Positions 1 to 64,000 of a DNA stretch of 64,000 bases are shown piece by piece; position 1 is the stretch's first letter; each line of letters starts with the position of its first letter. The DNA lies in NCBI RefSeq assembly GCF_028583425.1, contig NC_072790.1, positions 213,630,897 through 213,694,896 of the forward strand, in the 5' to 3' direction. The notes beneath the pieces were generated by a model. It had not been told where the DNA came from, did not search any database, and was given only the letters and a program-made list of their open reading frames with translations. This stretch comes from Eublepharis macularius. Lineage: Eukaryota > Chordata > Lepidosauria > Squamata > Eublepharidae. The translations under genes and the position numbers were made by a program.

Positions 1-347
1 GACTGCTGGTCTAATCAAACAGGGCTCTTATGTTCTTATTAAGGTTGCTAGCCAGGGGATGGTGGCTAGTGGGAGAAGGAAGGGGGTGGAGACCATTGGT
101 GCAATTACTCTTCCCTCCCGTTTTCCCTCACCCACCCTGCTGAGTAGCAGTGGGAACAGCGGGAGGTCTCCTGGCACAGGCACAATGGAAGACCCGTGTA
201 TACTTTTTATATACAAACATCATACGAACAACCAGAGTAAGAAAATAACAAAGGAAAACACATCCAGCTAAAAGCAAACTAGGCTGTTCCCTATCCTGGG
301 AGGTTCTAAAACAAGAGAGACTGAGGGGCAGACTAGCATACATTTAT
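1..347. other. Unassigned non-coding stretch
   Basis: No exon, RNA gene or repeat boundary is recognised here. The short reading frames overlap on both strands and show no family motif. The pyrimidine- and purine-rich tracts around 70-150 look like ordinary old repeat-derived DNA. Confidence 0.3.
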
Positions 348-803
348 CCCATGAGCATGTGAAGCTGCCTTATACTGAGTTAGACCATTGATTCATCAAC
401 TGGCAGTGCTCTCCAGGGTCTTAGGCAGAGATTTTCACATTATCTGCTAACTGTTGCTTTAATGGAGAACTGGTTTGCTGTAGTGGTTAAGAGCGGCAGG
501 ACTCTAATCTGGAGAACTGGGTTTGATTCCCCACTCCTCCACTTGAAGCCTGCTGGGTGACCCTGGATCAGTCACAGCTTCTAGGTACTCTCTCAGCCCC
601 ACCCACCTCACAGGGTGATTGCCATGAGTATAATAATAACATACTTTGTAAACTGCTCTGAGGGCGCGTTAAGTTGTCCTGGAGGGCAGTATATAAATTG
701 TATGTTATTGTTACTATTATTTTATTAAGGCGAAGATGTCAGGTATTAGCCTGGGATCTTGTACATGCAAACCACATGTTCTACCTCTGAGTCATGTCTT
801 TTT
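348..803 (-). repeat. tRNA-headed SINE, family A, split by another SINE
   Basis: On the minus strand the head near 730-803 has a box A-like stretch (GACTCAGAGGTAGAACAT) and box B-like sequence, as in tRNA-derived SINEs. The tail near 348-460 ends in the CTCAGTATAAGGCAGCTTC-type motif seen in the copies at 42.57-42.97 and 58.97-59.18 kb. The two halves are separated by an opposite-strand SINE of another family, so this copy is the older one. Class is inferred from the tRNA-like head and the recurrence in the window. Confidence 0.65.
463..728 (+). repeat. tRNA-headed SINE, family B, inserted in SINE A
   Basis: The head carries a box A-like TAGTGGTTAAGAGCG and a box B-like GGGTTTGATTCCC. It is followed by the body motif CCCACCCACCTCACAGGG and a LINE-like tail with GGCAGTATATAAAT. 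A near full-length copy of the same family lies on the minus strand at 16.10-16.34 kb. This copy is inserted within the SINE A copy. Confidence 0.75.
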
Positions 804-806
804 CAG

Positions 807-2909
807 TGGAGTTTCCAAGTTAACAGAGGATTTTGAATAGATTCCAATCCTCCCCCCCCCAACAGTTTGCTCTCTGTTTAGCTTTTTAGTTATTGGTTCT
901 CTTGCCTGCTTGCTATTTTGAGTATTTGGATTATTGGTTTTTTATTTTACATGTATTGTGATTTAAATTTTCCTTGTATTGTGAGCTACTTTCTTGTTTT
1001 GTTTTTAACCAAATGGTAAAATATTTTGAACTAAACGTGATATGACAAGATGCCAATGGCATTCCTTTGACTTGCTCAGCATACACTTTGGGGCATGGCC
1101 TCGTCTGGAATTGCCATCAAAATTCTGTCTGAAACAAAATTCAACAGTTATATTGAGCTAGATACAGCAATCCATCAGCAAAATGTGCTGGTGAGTGTGA
1201 ATCTTTGCTGCATTCCTATCTTCTCAGCATTCCCTTCTGACCCCATGGAAGTTGCTTCCTGGGACTATGGAAGCTGTGTGGACTAAAAACGATGTGAGGT
1301 CTGATGGGGGAGGTGTACACAGAGGCGGAGAAAGGGGCAGACTATCCTTCCTTCCTTCCTTCATTGGACTTTTAGCCCACCCTCCTCGCACTTGGGCTCA
1401 TCATCAGCATTGCTGTGTTTGTGGAGCAAGGAGGAGGTGACAATTTTGTTCCATCCCCCCACCCTCCGCTTCATGCAGCACCCTGACCTGTGAGGCTGTT
1501 AGGTCACATGGGTCCCCAAACCCCAGGGATCATCTCACCAGAAACTGCTGGAGGAAAGGGAACACAGCAAAGATCTGTACTCCTTGTTTCAATGATGTCT
1601 GGTGCCCTGTTGTTTGGCTGGCTGCTGCTTCCTCCCAGCCCAGTTTCCTTTCTCTCCTGTACTTTCCCAGTCCTTGGTCTCATGTGGCCACATGGCTGTT
1701 GAATTTGATATTTGGAGACCCATGTTCTTTTGTTTATGAGCCTTTATGTTGTCATAACCTAACTCTATGATGTCATCAGCAACACCTAATGGGTGTCTCT
1801 TGCCAAATAAAATGCAGAGTGGGTGAATGATGTGAGGTGAAGGAAAATGGTGTTGGGAAGAAGAGTGTCAAAACAATGTGAATATGTTTGCAACAAGGGT
1901 TTAGAAAACAATGTTTTCAGAGATTTGCATGAAATGAGATAAGCACCTTTGACTCAGCCCTACATAGAACTAAAGGAGCTGATAGGAAGAGAATGGAAGA
2001 AGGAGAAAGACAAATCTTTTCATGCTGATTTCCTGCAGATACGGTGAGTTGAAGGAATATGCTCACAAGCTACTTGAAAGCTGGATTTCAAGTGCAAATA
2101 TTACCAAAGGCTGTTAAAGAGGTAGATGAAAGCAAGTCGGGCCACTTCAGTTCTTACATTCTCTCTAACCAAGAGAGTATCCACGTGGTTTGCGGCTATT
2201 AAAGGCAAAAGATAAGAGAGCTGGGTCCCACAGGGACCTTAGAGCCTTGTCAAGGCGAAGAAGAAAAGGGTAATTACAGGGGGAAGGTAAATTGCTTATT
2301 CATTCAAATGAGGGAATCACTTATTCACCCAGATGAGGACATGAATAAAAGAAAGCCAAAGAATGATTCTTTGACAAGAGGCTGACCAGTTCTATGAGGG
2401 TATTATAGTCTGCTTAGCAAGACCAAAAGGATGAGCTGAACCCACTCGAAACTAAAGAAGTGCAACACAAGCCTGGGAAATTTTGAACAGCTTAATTTGT
2501 TGGCTTTCCCTCAGCACTACCCAGATGTTTCACCCAAATAGGTCCTTCCATATTTAACCTCAAATTTCCTTTAGAGGAACTGTTCAGAGAGGATTTTAAA
2601 TTCCTGATCCTTATTGTTCTGAACAGTGCCCCTTTTTGATTTTACTTGTGCCAGTGTTTTATTTCATGCCATTTTCTTCTTCCTTGCACGGACTTTATCC
2701 CCATAAAATACATGCATTCTCAACATTATTTATGCAATAAATTACTCTTATATAGTATATGTGTAAATGACATACATTTTACATGCATGGACAATTCAAA
2801 CAGATCTATAGAAGTAATGGTGAAAAGTGGAGGACAAACTATAGAGAAAAACTGATAGTTGTATAGAAGTGAGATAGGGAAAAATTTGCTCATCCCTAGA
2901 ACTTTGGTA
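807..2909. other. Unassigned non-coding stretch
   Basis: About 2.1 kb with no recognisable gene, RNA or repeat end. Reading frames are all short and lack motifs. A short CTTC run lies near 1350. Confidence 0.3.
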
Positions 2910-2915
2910 GCATAT

Positions 2916-3332
2916 TGTCAGGTCTGACTATGTTCCTTATGTGATCTAACCAAAGAGACTCCATTTTAATCCTGTCAGTGTTTTAAGCTCTTCTTTTGCA
3001 GGTGACAAGCAGTCCAGTAACAGTTATCTCAAAGAAGAGGAATGTTATGACTACAACCTTTCCAGCCTTGGGAAAGTTTCACTCTCTCAGCTTCAAGCCG
3101 TTTGTTTTGAGAACTATGGGGGGAGGATGGGACTTGCTGGGCTATGCTATTCTGTACCTTAACCTTTGCCTGTCATTCGTAACAATACTCGTGTACCAGC
3201 CAAGATATTGCATCTTGGTCAGTGGACTATAATGGTTGTTTATATTCAGTAAAATATTTTGGAACCAATGGACTCATGTCTCATTGCAAGAGATAGGCTG
3301 GATTGCAACTTTTAGTAAGCCACAGTCTGACA
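2916..3332 (+). repeat. 5' LTR of the Ty3/gypsy copy
   Basis: 417 bp, TG...CA ends, matching the LTR at 6508-6924 at all but about four sites. The upstream flank GCATAT is repeated after the 3' LTR. Confidence 0.93.
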
Positions 3333-3793
3333 TTTTGTTACGAATCACATCTGTTCCAATGACTAAACCGGGGCAGACGGATACCAAGGCCGCGTCCAAC
3401 AGGGACCCTTTGTTTGATCCTTATACCTCCCTTGGTTCGGAAGGACTAGGACCTCCATGACCCGTTCAGGAAGGAACGGAGTCCAGGCGTACTGCGCTGT
3501 ATACCCTCGCACCTGATAGAGCTGAAACTAGGCCCAGGGCGGCAGCAGAACCTCTGATATCCCTGCCTACGCCGAGGCAGTGGGGTTCGAGGCCAAGAGA
3601 CACGAGGGAAAGGAGAGTGACTGCGGTATTTACTAAGTCGCAAATGGAAGTGTCGGCTCGATAGCAGAGCATTCAAGTAGCCAACCGTGGTATCACTGGA
3701 ATCGAGAAGGCGACCAATTAGAGTGGGACCGAAGAGGTTCGGAAAGTACCCAGGTGTGAGAAACCTCCCGTCGCGACGTGATGAGTAGGGACT

Positions 3794-6495
3794 ATGCGGA
3801 AGTTACCCCATGGACGGGGCAACGCGAGCCGACTGAACAAAGTTGGGTACAATTACAGAGTCGTCTCCTCCACAAACGCCTATCCCATACCTCTCATCAG
3901 AGATCTACTCAACATCGTGGCCCAAGGTAAGATCTTCACAAAATTGGACTTAAAAGATGCTTATTTCCACGTTCGTATACAAGAGGGGGATGAGTGGAAA
4001 ACCGCGTTCAATATGCCCTTAGGGCAGTACGAATATTTAGTTATGCCTTTTGGCTTGGCCGGGGCCCCTTCGGTTTTCATGTCCATGATCAATGAAGTAT
4101 TACACGAATTTTTATATAAAGAAGTAGTTGTTTACCTGGATGATGTGTTAATTTACTCAGAAACCGAAGAAGAACATGTACACTTAGTGCAACGAGTATT
4201 AACTACTCTCATGTGCAATAAATTGCCCATCAAATTGTCTAAATGTGAATTTCACAAAACTGAACTTAGTTACTTGGGATATTGCATCTCAAAAGATGGG
4301 TTAAAAATGGATCCCGGCAACGTGAAAGCAGTTCAAGACTGGCAAACCCCCACAAATTGTAAAGAACTGCAATCCTTTCTGGGGTTTGCCAATTTCTATA
4401 GAGAATTTATACAAACTTTGCCCAAATAACTCTCCCCCTCACAGAACTCTTAAAAACTAAAGACAAAGGGGAGCAAGCTAAAAAACCAAAAGCAAAATTA
4501 TTATGGACACCGCAATGCCAATTAGCCTTTGATCGGTTAAAGCAGCAATTCATATCCGAACCAGTGCTGCAACACCCCGATGAAAATCGCCCATTCATAG
4601 TACAGATGGACGCCAGCGATACTGCAATTGGGGGCGTCCTCCTGCAGCAGGGGACAGACAATATTCTCAGACCTTGTGCATACCTTTCACGTAAATTTTC
4701 TGAAGCCGAAAGAAATTGGAATGTTTGGGAAAAGGAAGCTTTTGCTGTAAAAGCGGTGCTCTCCACTTGGAGACATTGGCTGGAAGGGGCCCGCCATCCT
4801 TTTGAGGTTTGGACAGATCACAAAAATTTAGAAGCGTTATGCAGTCCTCGGAGACTCAATGCCAAACAATTAAGATGGGCGGAATACTTTTCAAAATTCA
4901 ATTTCACCCTCAAATTCTTACCTGGCAAAACTAATTTCCTAGAGGACGCCCTCTCACGCATGCCCCAACTCAAAAGCAGGAGGGAGGATACAATAGACAC
5001 AGTATTTTCGCCTACCCAACTGGGGTGTGTGGTTACTATGTGCAGCCGCACAACACACCCTCCTCACTCAGACCAGGGGTGGAGACGAAAACTGAAAAGT
5101 GAAGTCGAAAAGGAGGGGGAGAATGTGCCCAAAGAGAAATTAATTCAATCTGAACAAGGGGAATGGCTTTGGGGTGATCGATTTTATGTACCAAATAGTT
5201 TAAGAAAAGAAGTACTGCAACGCTGTCATGATGCCCCAACAGCTGGTCATTACGGATATTTAAAAACCCTTCATCTGGTCCAAAGACAATTTTGGTGGCC
5301 AGGCATGCGCAAAGACATTTCGCAATATGTAGCTTCGTGTCCCATTTGCCTCAGCGCCAAAACGCAAAAAGCCAAACCTCCTGGACTTTTACAGCCCCTT
5401 GAAACTCCAAGTAGACTGTGGGAAATTATTTCTATGGATTTCATCACAGATCTTCCCCCCTCCAAAAATCATACCTGCATTTTAGTTGTAGTGGATCTAT
5501 TTTCAAAACAAGCCCACTTCATTCCCTGCACTACTATGCCTTCGGCAAAAAGGTTGGCGGATATTTTTCTGAAATATATTGTAAAACTCCATTCTTTTCC
5601 ATCAAAGGTAATATCCGACCGAGGCGGACAATTCATTGCCAACTTCTGGCGGGAGCTTATGCAACTTATGGGAATTGAACAAGGTTTAAGCTCCGTCCAT
5701 CATCCGCAAACCGTCGGACAGTCGGAAAAAACTAATCAATTATTAGAACAGTTTCTCCGTTGCTACATCAATTTCCAGCAGGACAATTGGATTGATTTAT
5801 TGCCTTTAGCAGAATTTTCTTACAACAACAGTGTGCATGCGTCTACTGGAGAAACACCATTCAAAGTAGTTTATGGCTATCACTTTAAACCATTTCCTTT
5901 TGAAGCTCTTCCCCCCGCAACAGCCTCCAATGACGTTTCAGGATGGTGGGGGGAGGCAGCTCAACAATGGTCTCTCATTCAACAACATCTTAACAAAGCT
6001 AAACTGGACTATAAGAAATACGCTGATCGCCATTGTGCGGCCGAATGGGAATTGCATCCAGGAGACCTTGTTTATTTGTCTACAAAAAATTTGAAAGTCG
6101 CTCAAACCAGCCGTAAATTGGCACTAAAGTATTTGGGACCTTTTCCAGTTCATAAAATCATCAACAAAGTGACTGTAGCACTTGATTTACCAAAGAACCT
6201 CCGTCACGTCCATCCTACTTTCCACATCAGCTTGTTGAAAAGGGTCCCCCCAGCAGATCAATGGCATACCCGTGCTCCTCCCATACCAACCTTGATTGAT
6301 GACCAAATCCATTATGAAGTGCAACAAATTTTGGACTCTAAAATCAAACGTAATAAGCTGTTTTACCTCATCAGATGGAAGGACTTTGATTCTGGTTTTG
6401 ATGAATGGGTGGAGGCTATTCATGTTCATGCTCCTAGATTGGTAAAATCTTTTCACAATCTCTACCCTCTCAAACCTGGGGGAAGGACATTTTAG
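3794..6495 (+). pseudogene. pol region of the Ty3/gypsy fossil
   Basis: This region would encode the polyprotein that copies and integrates the element. Reverse transcriptase is recognised by the YLDD block, then RNase H (DASDTAIGGVLLQQ-type start), the integrase zinc-binding and catalytic core (MDFITDLP, SDRGGQF), and a chromodomain near the end (FYLIRWKDFDS). The order RT, RNase H, integrase is that of Ty3/gypsy rather than Ty1/copia. It is a fossil and does not read through as one product. Confidence 0.9.
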
Positions 6496-6507
6496 AGAGG
6501 GCAGAAA

Positions 6508-6924
6508 TGTCAGGTCTGACTATGTTCCTTATGTGATTTAACCAAAGAGACTCCATTTTAATCCTGTCAATGTTTTAAGCTCTTCTTTTGCAGGTGACAA
6601 GCAGTCCAGTAACAGTTATCTCAAAGAAGAGGAATGTTATGACTACAACCTTTCCAGCCTTGGGAAAGTTTCACTCTCTCAGCTTCAAGCTGTTTGTTTT
6701 GAGAACTATGGGGGGAGGATGGGACTTGCTGGGCTATGCTATTCTGTACCTTAACCTTTGCCTGTCATTCGTAACAATACTCGTGTACCAGCCAAGATAT
6801 TGCATCTTGGTCAGTGGACTATAATGGTTGTTTATATTCAGTAAAATCTTTTGGAACCAATGGACTCATGTCTCATTGCAAGAGATAGGCTGGATTGCAA
6901 CTTTTAGTAAGCCACAGTCTGACA
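6508..6924 (+). repeat. 3' LTR of the Ty3/gypsy copy
   Basis: 417 bp, TG...CA ends, nearly identical to the 5' LTR and preceded by a polypurine tract. The GCATAT duplication follows directly. Confidence 0.93.
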
Positions 6925-6930
6925 GCATAT

Positions 6931-7905
6931 CAGAAATATGTGAAATACCTGGGAAACTTTGCTGGTCTTTAACTTCTGGCATTTCTTACAGACATTTTGC
7001 ATCTGCAGAGCCTGACAAATTGGCCTAGTGGCAATTTAATGCAAAAGGAAAATCCAAAATGAACAGCCACATATTTTAACACATGGTTTCCTAGCTACTG
7101 CTGCTTTGAGTACAGGTAGCCATCTTGGGACTTTTTCTGGGACTGCTAAGTTGTGGTGTTGTAGTCTGCAACAGATAGAAAGAAGAGAGGTGGATCCAAG
7201 AGAATGCAAAGCCAGGTGTCCTTTTAATGCCACCTGTAAGAGAAATACAGATAGAGAGATGGAAGTACCAAACTTCACAACCCTCAGCCTCCTCTTTTAG
7301 ATACCATCTGGCCTGTAACTTACACACCGATCTGAAATTTTGGATCAAAAACCAGTTGCTAGGAAGTGTCATGCCTGTCACCCATCCATGCCATTATTTT
7401 CAGCTGAAGTGTTGCTGTGAACCAGTGTTTTTTGCTGAACCATTGTTCTATGCTGTGACTTGATATCATATTGCTGATGCCATAATTTGCCTTGTATTCA
7501 CAGGCCTGCTGTATCCAGAGTGCCTTATCTTTTATGCTTTGAAGCTCAGTGTCTCTGACATTGCAAACCTGCTAGATCTCAGGCGGAAGAAAAATACCGT
7601 ATTTCATTCTTAATCTGTTGCCTCTCTCCTGTGTCTAGACAAAGCATGTAAACTTTTTAGGGAGTTCTCAGAACTTCGCACCAAAAGTTATGTTTTCCTG
7701 TTGGGAGGGGAGATGTGTACTTGGGACCTATAAGAACTATAACTTTTACAGATCTTGTTATCCCTGTCCTGTCAACCTTTTGATCAACCTGTGGACATAT
7801 CTATGAACATGATTTGATTCCTTGAATAAAGCCTTTTAACCAAGACCATGGAGTGCTTGCTGTGAGGGTACAAGGATCTGTCTGCCATAGCCTGTCATCC
7901 ATAGA
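6931..7905. other. Unassigned non-coding stretch
   Basis: No gene or repeat end recognised. It is simply the right flank of the gypsy insertion. Confidence 0.3.
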
Positions 7906-8362
7906 CCTGACAGAAAGAAATTTGTAATGTACATTGGGAAAGCACCTGCTCTCCTGGCTTTCCGCAAACAATGTAAAATTGAATTATTCAAAAACACTTT
8001 TATATTGTAGGGAGGGGGTCTCAGATGCTTTGCTAATGAGTTAAGGACCATAGACTTCACCACAATGTTGCCTTACATACTACCTGTTGCTTTAAGTATG
8101 TGCTTCTATGTTCTACCTGTGCTTCATGTTGTCTAATGTCAGTCCTAGAATTGCTTATGTTCTGTTTCAGCATTTCTTCAACTTTGTACTGGATTCTTGC
8201 TAATGCTATGTCTTTGTAAACTTGTATTTACTTACTTCATGGCATTGTTTATGCAAATGTGCTTGATATTGACTGTACTAATTTCATACTATGTAATCTA
8301 CCTTGAGTCTCAGTGAGAAAGGCAGACAATAAATGACATAAATAAAATAAAATAAATAAACA
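7906..8362 (+). mobile_element. L2-like LINE, 3' end fragment
   Basis: The first part translates to a degenerate C-terminal stretch (APALLAFRKQCKIELFKNTF) that resembles the end of L2-type ORF2. The fragment ends with CCTTGAGTCTCAGTGAGAAA, GGCAGACAATAAAT and an AAATA-type microsatellite tail. The same CTTGAGTCTCAGTGAGA motif ends the L2 fragment at 17.95 kb, which shows they are one family. It is 5' truncated and decayed. Confidence 0.7.
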
Positions 8363-8416
8363 GGCCAGGTGGTCGCTTTATGCAGTTTGTGCATGTTTTC
8401 CAATTAGTACAATTTC

Positions 8417-8478
8417 CCCCTGTGCTGTAGAAAGGCAATAGGCAATGCCCCTGTGCTGTAGAAAGGCAATGCCTGGGA
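8417..8478 (+). repeat. Two-copy tandem repeat, 31 bp unit
   Basis: The unit beginning CCCCTGTGCTGTAGAAAGG occurs at 8417 and again at 8448. Confidence 0.75.
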
Positions 8479-8814
8479 GTGAGATGGTCGTTCTTAAATC
8501 TTAGGGTATTTACAGGCATTTATGCAAGTTTCCTGACCACCCCTCTGTTCTTTCCCTTGAAATAGCCTGCCGGGGAGATTCCCGAAAGGGATTGGCTCCC
8601 AGTTGACTATTCTAAAGGACCAACGCTTTTGTCCCTTTGAACAGCTCCCATGTGAGCCGTCTGGATAAGAACCACTCAAAGGCTACTTAAGGTAATAAAA
8701 AGCTGTCCTCTATTTGAGTAGACCGTGTGTGAGCTGATTCAAATCTGGCCTATACACAGGCTACTACAAAAAAGTTTTTTTGCTTTTGAGTATGTGGGCC
8801 TGATCCAAACTGGG

Positions 8815-8940
8815 TGCAATCCTAAGCAGGGTTACTCGAGACCCTATTTCATTCAGCTCAGTAGATCCATCCTACTCAAGTCCCACTCTACTCATGATTC
8901 TGCTCGAGTCTACTCTCAGGAAAATGTTCTCAGGATTGCA
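8815..8940. repeat. Short element with inverted ends TGCAATCCTAAG
   Basis: It starts TGCAATCCTAAGCAGGGTTA and ends with the inverted match AGGATTGCA. Relatives lie at 16561-16650 and 42433-42509. Likely a short palindromic MITE-like repeat; class not assigned. Confidence 0.5.
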
Positions 8941-11900
8941 CAGTTCACATGCTGTGTGTGTAAAACTGATTCAGATTGGGCCTGCGTGTTGGATTTTTAA
9001 AGGGAGGAAAGCTTCCACTCCATCTTCATAGACAGTGCACCTTTGAATACCAGTAGCTGCAGGGCAATAACAGAGGAAAACTTCTGCCTCCATGCCCTGC
9101 CCGTAGATCTTCCTGGAGCATCTGTTTAGCCACTGGGGGAAAGAGGAAACAGAGCTTTCCTTAAGTTCCCATGGGGGAAAAAATCCCTTCACACGCAAAA
9201 CTATTATTTCAGAGAGAAACTCCTTTCCCTTAACATCTAGTTTTCTATATGCATACAATTATTTTTGTATAAAGGAGAATTCAGTCATACAAACCCACAT
9301 TTGCAGCCTTAAGCAATATAAACTATACTGTATAGCTCAGATTTAGGCATACTATTTCAGTGAAAACTAGGCCCCAGTTGCTATCTAGTCTCTGCCTTGT
9401 TAGACATGCATTTGCTACTCATCATGAGCGGCTATTGATCCGAAGAAAGCAGAGGGAATCCCACGCTTTGCCCTTGTGAGTTGTGCTTGGCCCTCCTTGG
9501 CTTTGTCATAGCTGAATGAGCATTTTGCTAGTTCTCTGCGGATTGCCTGAGAGCTGAGCTGTCAGAGTGCATATCCGTCACAAACCTCCCCAGGCACTAA
9601 CAACTCTTCACCTGGTTTTCTGGATCTTGCTTAAGAAGCAACATTTGCTAGAGTTGCATTCCTCATTCACTGTGATGACCTTCTCCTCGGAACTGTGGAT
9701 TTAAATGATAGGGAAATGTGGTACTGAATTTCCCTTCGGCTCACTCTGTCTGTACCCTGAAGAGCCAGTGTAGTTTTTTTAATTGTGCAAGGTTCTGAAA
9801 GAGCAGGGCAGATTGGGATCTTCAAATGCTCGGGACGGAGCAAGCCAAGCTGAGCAACCCCGGTGGTCCTGGCAGAACCCAATGGGGCCTCTTGGCTCAG
9901 ACTTGGGTTGCAGTGGCCATGAAGCTGGGCATAGCCTCATCTGTCACCTCTTCTTTTCTGAGCTGCCAGTGTTGCTGGGGCTCAGCTTGGCTTGCTTTGG
10001 GCTGTCAGTACTTTCCTAGGGCATCAACCCACTGAGAACTTTCCTGGAAGTTAAGAGAACAATTTGCCCATACGAGTTCAGAACAAAGGTGGGTGAAGAA
10101 TCTCTTAGAGCTGAAACACATGAGATGAATTACACATGAAGAGCATGGATTGGGACGTGCAAGCTTCCCTGGGAGTGGAAGCCTTACCCTCCTCCCTCTC
10201 CAAGCTCCTGGAGGAAAACTGAGTGGATTTTCTTACAAAGAACAGCTGCTTGACTGGAGAGATTCTCTCTTTCAAAAATTCACTTGCTTCGGTTTTCCTT
10301 CAGGAACTCAAGAGATGGGGTGGTGGAGGGAAGGGGGAATCCACGCTGCAATTCCCTGCTGGGAGAAGAAGAATGGGAGCGATTGGGTTTATCTCTAACT
10401 CGTAAAACACCTTGGCTTTTTTCCTGCCTCTTGTTACATCATTCCCCACTCCCACCCCCATCCTGAGCTCCCAGAGAATTTTTGAAAGAGAGAAAGAAAC
10501 TGTGTGTGTATGTGTGTGAAAAAGAAATTATCTCCATTTGCGACTCTTCCTTGCTGAGAATCACATTGAGCAGCTGTTTTTTTTTTAAAAGACTATATTT
10601 CCCAGGGATCCTTGCAGGATCCAACACGTGCCCATGTGTCTTGTGTGGTTCTACTCTTACTCAATTGCTGAGGCATCAGGTAGTGTTGTCCAAGGGGAGG
10701 AAATGGCTCCAAATGATCAGGAAGGTTTTCCAACTGTGTTAAGGAATATCTTGAGGAAGCTGATCAGAAGTTCCTTAATAAAAATATCAGTAGTGAGAAG
10801 CTCCCCCCAACTCAGCGACTTGCTCATTGCTATCCATTTTTTCATACAATGTACAGCCTCCATCAAGTGTTGGGTTCATTCAGTCGCACTCTCGATTTAC
10901 AAAGACTGAGGTTCAACAGGTCTGGTCAATGTTGTCAGTGTGAACCATAGTGCAAGCCCCTGGATTCTCTGCAAATGCACCAGAATTTCCTAGCAGAGAA
11001 GGTTATGTGAAAATGTTCCGGGGAGGTTGAAAACCACTGAGCTGCTGAAAGGCTCTGTGGCCTGCCTTGCAGCCCTACAGGGTAGATCCTCAGGGGCACG
11101 TTTTGCTACTGCTCCAGAGCCTTAAAGATTGACCAGAAGCATCCCCTGAATCCCCCATCTTATGCAGCATCAGGGGTGTAGAGGCATGCAAAGCTTTTCT
11201 GCAGTCTATCTGCATGACTGGGGCAATACAGCTGGGTGTGAAGGTCTCCTGATTAGTTCACTGCTTCTGTATTCAGTCTGAGTGATTTGGTGGTGCTTGT
11301 GAACTGCTATGCCAACAGAGAACTAACAGAAGTTTAGAAAACCCCTTGTGAGATATACGAGTTCTAAGGAAGGCTGGTCTCCCATGGATTCACGTCATGC
11401 TTAAATGGGTGCCAGAAGTTAGGGGAGCACCTTTGGAACTAATTTAGAAGAGGTGGTTTAGATATTAGGAGGACTAAATCTGCCGATGCTGATCACTATT
11501 TTCTCCAATGGGGCAGCAGGAAAAGCAGCTAAGTGGAGCAATACAGCTGGGTGTGAAAGTCTCATTAAAGGTTGCTCTCTTGGGACCTTGGCTAGCTGAG
11601 CAAATCCCTCACCCAGGCACAATGGAAAAGCCTGGTGAGAAATTGCTTTTGCAACACCGTTAAGCTCATTTTCCCACTTAGTGTCTTCTGAATGATGCAT
11701 TTCTTCAGCCCCAGGGAAACCTGAATGAAAAATCTGGTTACTGATATTATGGAACTTTGGGAATTGTTGATTTATGAACTTGAGCTGTAGCTTGTTTTGT
11801 TTGTTTGAAATATGTTTTTTTTCCAGTGAGGTAAACAAAAAAGACATTTTCAGCTGCCTTCTTATCCAGTTTGCCATTTAAAAACAGTCATGAAGCTTTG

Positions 11901-12210
11901 CTGGCTGAGAAGTGAAGCCTCTTTTTTTAACTTGTCTGTTTGATGATCTTTCTTTGTAACATAATATCGCCACTCAACATTGTGATATCAAAATCTGGTG
12001 ACAATGCCCAGGACATAATTGTACATTTCAGTTCTAAGTACCAGTTCATCCTCCACAATCATATTTAATGAGTCCAAGGAAGAGGAAATACATACTCTAA
12101 TGTGATATTAGTTTGGAGCATTGAGGGTGTGGAGGAAAGATGCAAAATATATTGCAGTGGTGTAGTTAGGAACTGGAAGATTGCAAGGAGCTGGAGCTGC
12201 AAAGATTGCA
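8941..12210. other. Unassigned non-coding stretch
   Basis: About 3.3 kb. I see only short overlapping reading frames without family motifs. No RNA gene or repeat end can be placed. Confidence 0.3.
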
Positions 12211-12358
12211 AAGAGTCCAGTAGCACCTTTAAGACTAACCAACTTTATTGAGGCATAAGCTTTCGAGAACCACAGTTCTCTTGACGAAGAGAACTGTGGT
12301 TCTCGAAAGCTTGTGCCTCAATAAAGTTGGTTAGTCTTAAAGGTGCTACTGGACTCTT
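12211..12358. repeat. Near-perfect 148 nt hairpin repeat
   Basis: Two 72 nt arms (12211-12282 and 12287-12358) are inverted copies with about one mismatch, separated by the 4 nt loop GACG. Each arm runs from AGAGTCCAGTAGCACC to the TCGAGAACCACAGTTCTC block. A shorter relative with 28 nt arms is at 15441-15527 and a single-arm relic at 45581-45670, so this is a dispersed family. No coding capacity. Confidence 0.85.
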
Positions 12359-12407
12359 TACTATTTTGCAACTACAGGCTAACACAGCTAACTCCCCATG
12401 ATCTTTA

Positions 12408-12530
12408 GAGCTGGAAGGGATCACAAGGGTCATCTAGTCCAATCCCCTGCACAATGCAGGGAATTCACAGCTATCTCCACCCCTCCACCTCTCCTGGTGA
12501 TTGCTGCTTTGTGATTTGAAGCAAGGTATC
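12408..12530 (-). mobile_element. CR1-like LINE fragment
   Basis: The motif GGAAGGGATCACAAGGGTCA, followed by CATCTAGTCCAATCCCCTGC, is the minus-strand signature of amniote CR1-type 3' ends. Short and old. Confidence 0.5.
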
Positions 12531-12546
12531 CAAACACTGTCATTTA

Positions 12547-12786
12547 CTAGTTATTTATTTCAATTTGATCTTCTGAGCTCTTGTGATGCTCTTCCAGATA
12601 ACTCTGTAATACTACCTTCAAGCCATATATAACCCAGCGACCTTCTTCTCCCAGTGATGGCCAAATATGGTTGTCATCCGAATTTGAGCAATGCTTCCAG
12701 CAAGGGCCATATGGACATTGCTTACAACAGAGTTCATGCAAAAGATCCTCTTCATTTATACACACTGCACACCAACCCATGTAAAG
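12547..12786 (-). pseudogene. Candidate Cys-rich exon or relic
   Basis: A minus-strand frame of about 79 codons opens after a pyrimidine-rich stretch ending in TAG, which could be a splice acceptor, or at an ATG at 12780. It runs to a stop. The first 33 residues are cysteine-rich in a CxxC...CCxxCPYGPCWKHC arrangement that could bind zinc. The rest is acidic and aromatic (HIWPSLGEEGRWVIYGLK). I do not recognise the family, and no neighbouring exon was found. It may be a host exon, a decayed transposon gene or chance. Confidence 0.25.
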
Positions 12787-14790
12787 CTATTCCTGGAGGA
12801 AATTCTCTAGAGGGAAAATAATTCAAGCCAGAGCAGACTAATATTTCTATAGAGCCATTAATAAGATTTTCTGGTTAAAATAGTCTTCACCGGCAAGCCA
12901 TCCTTTGTAGAGTTGGATCATATCTGGGTCACTGAGCAGCTGCATGCCATGTGTCTGGTATATGAAATCGATGTAGCTCCAGAGAAGCAGTTTTGTTCAG
13001 CAGTGTTCCCTGCCAGATGAAAGCCAAAGTTGATGGTTTTCGAAACTAGTTTTCAAACTTCTTCCCAGTGTATGCCAATTGGTAGGATATCCTTGTGAGA
13101 GGGCAAGTCACTAGGGGTTGTCTCTGGGTGTGACAAGACAGGAAAAACAAATAGTTCCCGAGTCATGCAAAAGAAAAAGATGCAGATATCTTAAGTTGGG
13201 AGATGCTGATTTTCTCAGCGCATGAACATAATGTGTGTATCTCACTGCAGGTGGTATATGAATTCTTCCCAAAATTCTTCTCATAGTCCTTCACCAACAA
13301 TGCAATCCAAAGCACAGTTACACCCTTCTAGAGCTGTCCTGCATACTTCCTGGCAACCCTATTAAAAATACTAATTTTTATCAGGTAGATGTAGACCTCT
13401 GGGAAGGACAAGCATACGAGAGCTTGTTGTGTTAGGGCTTTTCTACTTCTTGTTCCCTTTGTTGCCAGACTACATCTCCCAGCAGGCAGTGTTTTCAGGT
13501 CTGTTGTTATATCTAAGATAAATAGAAATACTTAGAGAAATCAAGTGCTATACTTGCATGTGTGAACTAACCCTACGTACGTAGTAAACTTGGCATAATA
13601 GGTTAGGCCCAAAGGAGTGGAAGTTGTGCTCTGCTCAAGGAATTGATTCCTCTTACCTTCTCCCTGCTATAGCTCCCTACACTTTCTGAAAGGTGATGTC
13701 TGGGATGAAGGACCCACAGAAATACATGGTGTGAGGCATCATCTATCTTACCAATCTCTTGCCCTGGAGCTCAAAAGTTTGCCTCCATTTTATCCTCACA
13801 CTACAGCAACTCTGTAAGGCAGGTTGAGAAAGAGCGACTGGTGTGACTGACCCAAGTCATTCAACAATCTTCATAGTTCAGCAAGGTTCCAAACATGGGT
13901 TTCACCTGGCTTAATCTGACTCCCTGTCATATACAAAGGCTGTTGACTGTGGAGTTCTGAACTTTGTTGTGGGAAGGCAGAATTGGCAACCATTTATGGA
14001 CAGAGGTGCCCTTTGGATCTAACCCATATACACTTGTCAACAAACTCACAATAGCTCTTATTTATCCGAACTTTGACTGAAGAATGTTTTTCAATAGAAG
14101 GGGAAAAAATCCCGCCATAGATCTCTTCTGGGCTGGTTCATGTTATAGCAAGAATTTCCCTTTAAGAGTAAACTCATCATCATTTGCGATGTGGTAAATC
14201 CAGCTGTCGTGTTGTTTTAATGGCTTTATAAATTGGTTTTGCAATTAGCAATGACTCCATATTTCTGATGTTAAATGGAAGGAAATTAGCCTGCTGTTAT
14301 GCAGTAAGCACCTTTTTCTGTAGAAAACGCTCTTCATTCCCCCCCTCCTAAACCAAGTTTTTAAGTCCTGTGCAGAATAAAATCCCAAGACATGTGACTC
14401 ACCTCCAGTGAAAAGCTAAATTAGAACAATAGATCATCTTGTTTCAGGGATGAGAAACTCCCAGAGGCACATTCTCAAACATCTTTCTCACTTCACACTT
14501 TGCACCAATGCAGATGTGCTGTAAATAAGAGTTGATTCAAAGGATATATTTTGCTGGTGTTATCAGTGTAGGTAGCTTAGTGCACTCATATGTTCACATG
14601 GGGCAAGTAATGCAGGTACATTGATCAACATCTAAGCCAGCTCACTCCAGCATGGGGGCAGGGAGAGAAACAGGAATACTTTAATGGTTTTTAGGGGGTC
14701 CAGAAGGGTCTGGTCTGAGCTGCAAGTGTATTGCTATAATATGGCCAACTTATGAAAGAAATTGTATGTATAGGATAAAATTGGGGGCAT
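12787..14790. other. Unassigned non-coding stretch
   Basis: Two kilobases of AT-rich DNA without a recognisable gene or repeat end. Confidence 0.3.
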
Positions 14791-15184
14791 TAGGTTTGCC
14801 AGGTGCCTGCTAATCCCCTGGATTGCCCACCATAAGGCCCGGAAATTAAGGCCTTGGCCTACTGGTCCTCACTGATCAATGGGTAGAAGCAGGCTGGTCA
14901 GTGAGCGGGCACACAATCATTGTCTCTGCATGATGATGCCACTTCTAGCATGACCCAGAAGTGATGGCATTGCATCAGGGGTGATTCTTTAGCTGTCAGC
15001 CAAAAATACAGTGTTATTTTTGACAGAGTGCCAAGGAATTGGCCCAGGAGCAATGCTGTCACTTCTGGGTTGTGCCAGAAGTGATGCATAGGGATGTCAA
15101 TCACATGTGCACCCTGGTAAGTTCCTACCCTCTGTACCCCACCTCCCATCATTTGTTTGCCGGTGTGTGTGTGTGGCAACCCTA
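14791..15184. mobile_element. hAT-type MITE of the TAGGGTTGCC family
   Basis: It begins TAGGTTTGCCAGG and ends GTGGCAACCCTA, an inverted pair shared with copies at 28.1, 55.7, 55.9, 58.1, 60.0 and 60.6 kb. The flanks GGGGGCAT and GAAGGCAT agree at 6 of 8 positions, as expected for a decayed 8 bp duplication. No coding capacity. Confidence 0.7.
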
Positions 15185-15440
15185 GAAGGCATATTGCGTC
15201 ATTTTCTGGGCCCAGCAGACCTATGCTCAGGTTCTGCCAATGCAGCAAATCATTGTCTGTTCCATTGGAGTCTGCAAACTTCAAGCTGCAGAATTCCTGG
15301 AGTAAAGAGTGAATGGATCACCCCTCCCCTGTTCTCACCAACTCTGTTTATCATCATAATCAAAAACAATGCCTTACAGCCCATGCAGATAGATCAAGAT
15401 AGGCAGCCATGTTAGTCTGTCTGTAGCAGTAGAAAACTAC

Positions 15441-15527
15441 AAGAGTCAAGTAGCACCTATAAGACTAATGTGAAAGCTCATAACCTACCGCAAATTTTGT
15501 TAGTCTTATAGGTGCTACTGGACTCTT
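15441..15527. repeat. Shorter hairpin relative of the 12.2 kb repeat
   Basis: 28 nt arms at 15441-15468 and 15500-15527 (AAGAGTCAAGTAGCACC and its inverse) flank a shortened centre. Confidence 0.7.
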
Positions 15528-15580
15528 GCTCTTTTCTAGTCCATGGAGACTGGATGAAAACAATTGGATCAAAAATGAGA

Positions 15581-15640
15581 ACCAGTATGCTGTAGTGGTT
15601 AGAATGCCTGAATAGGATGTGGGAGACTTAGATTCAAATT
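15581..15640 (+). repeat. SINE B-like head, truncated
   Basis: GCTGTAGTGGTTAGAATGCC resembles box A, and GACTTAGATTCAAATT resembles a worn box B. The body and tail are missing. Confidence 0.45.
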
Positions 15641-15699
15641 CATGTCAAAGAGACAGTTGCCGACAGCAACATCTGGCTTTTAATTTCTAATTTCAGTAT

Positions 15700-16015
15700 A
15701 ACTATTATTGGATTTATTTACTCCTGGATATGTGTGGCTTATCACAATAATACATTGACCACTGAGGAAGGCCTTTTAGGGGTCGAAACGTGTATGGTCC
15801 ATTTGTTTTTAGGTAGTCCATCAAGTATCTATGAGATACTATTTAGTTGGATGTAATTGTTATTGGTCATTGGGCAATCCATCTTTGTGTATGAAATATT
15901 ACAATTGTGTATGTACTTACTTTTATGTTTTTTAAATTTTTTAATTGTTGCTTTTGTGTACCCTTTATAATAAATACATGCAATTTTGTCATACTTTTGT
16001 AATGCTAGCTTGACC
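15700..16015 (+). repeat. Possible unclassified interspersed repeat
   Basis: AT-rich sequence containing CTGAGGAAGGCC and GGGGTCGAAACGTGT, motifs I associate with dispersed vertebrate repeats. No second copy is seen in this window, so class and ends are uncertain. Confidence 0.25.
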
Positions 16016-16100
16016 CTCTCATCCTACTCACTTTTCTGAGTTGAGTTTCCCCCCTTTTTCCTTCATTTTCAATCATCCTTTCAACCACATCTCTTTCATA

Positions 16101-16344
16101 ACAACAACATTCGATTTATATACCACCCTTCAGGACAACTTAATGCCCACTCAGAGTGGTTTACAAAGTGTGTTATTATTATCCCCACAACAAAACACCC
16201 TGTGAGGTGGGTGGGGCTGAGAGAGTTCCAGAGGGCCATGACTAGCCCAAGGTCACCCAGCTGGCTTCAAGTGGAAGAGTGGGGAACCAAACCCGGCTCT
16301 CCAGATTAGAATCCCGTGCTCTTAACCACTACACCAAACTGGCT
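16101..16344 (-). repeat. SINE family B, near full length
   Basis: Read on the minus strand it has the head GGTGTAGTGGTTAAGAGCAC, box B-like GGGTTTGGTTCCC, body CCCACCCACCTCACAGGG and a tail with TATATAAATCGAATG. It matches the copy at 463-728 along its length. Confidence 0.8.
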
Positions 16345-16560
16345 TATAGCCGTGAGGGAAAAAATAGAGAGGGGAGGTGATGAACACCATCCCGAGGTCC
16401 ATGGAGGAAGGGTGGGATAAAAATGTACTAAATAATAAAAACAGAACTTATTTGGTTGCCAAATTGGAATCAATTTGATCAGCAGCCCAGGGTGAGCCAG
16501 TTTATTTGATTGCAAAAATCTGATTTTATCAGATTTCACTATCATTTCTAAGCATTTATT

Positions 16561-16650
16561 GCTGCAATTCTAAAAAGCACTTCCTTTGGGAGTAAGCCCC
16601 AGTGACTATAATGGGATTTATTTCCAAGGAGACCTACTTAGGATTCTTCC
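16561..16650. repeat. TGCAATCCTAAG-type short element
   Basis: GCTGCAATTCTAAAAAGCAC at one end and CTTAGGATTCTTCC at the other are worn inverted ends of the family at 8815-8940. Confidence 0.45.
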
Positions 16651-16739
16651 TTATATTGTTCATTGTTAACCTCTTCTGAGATGTTCTACTAATCTTACAA
16701 AAAACCTTTGCCTTCCTCTAAAAAGATACTGGCAGAAAA

Positions 16740-17954
16740 CTCCTGCTGAATCTGATTGAGAGAGCTTCACAGCCCACAGGAAGATCTATGAAGCAGCAGT
16801 GATGGCAGCAAAGAAACATCACTTCTCTTCAACCATTGCACCAGCTGGCTCATGATGAGCATCCCAGTTGTTATGGTATATCGACATCTTCTGACACCTA
16901 AATCTGAACCTTTGAGGGCTCAAGAACAGACCATTAGCTGTGACCCCTTTGCAAGGTTCTTCGCAGATAAAATAATAAAGATATGCTCTGAGCTGCACCA
17001 GCTGTGATACAGATGCAGTGAGGCAGATACTTAACTCTGGTCTGAGTATGAACCATTTTGACCCAGTTATTAATAGGACCCTGGTATCTGTGAAGGCTAC
17101 TACTGGTGTACTGGATTCTTGCTCATCCTGGCTGCTAAAATTTTGTAAAGACCACATTAATGATCCCTTGATGTCTATCATAAATCAGTCACTAACTCAG
17201 AGCACCTTCCCTCGGTTACTCAAAGTGGAGGTCATCCACCTACTACTTTAAAAAAATCCATAGACAAAAATGACGTGGCTAATTATTTCCCAGTCTCTAA
17301 TATTCTCTTTCAGGGCAAAGTGATTGAGAGAGCAGTAGCTGACCAATTCTAGGTCTTTTTGGATAACTCTGATGCTCTAGACTCTCCTCCTGATTTTAGA
17401 CCAGGATATGGGACAGAGATGGCTCTGGTAGCTTTAGAGGATGACTTTCTTCAGAATATAGACAAAGGCCACATTTCTTTGTTGCTCCTCCTGCATCTAT
17501 CTGCAGCCTTTGACACAGTGGATCATGCTATCCTGCTAAGGTGTTTGAAGGCAGAAGTGGGTATTAAGGGATGTGCTTTGGACTAAATTAAATTGTTCCT
17601 CATACGGCGCACTCAAAGGGTGGCTATTGTTGACCAGCCATCTTCAGAGCACAGTCTTATCCCTCATGTTACTCAATTTCCTTTAGGTGAAATCATTTGT
17701 AGCTATGTAGACTATACTACTGAGTACTGTCTGTTGATGTAGCTATGGTCCCACTGGGTAATTTCCACATCATTTAATACGTCCTGTCAAACTGCTTACA
17801 TTTTGTTTCAGCAAAGTCCATTTCTGTATTCCTATACTGGAATTTATGCTTCTTTTCAGATTTCTGCAGGGCACACCCTATTATATTTTTAATGGCTCCG
17901 TTCTTGACCATAATGACTTATACTTTGTAATTTGCCTTGAGTCTCAGTGAGATA
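16740..17954 (+). mobile_element. L2-like LINE with decayed reverse transcriptase
   Basis: Fragments in two frames translate to L2-type ORF2 sequence: YEAAVMAAKKHH, then DSCSSWLLKFCKDHINDPLM and FRPGYGTEMALVALEDD, then LLLLLHLSAAFDTVDHAILL, which is the reverse transcriptase block A region. Several stops and frame changes make it a dead copy. The sequence then jumps to the family 3' end (GCCTTGAGTCTCAGTGAGAT), so the catalytic YADD segment is missing. The end passes into GAGA microsatellite. Confidence 0.8.
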
Positions 17955-17957
17955 GAA

Positions 17958-17989
<32 letters not shown>

Positions 17990-18009
17990 AGGGAGAGGGA
18001 GAGGGAGAG
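17955..18009 (+). repeat. GA-rich microsatellite
   Basis: GA dinucleotides grade into GAGAGG units directly after the L2 3' end, so it may have grown from the LINE tail. Confidence 0.9.
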
Positions 18010-18153
18010 ACATTCATACATACATACATACATACATGGCAATAAAAAGCCATCCCAAGAATTGATATTACAACCAAACAAGATTTGCTTGATAATATGT
18101 AGATAAAGAGGCTGTATGCCACCTTGGAAAAATAAACAACAGGCTGTAATGCA

Positions 18154-18219
18154 TGCATACATACATACATACATACATACATACATACATACATACATAC
18201 ATACATACATACATACATA
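18154..18219 (+). repeat. CATA microsatellite
   Basis: About 16 CATA units. A shorter run lies at 18014-18036, and the array resumes at 18645-18656 after the MITE. The long Met/Tyr/Val/Cys frames here are tandem-repeat artefacts. Confidence 0.95.
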
Positions 18220-18644
18220 CAGGGGTCATTTCGTAGAAAAAGAGCTGGAGGAACTCATCAGCATAACTCATTAGCATAACATTAGCATATGCCATGCCCC
18301 TTGACATCACCGGAAATGTGTCATTGGTATAACTGATTTGCATATGCCACACCCCTTGACATCACCTATCCTGGCCATTCAGGGCCGAAATTGGGCCCAA
18401 AATGGCAAAAAGGGGCTGAAAATGGCCGAAAGAGGGCCCAAAATGGTCAGGATCAGGCCGCTGCTGAGCAGGAGAGTGATCCACCATCTGTCAGAGGCCC
18501 GATCCGGGCCATTTTGGCCCCAATCCAGCATGAAATGGGCCCAAAATGACAGAGAGTCAGCTGGGCGGGGCCACCTGACATGTGACCTCTTTGGGGAACT
18601 GCCGGAACTGTGTTCCTGTGCGTTCCCCCTCGAAATGAGCCCTG
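18220..18644. mobile_element. hAT-type MITE inserted in the CATA array
   Basis: Inverted ends CAGGGGTCATTTCG and CGAAATGAGCCCTG delimit 425 bp. CATACATA lies on both sides, consistent with an 8 bp duplication, although the microsatellite context makes that ambiguous. No transposase frame. Confidence 0.8.
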
Positions 18645-18723
18645 CATACATACATACCTCAAGCACAAGGACTCCAAACGTGCTATGAAAGTTCTTTTCA
18701 GGCAAAATCTGGATCCCATCCTA

Positions 18724-18742
18724 GGCCGATTCCACACTACCT
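18724..18742 (+). repeat. Left terminal inverted repeat of Harbinger element
   Basis: GGCCGATTCCACACTACC matches the inverse of the right end with one difference in 18. The CTA just before it is repeated after the right end. Confidence 0.85.
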
Positions 18743-19136
18743 TAGCTCCCGCTTTTCTTGTGCACTGATTGCTCCATCTGCTATTGCGCGTTCTTTGCTT
18801 GTTTGTTCACATCACCTTTAGAATAGCGCTTATCCTGCGCAATCCGTTGATCACATCCCCTTTCAAAAATACGGGTAAAGGGGCGGGACAAAACCAAAAG
18901 GCCCGGGTTATTTTTTTTTTTTTAAAAAAGGCAAATTTGACGCTATATCGACGTGTAATTATCTTGAAACAACGAATCCGCGTTCCCTTCCTTCCCTGTC
19001 ATTGGTCAGTTTTCGGACCAGCCTCTTAAAAGGTTATTGGATCCCCGTGGAGGCGCCAAAATTTGAACAGCTTTAAAATTGGACTGATAGTCATTCCTGT
19101 CTCTGTGGGAGTTACAGGTGACTTGGAGAGGGTAGG

Positions 19137-20726
19137 ATGGCACCCCGGGAAACGATCATTTTTCTGATGGCTCATGTCCTTCTGATTATGCTCCGCTGCT
19201 CGACATTCATGTGCCTTTCCTATAAAAGGTACATCTGCAGGAGGAGACGTGCGGCTGCCAGATTGCTATTTTTCAGAAACCGGCACTCCGCTTACCGCCG
19301 CTACCTTCGTGCACCACCTAGAAACAGGTTTCGGCGATGGTTTGCCTTGGCAGAACTTGAAGAGCCACGGGAGCACTGGGTTTACCCACGAAGCCTCCAC
19401 TGGTGGGATGCCATCGTTTTGGGCTACTGGGATGATCATTGTTGGATGGAGCGTTTCCGAATGTCCAAGCAAACATTTCTTGAGTTGGTGGAGGCTCTAC
19501 GGCCACGTCTCGAACGTCAAACCACCACCATGCGTGTGCCATTATCCGTGGAGAGGAGAGTCGCCGTAGCGGTGTGGTACCTCGCCAACGGGTCAAGCTA
19601 TCAGGTGGCGAGCGACTTGTTTGGCATCGGACGGTCCACGGTCGCATCCTCGGTAATAGAGTTCTGCTTTGCTGTGGAACTAGAACTTCTCTCGAAAACA
19701 ATATGCATTGGTCCCGACGTTGGAAAGGTAGGTTGCACTGTGGAAAATTTTTTTTTTTGTAATGTGATGTCGTCCTTCCGACTTATCATTGTGCCAAAAT
19801 CATATCAGTTGCTTTTATTTGACCATCCAAAAAATGTCTAGGTTCTGACTGGACAACTAGGAATCTCACACTTGCGCATTGATGTGCCTTACGCTGACAG
19901 ATGCCCGTGAGCGTGGATATAATCTTGAATAACAATCACCTAAACTTCTGTGAGTGCTGTTTGAGTAACCCCAAAACATGTCTGATTAATTTATTTTCCT
20001 TTTTCGAAACAGATAATGGATGGCTTCGATCGCCTTGGATTTCCGCACTGCATAGGCGCTATAGATGGCACCCACATTCCCATTTGCGCTCCGGGGGGAA
20101 GGCCCGATCAATATGGGAATCGGAAGAACTATTCATCCATTCTTCTTCAAGGAACTGTAGACTCATCAGGACGCTTCATCGACGTGGAGGTAGGGTGGAG
20201 TGGGAAAAATCATGATGCCTTTGTCTTTACCCACTCCGCCCTCTGTATTGCCATGGATGCCGGCTCCCTGGTTCCTGGGAACCCTTGCCTGGATTTGGAT
20301 GGTGTGGTGGTTCCACCGATCATCATTGCGGATGGTGCCTACCCCTTGCGTCCCTGGCTGATGAAGCCATACGGCCGGACAGCAGAAGCGGGACATCACC
20401 GAGACTTTGATAGGAGACTTTGCAGGGCTCGCAACAAGGTGGAATGTTGTTTTGGTCGTTATAAGGGGAGATGGCGTTGTTTGTCCAGGCGTCTGCAGGT
20501 CAGAGAACAAAATGTGGTCTCTGTTGTCACTGCTTGTGCTGTCCTACATAACTTGTGTGAGGAAAGGGGTCATCCGGTGTTGGGTGACCTGGAATCACCA
20601 GAACCCATTCGCATACAGGCTGATGAGGATGATGACATGGCCACAAATGGTGAGAATCTCGCAGCAGGAAAGGTAGTGCGGGAGGCCTTGGCAAGGTTCA
20701 TGGCCGCCGCAGGATCAAGAGAGTAG
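19137..20726 (+). CDS. PIF/Harbinger transposase, two exons
   Basis: This would encode the DDE transposase that cuts and rejoins the element; its host-domesticated relative is HARBI1. Exon 1 is 19137-19727 and ends GGAAAG/GTAGGT. Exon 2 is 20013-20726 after ...CGAAACAG. The intron is in phase 0, giving 434 residues against about 350 for HARBI1. An Arg-rich N-terminus and a helix-turn-helix-like region (RVAVAVWYLANGSSYQVASD, about residues 139-158) precede the catalytic domain. The triad is visible as GAIDGTHIPI (D215), IIADGAYPL (D304) and RNKVECCFG (E341). The start has a good context (A at -3, G at +4). AATAAA follows near 20831. No stop or frameshift interrupts it, so it may be functional. 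Confidence 0.92.
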
Positions 20727-21527
20727 AGCTTACCATGCCACCAATGGATGTTTCAGAAATCCGATTGTGGTGGTCCTTTAAACGATTTTTTATTATTATC
20801 CTGTCACGAGCCCTTGCTGTGTTGGCTCAAAAATAAACCAAAAATATGTTTTTGGATCTCATTGTTGAACTGTTTTCTTTCTCCTGATCTAAAATAAAAA
20901 AATACACATCATCACAAGACCAGTGAACAATCAATAAATAAAACAAATCAGAAAACCATTATATTCCTCTTGCAAACAATTTAGTGCTCCACACATTGCC
21001 CTTTCCATTTTTAAAAAAAATATTGCAATCTTGCCCAGTCGATGTTGTTGTTCGTGGAGGTGCATCCTGGAGATCATGGACACTCAAAATCACACTCACC
21101 GGCACACAGATGGCCCTGTCTCTGAACAACCAATTCTGCTCCGGAATGTGCATAGTGGACTCATACACAGCTAATCTGTTCACCCCGCGTTGGTTTAAGT
21201 CCTTCCCAGTGATGGTCTACAGGCTATTGTGTGGTCATTTCTCAGGGAACCTTACAAGGGTTATCACCCAACCCTCACGTCACTCATTAATATGTTAAAA
21301 AAAAAATTCTTATCACTTGACACTGTCATTCCCATTGTCCACTTAATGCTTTCGTGGGTACAGCCGGGAAGCAAAGAGCGCGGGGTGGACACGGGTCCAT
21401 TTAATAAAAAAAACGCCTCTAAGCCTCCGTCGTTAAGATTCTCCCGCGCAAATAACGGGCGCGTGTAGCCGCCGATCATGCGCGTTGAAGATTCATTACT
21501 GTGTCGACATACCGTCTCATTGAAATC
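20727..21527 (+). promoter_or_regulatory. Intergenic region between transposase and Myb-like gene
   Basis: It holds the transposase 3' end with AATAAA signals near 20831 and 20890. The stretch before 21528 is CpG-rich (for example CGCGCAAATAACGGGCGCG near 21447) and is the likely promoter of the downstream gene. No TATA box is assigned. Overlapping short frames here look like noise. Confidence 0.4.
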
Positions 21528-24165
21528 ATGGCTTCAGGCGGGAAAGGTGTCTTTTGGAGGGACGACGAGGTCCGTGCCCTGCTTAACCTGGTGCTCAGCT
21601 CGGGAAAGGCAGGAATCCTCATGAAGAGCACCCACCTTCCCAACAGGCAGCACTTCAGTCGGGTAGCCACTCGTATGCGTGAGGCCGGCTTTGAGAGGAA
21701 CACCGAACAATGCCGGTCCAAGTTTAAGCGCGTCAAGGGGGCTTTCTACGATGCCTTGGAGTCCTGGCAAGGGATTCCAAGGCAGAGTGGGAAGCCCCCC
21801 TTTTTTGCCGAAATGATGAGGCTCTGGGAGGCAGCAGGGAAACCCAGCTGGAGGAACCGATATCATGGTGGTGAGTTGAGGTCTCGATGATAAAATTATG
21901 CCTATGACAATTATGCTTGTGTTTTGATTTTGAATTTTTTTCAAGGACATTGAGCTGAGGAATTGGTGAGTGGTGGTCCAAAAACCGCAGATCTTGGACA
22001 TTGTTCACTGCTGTGCCTGACCACCCTAGAAGCGGGTGTATGCTTGTGCTTTTTTAACAATACCGAACCCTGTTTGAATGGCCAAACCGCCCCATGATAG
22101 CTCCCCATGGACAGGATGTTCAAGCCAAATTTGTTTCTCAAAACATCGATACTGTAGGACAATAGAATTCACATTTGCAGACCACTCCACATAACCTCAT
22201 GCATGCGTGGATTGGGGAAAAGCATTTGCTGGGGTGTCAGTAAAGTTTTGATAGTATGATTACAAGGTTTTCATAGAGGCCATTTTATAAAAAAAGATAT
22301 TTTCCTGATTTCCACAGCTGCTCTTAGGAGGAGAGATGAGCCGATGAGTCAACCTGAGGAGCCAGAGGGGGAAGCCTCCGATGAGATGGAGCACGCCAGT
22401 GCGGCAGGCTCCTCCCCTGTGAGCAACGTGGTGCACCAGGAGTTGGCACATGCAGGTGGGTGTCATGAGGAGTATCATTGCATTATGCAGCATCTAAATA
22501 GCCATTCCCCTCCACCCACTTTGGGTGATGCCATCCAAGTGTCAAGAACATTCTGCGCCAAAGGCTGCCCTGGCATGATGTCAGGTGGCAGATTCTTTCA
22601 GTTTTGCATTCTCCACAGACCAACATCACCTGCAACGTGACCATTTTCCAATTTAAAGGAAAGTTTAGAGCAGACATGAGTTATCGAAAAGGTGACATCT
22701 TAGTGGTCTGCGGGCCAAGCTACACATGACGAATGACACTTGAATGGCAAGTGTATTTCTCCCTGTTCACTTGCCCTCCACTCAAACCACTCGCCATTCA
22801 AGTGTCATTCGTCATGTGTAGCTTGGCCCTGTGAAGCAACCTCATCCAAAGCATCACAGCACCGTGGTCCAAACAAGTGCTTACCGTCCACCATTCATAG
22901 ATTCAAAAGACTGTTTCTTACAGTAAACATTGGTGTGACCACATTTTCCTGCACCGTCAAGACCGAGAATTTTTAAGGATGGCCCAAGTTTTCTCAAATC
23001 GTACTTCTCATAGTTAGATGCATGGTGTGCCAAAAAGATAAGGGCATGATATTGTAGTTTACAGAGGTGTTAATCTACTCTGCCATAACCTCTCCAGCTC
23101 AATATCAGAGTTTTTTCTCTTTTTACCACCATGCAACAAACTAAGAGAATTGTGATTCTCGAATGTGCACTCCACAATTTTATCACTTTGAACCCAAGGG
23201 CGCTTCCAGGATAAATGTTTATTGCTCCCAGGGTTAAACACCGCAAAATCATGTGGATTTCACCGATTTGTGAATCAGGAAACTTTTGTCATTGCTGTGA
23301 TAATGGAAATTGACTGTTTGTCCATCCAAATGCAACTGTAAACGCAATTTGAACGGCAGCATTGGATCTCTTCACAGGAATCCAAACGCTGGCATTTGAA
23401 TTCACAGGTTTTTTTCCCCCGGGCGCCCCTTCCTGGCACACACACACTGATGATATCTTGCTCTATGTAGATCACCTTCAAATTAATCCCTCCTGTTTAA
23501 ATTTTTTTCTCTAACCACGAAGGAGCCTCTCCAGACCTATATGGTCACCTATCCATACATGGATTATCTCAAAATCTTAAACTGGTTTCAGACCCTCTGC
23601 GTTAGAAACATGCATGGCAACACTGGAGTGCGTGTCTCAAACTGTGTTCTCATATCTTGACTCACTTGAACCTTAATACAGAATTTTCTTTTAAATTTGG
23701 AAAACAATGTTTCATTTCTGATTGGCCATCAAGATGATGGTTAGATAACACCCTTAAAAATGATATGTTTTTCTATTGTGACAGAGGAGGTTGGGGATCG
23801 TCCGGGTACATCGGATTCAACTCAAGCGGCTCCATCCACCAGTACAGCGCCAGAGACCGCCCCCCGCCGCCAGGGAAGAACTCTTGATGACCTATTTGCC
23901 TTGGTGGAGAGCATGGATGGGCGCACCTCTGCATCACGTGGGTTCAACTCTATAAATGTGCTTTGGAGAGCAGCCACAGTAAACAATGCAACCGCCTAAA
24001 AAATTCTTGTTCTGTTTAGTCAACAGCATCCAGAGACGTATGGCCACATACGAGGGTCGTATGATGCGCTTTGGCCGGAGGCTGGACAACATCGAAAGGA
24101 GGCAACGGGAGATGGAAGAATCCAGCTTGTCAGCCAGGGAAGCTCATGGCCAACAAAATCAGTAA
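21528..24165 (+). CDS. SANT/Myb-like (trihelix) Harbinger partner protein, four exons
   Basis: Likely the DNA-binding partner that Harbinger elements encode beside the transposase. Exons are 21528-21870, 22318-22455, 23785-23937 and 24020-24165. All junctions are GT/AG and phase 1, giving 259 residues. Residues 1-114 form a Myb/SANT-like trihelix domain: FWRDDEVRALLNLVL, then HFSRVATRMREAGFERNTEQCRSKFKRVKGAFYDALE, then PFFAEMMRLWEA. The middle is acidic and Ser/Thr/Pro-rich. The last exon (IQRRMATYEGRMMRFGRRLDNIERRQREMEE) is probably a coiled coil. The second start at 21501 in the same frame is less likely, because 21528 has A at -3 and G at +4. AATAAA lies at 24223. The reading frame is intact across all joins. 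Confidence 0.85.
22712..22829. mobile_element. Small palindromic MITE in Myb-like gene intron 2
   Basis: Ends GGGCCAAGCTACACATGACG and its inverse at 22810-22829 extend as about 40 bp arms around a 35-40 bp centre. It lies wholly inside the intron. No clear target duplication is seen. A relative sits at 25638-25835. Confidence 0.75.
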
Positions 24166-24403
24166 TTGTTGCCCTGGCATGAGGCATCAATCTTTCCCAC
24201 CCCTTGAGTTTCTCTTTAGTTTCAATAAATCAAGAACTGTTAACGTTACCATTTGTCCCCTTGTTTATTGATGTCTTGGCCGTCAGGAGTAAAACAAGTA
24301 GTGGCATTGAAAAACACTCCAATGTAATACAAACAACAGTGTAACAGTGAAAATGGGGAAACGGGACCGTTAATTCAAACGGAAACATCTTAGTCCAGTA
24401 ATG

Positions 24404-26746
24404 CTAAAGAGTCAGCCTTTCACGAGCCCTTCCAACGCATGCACGTTTTGCCGTGGCAGACCTAGGTGGGATGTTTTCTGAGTTGCTGTCACCCTTTTCA
24501 CAAGCATTTGCTGACCTTCCCCGGTGCTGACTCACCAACATTTCCCCAAGTGTTTGGAGAGTGGTTACTGCAGATTCCATTACATGCAGATTCTGCATCC
24601 ACACATCCCTAAAATCATTTCTTTCCTTCCTGGTCTCCTCTAGGAACTCGACTTGCAACCTCCTTTCTTCTTCATGCCATTTGTTGCTATCCTTGCGGTC
24701 TATGCGCCATTCATTGATCTGTGCCTTGTGCTCTTCCCCTGACTGACTCATCATCTTGTCCGCCACAGAAAACAGGCCAGCATTTCTTCTTCTTCTGGAT
24801 CTAATGGCTGATAGGCGTGTGCCAGGTGATAGCTCCGCCACTGATTTCAAAGGTGATTCTGTGAATTGATAAAAAGCCAAAAAAACATCAAAAAACAAAC
24901 ATAATCCAGAGCATGACATTGACTTTTCTGCACAGTTATTGTCCCTTGAGTGATCAATCAACAGAATCTCGTGTGCAGTCCCATGCTGAGGATTTTTTTT
25001 TGGTCTCCTGCTGAGAATCAACACTCCTTGCCATGTTTAACAGACATGGTTTTTACATCTATGCCCTGGGGGGAGAAAAAACCTGTACAGTTGACGTTTT
25101 TTGCCTGATGTTACCCAAGGATTCAATCAATGTGAAGCTGATGTGAGGGTGCTGTTCATTTGGTCCATAGTTCCGGCCAAGAAACTTTGGTGACTTCCCT
25201 TTTGACTCAAGCCAAAATTGGTACCAAGGGGACCCACCACCCCCCAAAACACACAATGACGTTAACATGACACTGCTGCCGGGGTTACATATCACGTCGC
25301 CAAGTTTAATTTAGCTTTATCTGCAGAAACAAATTTGAAAATTTGGTGAACAAACTCTTACTGATGGTAAACCATAGAGATGCTATGCGATTGCTAGCCC
25401 TTTATTTCGTTACCGAGAAAACATACCTTTGCTGCTGCCAAGACCAGATGTGCTGGAGCTGTTGTTGCTAATTGTTTCCTCTTGACCGTCAGGACACGGA
25501 TCATCAGACTCTAGAAATAAAGGAGAGGTTTTCACAGATTTAATTGTGAGTTAAGTGGGTGGATTTGATGTCCTGGCATAAAACCAATTCCTGGCAGGAT
25601 ACAGAAGTTCACACAAACACAGGAAGGAAGTGGCTTAGGGTGAAGCTGCAAGCGACGCCTGACACAGGGCGGACACTTGTCCGCTTCCCTCAATTTCTGA
25701 TGGGAACTGTAGGTATCCTGGTCTTGCAGCTGCATTGGAGAGACAAGCGCTAAATCAAGGAAGCCCACTTCTCCCATCAAAAGTTTAGCAAGGCTAACAA
25801 GTTTGCAACCTGTCAGGCATCACTTGTAGCTTGGGTCTCAGGCTCTGCAATTTTCACAAATGAAACAAAGCACAGTTTCTCAAACATTGAAAACATAACG
25901 TGTTTTCCTGAACACGTGGTCCAAACATGGATCCAATTGTGTTGAAGTGGTGTCCCATATCCTCACGATTCTAGACTCCAGCTGTCTTTTCACCACGATA
26001 GATCAAAGAACACCTGCAACTAGATATAACTAATCAAGGTTAAAGGGTTAATCACTGCAATATATGGATGTTTTCCTATGAAACTCATCAAACTCACCTT
26101 TGTCTTCAAGGCCATCCACAGTGGCATCAGTGTCAATCTCTGCCTCAACCTCAGGTACATTCTCTCTCACACCTGTGTCAATTGAAAGAATGTCATGATA
26201 TTACTTCATGCGTCTCTATAATGAGCACTTTTCAAACCTCCACAGTAAAAGTGGTTTTCACTCACCCACTTGGCATGGAGTGGAGCTTCTAATCTGTCCA
26301 TGATCTATGGTGAAGAGGTCGTGCGAAAAAAGCTCCTCCGAGCCATCAGACACTGGACACGGGTCTCTCAATTGCCGCCCCAGGGACACAACGCCAAGAC
26401 TTCTTGACACTCGTTTTGGTTTCACGCTTGCATCCCCCCGGAGAATGCTGTCAAGCTCCCTGAAATACGGGCAGGTAATGGGAGCATTTCCAGAGGTTGA
26501 ATTGTGCGCCACTACCTTCTTGTAATCCAGTCTCATCGTTTTTGTTTTTGACCTGCACTCCATAGCTGTCCTTTTATGTCCCCGAAGGGCCATCTGGGCT
26601 GCAATGCGCTCGAAATAATCGATATTTCTATAGGAACTCTTCAGTGCTTCCTGTATTTTTTCCTCCCCCCAGAAGGAGAGGAGATCCAATATTTCCCTCT
26701 CCCTCCAAGCAATTCCACGGGAGGCGGCATGCCTATGTTCGCTCAT
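24404..26746 (-). CDS. Second SANT/Myb-like gene of the Harbinger element
   Basis: A minus-strand gene, tail to tail with the plus-strand Myb-like gene. Exon 1 is 26746-26266, exon 2 26172-26098, and the last exon 24858-24404. All joins are GT/AG and phase 1, giving about 336 residues. Residues 10-105 are a Myb/SANT-like trihelix: IAWREREILDLLSFWG, FERIAAQMALRGHKRTAMEC, then CPYFRELDSILRGD. The last exon has a basic patch (RSRRRRNAGLF) and a long charged helix with heptad character (KWHEEERRLQVEFLEETRKE), likely a coiled coil. An optional exon at 25511-25427 has good splice signals, but including it from phase 1 puts a stop in frame. The first and last exons join in frame without it. It may be a second DNA-binding partner or cargo; its role is unknown. 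Confidence 0.75.
25638..25835. mobile_element. MITE-like element in an intron of the second Myb-like gene
   Basis: GGGTGAAGCTGCAAGCGACG at the left matches the inverse of TCACTTGTAGCTTGGGTC at the right, and GCCTGACA/TGTCAGGC extends the arms. The ends resemble those of 22712-22829, so both belong to one family. Confidence 0.55.
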
Positions 26747-27553
26747 CTCGACAATTTTGAAAATACCTGACCTGAACTCCTGAGATCTCGTTCTAAGTGC
26801 TAGAACAGATTTATAGCTGAGGCTCCGTGCTCCGCTGCAGAATGTCTGTCAATAAAATGCTACCACATGCATTGGATCATGGGAAAGGATGGGAAAGTTT
26901 CCGCGGGAAGTAACGGTCAAGAAATGGCATGCCGCATGCGCGAGTTTGGACAGCAAGGATTGAATTAACGCCAATCCGAAACAGCGGTTCAATGGAACAA
27001 CGACGACATTAGTGTTAATGTTAAAGGCATTCCAAGTGCACGTCAACGATGAACGCCAGTGAATGAAATCAACATGGGATGGGTGATCGGTCATGATGAC
27101 CGGCCACATCATCCAAAGGCAGAGCTTGATTTTCTCTTTTGAAACTTGACCGCGGTGCCAAGTCCAGTGGCACAGGCCATTTCAAGCGTATCAAAAGCCA
27201 TGAATGAGGTGTCACGAGGATGTCTAATAAACAGAGCTCATTGTTCCTCTGATATCGGAGGTCTGTCCGTTAAATTGATATGAGAACAATATGATGAGAT
27301 GTCGACATATCGACACGGTAGTCTTTTATTTTTTAAAAAAGGGGTTGGAAAAAAGGCAGGGCAGGGAATTTGGGGGCGGATCAAGAGAGGGTGGGAAACC
27401 AAATGGGGCCGTTTATTCATAACAAGATAAACCGGAATGAAAGTGCAATGGGCTGTTGCGACGCGATGCCGGTTTAATGACGTCATGGGAGATGAGTGTG
27501 TGAACCGATTAAAGTATGGCGCTGCAGAAGTGAAAAACTGCCGCAAGAAGAAC
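26747..27553 (-). promoter_or_regulatory. Right subterminal region of the Harbinger element
   Basis: About 0.8 kb between the minus-strand gene start and the right terminal repeat, CpG-bearing and without a credible long frame. It should contain the promoter of the minus-strand gene and the transposase-binding subterminal sites. A GTCGACATATCGACAC palindromic motif lies at 27301-27316, and a similar ATATCGACGTG is at 18945-18955 near the other end. Confidence 0.4.
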
Positions 27554-27571
27554 GGTAGTGTGGATTCGGCC
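27553..27571 (-). repeat. Right terminal inverted repeat of Harbinger element
   Basis: Read on the minus strand it is GGCCGAATCCACACTACCG, matching the left end over 17 of 18 bases. CTA follows at 27572-27574. Confidence 0.85.
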
Positions 27572-27574
27572 CTA

Positions 27575-28114
27575 GTCTCATCAATGCAACTACAGAAAGC
27601 AAAGGTTTGTGTGGGCACAATTGATTTTTCCAATATGTAGAAATGCAGAAGACAATGTAAGGCCTCTTAACTTTCATTTTCTCAGAGCAGGTTTTTAAAA
27701 AACTTGTCTGTGGAATGCTGGGGCCTTTTAAAAGCTTATTAAGGTTCCTCAAACAGATAGTCAAGAAGATTGATGGGCAACTCTGAAAAATAGCTGGCCT
27801 ACCACTACTGATGTTTCAGCTGCAGGAGACTATTGCTCCTGTTCTGGTTATACTCTCAGTTCAAGAAGCAATAGAATGTAGGGTTACCAACTGGCCAGGA
27901 GAATAATGTCCTGCCCTATTAACAAAGGCTTAATGCGGCTATTACATAATTTAGCTGTGCTGTTATTTCCTCTGAATATATATTATTTTATTTGCCTAAT
28001 TTAAACTCAGTGCTTGTATAAGTTCTTATGAACTTTCTACTATCTTTTCTTTTAAAATAAAATTTAAATATTTATTTAAAAACAGAGACTTAACATGAAA
28101 ATAAGCTGTCGTGG
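27575..28114. other. Unassigned non-coding stretch
   Basis: The right flank of the Harbinger element. A TAGGGTTACCAACTGGCCAGG at 27880-27900 is the worn end of a hAT-type MITE whose other end is not found. Confidence 0.3.
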
Positions 28115-28122
28115 CATTGAGG

Positions 28123-28339
28123 TAGGGTTGCCAGCTCTGGATTGGGAAATTCCTGGAGATTTGGGGCGGGGGTGTTCTGGGGAGAGTGGGGTATGGGGTG
28201 GGGAAGGACCAGCTGTGTATAATGCCATACAGTCTACCCTCCAAGACGGCCATTTTCTCCAGGGGAACTGATCTCTGTGGTCTGGATCAGTTGTAATTCT
28301 AGGAGATCTCCAGCCATGATCGGAAGGCTAGGAACCCTA
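28123..28339. mobile_element. hAT-type MITE of the TAGGGTTGCC family
   Basis: 217 bp beginning TAGGGTTGCCAGC and ending GGCTAGGAACCCTA. CATTGAGG (28115-28122) and CATGGAGG (28340-28347) agree at 7 of 8 bases as an 8 bp duplication. No coding capacity. Confidence 0.8.
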
Positions 28340-28368
28340 CATGGAGGTAAATAATATCAGCTGGTAAA

Positions 28369-28651
28369 TAGGCTTGCCAGTTTCCAATTGGGGTGGAAGA
28401 TTTCCCATTCCCAGCTTGTTTCTTGCCACTGCTCCTGCAGCTGGTGGGAGAATAATAAGATAAAAATAGCCATTGGGTGACAGCATGACATCAGTTCCTC
28501 TGGAAGTGATGTCAAGCTGTTGTCCAAGATCACACTCCCATATCCCTTCCCCTGACTCCTGTTGGTTGCTAGGCCATGCCTGGTGACTCTACTGGAAAAT
28601 AATTTCCCATGAAGCCTGTACCATAGGGATTTTTTTCTCCAGGCAACCGTA
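28369..28651. mobile_element. Probable worn hAT-type MITE
   Basis: Starts TAGGCTTGCCAG and ends AGGCAACCGTA, like the family ends. No target duplication is visible. Confidence 0.4.
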
Positions 28652-29189
28652 ATATTGGAAAGGGTTGCCATGTTCTTAAAACTGAACACAAAAGTGTTCA
28701 ATTTCAAGAATCAGGCCTATTGAACAAGGCTAAAATATTAGGGAGACAAGCCAAACAGACCTCACCCAGGAAGATGCTGTCATCTGGGAGTTTTGCGTGA
28801 AATCGCGTCTTCCTGGCACGATTTCATGCAAGAAGACGCTGTCTTCCAGGTGTTTCGTGTGATGTTCCGGCAGCAGGTAAGACATGTGGAAATGGCCCTC
28901 CAATCCTCAAAACAAAATGGAAACAATCAAGGAAAGCACCTCATCACTAAGTTAATAATTTTTCTCTTGGCTGTGTTGACCAAATTGCAGACAGAGGAGG
29001 GGGGTAGTGAGTGCCTGCTGTGGAAATATAGTATGAAAATATTTGGGATGATTTTGAATGCTTGATTTAAAAAAATGAATCTTTTTTCAATTGTTTGATG
29101 GTACTGCTCATACTTTGCAATCAAATTGCAATTTAAAAAGAGAAGTGATCACACATCACTAGAAACACCTGGCCAATGGCCACATGAAT

Positions 29190-29500
29190 GGGGTAAAACT
29201 GTGGCTGCCAGGTCTCTTGCCAGCAGCCCCCATAGGGCAAAAGGAAGGAAATGGAGCAAAAATTGGCATTACAGCAATGCCCTGGTGAAACTTACCAGAC
29301 AAACTAGAAGAAGCGTCATTAAATTAGCACAGTGCTGTAGGATTCACTGGAAACTAAGGTAAAACCATAGAGTTTCCAATGATGCCTAGAACATGGCATT
29401 GATGCAATGATGTCACTTCACATTCAGCATGGAAATAACATCATTTCTGTAACATGACCTCCATATCCTGTTGGGTGCCAAACACAGACTAGCAACCCAA
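29190..29500. mobile_element. Probable worn hAT-type MITE with internal inverted repeat
   Basis: GGCTGCCAGGTCTC at the left, AGACTAGCAACCCA at the right, and internal CCATAGAGTTTCCAATGATG sequence shared with the copy at 60.6-60.9 kb. Ends are approximate. Confidence 0.4.
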
Positions 29501-32500
29501 AGTGGAACTTCCCTAGGATCCATAGCCGCATGCTGGGGTTTAAAATAAAAACAATGAATGGGTTCTTACGTAGACTGGCTTCTTTGGAAATTTCCTTAAA
29601 GCTAGAAAGCCATGGCCTTAAGGTATTGGAGAGGGTGAAATTGAGCGCGTTTCCTTGTAAATGTTTGACGAAATGGCAACGCTGAAGTCTTAGTACCCTG
29701 GGGTGGGTGAGTGGGAGAGATAGAATGAGAAAACATGCCCCCTTTCACCTGAGGTATCGAAGGACAACAGAACCCATTGTTTCCCTACAAATAGTAGCAG
29801 AGAGAAATAATTATAGACCCTTTCCCAGTTGAAAGACAAAGTATGTAAATTGTTTAAAAAATACCCTTTTGGATCCATATTGCAGTTTTATTACTGATGT
29901 AGATGATATAAAAATTATATACTGTTGGGTACTAAACCAAAGTATTTTTCCTTAAAAAAAGAGAAAGGCCCTTTCCCCCTTCTTATTCCCTTCATTGGTA
30001 AGATAATTATAGACTTTCTGTGAAACATAAGCCAAGTTGTTGGAAGGAATAAACCTTCACTTGGCAAAGTTATTTTGATCCTCATAACATTAAAATAGCA
30101 CCTTTTCCTTTCTTTTTTGTAAGGAGGTTCCTGCCGAATTGGAACAACAGTCTATCTAGTTCTGCATTCTGTTGTCAACAGCAGCCAGTAAAATGCTCTC
30201 AGGAAGTGCCAAGTAAGGTACAAATAGCTTCACTGTATTACTTTTAACCCAGCATCTAGGATTCAGAGGTATGCTGCCTCTGATCATGGAAGATCCATTT
30301 TTGCTAATATTGGTTGAAAGTCCTTCTCTCTGACAACAGAATCCCTGAGTTCACTGCAGAATCCCCGAGTTCACTGAAACTCACCTGAATTTTACCTCAG
30401 ATTTTGGAGTTTAATTGATCTTTTTCAACAGACACTCTAAATCCCCAACTGTTCATTTTTCAATTTTTGAACATTGTATAGAACACCATGCATGTGCATT
30501 CTGCCACACCTTCCAGTTCATTCACTGATTCTTTCTCCCTTTGCACTGCCCGTGCATATGTGCACATGGATAGAGCACTGCAAAATCTCTGTCTTGGAAT
30601 GACTGTACACATAGTTGTCTCACAATTGTGTGTGCATGCACCCTCATTTCTGCACCAATAAGCCTTCAAACTAAAAGGATTCTGATGCAATCATACTATG
30701 ATCATGTCAAGAATGGTTTGTGTGTGTGTGTAGTTTTATCAGAATGCGCATCTCTGTTGGCAACATAATGTGAGGAAAAAGATACAAACGGACTGCGCAT
30801 GGGAATGCTCCAATTCCCAAACTAACGTTGCAAATTCTCTTAAAGGAGAATTTAGGAGGAAGAGCATGCTGGTCAGAGTGAACACAGAGATTTGTTTTCA
30901 AATGCTATGATAGTTTTAGCACTGCTGTTGATGCATTTCTGATAGTGGGGTGCTTTAACCATTTCTGATAGTGGGGTGCTTTAACCAGCTTTTCCACTCA
31001 ATTGAGCCGAGGTCCCCCTCTTTACTACAGCCTCTGTGACATGGGATTTAAGCAGGTCTCCTGATCTGTAGTGTAACCTTTTTGGGTGATCAAAGGAGAC
31101 TTTTCCTCCCTTGTTCATCAATGGAAAAGTTGGTTGGATTTACCTCATTAGCTAGACATGCAATGTAATTCCAAATCCTTCAGTGGCACCCCGCTTGTGC
31201 ATGAGGTCTTACACAAAGCAAAGTGCACTCTTTCTAAATAAATGTACCTTTGTGCTATGTCTTCTTTATTGTATCCCACGGTGTTTAACACTTGTGCAAG
31301 ACCTGCCAGTAATGAAGCTATAGAGCCATTCACGTGCCATTCGGAACGTAAATAAGGAAGTGCTACTGAGGGCACTGATCAAGGAGTGCAGGGCGCACAG
31401 GGGCACAATCAAGAGGCGCAATGCCAGAAAAGCCAGACACTTCATCACAAAGACAATAATGGTGGAGATAGCTGTGGTAGGGGAACAAGAAGGAATGCAT
31501 GGAGCATGTCATTAAAAATGGGGAAATACATATTGGTTGAATAAACGGATTAATGTGAATGCACTACTGTGAATTGCCTCATTCTTTGTTATTAAGAAAC
31601 AGTTTTAAATAGCTTCTGAAATCAATTCTTAAGATATTTGAAAATTCATAGCCAAAGCCACTTGCAGTAGAAGGCCGCATTAGAGCTACCATTCATTGCT
31701 TGGGACACAGCTAAGTTTTCAAAGACCCTGTTAATGTTTTCATTGGACAGCAATCAATACAAAGCAGCAGAGGCCTTAATACAAATCACTTAATATGCTG
31801 AAAATTATTTATTACATCTGTTTGATAAAATGACATTTTAAAATACTGAAACATTCAATGCAAGGTGCCTGACTGCTCATCAGGCCTCCAGTTTCTTTCA
31901 TACACCTGTTTATATTCTACTGAGCAATTGATTAGAATATTGCCTTTATAGCTGTTAAAGAGCTAGAGACTTAGGGCATGATCCTGCCCAGTCTAGCGAA
32001 GAGAAGGGACCCCCATGAGCTGCAAGATACTCAGCTATTCCAGTTATCCAAGACTTTCTGTTGCCAGCCAGTAACTCAGCAGCTCTGGGGCACAGGCAAA
32101 CTCAGTAGGGAATACAAATTCACAGGGTGTTGGAGCTTTAAGGGGTGGGTGGGTTTCAGGACTGAATATTGCACACCGTTATATTTCAAACTATTATGTG
32201 TCACTGGGTTGGGCCCAATAAAAGGTATGACATAGATTGTGTTCCTAATTTTTCAGCTTTTACTTTTGAACAAACACAACTATAAACAATTTGTCTACTT
32301 GTATGATACCCAAATTCAGCTGATCAAGAGAGATACATGTCATCTGGAGGCTAATGAAATTAGTCAGATAGCATGAATATGAAAATTCACAAGGTAATAA
32401 CTGCCTAATTTGGCTTCAGTTGGCTATATATACCTCGCAACATCATCAATTTATCTCCAATGTTAATACAATTACTTCTAAGCAATTTCTATTCTCTCTT

Positions 32501-32650
32501 CCAAAAAGGGACTTGGATTTTCACTAGAAAATTAGGGACATTGGACAGAATCGTTGCTATGGAACTGAACTGATTTATTTCCTTTTGCTTTTACGGCAGC
32601 TGACCTGCTGCCATCTGAAACCTGATTCTTTTTTGCTTGCCAAAAGATCC
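29501..32650. other. Largely unassigned non-coding stretch
   Basis: No convincing exon or RNA gene. It includes a short GT run near 30720 and the 26 bp duplication listed separately. The reading frames at 31.1-31.5 kb lack family motifs. Confidence 0.3.
30935..30986 (+). repeat. Exact two-copy tandem repeat, 26 bp
   Basis: The unit beginning ATTTCTGATAGTGGGGTGCT occurs twice, back to back and identical. Confidence 0.9.
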
Positions 32651-32654
32651 ACCA

Positions 32655-32836
32655 TATACTGGTATGTATGTATGTATTAAGTGCTGTTAAATCACAGCCT
32701 GCTTATGATGACTCCTGCTGCATTAAAATCATCATCTGAAAAATCTGCATTTTTTCTCTTTTTTATTTTGTAACAGCTAGTCTGACGAAGGGTTCTGATG
32801 AACTTGAAAGTTCATTGTTGGTCTTTTCGTTTGGTC
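32655..32836 (+). repeat. Mixed interspersed-repeat remnants
   Basis: A short GTAT run is followed by AAGTGCTGTTAAATCACAGC, a squamate-type dispersed motif. Then TGACGAAGGGTTCTGATGAA is a distant echo of the hairpin family centre at 12.28 kb. Ends are uncertain. Confidence 0.35.
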
Positions 32837-34800
32837 CCACATGAGGAGAAAGGGGGGGAAAGCAGTCAGAATGGCTGCAAAAGCCCTGTTTAAGAAATGT
32901 ACTCATTACAATTCCAAGATGATGAGAACTGATGGATACTTGCTGTGCCTTGTCTGCTTGGAGAGGGGTACAACATTAACCTGTGCTAACATTGGGTCTC
33001 CCCCTTTAATGTCACTTTCTCTTCACAGTGTTCATATTGCTGTTCGTGCCCACCTCTACTCAAGACCATTTTTTGGTAAAGGGCACTGTTGGATGCTAAA
33101 TAGGCTAAATCCTCTGGTCTCGCAGAGCTTGCTTATCAATTGGATCTGACAACAAAGGCCATCATGCCTTTGGAGACACTGAGCCACTTGGCTCAGACTG
33201 CAGCACCTCAGATCCAAAAACATCATTCGACCTTGAGTGTACCAAGCTGATCCAACTCTGTCAGGGAACTGACTCTCAGATCTAGGTACACTGAGCCCTT
33301 TGGACTCGGCATCGTCTAGTATCCAGCAACACTGTTGAGCTTCAAGCACTCCAAGCCCTTCATCTTCGACTGCTGCTCGGATCTGACAACATTCCAAATC
33401 TAGAGAGCTATTGGATAGGATGGTTTTCTGTGACACTCACTATGGTGGATCAAGATACACCCTTGAACCTGGTGGGGTGCAGATCTGAAGGAACAGAAGA
33501 ACCCCTTACAGACCCTCTGGAACCACCCAGAAAGAAATCAAGATCCAAACCAAAGTACTCTAAACATAGAAGGAGCTCTCATAGAATGCAAGTCATTGAC
33601 CTGGAGACTGGGGACTTGGAGGTAGTGGACACTCCACATACCCCTTTCCTCCGTTCAGACTCCTGTTCGGTTTCTTCTTCAGAAGAGGAAGGAGAGTTAA
33701 CCCAAGAATCTTCCTACACTACCTTTAGGGGTTGTGAGAAGAATTAGCACCAGAGTTGCTGTACACATAAATGTCCAGTGTGGTATCAGGGAGTGTCCCC
33801 ACCTGTGGGTGTAGATGGGTGTGAGCCCTACAGAAAAAAAAATCTGTGGGAGTGTTATACAGCTTGATGCAATATAGAGTGTACCACTGAATGTACTTTA
33901 TCCTGAAGTCATCCATTGCATTCTGCTTGCTTGATCCAAACCCAGAATTTTATCTGGGAGAACGGAGCTCAAGCCAACTTCTGACACATCACCAGATGAG
34001 ACTGTGGGAGACAAGGAAACTGTTTTCCCCATGGATGATTTCTGGCTGTATGCAGAATAAATGCTTTGGAGGGCAAAATCCTTGGACATAGATGTGACCT
34101 CTTCAGAGCTGAGATCTAAGGACAAAATATTACAACATCTCAACCCCCGCTGACAGAGTGGGAAAGAAGTTAGATAGCCTGGGTCATAAAGTCTATATGT
34201 CCATGTCCCTAACATCAAAATCGCTAACTATGCTGCCATTATGGGAGCTTATCAGATCTTCCTCTAGAACAAGATGGCAGTGTATGAGCACCTGCCAGAA
34301 GACCAGAAGGTCCTAGTCAAAATAATACAAGAGGAGGCAATCACGCTGTCCAAACATCAAATTGATGCCAGAAGGCACGTAACTGACTCTTCTATGAGAG
34401 CTCTAGCCTCTGCAGTAGTACTCTGGAGGCATGCATAGCAGCCATACCAATTGAGATAAGAAGCAGAGTGGAAAATTTATCATTTGAGGGGCAGACATTA
34501 TTCTCCACAAAGATGGGTTAATATTTATCTCAAAAGCGAAAGGATCGACAGACTGTGAGATCCTGTGGCGAGTTGCCATCACCCAACAATCAAGTTCTTG
34601 CCCTTTCTATAAGCAAGAAGGTCGCTATCCCAGATATCATCCTTACCAACATTAGTATCCTCATAGTCACCCAACCCCTACTGGCCAAGGGCAATATCAA
34701 AGGCAGAAACCTGCTGGTAAACCGAAATGAAGTGGGACAGCTTGGAGGGATCACTGGGAGTGCCACCTAGTTTTTGGGAGTGTAACCCCATGTGAGATAG
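32837..34800 (+). pseudogene. DIRS-like retrotransposon gag fossil
   Basis: Scattered segments resemble the Gag/LAP2-alpha-like protein of DIRS-type retrotransposons. They include a Cys-rich start (CTHYNSKMMRTDGYLLCLVC), a Ser/Glu-rich middle, a helical block (ALASAVVLWRHA with VLVKIIQEEAITLSKHQ before it), and IRSRVENLSFEGQTLF. A basic, Gln/Tyr-rich end follows. The order matches the family. It is heavily decayed, with many breaks, and no recombinase or reverse transcriptase part is recognised in the window. A short hAT-like end (GTTCGTGCCCACCTCTACTC) lies inside it near 33050. Family assignment rests on recognition of the protein pattern. Confidence 0.6.
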
Positions 34801-34929
34801 AGGGTCTAGGATCTTCTTCATATCTTCTTTGTGGTCTGTAAAGGAAATTAGGACTTCATTCCTTTCTGTTAGTGTTTTCAGCCCCCCCCTCCAATTTCTT
34901 ATCTCCTTTACATCTTTATGTGTTGCAGG

Positions 34930-35172
34930 AGACTAGGGGCATGGGGGCATGGGGCTGTTGAATGATGTCAGTTCCAGGAAAAACAGGAAGTGGTGCCATG
35001 CCTCTCTAGGAATTGGTCAACTAGTTTTATCATAGCATTTTGATCAATTCCTAGAGTGGTGCGATGTCACTTCCAGGTTTTCTTGAAACTGATATCACAC
35101 TGACAGCCTGTGGCCATCTTTTTATTTTTGTTCCACTGCTGCTCACCCCTACTGGGATGCTGCTAACCCTGC
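34930..35172. mobile_element. Probable hAT-type MITE with central inverted repeat
   Basis: GGAATTGGTCAACTAG and its approximate inverse TTGATCAATTCC flank a short centre, and CTGCTAACCCTGC ends it. It resembles the copy at 60.6-60.9 kb. Ends are approximate. Confidence 0.35.
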
Positions 35173-36696
35173 TATTAGCTAACAGGGTCTGATTGAGGTC
35201 CCAGAGTAATTCCCAGAAAAACTCCAGTTATGATGCTTTCCATGTAGTGGGATTTGATTCTGAAGCTCCTGACAAGTACATTAAAATATATTTCTCTTTA
35301 AGTTCATCTGATTAGTGATCAATTGTTTAAAAGGCAGATGGTTAATCAACTAAAAATTCTTTAATGCAGTGTTTTTAAGGAGCTATATGCCGCCTTGACA
35401 TCCTCCTTATAAGACCCTAGGGAAATTCTATTGCAAGCTGCTTGGGCAAGAAAATGTTGAGCAAAACTTTAGGTATTTGTTGAATGCCCATCACTATTGT
35501 TACATAAAAGGCTTCCAGACCTGCAGGCTGTCATAGATGGAGCCAAAACATTGAAACAAAGTGATTTGTACAATGAAAACAAATGCTTTGTTGGTACCAT
35601 GTGTGCTAGCAAAAGGATTAATTCTTTCTGCACTTTAGGAGAGCAGATGCTGATATAATAAGAGGCTATAACTGAATGCATGAGAACAACCATAGAACAA
35701 ATACAAAAAAGAGTATTCATTTGCCTCCTTTGATAGTCAAGGCTGCTTTGTTCAGACTGTATCTTTTCTTCTTCAGAGCAGGACTATATTAATCTTGGTC
35801 AGGTTCAGTTTTTAAAAGATGAAATTATAATTTGTATTCTTAGGGCTCCCTACTTCCTTGAGTGGTGAAAAGACCCAAGGCAGCAATGTAGATTCCTTGG
35901 ACAGCTAGAGCACTGGAGACGTACAGTGTCTCTGTAACATCTGCTTTACTTAGAAATATAGAAGTATAATGGAAGCAAATGGGCTCCTGTGGCAGGCAGC
36001 ATCCTGCCATGTTCCCAGAGGGCAACTGCTTCATTCACCTCCAAGGCTGCACTTAGAGGTGACAAGATGTTCTAACTTATGTGAACATTTGCTCTTCCTC
36101 ATATTCCGCTTGGTTTGTTTTCTGGGTTAACCTGGAGAATGTCTGGAATTCACCTTGGTATCGGTTGACAACAGTTTTACTTCATATTTTCCCTTTCTAC
36201 ATAGATGTACCAATGTGCACATTGATTAAAGAAGCGCAAAGAGGACTCATGTTGTGATTGAACACTTTGCTTCATTATTTAATCATGCATGCATATATGT
36301 ACATCAATTAAATCACAGTGCCAGAGGAATCCTGACATGATTTCGTAGCCATATTAAGATGCCCTTTTGCAACCTGGAATGAAAATTTGCATGCTGAATG
36401 TTGCAGCAAATTGCAACATGCAGCAATCTGAACAAAGTCTAGATACCAGAAATGGAAAGATGCCAGTTTATAAAAGGATCAGTCCTGCCCAAGTCATATG
36501 TATCCATAGCTGCTTCCCAGTTCTATTTAATTCAAGGTAAACTCACTTTTTACTTGCATTTAATTCAAACTTACTTCACACTCTTTTTCTGAGGGCATCA
36601 CAGTTTGAAGGCTAAAGAAACATTCCAGGCAGTCAGGAAAATATATCCACAGTCATTAAGAAACAGTAATGGTACCTGACCATTAGTCAGCTGCAC
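35173..36696. other. Unassigned non-coding stretch
   Basis: No gene or repeat end recognised. Confidence 0.3.
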
Positions 36697-36842
36697 ATGT
36701 ATTTATTCACTTCATTTATACCCTGCCTTTCCCCCAAAGGGGACCTGAAATGGCTTATATCATTCTCTGTTTCCCCATTTTATCCCCACAAAAACCCTGT
36801 GAGGCAGGTTAGGCTGAGAGTGTGTGACATACATTTACAACC
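36697..36842 (-). repeat. SINE tail fragment
   Basis: On the minus strand it contains CCTGCCTCACAGGGTTTTTG and a GGTATAAATGAAGTGAATAA tail, like the tRNA-SINE tails at 42.6 and 60.4 kb. The tRNA head is missing. Confidence 0.55.
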
Positions 36843-37990
36843 ATCCACGCTGTGTGGTGGAAGAGCCCTGCTGACCCGCAGGCACTGGTCCATCTGGCCA
36901 TCCAAGGCATCTAGAGACAGGGGCTACATGAGTCTCTGCTCAGTGATGTGCCATTCTCCTGGCCTACCCAACCCTTGAGGAAGGATTTTATCTCCCTTTT
37001 GGTACCACTGCCAACAACTGGCCATTTTGGGAATTACCTACCTTGAGGACCAGTGCTCCCAGCTTCATTTCCTGCATTGTCCTTCAGAGTCTCGGCCTAC
37101 TGCCTGTAAGAAACTGGTTATTATGGGGACAGTGTGATACCCTTGCACACTCCCAGGGAATGAGTGATTTACCAACTGTGATACACTCATGTGGTACAGA
37201 GAACAACTACTAGCCTTTAAAATAGTAAAGAATTTATTAAAAGTAAAACGTCCACAAGGATCCTCTAAGGACAACAACATACTGAGCAAGGAAAGCAAAA
37301 GAAAGGAGTAAACACACAATTCCTCTGCTCCTGGTCTGGCCTTCTTCTTGGGCAGGCTCTTTAGTCTTTAAGCGTAGAAGTTACAGTGTTCTCAGATCTT
37401 CCCATTACCTGGTGTCTGTGTTAAGGCACCCAGCCCTTTGTCTGCTCCACGTGGCAATGGCAACCTTTAGCTGGAGCTCAGGTATAAGAGCTCCTCCCCC
37501 TAGATGGAATCAGCCAAAATGGACCCTCTCCTTCTGTACCAAGGGACTTTACCATCCCAGTTTTTCTACCCTGCCATTGGTCAAATAATTGCTTCCTAAA
37601 ATCTCCAGGAAAATATCTTCTAGCCTCTCTTCACCTCCTCCCCAAGTCTCTGCATCCTTTTGAGGTGTCAGCTTCCAGCTGGTGGTCTAAGCTGGCCAGG
37701 AAAACTATTAGCATTTTTGAAGCACTGATGGTATTTTCTGTTAAGTATGTGATAGTTTGTAATGTGGATTGCATCCACATGGAAGTTTTTCTCCACCTTG
37801 GTTTTCAAATGGGGGAATTGTGCCCATCTCTACTGAATTCCAGCCATCTCTAGGTAGTTTCAAAGCTGGCAGGTATGAGTAGTAATGTTTAGTTAATATT
37901 TTTCACAATAGTGGCGCATAATCTACTAGGAAGCAATATGTGGAATCTTTTTCTCCTCACAGCACAACATTAGGTATGAATTTCTGCCCT
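36843..37990. other. Unassigned non-coding stretch
   Basis: No gene recognised. The AT-rich block near 37210-37250 with TTTATTAAAAG could be a minus-strand polyadenylation region of an old LTR, but no ends could be placed. Confidence 0.25.
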
Positions 37991-38266
37991 TCAGGACTCT
38001 ATTATTGTTTCTGCCTTGTCATCATCCTCGGACAGTTTACAGCTCCCAGTCAGCATATATATCAGCCAGAGTGGAATGCAAATAACAATGCATAGGAGCA
38101 TTCTGCCCATGATGAAACCTGAAACCTGGAACCCGCAAGGAGGGATTGTTCCATTTATGATTGTCTGGCAAGTGTTAGTCAATCCTCCTAAAATGGCTCT
38201 TTCCCCTCTCTTGGACTGGAATGGATTACAGCCATTTGTTAAACAGTTTGTGAAAAGAGAGTGCTG
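37991..38266 (-). CDS. Candidate terminal exon, single-pass membrane protein tail
   Basis: A minus-strand frame of 91 codons plus stop follows a strong acceptor (CTTTTCCTCTATCAG, then CAGCAC). It has cysteines, a possible N-glycosylation site (NGT), one hydrophobic segment of about 22 residues (MLLCIVICIPLWLIYMLTG) and an acidic tail (SEDDDKAETIIES). The layout of extracellular part, membrane segment and short cytosolic tail fits the last exon of a type I membrane protein. I do not recognise the family and find no upstream exon in the window. It could also be a relic of an integrated gene. Confidence 0.35.
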   Translation of the reverse strand, partial: QHSLFTNCLTNGCNPFQSKRGERAILGGLTNTCQTIINGTIPPCGFQVSGFIMGRMLLCIVICIPLWLIYMLTGSCKLSEDDDKAETIIES

Positions 38267-38293
38267 CTGATAGAGGAAAAGAAAACAATTCAT

Positions 38294-41200
38294 ATTAATG
38301 AAAATATGTAATCTCCCTGGTCAAATTGCTTGGCTGAAAAGGACATTAACTTCGTAAATGTCCAAACTTGTTACAGTTTTGCCATAAAAGTGCAGGTTTA
38401 TTTGCTTTCATGAAGGTCCAGGGAGATTGTTCTGGTGTCTCTCTGGTTGAAAAATTAAATCTATTCCACGTGTAAGAATAAGTGAGCTCTAAGATATGGC
38501 TTTAACATAACATTTTTGGCTCTTGTTCATGATCATAATCCTATGTTTGTCCAAGGCTAGGTTGAAAAAATTTACTGTTTTCCTTGAACATTTCCATCAG
38601 TGCCAAAACATTTCTCTTTTTGACAGGTTGTTGCCAATCATTGTGAAAATTAGCTTGCTCTTATTCCTAATTGCCCTCAATGATGTCACCCATGCAGCCA
38701 AATGGGGTTGGTTGTGGCAACTGACATGATTTCATGTCATAAGCACATTCAGTATATGATTTCTGATTAAGATCATCATGTGAATGATTCAGAAATGAGA
38801 AAGCAGCAGCAGCCATGGGAAATAATGGAACAGACTTTAAAAGGTAAAAAAAAATGCAAGTGTTTTCAGGAAATAATTGTCTTGCCAAAACAACTACTTT
38901 TGATCTCCCTCAGATAATCAAAATTGGCAAATATTCAGCCATAGGCTCAGCACTTTTAGCCTTTTTTCTGATGATTAACAAACTTTCTAATCTCAGTTAA
39001 GAAGATCCTCATTTCCTTATTTTACATGGAATGCCCAATATGGAAGATTGATTAAAAAGCAAATATTCTGTACTTTGATGTCTTTTGGGGTTCAGTCCAG
39101 CAAAGTTTATTGGGTCCTCAAACTTTTCAATTCTGCGAGTGCTTTGGGAATTCTGATACAGGATGGTAGGCACAACTACAAAATGGGTGCTGCTGGAGGT
39201 GGAGCCAACCACAAAACTAAAGTTATGCATAATCTCAGGGAGTGAGATTATGCATTAACTCTTATAGTAATTTATGACAGACCACCCCTTCACTCCCCCA
39301 CTGTGAGGCAGATTTTCCATCCAAAATTCAGTTTGCCTGCTTTGGCTGAGCAGCCCCAAATAGTAATCTTTGTGGTTTGAAAGTCTGTTTGTCCCACCCT
39401 GATAGTCAGATATAATTTTGGCTTTTTAGCCCAGCCCCATAACTTGATGGTGAGACGCAGGAGCCCTCTTTCTTTTTGTCGGAAATGGCACTGGAGACTC
39501 TATAATGTTCAAAAAGAGAATAACAACTTTATTTAACATTGAATAAGTGTAGTCAGGGAATGAAAACACTGAGGAAAATTTTTGCTGGTAGTACAGAATA
39601 CCCTTTGTATATTTTTGAGTAACAGTCAAATAGTTTCCTTGAAGCTTAGTTTCTTATATTCTTGGTTCTTAGCAATGAGAAGTGTTTTACTTAATATTTT
39701 AGTTACAGCAACATGTTTCTTCACAGAGTTTCCTATGTCAGCTCAGGTTTCCTGGAGTTAGTTTAAAACTGTTTATAACAGATCCAGGGTCCTCCTCAGA
39801 ATGAACCTCTCTTGAAACTGGGCAGGAATTAATCTCTTCTCCTAAGAAGATATAACCCTTCTTTTGGCTTGAAAGGGAGTTTCCACTTACTACCCAGTCA
39901 CTCTTACCAAAACATACTTCCAGTTCTATGGTGTCTGTGTCAAGTGGGCTTCGGCTTCTGCTGACACTTATACTAAGAATTCTTAAATAGAATTCTTCTT
40001 CAGGACAGTGATGTTACGGTTAAGGCTAAAGATTTCCCTCACTCCAGAGGGGAACCTGGCTGACTTTCCATCAGACTGACTCACAAAACTCTCTCTCTCT
40101 CTGAATGATCCTGTCAGAAACCAACTGTCAGCCCTACAGCTTGGCTCTAACTGACCAGTCAGAGAGGAGGGAGCAGCCTGTCACTCAAGCTCTCTATTCC
40201 AAGCAAGAGATAACTCTTTCTCTCTGATTTTTGCACTTAAGAAACCTGTTTTCAAGTGCAGTTTGACACATAACTCTCCAACATTTCAGGCATATGCTCT
40301 GCTAAACAGGATGCCTTTTAAAATGAATATATTGTTTAAAAATATTTTCTTGCTTACACATAGCTTACTTTTAGTCACACACTGAAGTTTATTGTGTTGT
40401 GGCAACAGCAGCTGCAGAATCAATGTTTTTTGAATCTGCACAGTCAACCAAATCTCCAATGGCCAATTAGAATCCTTGCTGGGCAAGAGCCCTACCAGGC
40501 CTTGCCCACTTTATAAAAATACTTGGTGGGTACCAGAAAAAGTATAAGCAGGTGCTGTGGCACCATGGGTGTTATAGTCTCTTAATTAGTTGGGGGAAAT
40601 GAGTGTAAAGGAGACAAAGTGAAAGAAGATAACTGGGATTCTCCACCAATGTTAATGGGGATTGTTCCCTAAAAAGAACTCTTGAAATAAACCAGCCAGA
40701 TATTCAGCTAAAAAGGTTTTTTATTAAAAGAGAAATAAAAGGGCAGACACACAATCATAAACAGAACACATATAGGCTAACTAAGAGGAGGAGAGGGGAG
40801 AAAGCAATTTCAGGGAAGACTATAATTATCAGACTCAAAGATGGAGGTCCACAGAGGCAACAGTGAAATGACAAATGTTTCATGGAGAGAAAAAGAGAAG
40901 GCCCAAATGGATTTGGGGGTGTATGTATGGGTCCTAGAACAAACACATTCACACTGTTGGCTAGGGATTCCAGATATAGGGCAAAATGCTCCCTGGGGCA
41001 AGCTGACGTTTTTGCCCCCAAAACAATGACTTGATGGGTTTTCCAGAGATGGATAATAAGTGTAAATGGTGCTTGATGACCCTGTGAATACCAGATGGGA
41101 AAAGCTACCAGGTTTGGTGAATGGAGTTAGGTGTTGCTTAATTAGGGTAAATGGGTGAGTGGAAGTGTGGCTGGGTGTGGATGAGATCAGTCAAGAGTTT

Positions 41201-42432
41201 CTTAGGAGACCCATAGTCCTAAATTATGTGTCTCTCCAGGGCATGGAGGGGGCCATTAGTCAGCTCTGATTCCCTTTCTAAAATATTTTCCAGGCTCTTA
41301 CCTGGTTGGCATACATTTTGTTTCATTTCAGGCCAGGCAGTGTCTTGTGCATAGGAAATGTGTTTATGATTTTATATATACAAACTGCCCCACAGTGGGA
41401 GGAGGGGTCTGACTGTTAACAGTGGGCACCACACTGGGGACTCCTGCTGTATCAGGACCTGTAGCAAATAATTTTTGAAAAATATTAACAATCCCCTCAT
41501 AGACACCGAATGTTCAGGTGAATATCTTTTGGAATTGTGAATAAGACTGGTTTATTGCCTTGCAAAAAGAATTTTCAGAAGATATTTAAATTACTGCATG
41601 AAAAATGTAAAGGACAGGAAAAAACACTGGACCAAAGGGAAAAAACAAACTGCAGAGTAAGGTTAATCAATTGATACAAATACCCACTTTTCCTTTTGAT
41701 ACAAACGGAGAAGCAGACTTCTTGGGCCTCTCTACTGAAAGGAAGTAACAGCTCCTCAAATCAGAGTCAAAGCAATTGACTGGAGAGCCAAAGCAATTGC
41801 TGCCTTGTCAGATGGTGACAACATATGGTAGAGGTTGGAAGTTAGTACTGATTAATCATAAATTGTTTTTTTACTGATTATCCAAAACTGTAGGATATGC
41901 TGTCTCAGATCCTAAGCACCATTTCATACCCCTTTGGAGCCGGTTGTCCGTAGCTCCTTTGCCCTTGTTCATATCGGTTATTTTTTAACTACACAAGTGC
42001 CTGATCAACAGCATGAAGCCATTGTTTATGATCTCTAATGGTGTGTTTTTCTCTTCAAGTATGTTGTGAGTTTGGAATGCTTTTCCGGTTTCTTGTGATG
42101 CACTTTCTTGTGGCTCCTTTGGATTGTAAATGTAGGAACCTCTAAATAATTCATAGACAGCAAAGATACCAGCCGTATGTTCTGTGGCCATGATGACCCA
42201 TGTTTTAAATTATGATATATTCTTTTCTCCTTCTTCCCAGGTTCCATGTGTGAAAGGCCAAGAGGTACATTAACAATGCAATGCCCTAGACTATTAGAGG
42301 AGATTTTGTTTCCTATTTAAAGGAGTATTGAAGACAAAGGCCTAAATAAATTATGCACAAAGAGAGGGAGAGGGATGCAGGCCAAAGCTGCATGGCAGAA
42401 ATGTCTTCTTAATGTTTAAGCTTGTTACAGCA
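38294..42432. other. Largely unassigned non-coding stretch
   Basis: AT-rich DNA. Blocks near 39400-40290 and 40660-41470 have LTR-like minus-strand polyadenylation patterns, but no inverted TG/CA ends or duplications could be fixed. No exon is supported. Confidence 0.3.
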
Positions 42433-42509
42433 CAGTTGTAAGCAGAGTTTCATCTAAGACCACTAAAGTGAATGGGCTTAGAAGAGTGTAACTCTGCTTA
42501 GGATTGCAC
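42433..42509. repeat. TGCAATCCTAAG-type short palindromic element
   Basis: GTTGTAAGCAGAGTT and AACTCTGCTTAGGATTGCAC are inverted ends around AATGGGCTTAG. Same family as 8815-8940. Confidence 0.6.
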
Positions 42510-42564
42510 TACTAACTGGTATTCTTGGTTGTTGGCTCAATGTTTATCCAGGGCACCCTGTTGG

Positions 42565-42968
42565 GAAAGGACTGTGGCTCAGTGGCAGAGCACACCCTTG
42601 CCATGTTACACAAGTTCATAGTTAAATACTTACCAGCTTACTTACTTACTTCCTTTATAGCCCACCTTTCTCCCCAATGGGGGCTCAAAGTGGCTTACAT
42701 AATTCTCCTCTGCATTTTTTCCTCATAACAAACTCTTTGAGGTAGGCTAGGCTGAGTGAGTGTATGTGACTGGCCCAAGGTCACCTGGCTAGCTTCCATG
42801 GCAGAGTGGGGTTTGAGCATGGGTCCTAGTCTGACACTCTTAACCACAACATCACAATGGCTCTAGAGTTGGGAAAGTCTTCTCTCTGCCTGGCATTCTG
42901 AAGAACAGCTGTCAGTCACAATATTGGGCTAGCTGGTCTAATGGTCTGGCTCCGTATAAGGCAGGTTT
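42565..42968 (+). repeat. SINE A copy split by a nested SINE
   Basis: The head GACTGTGGCTCAGTGGCAGAG at 42570-42590 and the tail GGTCTAATGGTCTGGCTCCG near 42935-42955 belong to family A. Between them lies a minus-strand SINE B-like element. Confidence 0.65.
42637..42862 (-). repeat. SINE B-like element inserted in SINE A
   Basis: On the minus strand it reads from a worn tRNA head (GTTGTGGTTAAGAGTGTCAG) through GGCCAGTCACATACACTC to the tail AAGCCACTTTGAGCCCCCAT and a TAAG-rich end. Confidence 0.65.
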
Positions 42969-43708
42969 GAATGTTGCTGAATTTCCTTAATGTAGTGTTT
43001 TGATTAAAAATTCCTATTTCTGATGTGGCTTCTCCTCACTTGGGCTGAAACTTCAATTGTCTTTTTTCTTATTCAGGCTAATGACATTTGAAAAAAAGCC
43101 ATTATTGTTAAAACTGGTGCCCTTTTGTGCATTGTGTAATGGCATAAAAATGGTGTAAGAATGACATCAAGGAAACTGATGAACCTTGGATACCAACAAC
43201 AAAACTGGGTGAGATGAAAAGTCTCCCATCAAAAATGCATGGAAATAAAAAGAAACTAATTAGACAAGGGTGATGCAACTGACCAACATGAAGCAAAAAT
43301 GTAGACAGTGAGCCAATGCAAAAGGCCAGCTGGCCGACCTTTGTGATAAAGTTAGTTCACGACCAAAAAAGAGAACCTGGACTGAGGCTCAGGGGGGAAT
43401 TATGCAGACTGCTGTCTTGACTCGTAATGGTTGGAGGCACCTGAAATTAGGTGCAAATTAAGTCCACATCCTGCTGTTATCCCAAAGTTTACCATTTTTG
43501 TTCATTACTTTACAAAATTTATACCCTGCCTTTCTGCCCTCATCAGAGATTTCTCATGTATGAAAGGATGCCATTCACTCTTACGTGGTTCTGTTGCAAG
43601 GAGCGTAAAACCGGCTTTCCATTTCTGGATGGCCCTGCCCTCATTGGCAGGTTTGCTGTGTGTGTGTGTGTAATGTGCCTCTTTGTGCAATGCACACAGA
43701 AAAATAAT
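42969..43708. other. Unassigned non-coding stretch
   Basis: The left flank of the L1-derived insertion. It contains a short GT run near 43658-43671 and a worn SINE tail motif (AAATTTATACCCTGCC) near 43520. Confidence 0.3.
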
Positions 43709-45295
43709 GTAACCCTAAGTGTTCTTTTTTTTTTTGAAAATTTTTATTTTTTAATATCTAAAACAGAAAGCTACAAAAAACTACGAAAGTACAAGGGAAG
43801 GAAAAAAGGGAGAAAAAAAGAAAAAGGGAAGGGGGGTGGAAAAAGGGGGAAGGCAACATACAAACAATAAACACTACACTTCAATGCTTTCCCTTCATAC
43901 TGCCATAATTAAAGATTAAACCTTAATAAAGTAATGATGGAGTGGTTGACCTTACAAAATACAAATTACAGTTCAAATTAAGTCTTCTTCCCTCCCCCTA
44001 GGCCTCGGACGCAGTTCTCTCTGAGCAGCTACAGCCGCAGCGCTCGTTGCCTCCCCCCTCCCTTCAGGCTTCGGATCTTCTTCTTTTTGCTTGGTGTCTT
44101 GCCCAAATTCTTGATTTTTGTCCACAAAATCCCTTAGCTGATCTTCCAAATTTATCTTGTAAGCTTGATCTTTGTAACTGAACCAAATTCCTTCCGGAAA
44201 TAGCCATTTATACTTTATCCCACGTTCCCTCAGGAGAGCTGCCAGCCTTTTATACTTAAATCTTCTTTTCCGAACTAGAAATGGAACGTCCTTCAGTATC
44301 TTGACTTTATTTCCCAGAAAGTCCAAGTCCGCATTATATGAGTTGTATAGGATAGTGTCCCGGACCCTCCTAGATGAAAACTCAATAAAGATCTCGCGAG
44401 GCAGCTGCCGCTTTGTTGCATATTTTAAAGAAGCCCGACGGACTTCCAAAATGGCGCTTTTTACTTCTTCTTTAGTTGCCCTCGCGGGTGTCGCCAATAA
44501 TTCCGAGGCAAGATCCCTTAGATCCTCGTTTTCCTCCTCTTTAACATTCTGGAGGCGCAAAATAGTCTGTGTTCGTTCCACTTGCAGCCCGATCAGCTGG
44601 TTTTCCACCAACTTTAGCTCCTTGTTCATTGCTCTCATGAGTGACGCATTTTCCCGAGCAGACTTCTCTGCCCCCCCCGCTACTTCCTTGATGGCTTTCA
44701 CATCGCTCTCAATTAAGCCCACCCTTTGATCTGTTTCATTCAGCTTGTCAACAAAGGGTTTTATGGCTTCGATAACCGACCTTTTCACCAAATCCTCGAG
44801 CGACTCCCCTCTTCCCTGCAGGGCAGCCAAAATTGACTTGCCCAAAACAGGACTCTGCTTTTTCGCTGCCATTTTAGGGGGGGGGACCGCCAACCTTCCG
44901 AAACTCAGCGAGGGGAAAGAAATCCAAGTCTTCTTAACTTCAGATCCCACCACTCCTTCACATGCGCTTGTAATAACAGAAGGGATTTGCTTACTTACAG
45001 GCTTCCGCCTAGTCCTGTTCTTTGCTGTTTTCCGTGGCCCGGCAGCACGCAAGGTGCCGCGCACGTCTGCCGGCCTCCATGGGGACAAATGGGCAATTTA
45101 CCCCCTGCATCGATTTCCAGGGGGCTCTTCCCGCTGCGTCCTGGACCCTGACTCCCTCCCTGGGAGTCCTGGGGGCTAATCTTTGCAGATCAGCCGCCCA
45201 GTCAGGCTGCTCGGGCGCTTCCTCTCGGACCTGCGGAGAGGAGCGTCCGACATGGCCGCGAAAACAAAACCGAGTCCGTAACCCTAAGTGTTCTT
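43709..45295 (-). mobile_element. ORF1-only L1 derivative (HAL1-like) with target duplication
   Basis: The insertion 43727-45277 (1,551 bp, read on the minus strand) is flanked by perfect 18 bp copies of GTAACCCTAAGTGTTCTT at 43709-43726 and 45278-45295. It has a CpG-rich 5' leader, an intact ORF1 and about 245 bp of 3' sequence with a pyrimidine-rich tract. An AATAAA signal (43743-43748) and a poly(A) run of at least nine bases end it. No ORF2 or reverse transcriptase is present. The complete duplication and tail show that the RNA was integrated in this form, rather than an L1 losing ORF2 afterwards. Mobilisation would need enzymes from a full L1. Confidence 0.88.
43973..45088 (-). CDS. L1 ORF1-type RNA-binding protein
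   Basis: ORF1 proteins form trimers that coat L1 RNA and act as nucleic-acid chaperones. From the first ATG this frame is 371 residues, a usual size for vertebrate ORF1p. A second good start at 44872 (MAAKKQSP, residue 73) would give 299. Residues about 115-172 form a coiled coil (MRAMNKELKLVENQLIGLQV). Then comes the RRM-like domain (about 174-270: LRLQNVKEEE, LPREIFIEFSSRRVRDTIL) and the C-terminal domain (about 272-320: VRKRRFKYKRLAALLRERGI, WLFPEGIWFSY). An Arg/Glu-rich tail follows. There is no internal stop. The next frame, ORF2, is absent. A short upstream frame begins at 45253. Confidence 0.9.
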   Translation of the reverse strand: MSPWRPADVRGTLRAAGPRKTAKNRTRRKPVSKQIPSVITSACEGVVGSEVKKTWISFPSLSFGRLAVPPPKMAAKKQSPVLGKSILAALQGRGESLEDLVKRSVIEAIKPFVDKLNETDQRVGLIESDVKAIKEVAGGAEKSARENASLMRAMNKELKLVENQLIGLQVERTQTILRLQNVKEEENEDLRDLASELLATPARATKEEVKSAILEVRRASLKYATKRQLPREIFIEFSSRRVRDTILYNSYNADLDFLGNKVKILKDVPFLVRKRRFKYKRLAALLRERGIKYKWLFPEGIWFSYKDQAYKINLEDQLRDFVDKNQEFGQDTKQKEEDPKPEGRGEATSAAAVAAQRELRPRPRGREEDLI

Positions 45296-46099
45296 GTAGT
45301 GTACAACCCCCCCCCCCAATATTCATTGCCCACTCATTATATTAGTGGATAGTAAAACTTAGCATTCACATAGAACTCTTTGTGCTTTCAACATTTCATA
45401 TGTAGTACCTGAGTAATGCATACAATAACATTGCAAGGAAGATCTCTGTTATCCTCACATTGCAGCTGATTGCTTAGTCATCCAGTGAATTTATGGCAGA
45501 AGCAAGATGGACAGCAAAGACTTTCTGGTTCTCAGTTCAGTTTCCCAGCCACTCTAGTACAATAACTGTTATGATCCAAGTCCAGTAGCACCTTAAAGGC
45601 AAACAAGCTTTTCAGGGTATAAGCTTTTGAGAGTCAATCTCCCTTCATTGGATATGAAGCTCTCAATACACTCTTTTAATTGTTATGCATGAGCAAGAAT
45701 CACCTCATATTCTTTATTCAGCCCAGTTTCACATCCTCATGAGAAATCTGCTAGCTTTCTTCTTGAAACAGTATCTGAGAAATGTGGCTTCATCAGGCAT
45801 TTTCTACATGGGAGGCCAGTTCCAATCTGACAGATGCCCATCATAATCCTAGACCATGCCATTTCAGATTGCATGTGGAAGGGATGGATGACAAAGGTCA
45901 TCCATCCCTTCCACATACAGGATGACACACAGAAAACAATGTGTCAAGCTAGAACTCTCTCCTAGTTCTCTGTTTTGGGTGGGGGTAAAATGGGGAGTGT
46001 TGCATCTTATTGTATTCCCCACCAGTGTACTTTTTGGCACTTTTGCAGCACTGTGAGTCAGCAAGAGACAGAATGCAGAATGCTCCAGAATCTAAATAG
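45296..46099. other. Flank with a hairpin-repeat relic
   Basis: Contains a single-arm relic of the 12.2 kb hairpin family at 45581-45670 (AAGTCCAGTAGCACCTTAAA) and the short perfect hairpin listed next. No gene recognised. Confidence 0.4.
45873..45916. repeat. Perfect 20 bp inverted repeat with 4 nt loop
   Basis: ATGTGGAAGGGATGGATGAC at 45873-45892 is followed by AAAG and its exact inverse at 45897-45916. Confidence 0.9.
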
Positions 46100-47700
46100 T
46101 CTATAATCAAAATAGTGTGTGGGGATGATTTTTACTAAATTGGCCCCTGGCATGATGCACTGCTTCCACAATGCACTGGGAATGAAGCACTCCAGAGTGT
46201 GTGCGTGCTTTGCGCATACTTAAAAGGTAAGAAGATGCTGGTACCCCCCCCCCACTGTCCCCCATCCCCCAGTTTCGATCCCAGGGGATCTGGCATCCCT
46301 ACATATGATGTTTAGGCTGCACCTGCAAGCAAGGAACATTTTTAAATACAAGTTGGTAGGGAACAGCAACTTTAGTTAACTTTGCATTTCTGAGCCTCAA
46401 AATTGTGAAGGAAAGTACTTTTATCATGAGTTTGTCTCAAGCTCTGTTATTATTTGGTCTGAAGCCTTGGGAAGTGAATGTAATTTCCAAGTGCCAGGCC
46501 TGGTTAGGGTAGAGTGACAGCCAACATGTAGCAGACGTTATATTCTCCAGATCTCACAGATCCTGAGCTTATCTGCATACAGATCGGATGACTTAATTGT
46601 CTTTCTATTTCAAAGATGTGGGGAAAGAAAGAAATGCCATGCATGTCAAATCTGAAAAAAATGCAAGATGACAGTTGCATGTTAACCAATATTTCAGCTA
46701 TGAAATAGAAGACGCAACTGCTTAAAAAGGTGGGGAAGCGTACGTGGAACCTCTCACCAGTCTTCTCAAAAATCATTTTGTCTCTATCAGCATTCCTCAG
46801 GATTTTCTCCCAAATTGCTCCCAATATTGGGTACTAATCCTAGCGTCTGGGCTTCTGAGGTGTGCCTAATGCACATTCACCACTTGCTTTCCTATGGGAT
46901 ACCTAGCTAAGGCCAAACTACATATGATTTTGCACAGCTTGTGTCTGAGTTCCCCAACCTGGGGCCAGTCAGTCAGGGCTGAATTAAATGAGATCATGTC
47001 CTCAAGTCCACCCCAGGGATGTACTACCATTTTGTAGCAGTGAATTCTCACTGGGGAATTCCTTTTACAGGGCTGCAAGGGCCCAATTCTGGTTGGGAAT
47101 ACTGCATTGAGAGGGGAAGAGGAACTCCTGCCGAGGTCTGCAGGAACCTGCTATTCCCCAGGATTAGCTGCCCTGCCCCCAAATAACCATCCTGAGATAG
47201 TGCATACATTCACAGGAGTCTTCTGCTCTGCAGCCTCCTCTCCATTGCTGGGCTTGGCTGGGCTGGGGTTGCTGTTCTGATGGGTTACAGCCAGCCCCCT
47301 TCTAGAGGCAGGGGGCCCCCCACTTCCAGCAACCACTCACTTGGCCAGCAGCAGAAAACAGAGGGGGAAAGGGGGAGGTAGGCTAGGATGCAGACCTGGG
47401 ATGGGGGCTCCTGTGCATGATACCATTTCCCAGCATGACTTGGAAGTGACGGGTCATGCTAGGGCTGATTCAGTAAAAATCGCCCCTCAAACAGTGTGTT
47501 TGAGGCTGATTTTTACTGAATTGGCCCTGGCGCAACCCATCGCTTCCAGGTTGCACTGGTAACGACATTGTCAGACTAGGATACAGGCACACTTTACCTG
47601 CATACATAGATAAGTACCAGTTTCCCCCACACCCCTCTCCTGTTTTTAAGTTGGGGGGAACTGGCGATTATGGTTGCAGCATTAACACACCTGAGTCTGG
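46100..47700. repeat. Mosaic of worn hAT-type MITE pieces
   Basis: The stretch 46120-46301 ends GGCATCCCTA. AGGCCAAACTACATATGATT near 46906 resembles the GGGCCAAGCTACAC ends. At 47460-47560 GATTCAGTAAAAATCGCCCC and GATTTTTACTGAATTGGCCC form an inverted pair. Individual boundaries could not be fixed. Confidence 0.4.
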
Positions 47701-49329
47701 CTGACCCAGCAAGCCCTTTCTGGAACTCTGGTAGTGGATCATGCCTGTTATGGCCTCCCAGCAGAGATGCAGCAGCCTGCTCCTTTCCTTTGGGAAATGT
47801 TTTAGTAAAAAAAGGAAAGATCCTAATCTAAAGAGTTACATTCCCTATTCTAATACTACGGCCTGAAAAAGTAGGCAGTGAGTTTGTAGGTGGGGGTCTG
47901 TAGACAAAAGAGTCCATAGAGCTTCGAGGATTCACATCTTGCTCCTTGGAAGGCCACAAGGGAGAGAGAGAGATTTCCCAAGAGGCACAGAGGCAAGAGA
48001 GGAGGACACAGTAGGCGTTCCCACCTTAGACAAGAGAGTGGCAGATTGCTAGACTTATATATTACATTCAAAGAGACATGCAGCGCCCCCCAGTGTCCAA
48101 AGGCAGGCTGAGTCACCTATTCCAACAAAAAGGCCCTTCGTGTTGGCTGAGAAAAGCTTTCATGGGATTCCGCTAGCAGAGCCATAGCTCTGCTCATTCT
48201 CCTGGCTGCTCCTTTCCTCTCTCTCTGGAGAAACCAGAACTTTCCCCAGCTCCGCTCTCCTTGCTGTAGAAAAGAGCTTGCATCTTTGGCCAGTTCCCTC
48301 CCTGTTTCTGCTTCCACTTGAGCTTCCTTATGAAGTGTGCTTTTGTGGCAAAAAGAGAGAGGAATGTGAGTGCACAATCTGCCCCTCCTATAGTGGTTGT
48401 GCTTGCCTGTTGGGAGACTGCACATGTAGCCCATCAGCTGAAGCTCAAGTCATTCTAAGTGCACCATGGTCACAATTCAAATCGAGCTCTTGCACCGCTA
48501 GAAATTGAATTCCCTGAAGGAAATTCAGCTGATGTGTGACCAACCAACTGAAAATTTGATTGGGGGACTCAGACACAACCTGTGGAAAACCATAAAGTGT
48601 AGTTTGACCAGTGCAGACCAGCAGATGGTAGTCACAGTACACTTATCTATCTCAAATTTACAGCTATCCATGACAACAATGATCCTTTGAGTTAGGTAGG
48701 GCTGAAAAAAGTTAGCTTCATGGATGACTGGAGATTGGAAATTGGATCTCTCTAGTCCTATATCACACATGTTCACATTAGTCTGTGTTAGTGTTTTCTG
48801 TGGGTGTAAGGTATGCTATTTTCTAGCTTTATTCCTTGGATGACCTCCCCGCAATAGACACATCTTGATTTGCTTCACGTTTTTATTTATGAAAAATTCA
48901 TTAGAAAATCTAGCCATGTTCCTTAACCCAACATTAGAAACTCTAATCCAACACATTTTAGCTTTGAAAATGCTAGAACTAGAGACCTTCCATTTAGTCC
49001 AACAACTAACTAGAAGACCAGAAACCCAACTTGGTGAATATGTTGTTAGGCTATACTAGGTAGTTAGGCAGAGGAACTGAATGGGTCAGCGAGTATGTTC
49101 TCGGGTGGCCCATTTGTCAACTCCAACCTTTTGATATTATAAACGGCTTGCTGAGGAGTAGATATGGTTTCCTGATACCAATATCAAATGAAACAAGTGA
49201 CATTGAATCAGTGTGTTCTGGATTTAGGATCACCACACTGGTGTCAGGGCTGGGGAGCCTGGAGGCCAGCATGTGAGTTGAGATGAGCCATGCATGAGCA
49301 ACAGCCCAGGCCCGAGCAACAAAACCAGA
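47701..49329. other. Unassigned non-coding stretch
   Basis: No exon, RNA gene or repeat end recognised. The short frames lack motifs. Confidence 0.3.
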
Positions 49330-49770
49330 GTCAGTACTAGGGGTGTGCAAGCCAAAAATTTTCGGCTATAGCCGAAAGTAGAAAGCCGAAAGAAGATTCT
49401 CTATCGTTAAAGCCGAAAGCCGAAACAAGAATCTCTTTCGGCTTTCGACTTTCGGGATTCTTTCGGCATTATTTCGGCATTCTTTCGGCTTTTTTCTATG
49501 GGAAAATGCCTCCGTCTTCCAGGACGCCTGGAGGAGGCATTTTCCCACCAAATAAGCCCAAAATTGGTGGGGACCTTCCACTAACCCTTCTCTAACAACC
49601 ACCCAAGTTTCAGACAGATTGGACTTTGGGGGGCCATGTTATGGCCCCCCAAAGCAGGTCCCCCCATCCTCCCATAAGAAAGCGAAGGAGCAGCATATTG
49701 TTAGCATGCTGCTGCTGATCTTTCTTCATTATTTCCTATGGGGAAAAAATGAAGAGGCAGGCTTCCTTTG

Positions 49771-50270
49771 CCAGGGGTGGCATTTTGCATGCAAAATGCC
49801 CCCCAGCCCTCAGGGGCCCTTCTCCCACCCCTCCTCCCACCCCCCACCAAGGCTCAGCCTGCTCCCACTTGGGGGGGCCATTTCATGGCCTCCCCAAGTA
49901 GGTGCTCTAATCTCTACCACTGACAGCTGGGGGAGGCTTGTGTTGCCAGGGGTGGCATTTTGCATGCAAAATGCCCCCAACCCTCTGGGGCCCTTCTCCC
50001 ATCCCTCCTCCCACCCCCCACCAAGGCTCAGCCTGCTCCCACTTGGGGGGGCATTTCATGGCCTCCCCAAGTAGGTGCTCTGCTCTCATCTCTACCACTG
50101 ACAGCTGGGGGAGGCTTGTGTTGCCAGGGGTGGCATTTTGCATGCAAAATGCCCCCCAGCCCTCTGGGGCCCTTCTCCCACCCTTCCTCCCACCGCCCAC
50201 CAAGGCTCAGACTGCTCCCACTTGGGGGGGGGCATTTCATGGCATCCCCAAGTAGGTCCTCTCAGCCCCT
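49771..50270 (+). repeat. Three-copy 175-178 bp repeat, left arm
   Basis: CCAGGGGTGG begins units at 49771, 49946 and 50124. Each unit holds the perfect palindrome GCATTTTGCATGCAAAATGC and GC-rich flanks. Confidence 0.88.
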
Positions 50271-50780
50271 AAAGTCCACCCCTTACAGCCCCACACAAAC
50301 CCAATTCCCCCCCAGCTGCCACACACAGACCCAAATCCCCACATTAGCCCCCCACAGACCCAAATCCACCCCCACCTGCCCTACACCCATAACCCCAGGA
50401 ACAGGCTGGCAAAGGCCAGCCCTCTCCCTTTGTTCCCTATGCTGGGAACTTCTAAACTCTCTTTCCCTGGGCAATTCTGCACAGCCCAGGGGTGCCACAA
50501 TGGTGGGCACACTTCTGAGTGCCAGCTGGTCCCTGTGAAAGAGCACCTGAACCACAGACACCCTCCCTCAAATTCCCCCACCACCTACAGAGATGGCTGG
50601 CCAGCCAGCCCCATTGTTCCCTATGATGGGAACCAACTGCACAACAAAGAATAAAACAAGAACAACACAAAATAAAGTTTTAAAAAAATTATTTTCTCCC
50701 TTCCAAAGTACAAGTAGGCAAAGCATTATGACACATTACACCAGCAGTCCCCCACACAGAAAAATTAAAACAAAACTCAC

Positions 50781-51448
50781 TTAACATCAGAGAATCACAA
50801 AGCATGATTCCTGTCAAAAACACTTTATTTCTTGAACAGCTTTAGGTTACACAGCAGGGGGGAACACCAAAGGGCATGGCAGCACTATCTTACACAAAAA
50901 TAACACAACTCACTTAACATCAGAGAATCACAAAGCATGATTCCTGTCAAAAACACTTTATTTCTTGAACAGCTTTAGGTTACACAGCAGGGGGGAACAC
51001 CAAAGGGCATGGCAGCACTATCTTACACAAAAATAACACAACTCACTTAACATCAGAGAATCACAAAGCATGATTCCTGTCAAAAACACTTTATTTCTTG
51101 AACAGCTTTAGGTTACACAGCAGGGGGGAACACCAAAGGGCATGGCAGCACTATCTTACACAAAAATAACACAACTCACTTAACATCAGAGAATCACAAA
51201 ACACAATTCCTGTCAAAAACACTTTATTTCTTGAACAGCTTTAGGTTACACAGCAGGGGGGAACACCAAAGGGCATGGCAGCACTATCTTACACAAAAAT
51301 AACACAACTCACTTAACATCAGAGAATCACAAAAACACAATTCCTGGCAAAAACACTTTATTTCTTGAACAGCTTTAGGTTACACAGTAGGAGGGCACAA
51401 CAGGGCATGATAGCAATGTACTACAAAAAATAATACAACCCACTTCAC
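50781..51448 (+). repeat. Tandem array, 133 bp unit, left arm
   Basis: CTTAACATCAGAGAATCAC recurs at 50781, 50913, 51046, 51179 and 51312, with a variant at 51443. Adjacent units are nearly identical. Confidence 0.92.
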
Positions 51449-51483
51449 CGTTTTTGACAGCAATTGTGTTTGTGTGATTCTCT

Positions 51484-52157
51484 GATGTGAAGTGAGTTTT
51501 GTTATTTTTGCGTAGTACACTGCTTTCCTGCTCTGCGGTGCCTTCCTACTGTGTAACCTAAAGCAGTTACAGAAATAAAGTGCTTTTGACAGCTATTTTT
51601 TGGGGTGATTCTTTAATGTGAAGTGAGTTGTGTTATTTTTGTGTAAGATACTGCTTCCATGCCCTTTGGTGTCCCCCCCCCCTGCTGTGTAGCCTAAAGC
51701 TGTTCAAGAAATAAAGTGTTTTTGCCAGGAATTGTGCTTTTGTGATTCTCTGATGTTAAGTGAGTTGTGTTATTTTTGTGTAAGATAGTGCTGCCATGCC
51801 CTTTGGTGTTCCCCCCTGCTGTGTAACCTAAAGCTGTTCAAGAAATAAAGTGTTTTTGACAGGAATTGTGTTTTGTGATTCTCTGATGTTAAGTGAGTTG
51901 TGTTATTTTTGTGTAAGATAGTGCTGCCATGCCCTTTGGTGTTCCCCCCTGCTGTGTAACCTAAAGCTGTTCAAGAAATAAAGTGTTTTTGACAGGAATC
52001 ATGCTTTGTGATTCTCTGATGTTAAGTGAGTTGTGTTATTTTTGTGTAAGATAGTGCTGCCATGCCCTTTGGTGTTCCCCCCTGCTGTGTAACCTAAAGC
52101 TGTTCAAGAAATAAAGTGTTTTTGACAGGAATCATGCTTTGTGATTCTCTGATGTTA
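51484..52157 (-). repeat. Tandem array, 133 bp unit, right arm (inverted)
   Basis: The inverse motif recurs at 51484, 51615, 51752, 51885, 52018 and 52151, mirroring the left array. The innermost units are the most diverged. Confidence 0.92.
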
Positions 52158-52679
52158 AGTGAGTTTTGTTTTAATTTTTCTGTGTGGGGGACTGCTGGTG
52201 TAATGTGTCATAATGCTTTGCCTACTTGTACTTTGGAAGGGAGAAAAAAAAATTAAAACTTTATTTTTTGTTGTTCTTGTTTTATTCTTTGTTGTGCAGT
52301 TGGTTCCCATCATAGGGAACAATGGGGCTGGCCGGCCAGCCATCTCTGTAGGTGGTGGGGGAATTTGAGGGAGGGTGTCTGTGGTTCAGGTGCTCTTTCA
52401 CAGGGACCAGCTGGCACTCAGAAGTGTGCCCACCATTGTGGCACCCCTGGGCTGTGCAGAATTGCCTAGGGAAAGAGAGTTTAGAAGTTCCCAGCATAGG
52501 GAACGAAGGGAGAGGGCTGGCCTTTGCCAGCCTGTTCCTGGGGTTATGGGTGTGGGGCAGGTGGGGGTGGATTTGGGTCTGTGAGGGGCTAATGTGGGGA
52601 TTTGGGTCTGTGTGTGGCAGCTGGGGGGGAATTGGGTTTGTGTGGGGCTGTAAGGGGTGGACTTTAGGGGCTGAGAGGA

Positions 52680-53179
52680 CCTACTTGGGGATGCCATGAA
52701 ATGCCCCCCCCCCAAGTGGGAGCAGTCTGAGCCTTGGTGGGGGGTGGGAGGAAGGGTGGGAGAAGGGCCCCAGAGGGCTGGGGGGCATTTTGCATGCAAA
52801 ATGCCACCCCTGGCAACACAAGCCTCCCCCAGCTGTCAGTGGTAGAGATAAGAGCAGAGCACCTACTTGGGGAGGCCATGAAATGCCCCCCCAAGTGGGA
52901 GCAGGCTGAGCCTTGGTGGGGGGTGGGAGGAGGGGTGGGAGAAGGGCCCCAGAGGGTTGGGGGGCATTTTGCATGCAAAATGCCACCCCTGGCAACACAA
53001 GCCTCCCCCAGCTGTCAGTGGTAGAGATTAGAGCACCTACTTGGGGAGGCCATGAAATGGCCCCCCCAAGTGGGAGCAGGCTGAGCCTTGGTGGGGGGTG
53101 GGAGGAGGGGTGGGAGAAGGGCCCCTGAGGGCTGGGGGGCATTTTGCATGCAAAATGCCACCCCTGGCAAAGGAAGCCT
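52680..53179 (-). repeat. Three-copy 175-178 bp repeat, right arm (inverted)
   Basis: Mirror image of 49771-50270, again with three copies of the GCATTTTGCATGCAAAATGC palindrome. Confidence 0.88.
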
Positions 53180-53619
53180 GCCTCTTCATTTTTTCCCCAT
53201 AGGAAATAATGAAGAAAGATCAGCAGCAGCATGCTAACAATATGCTGCTCCTTCGCTTTCTTATGGGAGGATGGGGGGACCTGCTTTGGGGGGCCATAAC
53301 ATGGCCCCCCAAAGTCCAATCTGTCTGAAACTTGGGTGGTTGTTAGAGAAGGGTTAGAGGAAGGTCCCCACCAATTTTGGGCTTATTCGGTGGGAAAATG
53401 CCTCCTCCAGGCGTCCTGGAAGACGGAGGCATTTTCCCATAGAAAAGCCGAAAGAAAGCCGAAAGAATCCCGAAACGTTTCGGCTTTTTTCTTTCGGCTA
53501 CCCGAAACGTTTCGGCATTCCCCGAAACGTTTCGGCATTCCCCGAAAGAAGCCAAAACACTTTTGTTTCGGCATTCTTTCGGCATTCTGAATGCCGAAAC
53601 GCACATCCCTAGTCAGTAC

Positions 53620-55098
53620 CTTTATAGAACCAGATGCGACACAATGGACCCCTTCTGATACCCGTTTCCTGTTGAGTTGCCATAATACTCTCTGACTACA
53701 ATGGTGTACTTGCCAAGGCATGTCAGATTAAAGCATAAAATTCAGTACAAAAAACAGCAACTCTACTAAGAGCCCATATTGCCAAACCCAACCCAATACA
53801 TCCCATGGGGTGGGAGATGGTGCACAATATTAAGCAAGTTGGCGGAATACCGGGGGAGGCAGGGGTTCCAATCCCCCCCCCTCAACAGGAAACCGGCAAA
53901 GGAGCTCGCTCACACCCCAACTTCAACCATATACCTGGCAGAACATCTCTATCTTACAGGTCCAGTGGAAAGATAATAAATTTACGCTGTGTAGCAGAGA
54001 TGCCTGGGTCTCAAGTCATCCAGAAACTTTAGATTGCATGTGTATACAGATAGATTGCAGTGCACGATTGATGGGCTGAGCACCTCTAAAGAACTGGGTG
54101 GGGGGACAAGAACCAAACATACCAGTCATGGCGCAAGGGGTGGGTCTTGGGTGGGTGGATGAAAGGTGAATGTTAACATCTGCATGGGAGTCAGACCTAG
54201 CATGTTCTCCCATTTAAGAAAAAGTCACAAGAAACCAGCATCCGTTTAACTCAGGCAAATCCCGCAATAGTATTGCTGTGATGTCTGAAGGTATCAAATG
54301 CTGTGTGTGTATCAGAAAAATATCCAAAACACTACAGAATCAGACAGGGAGCAAATACCCCATGCAAAGAAGATCAACATATCCAGCAGCATTCAGGTAT
54401 CTCCACTATATGCATTTAAAGGAAAGAAAATGAAATTAAGGGATGACAGATAATTTCTTCCTCCTCTTCCTCCATCCTCCTCTTCCTCCTTCTTCTTCTC
54501 CTCCTCCTTCTGAATTCATGGTCCGTTTGTTACTGAGATAATTTTTTGGCATTTGCCGTGACTAGTTGCCTGATTAAAAATGCTAATGAGAAGCAGGATA
54601 ATTGTTTTCCGCACTCAGAAGGTATGTTTCCCTCCTCCTGCCTGTTTATTCATTCCACCGCCACCAGAGAGAAGATTCCTTAAATGAAATCTAGCAAAGG
54701 AAACTGGCAATACATTGCTACATGATCCTTGCTTCCCCAAGCAGCAAGAAATCCAGGGTAGTTTTCAGTTTCCTTTGCACGAGAGACTCAACATCTTTGT
54801 AACATTTCTTTTATTTATGAATATACAAGTAAAGCAGAGGGGAAGCAATTAAGACTCTTACATAGAGCTTGCACTGCTTCTGATCCTGCCTCAGCCTCCC
54901 AGACAGTCAGGAACAGTTGCAGTCTCTCAAGGCTTCACCTCGACTTGAGTTAACTCCAGCAAAACCCTTCCAACTATCTGCCATGGAGTCCAAATTCAAA
55001 CTTCACCCCCCCACCCATGGCTTCTCTCTGCTATCTAGTTGGAGGGTGTCACCTTCCCAGACTCCAATGGATCAGGAGAACAGATTCTGATGAGAAGC
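53620..55098. other. Unassigned stretch with a TCC microsatellite
   Basis: A TCC/TTC-rich tract lies at 54459-54511. No gene or other repeat end recognised. Confidence 0.4.
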
Positions 55099-55240
55099 AG
55101 TGGGGTGGTTTGCGTTGAGTGTTGGATTCCAGGATTCAAATTCCTACTTGGCTATGAAGCCAGTCATTCCCGCTCAGCTTAACCTCTCTCACAGGGTTGT
55201 TGTTAAGATCAGCTGGAGGAGGGGACAACCATGTACATTG
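55099..55240 (+). repeat. SINE B-like fragment
   Basis: GTGTTGGATTCCAGGATTCAAATTC and AACCTCTCTCACAGGGTTGTTG follow the tRNA-SINE B order. The tail is truncated. Confidence 0.55.
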
Positions 55241-55671
55241 CTATGATTCTGTCACAGGAAAGATGCAGTCGATACATAGATTTCCCGTCAGTAGCTCCTA
55301 GGGAAGAATAATTACTCGCTTCTGCTGAACTATTAGCCAGCGACTCACTTAACCAAGGCTGGTGACACAGAATGCTTAACAAAATTGCTGTGGCATGTTG
55401 TGCTAAATGAAGAGGTAAGGTCTCTCTTCTATAATATCTTTTACTTCCTCTTAGGGTCCAACTGGATATAACATTTGTCACATGTTCCCCACAGATACTG
55501 GCAGCCATATTCCAGCTGCCAGTCCCAGGTCCTCCAGCACCACAGACTGAACCAGGCAGCTTCCACCAGGGACTGGTAATTGGCATTTAGCAGCCAGTCC
55601 TTGTGTGAACATGTCACAAAAATCATGCCTGTTTTGATGGTGAATTCTCTGTTTCTTTCATGACCTCTCAT
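55241..55671. other. Unassigned non-coding stretch
   Basis: No gene or repeat recognised. Confidence 0.3.
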
Positions 55672-56675
55672 TAGGGTTGCCATTCTCCCAGTTGGGGTGG
55701 GGGATAACCCACTCTCATGATCCGCCCACCCTCCCACCACTCACCTGGCTGGCAGGGGGGAAAGGTGGAGGAAAAGGCCTCCAGGACTTGCTCCTGGGAT
55801 GGTGCGATGATTCCCAAGAGTGATATAATCGCATCACATCAGGACTGCTCCTAGGGTTGCCAGGGACCTGGAGTCCCTCAACGGGGGATCCCCAGGTCCC
55901 TGGAGTCTCCGGGTGGGGGATTGGTAGCCGTTACTCACCCCGCATTGTTCTTCCAGATCATGTGATGACGTCACTTCTGGGAGTGACGTCATCATGCAGG
56001 GTCAAAGGGCACCCTGGGTCAAAGGGAGCCCTTTTCCCACCTGGTGCAGGCTGCTCTTGCCTGTGTGACTGCAGCCCGCTCTTGTTTGGCACACAGGGGC
56101 CGCGTCAGCTAGAGCAGGTGGTGGTGCATGAGAGTGGGTGGTGGCAGTGGTGAGAGCGGCCTGCTCTTGCTGCTGCTGCCCACTCTCCCCTGTGCACCGA
56201 ATGAGAGCAAGCCGCGGTGGTGAGAGTGGGCGGTGGTGGTGGAGAGAGCCCACTCTCACCGTCACTGACACCTGCTTTTATGGCGCAGGAGTGCACCCCT
56301 TGTCTGGATGTGCACCGCACCACCCAGGGATGGGGCACCCCAGGGAGCACCCCCCTCCGCCAGCCAGCTAAGTGGGTGCAAGGGGGAAAGGGTGGGATCA
56401 GGGGATCCCCCATCCAAGGTGATCCATGGCAACCCTAACTGCTCCTGTGCTTTGGAAGGGGCCTATTTGGGTCCCAAACAGCCTGAATTGGACCTGTTTG
56501 GGGCCCAAATCAGCCCAGTGCAGAGTGTGCCTGTGTTCCCTGGTCTGTGTGATTACACCTCTTCTCAGAAGTGACGTCATTGCACGGATCTGGGAGCGCA
56601 TGTGTGCAAACAAGAAAAAGGTGAGTGCTGGGTCCCCCCCTCCTGCTGGGAGGGTAAAGGGACCTGGTAACTGTA
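55672..56675. mobile_element. Outer hAT-type MITE, interrupted by another
   Basis: Starts TAGGGTTGCC and ends GGTAACTGTA. CCTCTCAT (55664-55671) and CCTTTCAT (56676-56683) match at 7 of 8 bases. It carries the younger insertion 55852-56437; without that it would be about 410 bp. Confidence 0.78.
55852..56437. mobile_element. Inner hAT-type MITE nested in the outer one
   Basis: 586 bp, TAGGGTTGCC...GGCAACCCTA, with a perfect 8 bp duplication ACTGCTCC at 55844-55851 and 56438-56445. The perfect duplication against the worn outer one shows that it landed later. Confidence 0.9.
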
Positions 56676-56683
56676 CCTTTCAT

Positions 56684-58054
56684 AGCTCTTTATCTAGTCT
56701 GTCAATCTGTACTAAATCAGAATGCTTTGTAGCATTCTGCTAGTTCAACTCAAAAACTTGAATCGGTTTCTAGATGAGCAGGCCAGCTTTTCTGGCCTGT
56801 GCACAAGCCTTGGTTCAGAGTGGGATGCTTAGGCTTCTTTTGAGTGGATGTCTCTTCAAGAGCTTGTGCCAGAAATTTAATAAACTGGCAATAAAGTCGA
56901 TGTTTGCAAGCAACTGGAAGTTTTGCTGCTGTGCCATCAATACTGCAATCTATTGGAAGGAGGTACGTGAACAAGGGGAGGAATATGATTTCAGCGTGTG
57001 CCTAGGGATCCCTCGTCTGGTGCAGTAGAATCATAATTTGTCTGTAGGCCAGGGAATATAAAACCAATGCTCCCAAATGATTGAATTTCCTTTGAACACG
57101 GGCAGATGGAAACTCAAGTGGGAACCAGGAACAGCCTTGCTTTCTGGCTCCCTGTGGTTCGTGAGGCATTGCTGTTTCGATGCATTTTATGTCCCTTTCC
57201 CCCTTCCCTGTAGGAACAGGCAGCAGGGCCAGCTGAAAATATTGGCGTTCCTTCTTTTCTTACTGTCACCTCTTTCTTATTTTGTGGAATGGTTTCTTTA
57301 TTTGCTATTACTAGAAAGACTTGAAGGGATGTAGCATGACCGCAAAACACAGATTTAATGCCATTCATTAGAGGGTTGGTTGCCATTTCCTTATGGTCCC
57401 AAAATACATTCCTTCAACCCTTGTTGTGATCCATTTTCCTCTGTTCAGATAGATTTTTCCCCCTAGTGGCCTGCTTGGCAGATATTACTAGAGTGCATGA
57501 AACTTCTAGACTGTTCAAGATAAGGGCGTAACCATATGTTACAAACTCCTCTGGGTCACCACAATTACTTTCAGTCAGCCTTAAATTGCAATCAATTCCC
57601 AGTTGCATATAGGCTGCATGCCTTTTGCCAGCAACCCTTGGGTGATCTGGAGTGTGGGGCTAGGCACTGTGCTACATCATGGCCTCTCTTCTGGTCACAG
57701 AACTAGAGATTATGCTGTGGCATCAACACACTGCTCTAGCAAACTTCCAAATCTCTATATAGAGATTTGGGGGGTTGCTAGAGTTTCACAGTGATGCATT
57801 ATGCAACTGGAAGTGACATCATAGAACTGCCGCAATGGCACTTTATCCCCAGTTTGCTCCACTGCTGCACTGGGCAGCGACTGTTTCCATAATGTAGACC
57901 TGATTTGGATTGGGATTACAGTGAATGGAGAGGTGGTTCTTATGCCTCTGTGACGTTTTCATAACCTGAAACAGCCCTGGGGGCTGCTTTTTGCCCTATT
58001 GATGGGTTCCTATATACTTATGGGGTACAAGTAAGTTTCCCCAACAGAGCAAAC
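56684..58054. other. Unassigned non-coding stretch
   Basis: No gene or repeat end recognised. Confidence 0.3.
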
Positions 58055-58378
58055 TAGAGATGCCAGGTCCTCTTACCCTCCCAGTGGGAGGGGGAACTCC
58101 CCGTGCATACCATCTTGGTACTCCTGGGATACTCCTTGTGCCAGTGTGATGATGCACTGGGAGTGTGCATGCGCTTCACAGTAGGCTGATTTGGGGGGGG
58201 GAGCACTCTCAGGGTGGTGCGATGATGTCAGTGACATCATTGCATTGGTCCCGGGAGCATACTTGGGAGGCCTGTTTCCCACCTTCCCCCCCCCCACCGG
58301 CCAGGTAAGCAGTGGGAGGGGGAGGTGAAAGGTGGGAGTGGGGAATTCACCACCCCCATTGGGGGAATGGGATCCCTA
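58055..58378. mobile_element. hAT-type MITE
   Basis: Starts TAGAGATGCCAGG and ends GGGATCCCTA. Flanks GAGCAAAC and GGGCAAAT agree at 6 of 8. Confidence 0.6.
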
Positions 58379-58972
58379 GGGCAAATAGCACCCCACTGGC
58401 TCATTTCAGGACAGGGAAATGGCAGAGGGAAGGCATAACTCCAGTCCCAGTTTAAATTCCCCCCCCTCCCAGCACCTGGACATTAAGTTCCCAGAGGAGA
58501 ATCATGATGTGTTTGATGGAAAGTTCTTGGCCCAATGTCTTTCTAGTGTGTGCCTCGGCCCTGATCCCTGGTATTCCACTAACACTACACACTGTTTTCC
58601 TGAAGAGACAAAAATTAGAGAGCCTAGGGTTGAGGTCAGCCTTCCTCATTAAGTAGTACTATGGAATTTGTAGGAAGGCATACACCCTCTTCTGCCAATT
58701 CGCATGTGTGTGGGGGGAAGCAGTGGCATTGTGAATTTGGGGGAGTTTGGTCTCCCAAACAACTTGGCTGTGGAGGATTCAGCTTGATAGCTGAAGAAAT
58801 TGGCCACCTCTATTTTAAATTATCCCCTTTAAGTGTCTTGTCATGCTCACCATCATAGTAACTAAACGGTTTATTTAAAAACTAGAAATTGATCTGAAAG
58901 CAAGCTTCCATTCTTTAAACTCTTATTTCTTCCTGCAAATTAAGAGTCTGTTTAAAAAAAACAGTGTTTAAA
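58379..58972. other. Unassigned non-coding stretch
   Basis: No gene recognised. Confidence 0.3.
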
Positions 58973-59177
58973 GTTGCCTCATATAGTCACACTGAGTCAG
59001 ACTATTGGTCTATCAAGGTCAGTATTATTTATTCTGACTAGCAATGGGACTCCAAGTGTATCAGGAGAAGGTCTTACACATAACCTACTACCTGATCATT
59101 TAAAATAAGCAACATCAGGGATTGAACCTGGGGCCTTCTGCATGAGAGGTAGGTGCTCTACTGAACCATGACCTCAT
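58973..59177 (-). repeat. SINE family A, near full length
   Basis: On the minus strand the tRNA-like head near 59177 (GTTCAGTAGAGCACCTACCT) has box B sequence GGTTCAATCCC after it, and the body ends in CTGACTCAGTGTGACTATAT. Same family as 348-803. Confidence 0.72.
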
Positions 59178-60029
59178 CTTAGGGATAAAGTGTGGACAAA
59201 GGGGCTTTGCAACAGAGATCTAAAACAGCCAATTCTTTACAGGACTGATCTCCATGTCAGGTATCCTATATCTGCAAGGAACAATGAAAAACAGCATTTT
59301 CTACAAGGGACTAGGGAGACCTCCCTCTCCCCTTTGGTCTGCAAAGGGCCGACAGGAGGGATTTTTTTAAAAAAAGTGGTGCTGTATCTATGAAGCAATG
59401 TCAACTTCTGATGAATACCTGAAAGTGATGTCAAGTCACCAGTGTTATTATAACAATAATAATCAGCACCCTCCCCAGCAGAGGACTGGGCTCTCTTCTC
59501 TCCAGAAACAAAAGCTTGCCGCTCTGTCAGTCAGTCAGAGCTCTGCAGGTAGTTCCAGTTGCCTTATTGCATTGTATATTTATTCCAGAACATTTATGGT
59601 TGCTGAAAAAAAAAACAGGCCTTCCGGCAGCAAACAATATAATTGCGATAAAGCAGAACACAGAAATCTAAAGCATAGCAGCAAGCAAAATAATTGAACC
59701 TCATGATTGGCTTGAATTAGAAGCTGTTTTGGGAACCCATCTGGATGAAAACCAGGGGATGATGATGATTGATGATGATGACAAGCATGATGAAGGAAAG
59801 CCCAAGAGGGCTGAAGAGCAGTCCTTCATCTCCATTCCTCTTATGATTGGGTTTCCTTGTGTATAAAAAATAAACTAAACGCATCGAAGTCACTCTGTGT
59901 TTGGAGGCCATTCTCTCTTTAGCCCCTGCCTGCGAGCTCAGCTCCTCCAGATGGACCATCCTCCACTGCCTGAAGTTCTTTTACTCTCTGCCATGAATCC
60001 ATTTGATCTATCTTGCTGCCCCTAAGGAC
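59178..60029. other. Unassigned stretch with a GAT microsatellite
   Basis: A GATGATGAT-type run lies at 59757-59795. No gene recognised. Confidence 0.3.
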
Positions 60030-60253
60030 AGGGTTTGAGTTGCCAGCCTGCAGGTAGGGGCTGGAGTTCTTCCAGAATTGCAACTGATCTCCAGATTACA
60101 GAAATCAGCTCCCATGGGGAAAAATGGTAGCTTGGGTGGGGGGGCAGTCTCTATGGTATCACTTCCCTGCTGAGCTCCCTTCCCAGTCTCCACCCTCCCT
60201 AGGCTCCACCCTCAGATCTCCAGGAATTTCCCAACCCTGAGTTGGCAACCCTA
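60030..60253 (-). mobile_element. hAT-type MITE, reverse orientation
   Basis: Its minus strand reads TAGGGTTGCCAACTCAGGG, CCTGGAGATCTGAGGG and GGCTGGCAACTCAAACC, closely paralleling 28123-28339 on the plus strand. Confidence 0.65.
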
Positions 60254-60372
60254 GAGAACTCCATCCTAAAAAAGTAAGGAGAGTCACTGCACTCTTCTTC
60301 TGAATCTCTCCTCAAAAGCCACTTTCCCTCCCTTAAGGCATTGGCTGAACCCTTTAAAATGGAGGAGAAGAA

Positions 60373-60440
60373 AGCTATGTACGCTGTTATGGGTCCCCAT
60401 TGGGGAGAAAGGAGGATTCTAAATGAAGTAAATAACTAAA
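60373..60440 (+). repeat. SINE tail fragment
   Basis: TGGGTCCCCATTGGGGAGAA followed by AAATGAAGTAAATAACTAAA is the tail of the tRNA-SINE seen at 42.6 kb. Confidence 0.55.
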
Positions 60441-60594
60441 TAATCTCCACTTCCAACTTTTTCCAAGTAATAACAACATGTAACTACATTCTCCTACATT
60501 AATCACTTTCCAGCACCCCCCACCCCCCGGCACCCTCTTCCTGCACATTCCCTTTAAGAGGGCAAGGAACCCTCTTAAAAAAATATTCTACAGC

Positions 60595-60945
60595 TAGGGA
60601 TGGCAGGCCATGTCTGCCAATCAACAGAAGCCTGGAGGGCAGGGACATAAGGAAGCGCAGCCAGTGACAGGGTGACATCACTTCAGGGAAAAACCCAGGA
60701 GGGACATCATGCCTCTCTAGGAATCACCAGTAACGACAGTAAAACCATAGAGCTTCTGGTGATCCCTAGAGAAGAATTGAGGGGGAGGGGTCACTTCTGT
60801 GTTTTCCATGGGAGTGACATCATGCTATTGACCTGATAATGGGTTTTTTTGTTTCTTTTTCTCCTGCTGCTGCTCTGAACAGTGGTAGAAAGTGAGGATT
60901 GCCAGTGGGAGGTCTCCCACCATAGCTGGAGGCCTGGCAACTCTA
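60595..60945. mobile_element. hAT-type MITE with inner inverted repeat
   Basis: Starts TAGGGATGGCAGG and ends CCTGGCAACTCTA. Inside, CTCTAGGAATCACCAG and CTGGTGATCCCTAGAG form an inner inverted pair. Flanks TCTACAGC and CTTACAGC agree at 6 of 8. Confidence 0.65.
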
Positions 60946-61819
60946 CTTACAGCATGGGGTACAGTAAGGAAGGGTATCTTGCAAACTTCTCTTCATCTCC
61001 CTTGTGTTCAAATGGTAAGCTTATTGCATCATGCTTGCTGCACCAGAGGAAGATGGAGAGGGAGAGGGAGGCAATTTTGCCTGAGGAGGAACTTCCCTAG
61101 TCTCTTATAGAAGTTTTGGAACAGGCAATAGGAAAGAAAGCGTCTTTCTTAAGTCTGAATGCTGGGCTGCTTGTTTGCCTATATGTAAATTTTCTTGGCA
61201 TGATGCTTTCAGCAGTGGCTGGTTTGCTGTCACCCTGCTCACAGCTGGACTCCAGGTAGAGATTCCAAAAACAAATCACAGTGTGTGGCTAGACATCTGG
61301 CTAGATTTGTTTTTTCTAGTAGTTGCCTTCTTTTTTCTAATGTTAAGCCATGCTGACTGTAGCATTTCTGAGACTTTTCAATGTCATATTAATGGCTTGA
61401 AGATAAAGTCTAGTTTGTATTGTGGGAAAATTGACTTATGAAAACACTGGAGCAATAACATTACAGGATGCAAAAATGTACGTGGGTTTTACTGTAGTTT
61501 ACCTTCTCTTTTGATGCTGAGATATGCTGACAGTAGCACTTCTCTTTTTCCAACAGCATTTGAATGGGTAGCAAATAAATGTCAGTTTGCCTAATTGGCG
61601 AATATGGGCAGTAAGTTACTTGATGTGATAAAGAGTCTGCAAAGGGAAATATGTTTCCTGTCTTACAAATTACCCAGATGAAACCTATATGAGGAAAGGC
61701 TACTGCTCTGAAAAAAACACTGAATAAAAGGAGATAGAAGTTTGCAGGGTTATGAACAGTGTAGATGGGAAGATGGGAAGACATTTCTCTCATAATACTA
61801 CCAATCAAGGTCTCCTAAG
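60946..61819. other. Unassigned non-coding stretch
   Basis: No gene recognised. Confidence 0.3.
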
Positions 61820-62094
61820 GTTCGAAGTAGGATCATGACAGGTAAAAGGAAGCAATTCTTTATTCAGCACATAAATAACCTATGGAACTGACTACTACCA
61901 TGAGGTAGTGGTTAAGTCTACTAGCTGTTAGACTTGAATGTTAAAGGAAAACTCCATGTTCAATGGCAAATGGAGAGGTGCTTTCATGTCTACTTCAGAG
62001 GTTTTCCACAAATCTGGCGGATTGTCACAACATGCTGGGGTAGATAGAAACTTGGACAGATCCAGCAGTGCATTCTTATGTTTTTAAGTAAACA
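61820..62094 (+). repeat. Possible old LINE-derived fragment
   Basis: AAAAGGAAGCAATTCTTTAT, ACCTATGGAACTGACTACTACC and CAGATCCAGCAGTGCATTCT are motifs I associate with a dispersed amniote repeat. Boundaries and class are uncertain. Confidence 0.3.
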
Positions 62095-63565
62095 CAATGA
62101 AGATCAACCTGCTTCTCAGCAAAATGAAAACTGGGGAAATGCCAGGTCCAGATTTGATCCCTACTGAGCTGTACCAGAATGACATTGCTTGATGGAGTTC
62201 GATTTTGGCTCCAATTTTCTCGGTGATAAATGAAACTGGTATAATTCCAAGAGATTGGAGACAAGCTATTATAGTCCCTATTCATAAACAAGATGATCGG
62301 GCGAATTCCACCAATTATCATCCAATTACCTTTTGTCTTCATTAGGAAAAACTTTGTGCTCCCTTTTTATTACAAAAGTTATTACACTGGGTGACTTCTG
62401 AAATGATTCTAGGCCCCGAGCAGGCAGGCTTAGTTACTGGAAGATCTACAATAGACCATTGTTTAGTTTTATATTGCTTAGCCATCTGCACCAAGTAGTA
62501 AACTATACATGGCTTTTATGGACCTCCACGTGGCCTTTGATTTGATTCCAAGAGATAGTCAATGGGACAAACTAGGAAAATCATCAATTGATCAAAGACT
62601 GCTATGGTTAATAAAGAAGTTACATGATTCTCCTTCAGCTCAGGTTCATTGTAGTTTGGAAGGCCATTTGACCAGCTCTTTTCCTTTACAGAAAGGTGTT
62701 TGACAAGGATGTTTTTAGCCCCATTATTGTTTAATTTGTATATAAATGGCATAGCACAGTTGTTGAGAAATCCTACATTTCACCCACCAATGTTAGCTGC
62801 TACCCTAGTATCATTATTATATGTGGACAACACACTTTTGCTAGCTAGGTCTCCTGTGGGCCTTTGGCGTTTGTTGAAGGGTTTTTCAGAATATTGAAAT
62901 GCAGAAGGGTTGACAATAAACCCTGGGAAGTCTAGGGCTATGGTATTCTCTAAATCTAATCATGTATAGAAATACAACTGGCAAGTTAATGGGAAACCTG
63001 TAGAGCAAATAATTCAGTTTTGTTATCTAGGAGTCTATTTTCAAGCTAATTTGGCTTGGAGGGCCCACCTTAAGAATGCTCATAACTGGGCCTTGTTTGC
63101 AACAAGGGCCACATAATACATTTTTTTCTATAATAAAGGTGGTCAGTTTGTACCTGCTGCTATTTCAGTTTTTAATGCAAAAGTAAGTGATCAGCTTCTT
63201 TACGGAGCTCCAGTATGGATCAAGGCCTGCAGAGAGACATTAGATTCCCCTTTGTTATTATTTTTATGGAAGATCGCAGGTGTGCCAAATTGTGTGGCTG
63301 ATGTCTCTCTAAAGGTGGAATGGGGCCTGTGATCTCTGGAAGTGTGGGCTTGAGCCTTTGGCCTCTGATTGAAAATGCTGTTTGCTTCAGAAGCTAACAA
63401 GTCCCTCTATTTATTAAAATCTGATTTATATGTCACTCCACAGAGGAAATTAATGGAGACTGGACTTCAGTTGTTGGACTCGAGAGTAGTGAGTTAGTGA
63501 GCATAGGAAGGTTAGCAGAACGCTCTTTGGTGAGTCAACGCTTGCTTGCTTTGGATCTTTTGAGT
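62095..63565 (+). mobile_element. Decayed non-LTR retrotransposon, reverse transcriptase region
   Basis: Translated pieces follow the order of a non-LTR reverse transcriptase: GPDLIPTELYQ, PRDWRQAIIVPIHKQDDRAN, NYHPI, EQAGLVTGRSTIDHCL, FMDLHVAFDLIPRDSQWDKL, LAPLLFNLYING and LLYVDNTLLLARSPVGLWRL. The usual catalytic YADD reads YVDN. A C-terminal piece (FCYLGVYFQA-like) follows. Frames change and stops occur repeatedly, so it is dead. The clade is uncertain; it resembles squamate R4/Dong- or CR1-related LINEs rather than L1. The element is interrupted at its right side by the next feature. Confidence 0.7.
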
Positions 63566-63566
63566 A

Positions 63567-64000
63567 GAGATGGGCACGAACGGCAATACGAACAAAAAAA
63601 AGCCACGAACAGCCCAATCTGCTGTTCGCGAACAAGCTGTTTGTGAGTCCCTATTCTCTGATCTCTCAATGCCCCATTCTAAATGAACAGGTGGTCGTTG
63701 CAAGCCTCGTTCATTGCTGTTCCTCAAGCCAGCCAGTCTGGCACCTGCAGGCAATTCCCTTGGCAACTTAGGCAGGGAATATCTGAACTCTGTCTGAACT
63801 CCTGCTGTTGCCCTGGAAACCCTAATCTAAGCCCAATTTAGCTTGATAGGCAGGTCTTCCTTTCAAGTGTGGCGCTCCTAATTTGTTACAAGGGAGCAAA
63901 GATAAGGGGGGAGGGGGGCTTCCAGCTTTGACTTTGCAGACAGGAGAGGGAGAGAGAGTTGCTGTTGGCATTTTGATAGAAAGAGTGCATTGGAGCTTGA
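63567..64000 (+). mobile_element. hAT-like element, left part only
   Basis: Starts at TAGAGATGGGCACGAACGGC in the interrupted LINE, with GTTCG-rich subterminal repeats (GCTGTTCGCGAACAAGC). The inverse of this end, GTTCGTGCCCACCTCTACTC, lies at 33050. The element runs past the end of the window, so its duplication and coding content are unknown. Confidence 0.5.

Follow-up and report, generated by a model that had tools for sequence, protein, structure and literature searches.

Gene content and ends of the element

A Harbinger-type transposon of 8,848 bp occupies positions 18724-27571 of the window, a 64-kb stretch of Eublepharis macularius DNA. It carries a transposase gene (gene 1) and two Myb-like genes (genes 2 and 3), and its features are collected in Table 1. 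The 18-bp inverted ends reported in a previous sequence-only reading of this DNA are present, with 17 of the 18 positions matching, and the CTA that had been seen on both sides was found again in the two flanks. The CpG observed/expected ratio is 0.62 in the element versus 0.19 and 0.18 in two 10-kb flanks, and the CpG-retaining segment of best fit (range 8-45 kb), located at 18386-27567, has its right edge 4 bp from the end of the terminal inverted repeat (TIR) and its left edge 338 bp beyond the left TIR.

The open reading frame of the transposase extends over 434 amino acids across the junction 19727/20013 and matches the Pfam family DDE_Tnp_4 (PF13359) with E=2.6e-31; the DDE triad was rightly described as intact, since its three residues are all present. 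A Protein Data Bank search with the transposase gave one chance match only, and a search of viral_contigs with its exon 2 produced 7 pattern matches, of which 0 were confirmed.

The two other genes had been described as different, spliced and Myb-like, in agreement with the Pfam analysis, which revealed a Myb/SANT domain (PF13837) in the proteins of both gene 2 (plus strand, E=1.1e-11) and gene 3 (minus strand, E=1.3e-15). Gene 2 encodes 259 amino acids in four exons, joined as previously proposed. The reading frames had also been said to hold across all splice sites, which stands for genes 1 and 2; in gene 3, however, the proposed junction 26098/24858 skips an in-frame exon of 84 nt with AG/GT borders. 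The translated exon was matched with tblastn in the 5/5 other copies searched (one of family B, two of C, one of D and one of E) and for this reason gene 3 is considered to consist of four exons encoding 364 amino acids; a separate DNA match of this exon (78-82%) was found in two family C copies. The proteins of genes 2 and 3 are 23% identical over 194 positions (E=4e-8), and the stretch that we take to be the recognition helix is unlike between them and kept within each lineage. In the Protein Data Bank, gene 2 retrieved two GT-1 chains (E=0.00047 and 0.0012) and gene 3 the same two chains (E=0.04 and 0.075) together with two chance matches.

Table 1. Position of the features of the transposon in the window (TSD, target site duplication; TIR, terminal inverted repeat).
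Feature	Position	Strand	Basis or remarks
Whole transposon	18724..27571	.	Both ends repeated in at least 12 copies with unrelated flanks
Left TSD, CTA	18721..18723	.	Flank comparison; perfect 3-bp TSD in 11/12 family A copies
Right TSD, CTA	27572..27574	.	Flank comparison among copies
Left TIR	18724..18741	+	17/18 match with right TIR; conserved in families A-E
Right TIR	27554..27571	-	17/18 match with left TIR; conserved in families A-E
Gene 1 (transposase), exon 1	19137..19727	+	Open reading frame, Pfam, matches in other copies
Gene 1 (transposase), exon 2 with stop	20013..20726	+	D215, D304, E341; open reading frame, Pfam
Gene 2 (Myb-like and probably the extra one), exon 1	21528..21870	+	Carries the Myb/SANT domain
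Gene 2, exon 2	22318..22455	+	Open reading frame junctions, matches in other copies
Gene 2, exon 3	23785..23937	+	Open reading frame junctions, matches in other copies
Gene 2, exon 4 with stop	24020..24165	+	Open reading frame junctions, matches in other copies
Gene 3 (Myb-like, resembles the F1 Myb), exon 1	26266..26746	-	Carries the Myb/SANT domain
Gene 3, exon 2	26098..26172	-	Matched in other copies; in E, 13 residues, E=0.004
Gene 3, exon 3	25427..25510	-	84 nt, in frame, AG/GT borders; absent from the sequence-only reading
Gene 3, exon 4 with stop, C-terminal region	24404..24858	-	Open reading frame, matches in other copies
Palindrome copy 1 (consensus TCGRYATRYCGA)	18940..18951	.	Close to the left end, 185 bp before gene 1; 2 mismatches
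Palindrome copy 2	21504..21515	.	Precedes the ATG of gene 2 by 12 bp; 1 mismatch
Palindrome copy 3	27302..27313	.	Close to the right end and upstream of gene 3 by about 550 bp; 0 mismatches
Subterminal motif TCACATC, copy 1	18807..18813	+	
Subterminal motif TCACATC, copy 2	18851..18857	+	Equal distance to the end in A, C8, C6, D and E
GTGTGAA by the right end	27498..27504	.	In A, C8, C6 and E (D excepted), at 73-74 bp from the end

Copies of the element in the genome

In each genome search the best 40 or 150 of 387-1648 candidates were scored, and the counts are therefore lower bounds. Family A includes at least 12 full-length copies with the window copy among them (8,848-8,850 bp, 98.8-100% identical). 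Several copies with the same ends and all three genes had been anticipated if these form one unit, and at least 11 further full-length copies were recovered. The window copy differs from the 11 other copies by 0-100 substitutions in 8.8 kb, the frames of the three genes are open in 12/12 copies, and family A has moved very recently. Segmental duplication was rejected as the origin of these copies because the 24 flanks of 300 bp had no match in common (blastn, 1e-3); also against it, a 100% identical copy located 290 kb away is flanked by TAG instead of the CTA of the window. With the exception of copy L018, in which the outermost left bases are altered, the family A copies share both ends.

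The copies read from the other families (one B, two C, one D and one E) have the trio of genes, their order and the outer ends in common with family A, with coding DNA matching at about 71-75%, and the ten exons follow the same order in these five diverged copies, although the transposase of the B copy (L020) is broken. Perfect 3-bp TSDs were found in 15/17 copies (11 of family A, C6, C8, D and E), with A or T as the middle base in 15/15 (consensus NWN). Copies with the same ends but devoid of the minus-strand gene, together with copies of this gene bounded by inverted repeats of its own, were the observation expected from a separate insertion. This search was run in part: the three genes are present in 17/17 full-length copies read, and no self-bounded copy of gene 3 was seen. 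The presence of copies in unrelated flanks, the open frames, the recurrent exon order and the low dN/dS values (see below) lead to the conclusion that the minus-strand gene did not arrive as an insertion of its own. The comparison shows that the 8.8-kb unit moved as a whole, delimited by its ends, and it bears out the core of the sequence-only reading, three genes in one transposing unit that includes one extra Myb-like gene.

At 35/37 transposase loci, protein matches to gene 2 and to gene 3 were located within 25 kb, three fragments covering part of exon 1 (C1:143.48M, C13:43.69M and C1:112.02M) having been excluded beforehand; both remaining loci have gene 3, and the presence of gene 2 is unconfirmed at one. 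Similarly, 47/50 gene 3 matches of families A-E have a gene 2 match within 25 kb. Among the best 150 matches in each case, 79 gene 3 matches had no gene 2 match within 25 kb and 78 gene 2 matches had no gene 3 match, which may or may not correspond to absence. With the left end as query, 20 of the best 40 matches lacked an adjoining transposase, gene 2 or gene 3 match, and reading of three of them revealed 0.95-kb derivatives devoid of all three genes, in which both end palindromes are kept with 1-2 mismatches. These internal-deletion derivatives were rejected as a MITE family, since the three have identical short flanks, so that they ride in a larger repeat and are uninformative on independent mobilisation.

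Selection and related Harbinger families

Comparison of family A with copy C8 yielded dN/dS values of 0.089 for the transposase, 0.181 for gene 2 and 0.147 for gene 3, and between A and E dS was saturated or about 2.5. The differences between family A copy L019 and the window copy (nonsynonymous:synonymous, 0:6 in gene 1, 5:1 in gene 2 and 3:1 in gene 3) show a nonsynonymous excess in genes 2 and 3 and therefore give no support for recent constraint on the Myb genes within this family.

The sequence-only reading had spoken of a three-gene subfamily; both Myb-like genes recur in several Harbinger families of the E. macularius genome, in two gene orders, and the window element is not one odd subfamily. 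The one copy read of F2 and the one copy read of F3 each contain both genes, the F2 copy in the order of the window element. In the second order the two Myb genes are divergent, at about 1 kb from start to start in 19/20 cases, and could share one promoter. Beyond families A-C, the gene 2-like and gene 3-like proteins show 60-73% and 66-78% identity, respectively, among the best 150 matches.

Another family type of the same genome, F1 (L031-L050, L054 and L055), is likewise made of a DDE_Tnp_4 transposase, about 39-43% identical to that of the window element, and a PF13837 protein, but it is compact, with the two genes as a divergent pair, and in the 7.3 kb of sequence read at one copy a single Myb gene was found. 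In a phylogenetic tree of the Myb proteins, which is unrooted, has long branches and does not include the gene 3 protein of D or either Myb protein of B, the gene 2 proteins of six families constitute one group (100/100), and the gene 3 proteins of five families are on the opposite side together with two F1 Mybs. As the single Myb of F1 is closer to gene 3, the extra gene is probably gene 2, on the plus strand, and not gene 3. The second Myb-like gene had been interpreted as an added partner or cargo; an extra gene does exist, but it is likelier to be gene 2 than the minus-strand gene. The evidence for gene 3 as the canonical partner comes from one compact family type and from this unrooted, long-branched tree.

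Palindromic motif

A 12-bp palindrome, with a consensus drawn post hoc from families A and E, is situated close to the two ends and immediately upstream of gene 2 in families A, B, C and E. It is exact at the three sites in E and has 2, 1 and 0 mismatches in A, while the number of sites per shuffle was 0.0 (exact) and 0.05-0.07 (one mismatch). Two-mismatch sites occur elsewhere in the element at about the shuffle frequency (1.7-2.1 per element), and the weaker copies prove nothing on their own. Copy C6 has a one-mismatch site inside gene 1. In D the palindrome is kept only before gene 2, and the best matches in F2 and F3 have two or more mismatches; it can therefore be attributed to A, B, C and E at most. 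The arrangement suggests a possible link between end recognition and self-regulation.

Proposed mechanism and alternative explanations

The element is, with good probability, a young and apparently complete cut-and-paste transposon of the Harbinger superfamily (PHIS) in which the autonomous unit comprises three genes and gene 2 provides a second, non-redundant partner. By analogy with the superfamily, the DDE transposase encoded by gene 1 would cut at the GGCC...GGCC ends, leave a 3-bp staggered copy of the target and then rejoin the DNA. Gene 3, as the closest to the F1 Myb, would encode the classical partner, carrying the transposase into the nucleus and to the subterminal DNA, and the most likely role of gene 2 is that of a second, non-redundant DNA-binding partner acting at the DNA of the element itself. 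The sites described above suggest that a dimer of one Myb-like protein on TCGRYATRYCGA may mark the ends and control the promoters of the element.

The best-surviving alternative, which we consider possible although clearly less probable, is that gene 2 is a regulator outside the transposition machinery, which would repress or activate promoters or counter host silencing and thereby tune copy number. The palindrome 12 bp before the gene 2 ATG and also upstream of genes 1 and 3, its counterparts in B, C and E, and the potentially shared promoter of the divergent Myb genes in the second-order families (19/20) are consistent with a regulator, but the palindrome is also near both ends, where proteins binding for excision are expected, and hence it fails to separate the two roles. 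The end palindromes retained in the 0.95-kb derivatives would also speak against a pure regulator, but the three derivatives read ride in another repeat.

That the two Myb-like proteins are duplicates, either of them able to partner the transposase, is improbable: they share PF13837 and the similarity indicated above, but they belong to separate lineages in the tree and differ at the putative recognition helix. Slightly more improbable still is an extra Myb gene that hitchhikes with no role in the life of the element, since the nonsynonymous excess of L019 in both Myb genes is opposed by the dN/dS of gene 2 between A and C8 (0.18), by its 60-73% identity across other families among the best 150 matches and by its presence within 25 kb of 47/50 gene 3 matches of A-E. 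A two-gene Harbinger (transposase and gene 2) invaded by a separate Myb-carrying element, as the location of the Myb genes on opposite strands with coding ends about 240 bp apart might suggest, is highly implausible, because the trio, its order and the outer ends are constant in the A-E copies read in spite of coding DNA at about 71-75%, the F2 copy has the same order, none of the 17 full-length copies read with these ends lacks gene 3, and among the 25 listed of 41 inverted pairs no repeat pair surrounding gene 3 alone was recognised; a nested second element around this gene was also rejected.

Returning to gene 2 as a second partner, a broader and rather doubtful proposal is that this Harbinger branch has two ancient, non-redundant Myb/SANT proteins, one partnering the transposase and the other reading a palindromic operator repeated by the two ends and in an internal promoter; complex assembly and the switching of the genes off or on would then be one event, with the trio co-inherited across families while the gene order was reshuffled.

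The combination of one transposase with two different long-conserved Myb-like proteins, when textbook relatives carry one, makes it possible to investigate the purpose of the additional DNA-binding protein. The two proteins may split jobs done elsewhere by one, and each gene could be studied separately for its part in nuclear import, end binding and self-regulation, with at least 12 near-identical copies with all frames open as natural material and the three palindromes as a concrete candidate site. These results also suggest that Myb/SANT genes annotated beside HARBI1-like genes in reptiles may be second transposon genes.

Classification and comparison with known systems

The PF13359 match and DDE triad of the transposase, which was compared with families of this genome only, and the TIRs with perfect 3-bp TSDs (0-3 bp in the superfamily) in 15/17 copies place the element in the PHIS/Harbinger superfamily in the broad Repbase sense. 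PIF/Harbinger sensu Han et al. 2015 is defined by TWA duplications, a Myb/SANT second gene and two ORFs, the latter in most, not all, autonomous families (Han et al. 2015); here 4/15 perfect TSDs are TWA (TAA once and TTA three times), the NWN pattern being less strict than TWA, there are two Myb/SANT genes, and the 17/17 full-length copies have three genes. ISL2EU has an AT TSD and a YqaJ exonuclease gene, whereas the TSDs here are of 3 bp and Pfam detected no YqaJ in the three proteins; Spy has a single ORF and no TSD, unlike this element.

Nuwa I and Nuwa II resemble the element in their transposase, Myb/SANT protein and GG at the TIR start, but they mostly have two ORFs, and their TSDs are CWG in Nuwa I and most likely TNA within CTNAG in Nuwa II, the latter reported from one turtle among 12 species (PMC4482050). 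The NWN duplications described here include 2/15 of CWG type (CTG and CAG) and 4/15 of TNA type; membership in Nuwa II through a 5-bp CCTAG reading of the window flanks was rejected, as the other copies do not follow CTNAG.

Added genes are also known in the TET+ PHISTA Harbingers of rust fungi and the oomycete HarbingerS with SET; the additions are a TET/JBP dioxygenase and a SET methyltransferase, respectively, the third proteins of the TET+ families are all without a Myb/SANT domain, and the PHISTA TSD is a 2-bp TA (PMC12730594), whereas the added gene here is Myb-like and the TSD is of 3 bp. Harbinger-Snek of sea kraits, compared by its description, is also a Harbinger that expanded recently in a reptile and has intact copies there, but it encodes two proteins, and its most similar sequences are from sea urchin (PMC8437027). 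The PIF elements known in plants and animals are described as all having two genes, and it is stated that Harbinger transposase and Myb-like proteins have both been co-opted as host genes (PMC9710019). With PIF/Harbinger elements such as Harbinger3_DR, Ping/Pong and teleost Harbingers, the element shares the DDE_Tnp_4 transposase, a Myb/SANT protein, short TIRs starting with G and a 3-bp TSD; these have two genes, TWA duplications and an average size of about 4.1 kb (PMC4482050), whereas the elements described here have three genes, NWN duplications and 8.8-10.3 kb.

Structure and gene content of the element

The inverted ends pointed out in the sequence-only reading match at 17 of 18 positions, with CTA on either side of the element, and its DDE transposase was borne out as well. 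This protein, encoded by gene 1, has 434 amino acids with one intron crossed, a DDE_Tnp_4 match at 2.6e-31 and the catalytic residues D215, D304 and E341. Two spliced Myb-like genes had also been described, and both products carry a PF13837 (Myb/SANT-like) domain. Gene 2 lies on the plus strand in four exons and encodes 259 amino acids (PF13837 at 1.1e-11). The earlier model of gene 3, on the minus strand (PF13837 at 1.3e-15), was one exon short, and addition of the overlooked exon gives a protein of 364 amino acids. The CpG retention noticed earlier was found again, with an observed/expected ratio of 0.62 in the element versus 0.19 and 0.18 in the 10-kb flanks. The best CpG-rich segment, computed without using the ends, agrees with the right end of the element to 4 bp and exceeds the left end by 338 bp, drawn there by CpG-rich DNA immediately outside the left inverted repeat. 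The hairpin in intron 2 of gene 2 is also present in the 11 other copies of family A described below and in the family B copy L020, and it is possibly a small fold-back insertion.

Features located in the window
Feature	Position	Strand	Remarks
Left inverted end	18724-18741		
Right inverted end	27554-27571		
Overlooked exon of gene 3	25510-25427	-	84 nt, in frame, AG/GT borders
Best CpG-rich segment	18386-27567		
CpG-rich DNA outside left end	18386-18723		
Hairpin	22712-22829		118 bp; 42-nt arms, 98% complementary
Long open frames	3785-6495	+	by eye, resemble reverse transcriptase, integrase and chromodomain of a Gypsy-type LTR retrotransposon
374-aa open frame	43973-45097	-	by eye, resembles a LINE-1-type ORF1 protein
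Open frames	49556-50538 and 52681-53382	opposite	by eye, near-identical with internal tandem repetition, hence a tandem-like repeat in two inverted copies

Copies of the element in the host genome

The search of the host genome (2.24 Gb, 72 contigs) revealed at least 12 copies, the window's own counted, with a transposase region 99-100% identical to that of the window (family A). Gene 3 adjoins the transposase in all of them. The 11 other copies were read whole; they measure 8,848-8,850 bp, have both ends in common with the window copy and are 98.8-100% identical throughout, the outermost left bases being changed in L018. Comparison of the 300-bp flanks of the 12 copies gave no match between any of them. 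Perfect 3-bp duplications border 11 copies (CTA, TAG, CTG, TTG, TAA, TTA, AAG, CAG, CAT, CAT and TTA), and the exception, L016, has TTG/CAG. The copy L009 (contig C1, 213.36M) does not differ from the window copy at any of 8,848 bp, and because their duplications are different and their flanks unrelated, both are separate, very recent insertions. Further copies with the same ends and all three genes, proposed as a check in the sequence-only reading, were therefore present, with open reading frames for the three genes in 12/12. The three genes are a single unit that has recently moved as a whole. The earlier observation is thus confirmed, and its interpretation, a second Myb-like gene added as partner or cargo, is supported in a refined form. 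The location of L009, 290 kb from the window copy on the same chromosome, is what local hopping would predict.

Gene-less derivatives were found by a left-end search in which the best 40 of 387 candidates were scored. Twenty of these adjoin family A or B transposases, and the other 20 are not accompanied by a match to the transposase or to either Myb-like gene. Three of the latter were read (L028, L029 and L030); they are deletion derivatives 0.95 kb long, consist of the left 368 bp and the right ~508 bp without genes, and share common flanks, therefore representing one insertion amplified within another repeat.

Diverged families and selection

Four diverged families have the same outer ends as the window element: B (L020, 94% identical in the transposase region), C (copies C6 and C8, L021 and L022, about 80%), and D (L023) and E (L024), with about 70-78% in matching DNA. 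The shortest copy read is that of E (8,810 bp) and the longest that of D (10,279 bp). Perfect duplications flank C6 (AAC), C8 (ATT), D (TTA) and E (CAT), and that of the B copy is imperfect (CTC/CTG), so that 15 of 17 copies of families A-E have a perfect one. The ten exons of the window element, including the overlooked one, were matched in the same order in 5/5 copies, least clearly in the case of exon 2 of gene 3 in family E (E=0.004). The transposase is broken in B. Stops or shifts occur in C6 and D; C8 and E have no stop within the parts read.

Between A and C8, dN/dS was 0.089 for gene 1, 0.181 for gene 2 and 0.147 for gene 3. Between A and E, dN was 0.156, 0.297 and 0.235, respectively, with dS saturated or about 2.5. 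The three proteins have been conserved together over a long time. Within family A, gene 1 of ten copies (L010-L019) shows 20 synonymous and 1 nonsynonymous differences from the window, some of them shared between copies; the differences in genes 2 and 3 are too few for a judgement. In L019 the nonsynonymous:synonymous ratios are 5:1 (gene 2) and 3:1 (gene 3), which, for this single copy, speaks against the Myb genes having been under strong constraint recently.

Six family B copies with nearly equal scores cluster at about 2 Mb (1.96M, 2.33M and 2.48M) and 243 Mb (243.45M and 243.60M) of the 255 Mb of contig C1 and at the start of contig C28 (0.13M), and look like duplicated DNA.

Distribution and origin of the two Myb-like genes

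Protein searches were carried out with the first exons of genes 2 and 3, the best 150 of 1,288 and the best 150 of 1,436 candidates being scored, respectively. In families A-E, among the matches listed, gene 2 lies within 25 kb of 47/50 gene 3 matches and gene 3 within 25 kb of 47/49 gene 2 matches. Both proteins were matched at 35 of 37 transposase loci; at the other two, gene 3 was present by other searches, and gene 2 is unconfirmed at C1:26.90M. Outside A-C, relatives among the matches listed were 60-73% (gene 2) and 66-78% (gene 3) identical. A gene 2 match was found within 25 kb of 71 of the best 150 gene 3 matches, with none among the matches listed at 79. These 71 pairs are convergent, the layout of the window element, in 51 cases and divergent in 20, with 0.95-1.22 kb from start to start in 19 of the 20. 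In one copy of family F2 (L051; transposase 59% in exon 2, gene 2 50%, gene 3 62%) the gene order is that of the window, and in one copy of family F3 (transposase at C1:42.68M; L052 and L053) gene 2 (63%) and gene 3 (64%) are divergent; therefore, at least two gene orders exist. Several Harbinger families of this genome (F1-F3) have many equal-scoring copies (tens among the matches listed), and a broad recent expansion seems to have occurred.

The compact family F1 carries a transposase and a Myb gene as a divergent pair, and no second Myb was found in 7.3 kb around one copy. Gene 3 matched 20/20 F1-type loci (32-39%) and gene 2 matched 3/20 (24-32%). A more sensitive search with the Myb of that copy gave 37% identity to gene 3 (E=5e-22) and 28% to gene 2 (3e-8). 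Thirteen Myb domains were placed in a tree, which groups all six from gene 2 together (100/100) and sets five from gene 3 and two from F1 on the other side. The tree supports the view that gene 2 and gene 3 represent two old Myb lineages. That gene 3 was the original partner is only suggested, because this is an unrooted tree with long branches in which 7 of the 10 inner forks stay open. In the F1 region L034, a 480-aa antisense open frame overlaps the transposase frame, and it probably arises only because the coding DNA is GC-rich.

Subterminal signals and proposed working

When A, C, D and E were aligned at their ends, two conserved subterminal signals emerged, candidate sites for the two Myb-like proteins. 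The first is TCACATC with C-rich flanks, of which A and E have two left copies (84 and 128 bp inwards); on the right, GTGTGAA lies 73-74 bp from the end in A, C and E. The second is the 12-bp palindrome TCGRYATRYCGA, whose consensus was derived from A and E once they had been inspected. It occurs at three equivalent places, namely within the left end, directly before the ATG of gene 2 and within the right end. E matches it exactly at all three, with no further site within one mismatch. Mismatches at the three places are 2, 1 and 0 in A and B, 1, 1 and 2 in C8, and 1, 2 and 1 in C6; two-mismatch copies count by position only, since shuffled elements give 1.7-2.1 such sites each (exact 0.0-0.02, one-mismatch 0.05-0.13). 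Both half-sites are CGG/CCG in E and CGA/TCG at the right end of A, so changes on the two sides have preserved the symmetry. Against this signal speak the choice of its consensus after inspection, an extra one-mismatch site of C6 within gene 1, the retention in D of only the gene 2 site of the three, and the absence of the palindrome from F2 and F3.

In this superfamily, according to passages of PMC9179366 and PMC9710019, the Myb-like partner has three functions: binding the transposase, importing it into the nucleus and binding to subterminal DNA. Most likely, gene 3 would perform these functions here, and gene 2 would encode a second DNA-binding partner acting on the ends and promoters of the element itself; the data fit alike a part of the recognition complex or a regulator. 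That these elements form a branch of Harbingers in which a second DNA-binding protein is dedicated to a palindromic operator is put forward tentatively, as a possibility on the unlikely side.

Comparison with known Harbinger elements

The 15 perfect duplications have A or T in the middle in every case, and because TWA accounts for 4/15 and CWG for 2/15, the element matches no named group by target duplication. It is therefore classed with the Harbinger superfamily (PHIS) and not with the strict PIF/Harbinger group. Harbingers are treated as two-gene elements in PMC9179366 and PMC8437027, and a passage of PMC9710019 assigns two genes to every PIF element known in plants and animals. PMC4482050, on 380 families, gives two ORFs for most of the autonomous candidates in PIF/Harbinger, Nuwa, Pangu and ISL2EU, and average lengths of 3.5-4.8 kb in four groups. 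Searches of the openly licensed literature turned up no Harbinger with a second Myb gene, Repbase being outside this search. Added genes are described in PMC12730594: fungal Harbingers carry a TET/JBP gene and oomycete HarbingerS a SET gene, and the third protein of the fungal elements differs from that of the present element in having no Myb/SANT domain.
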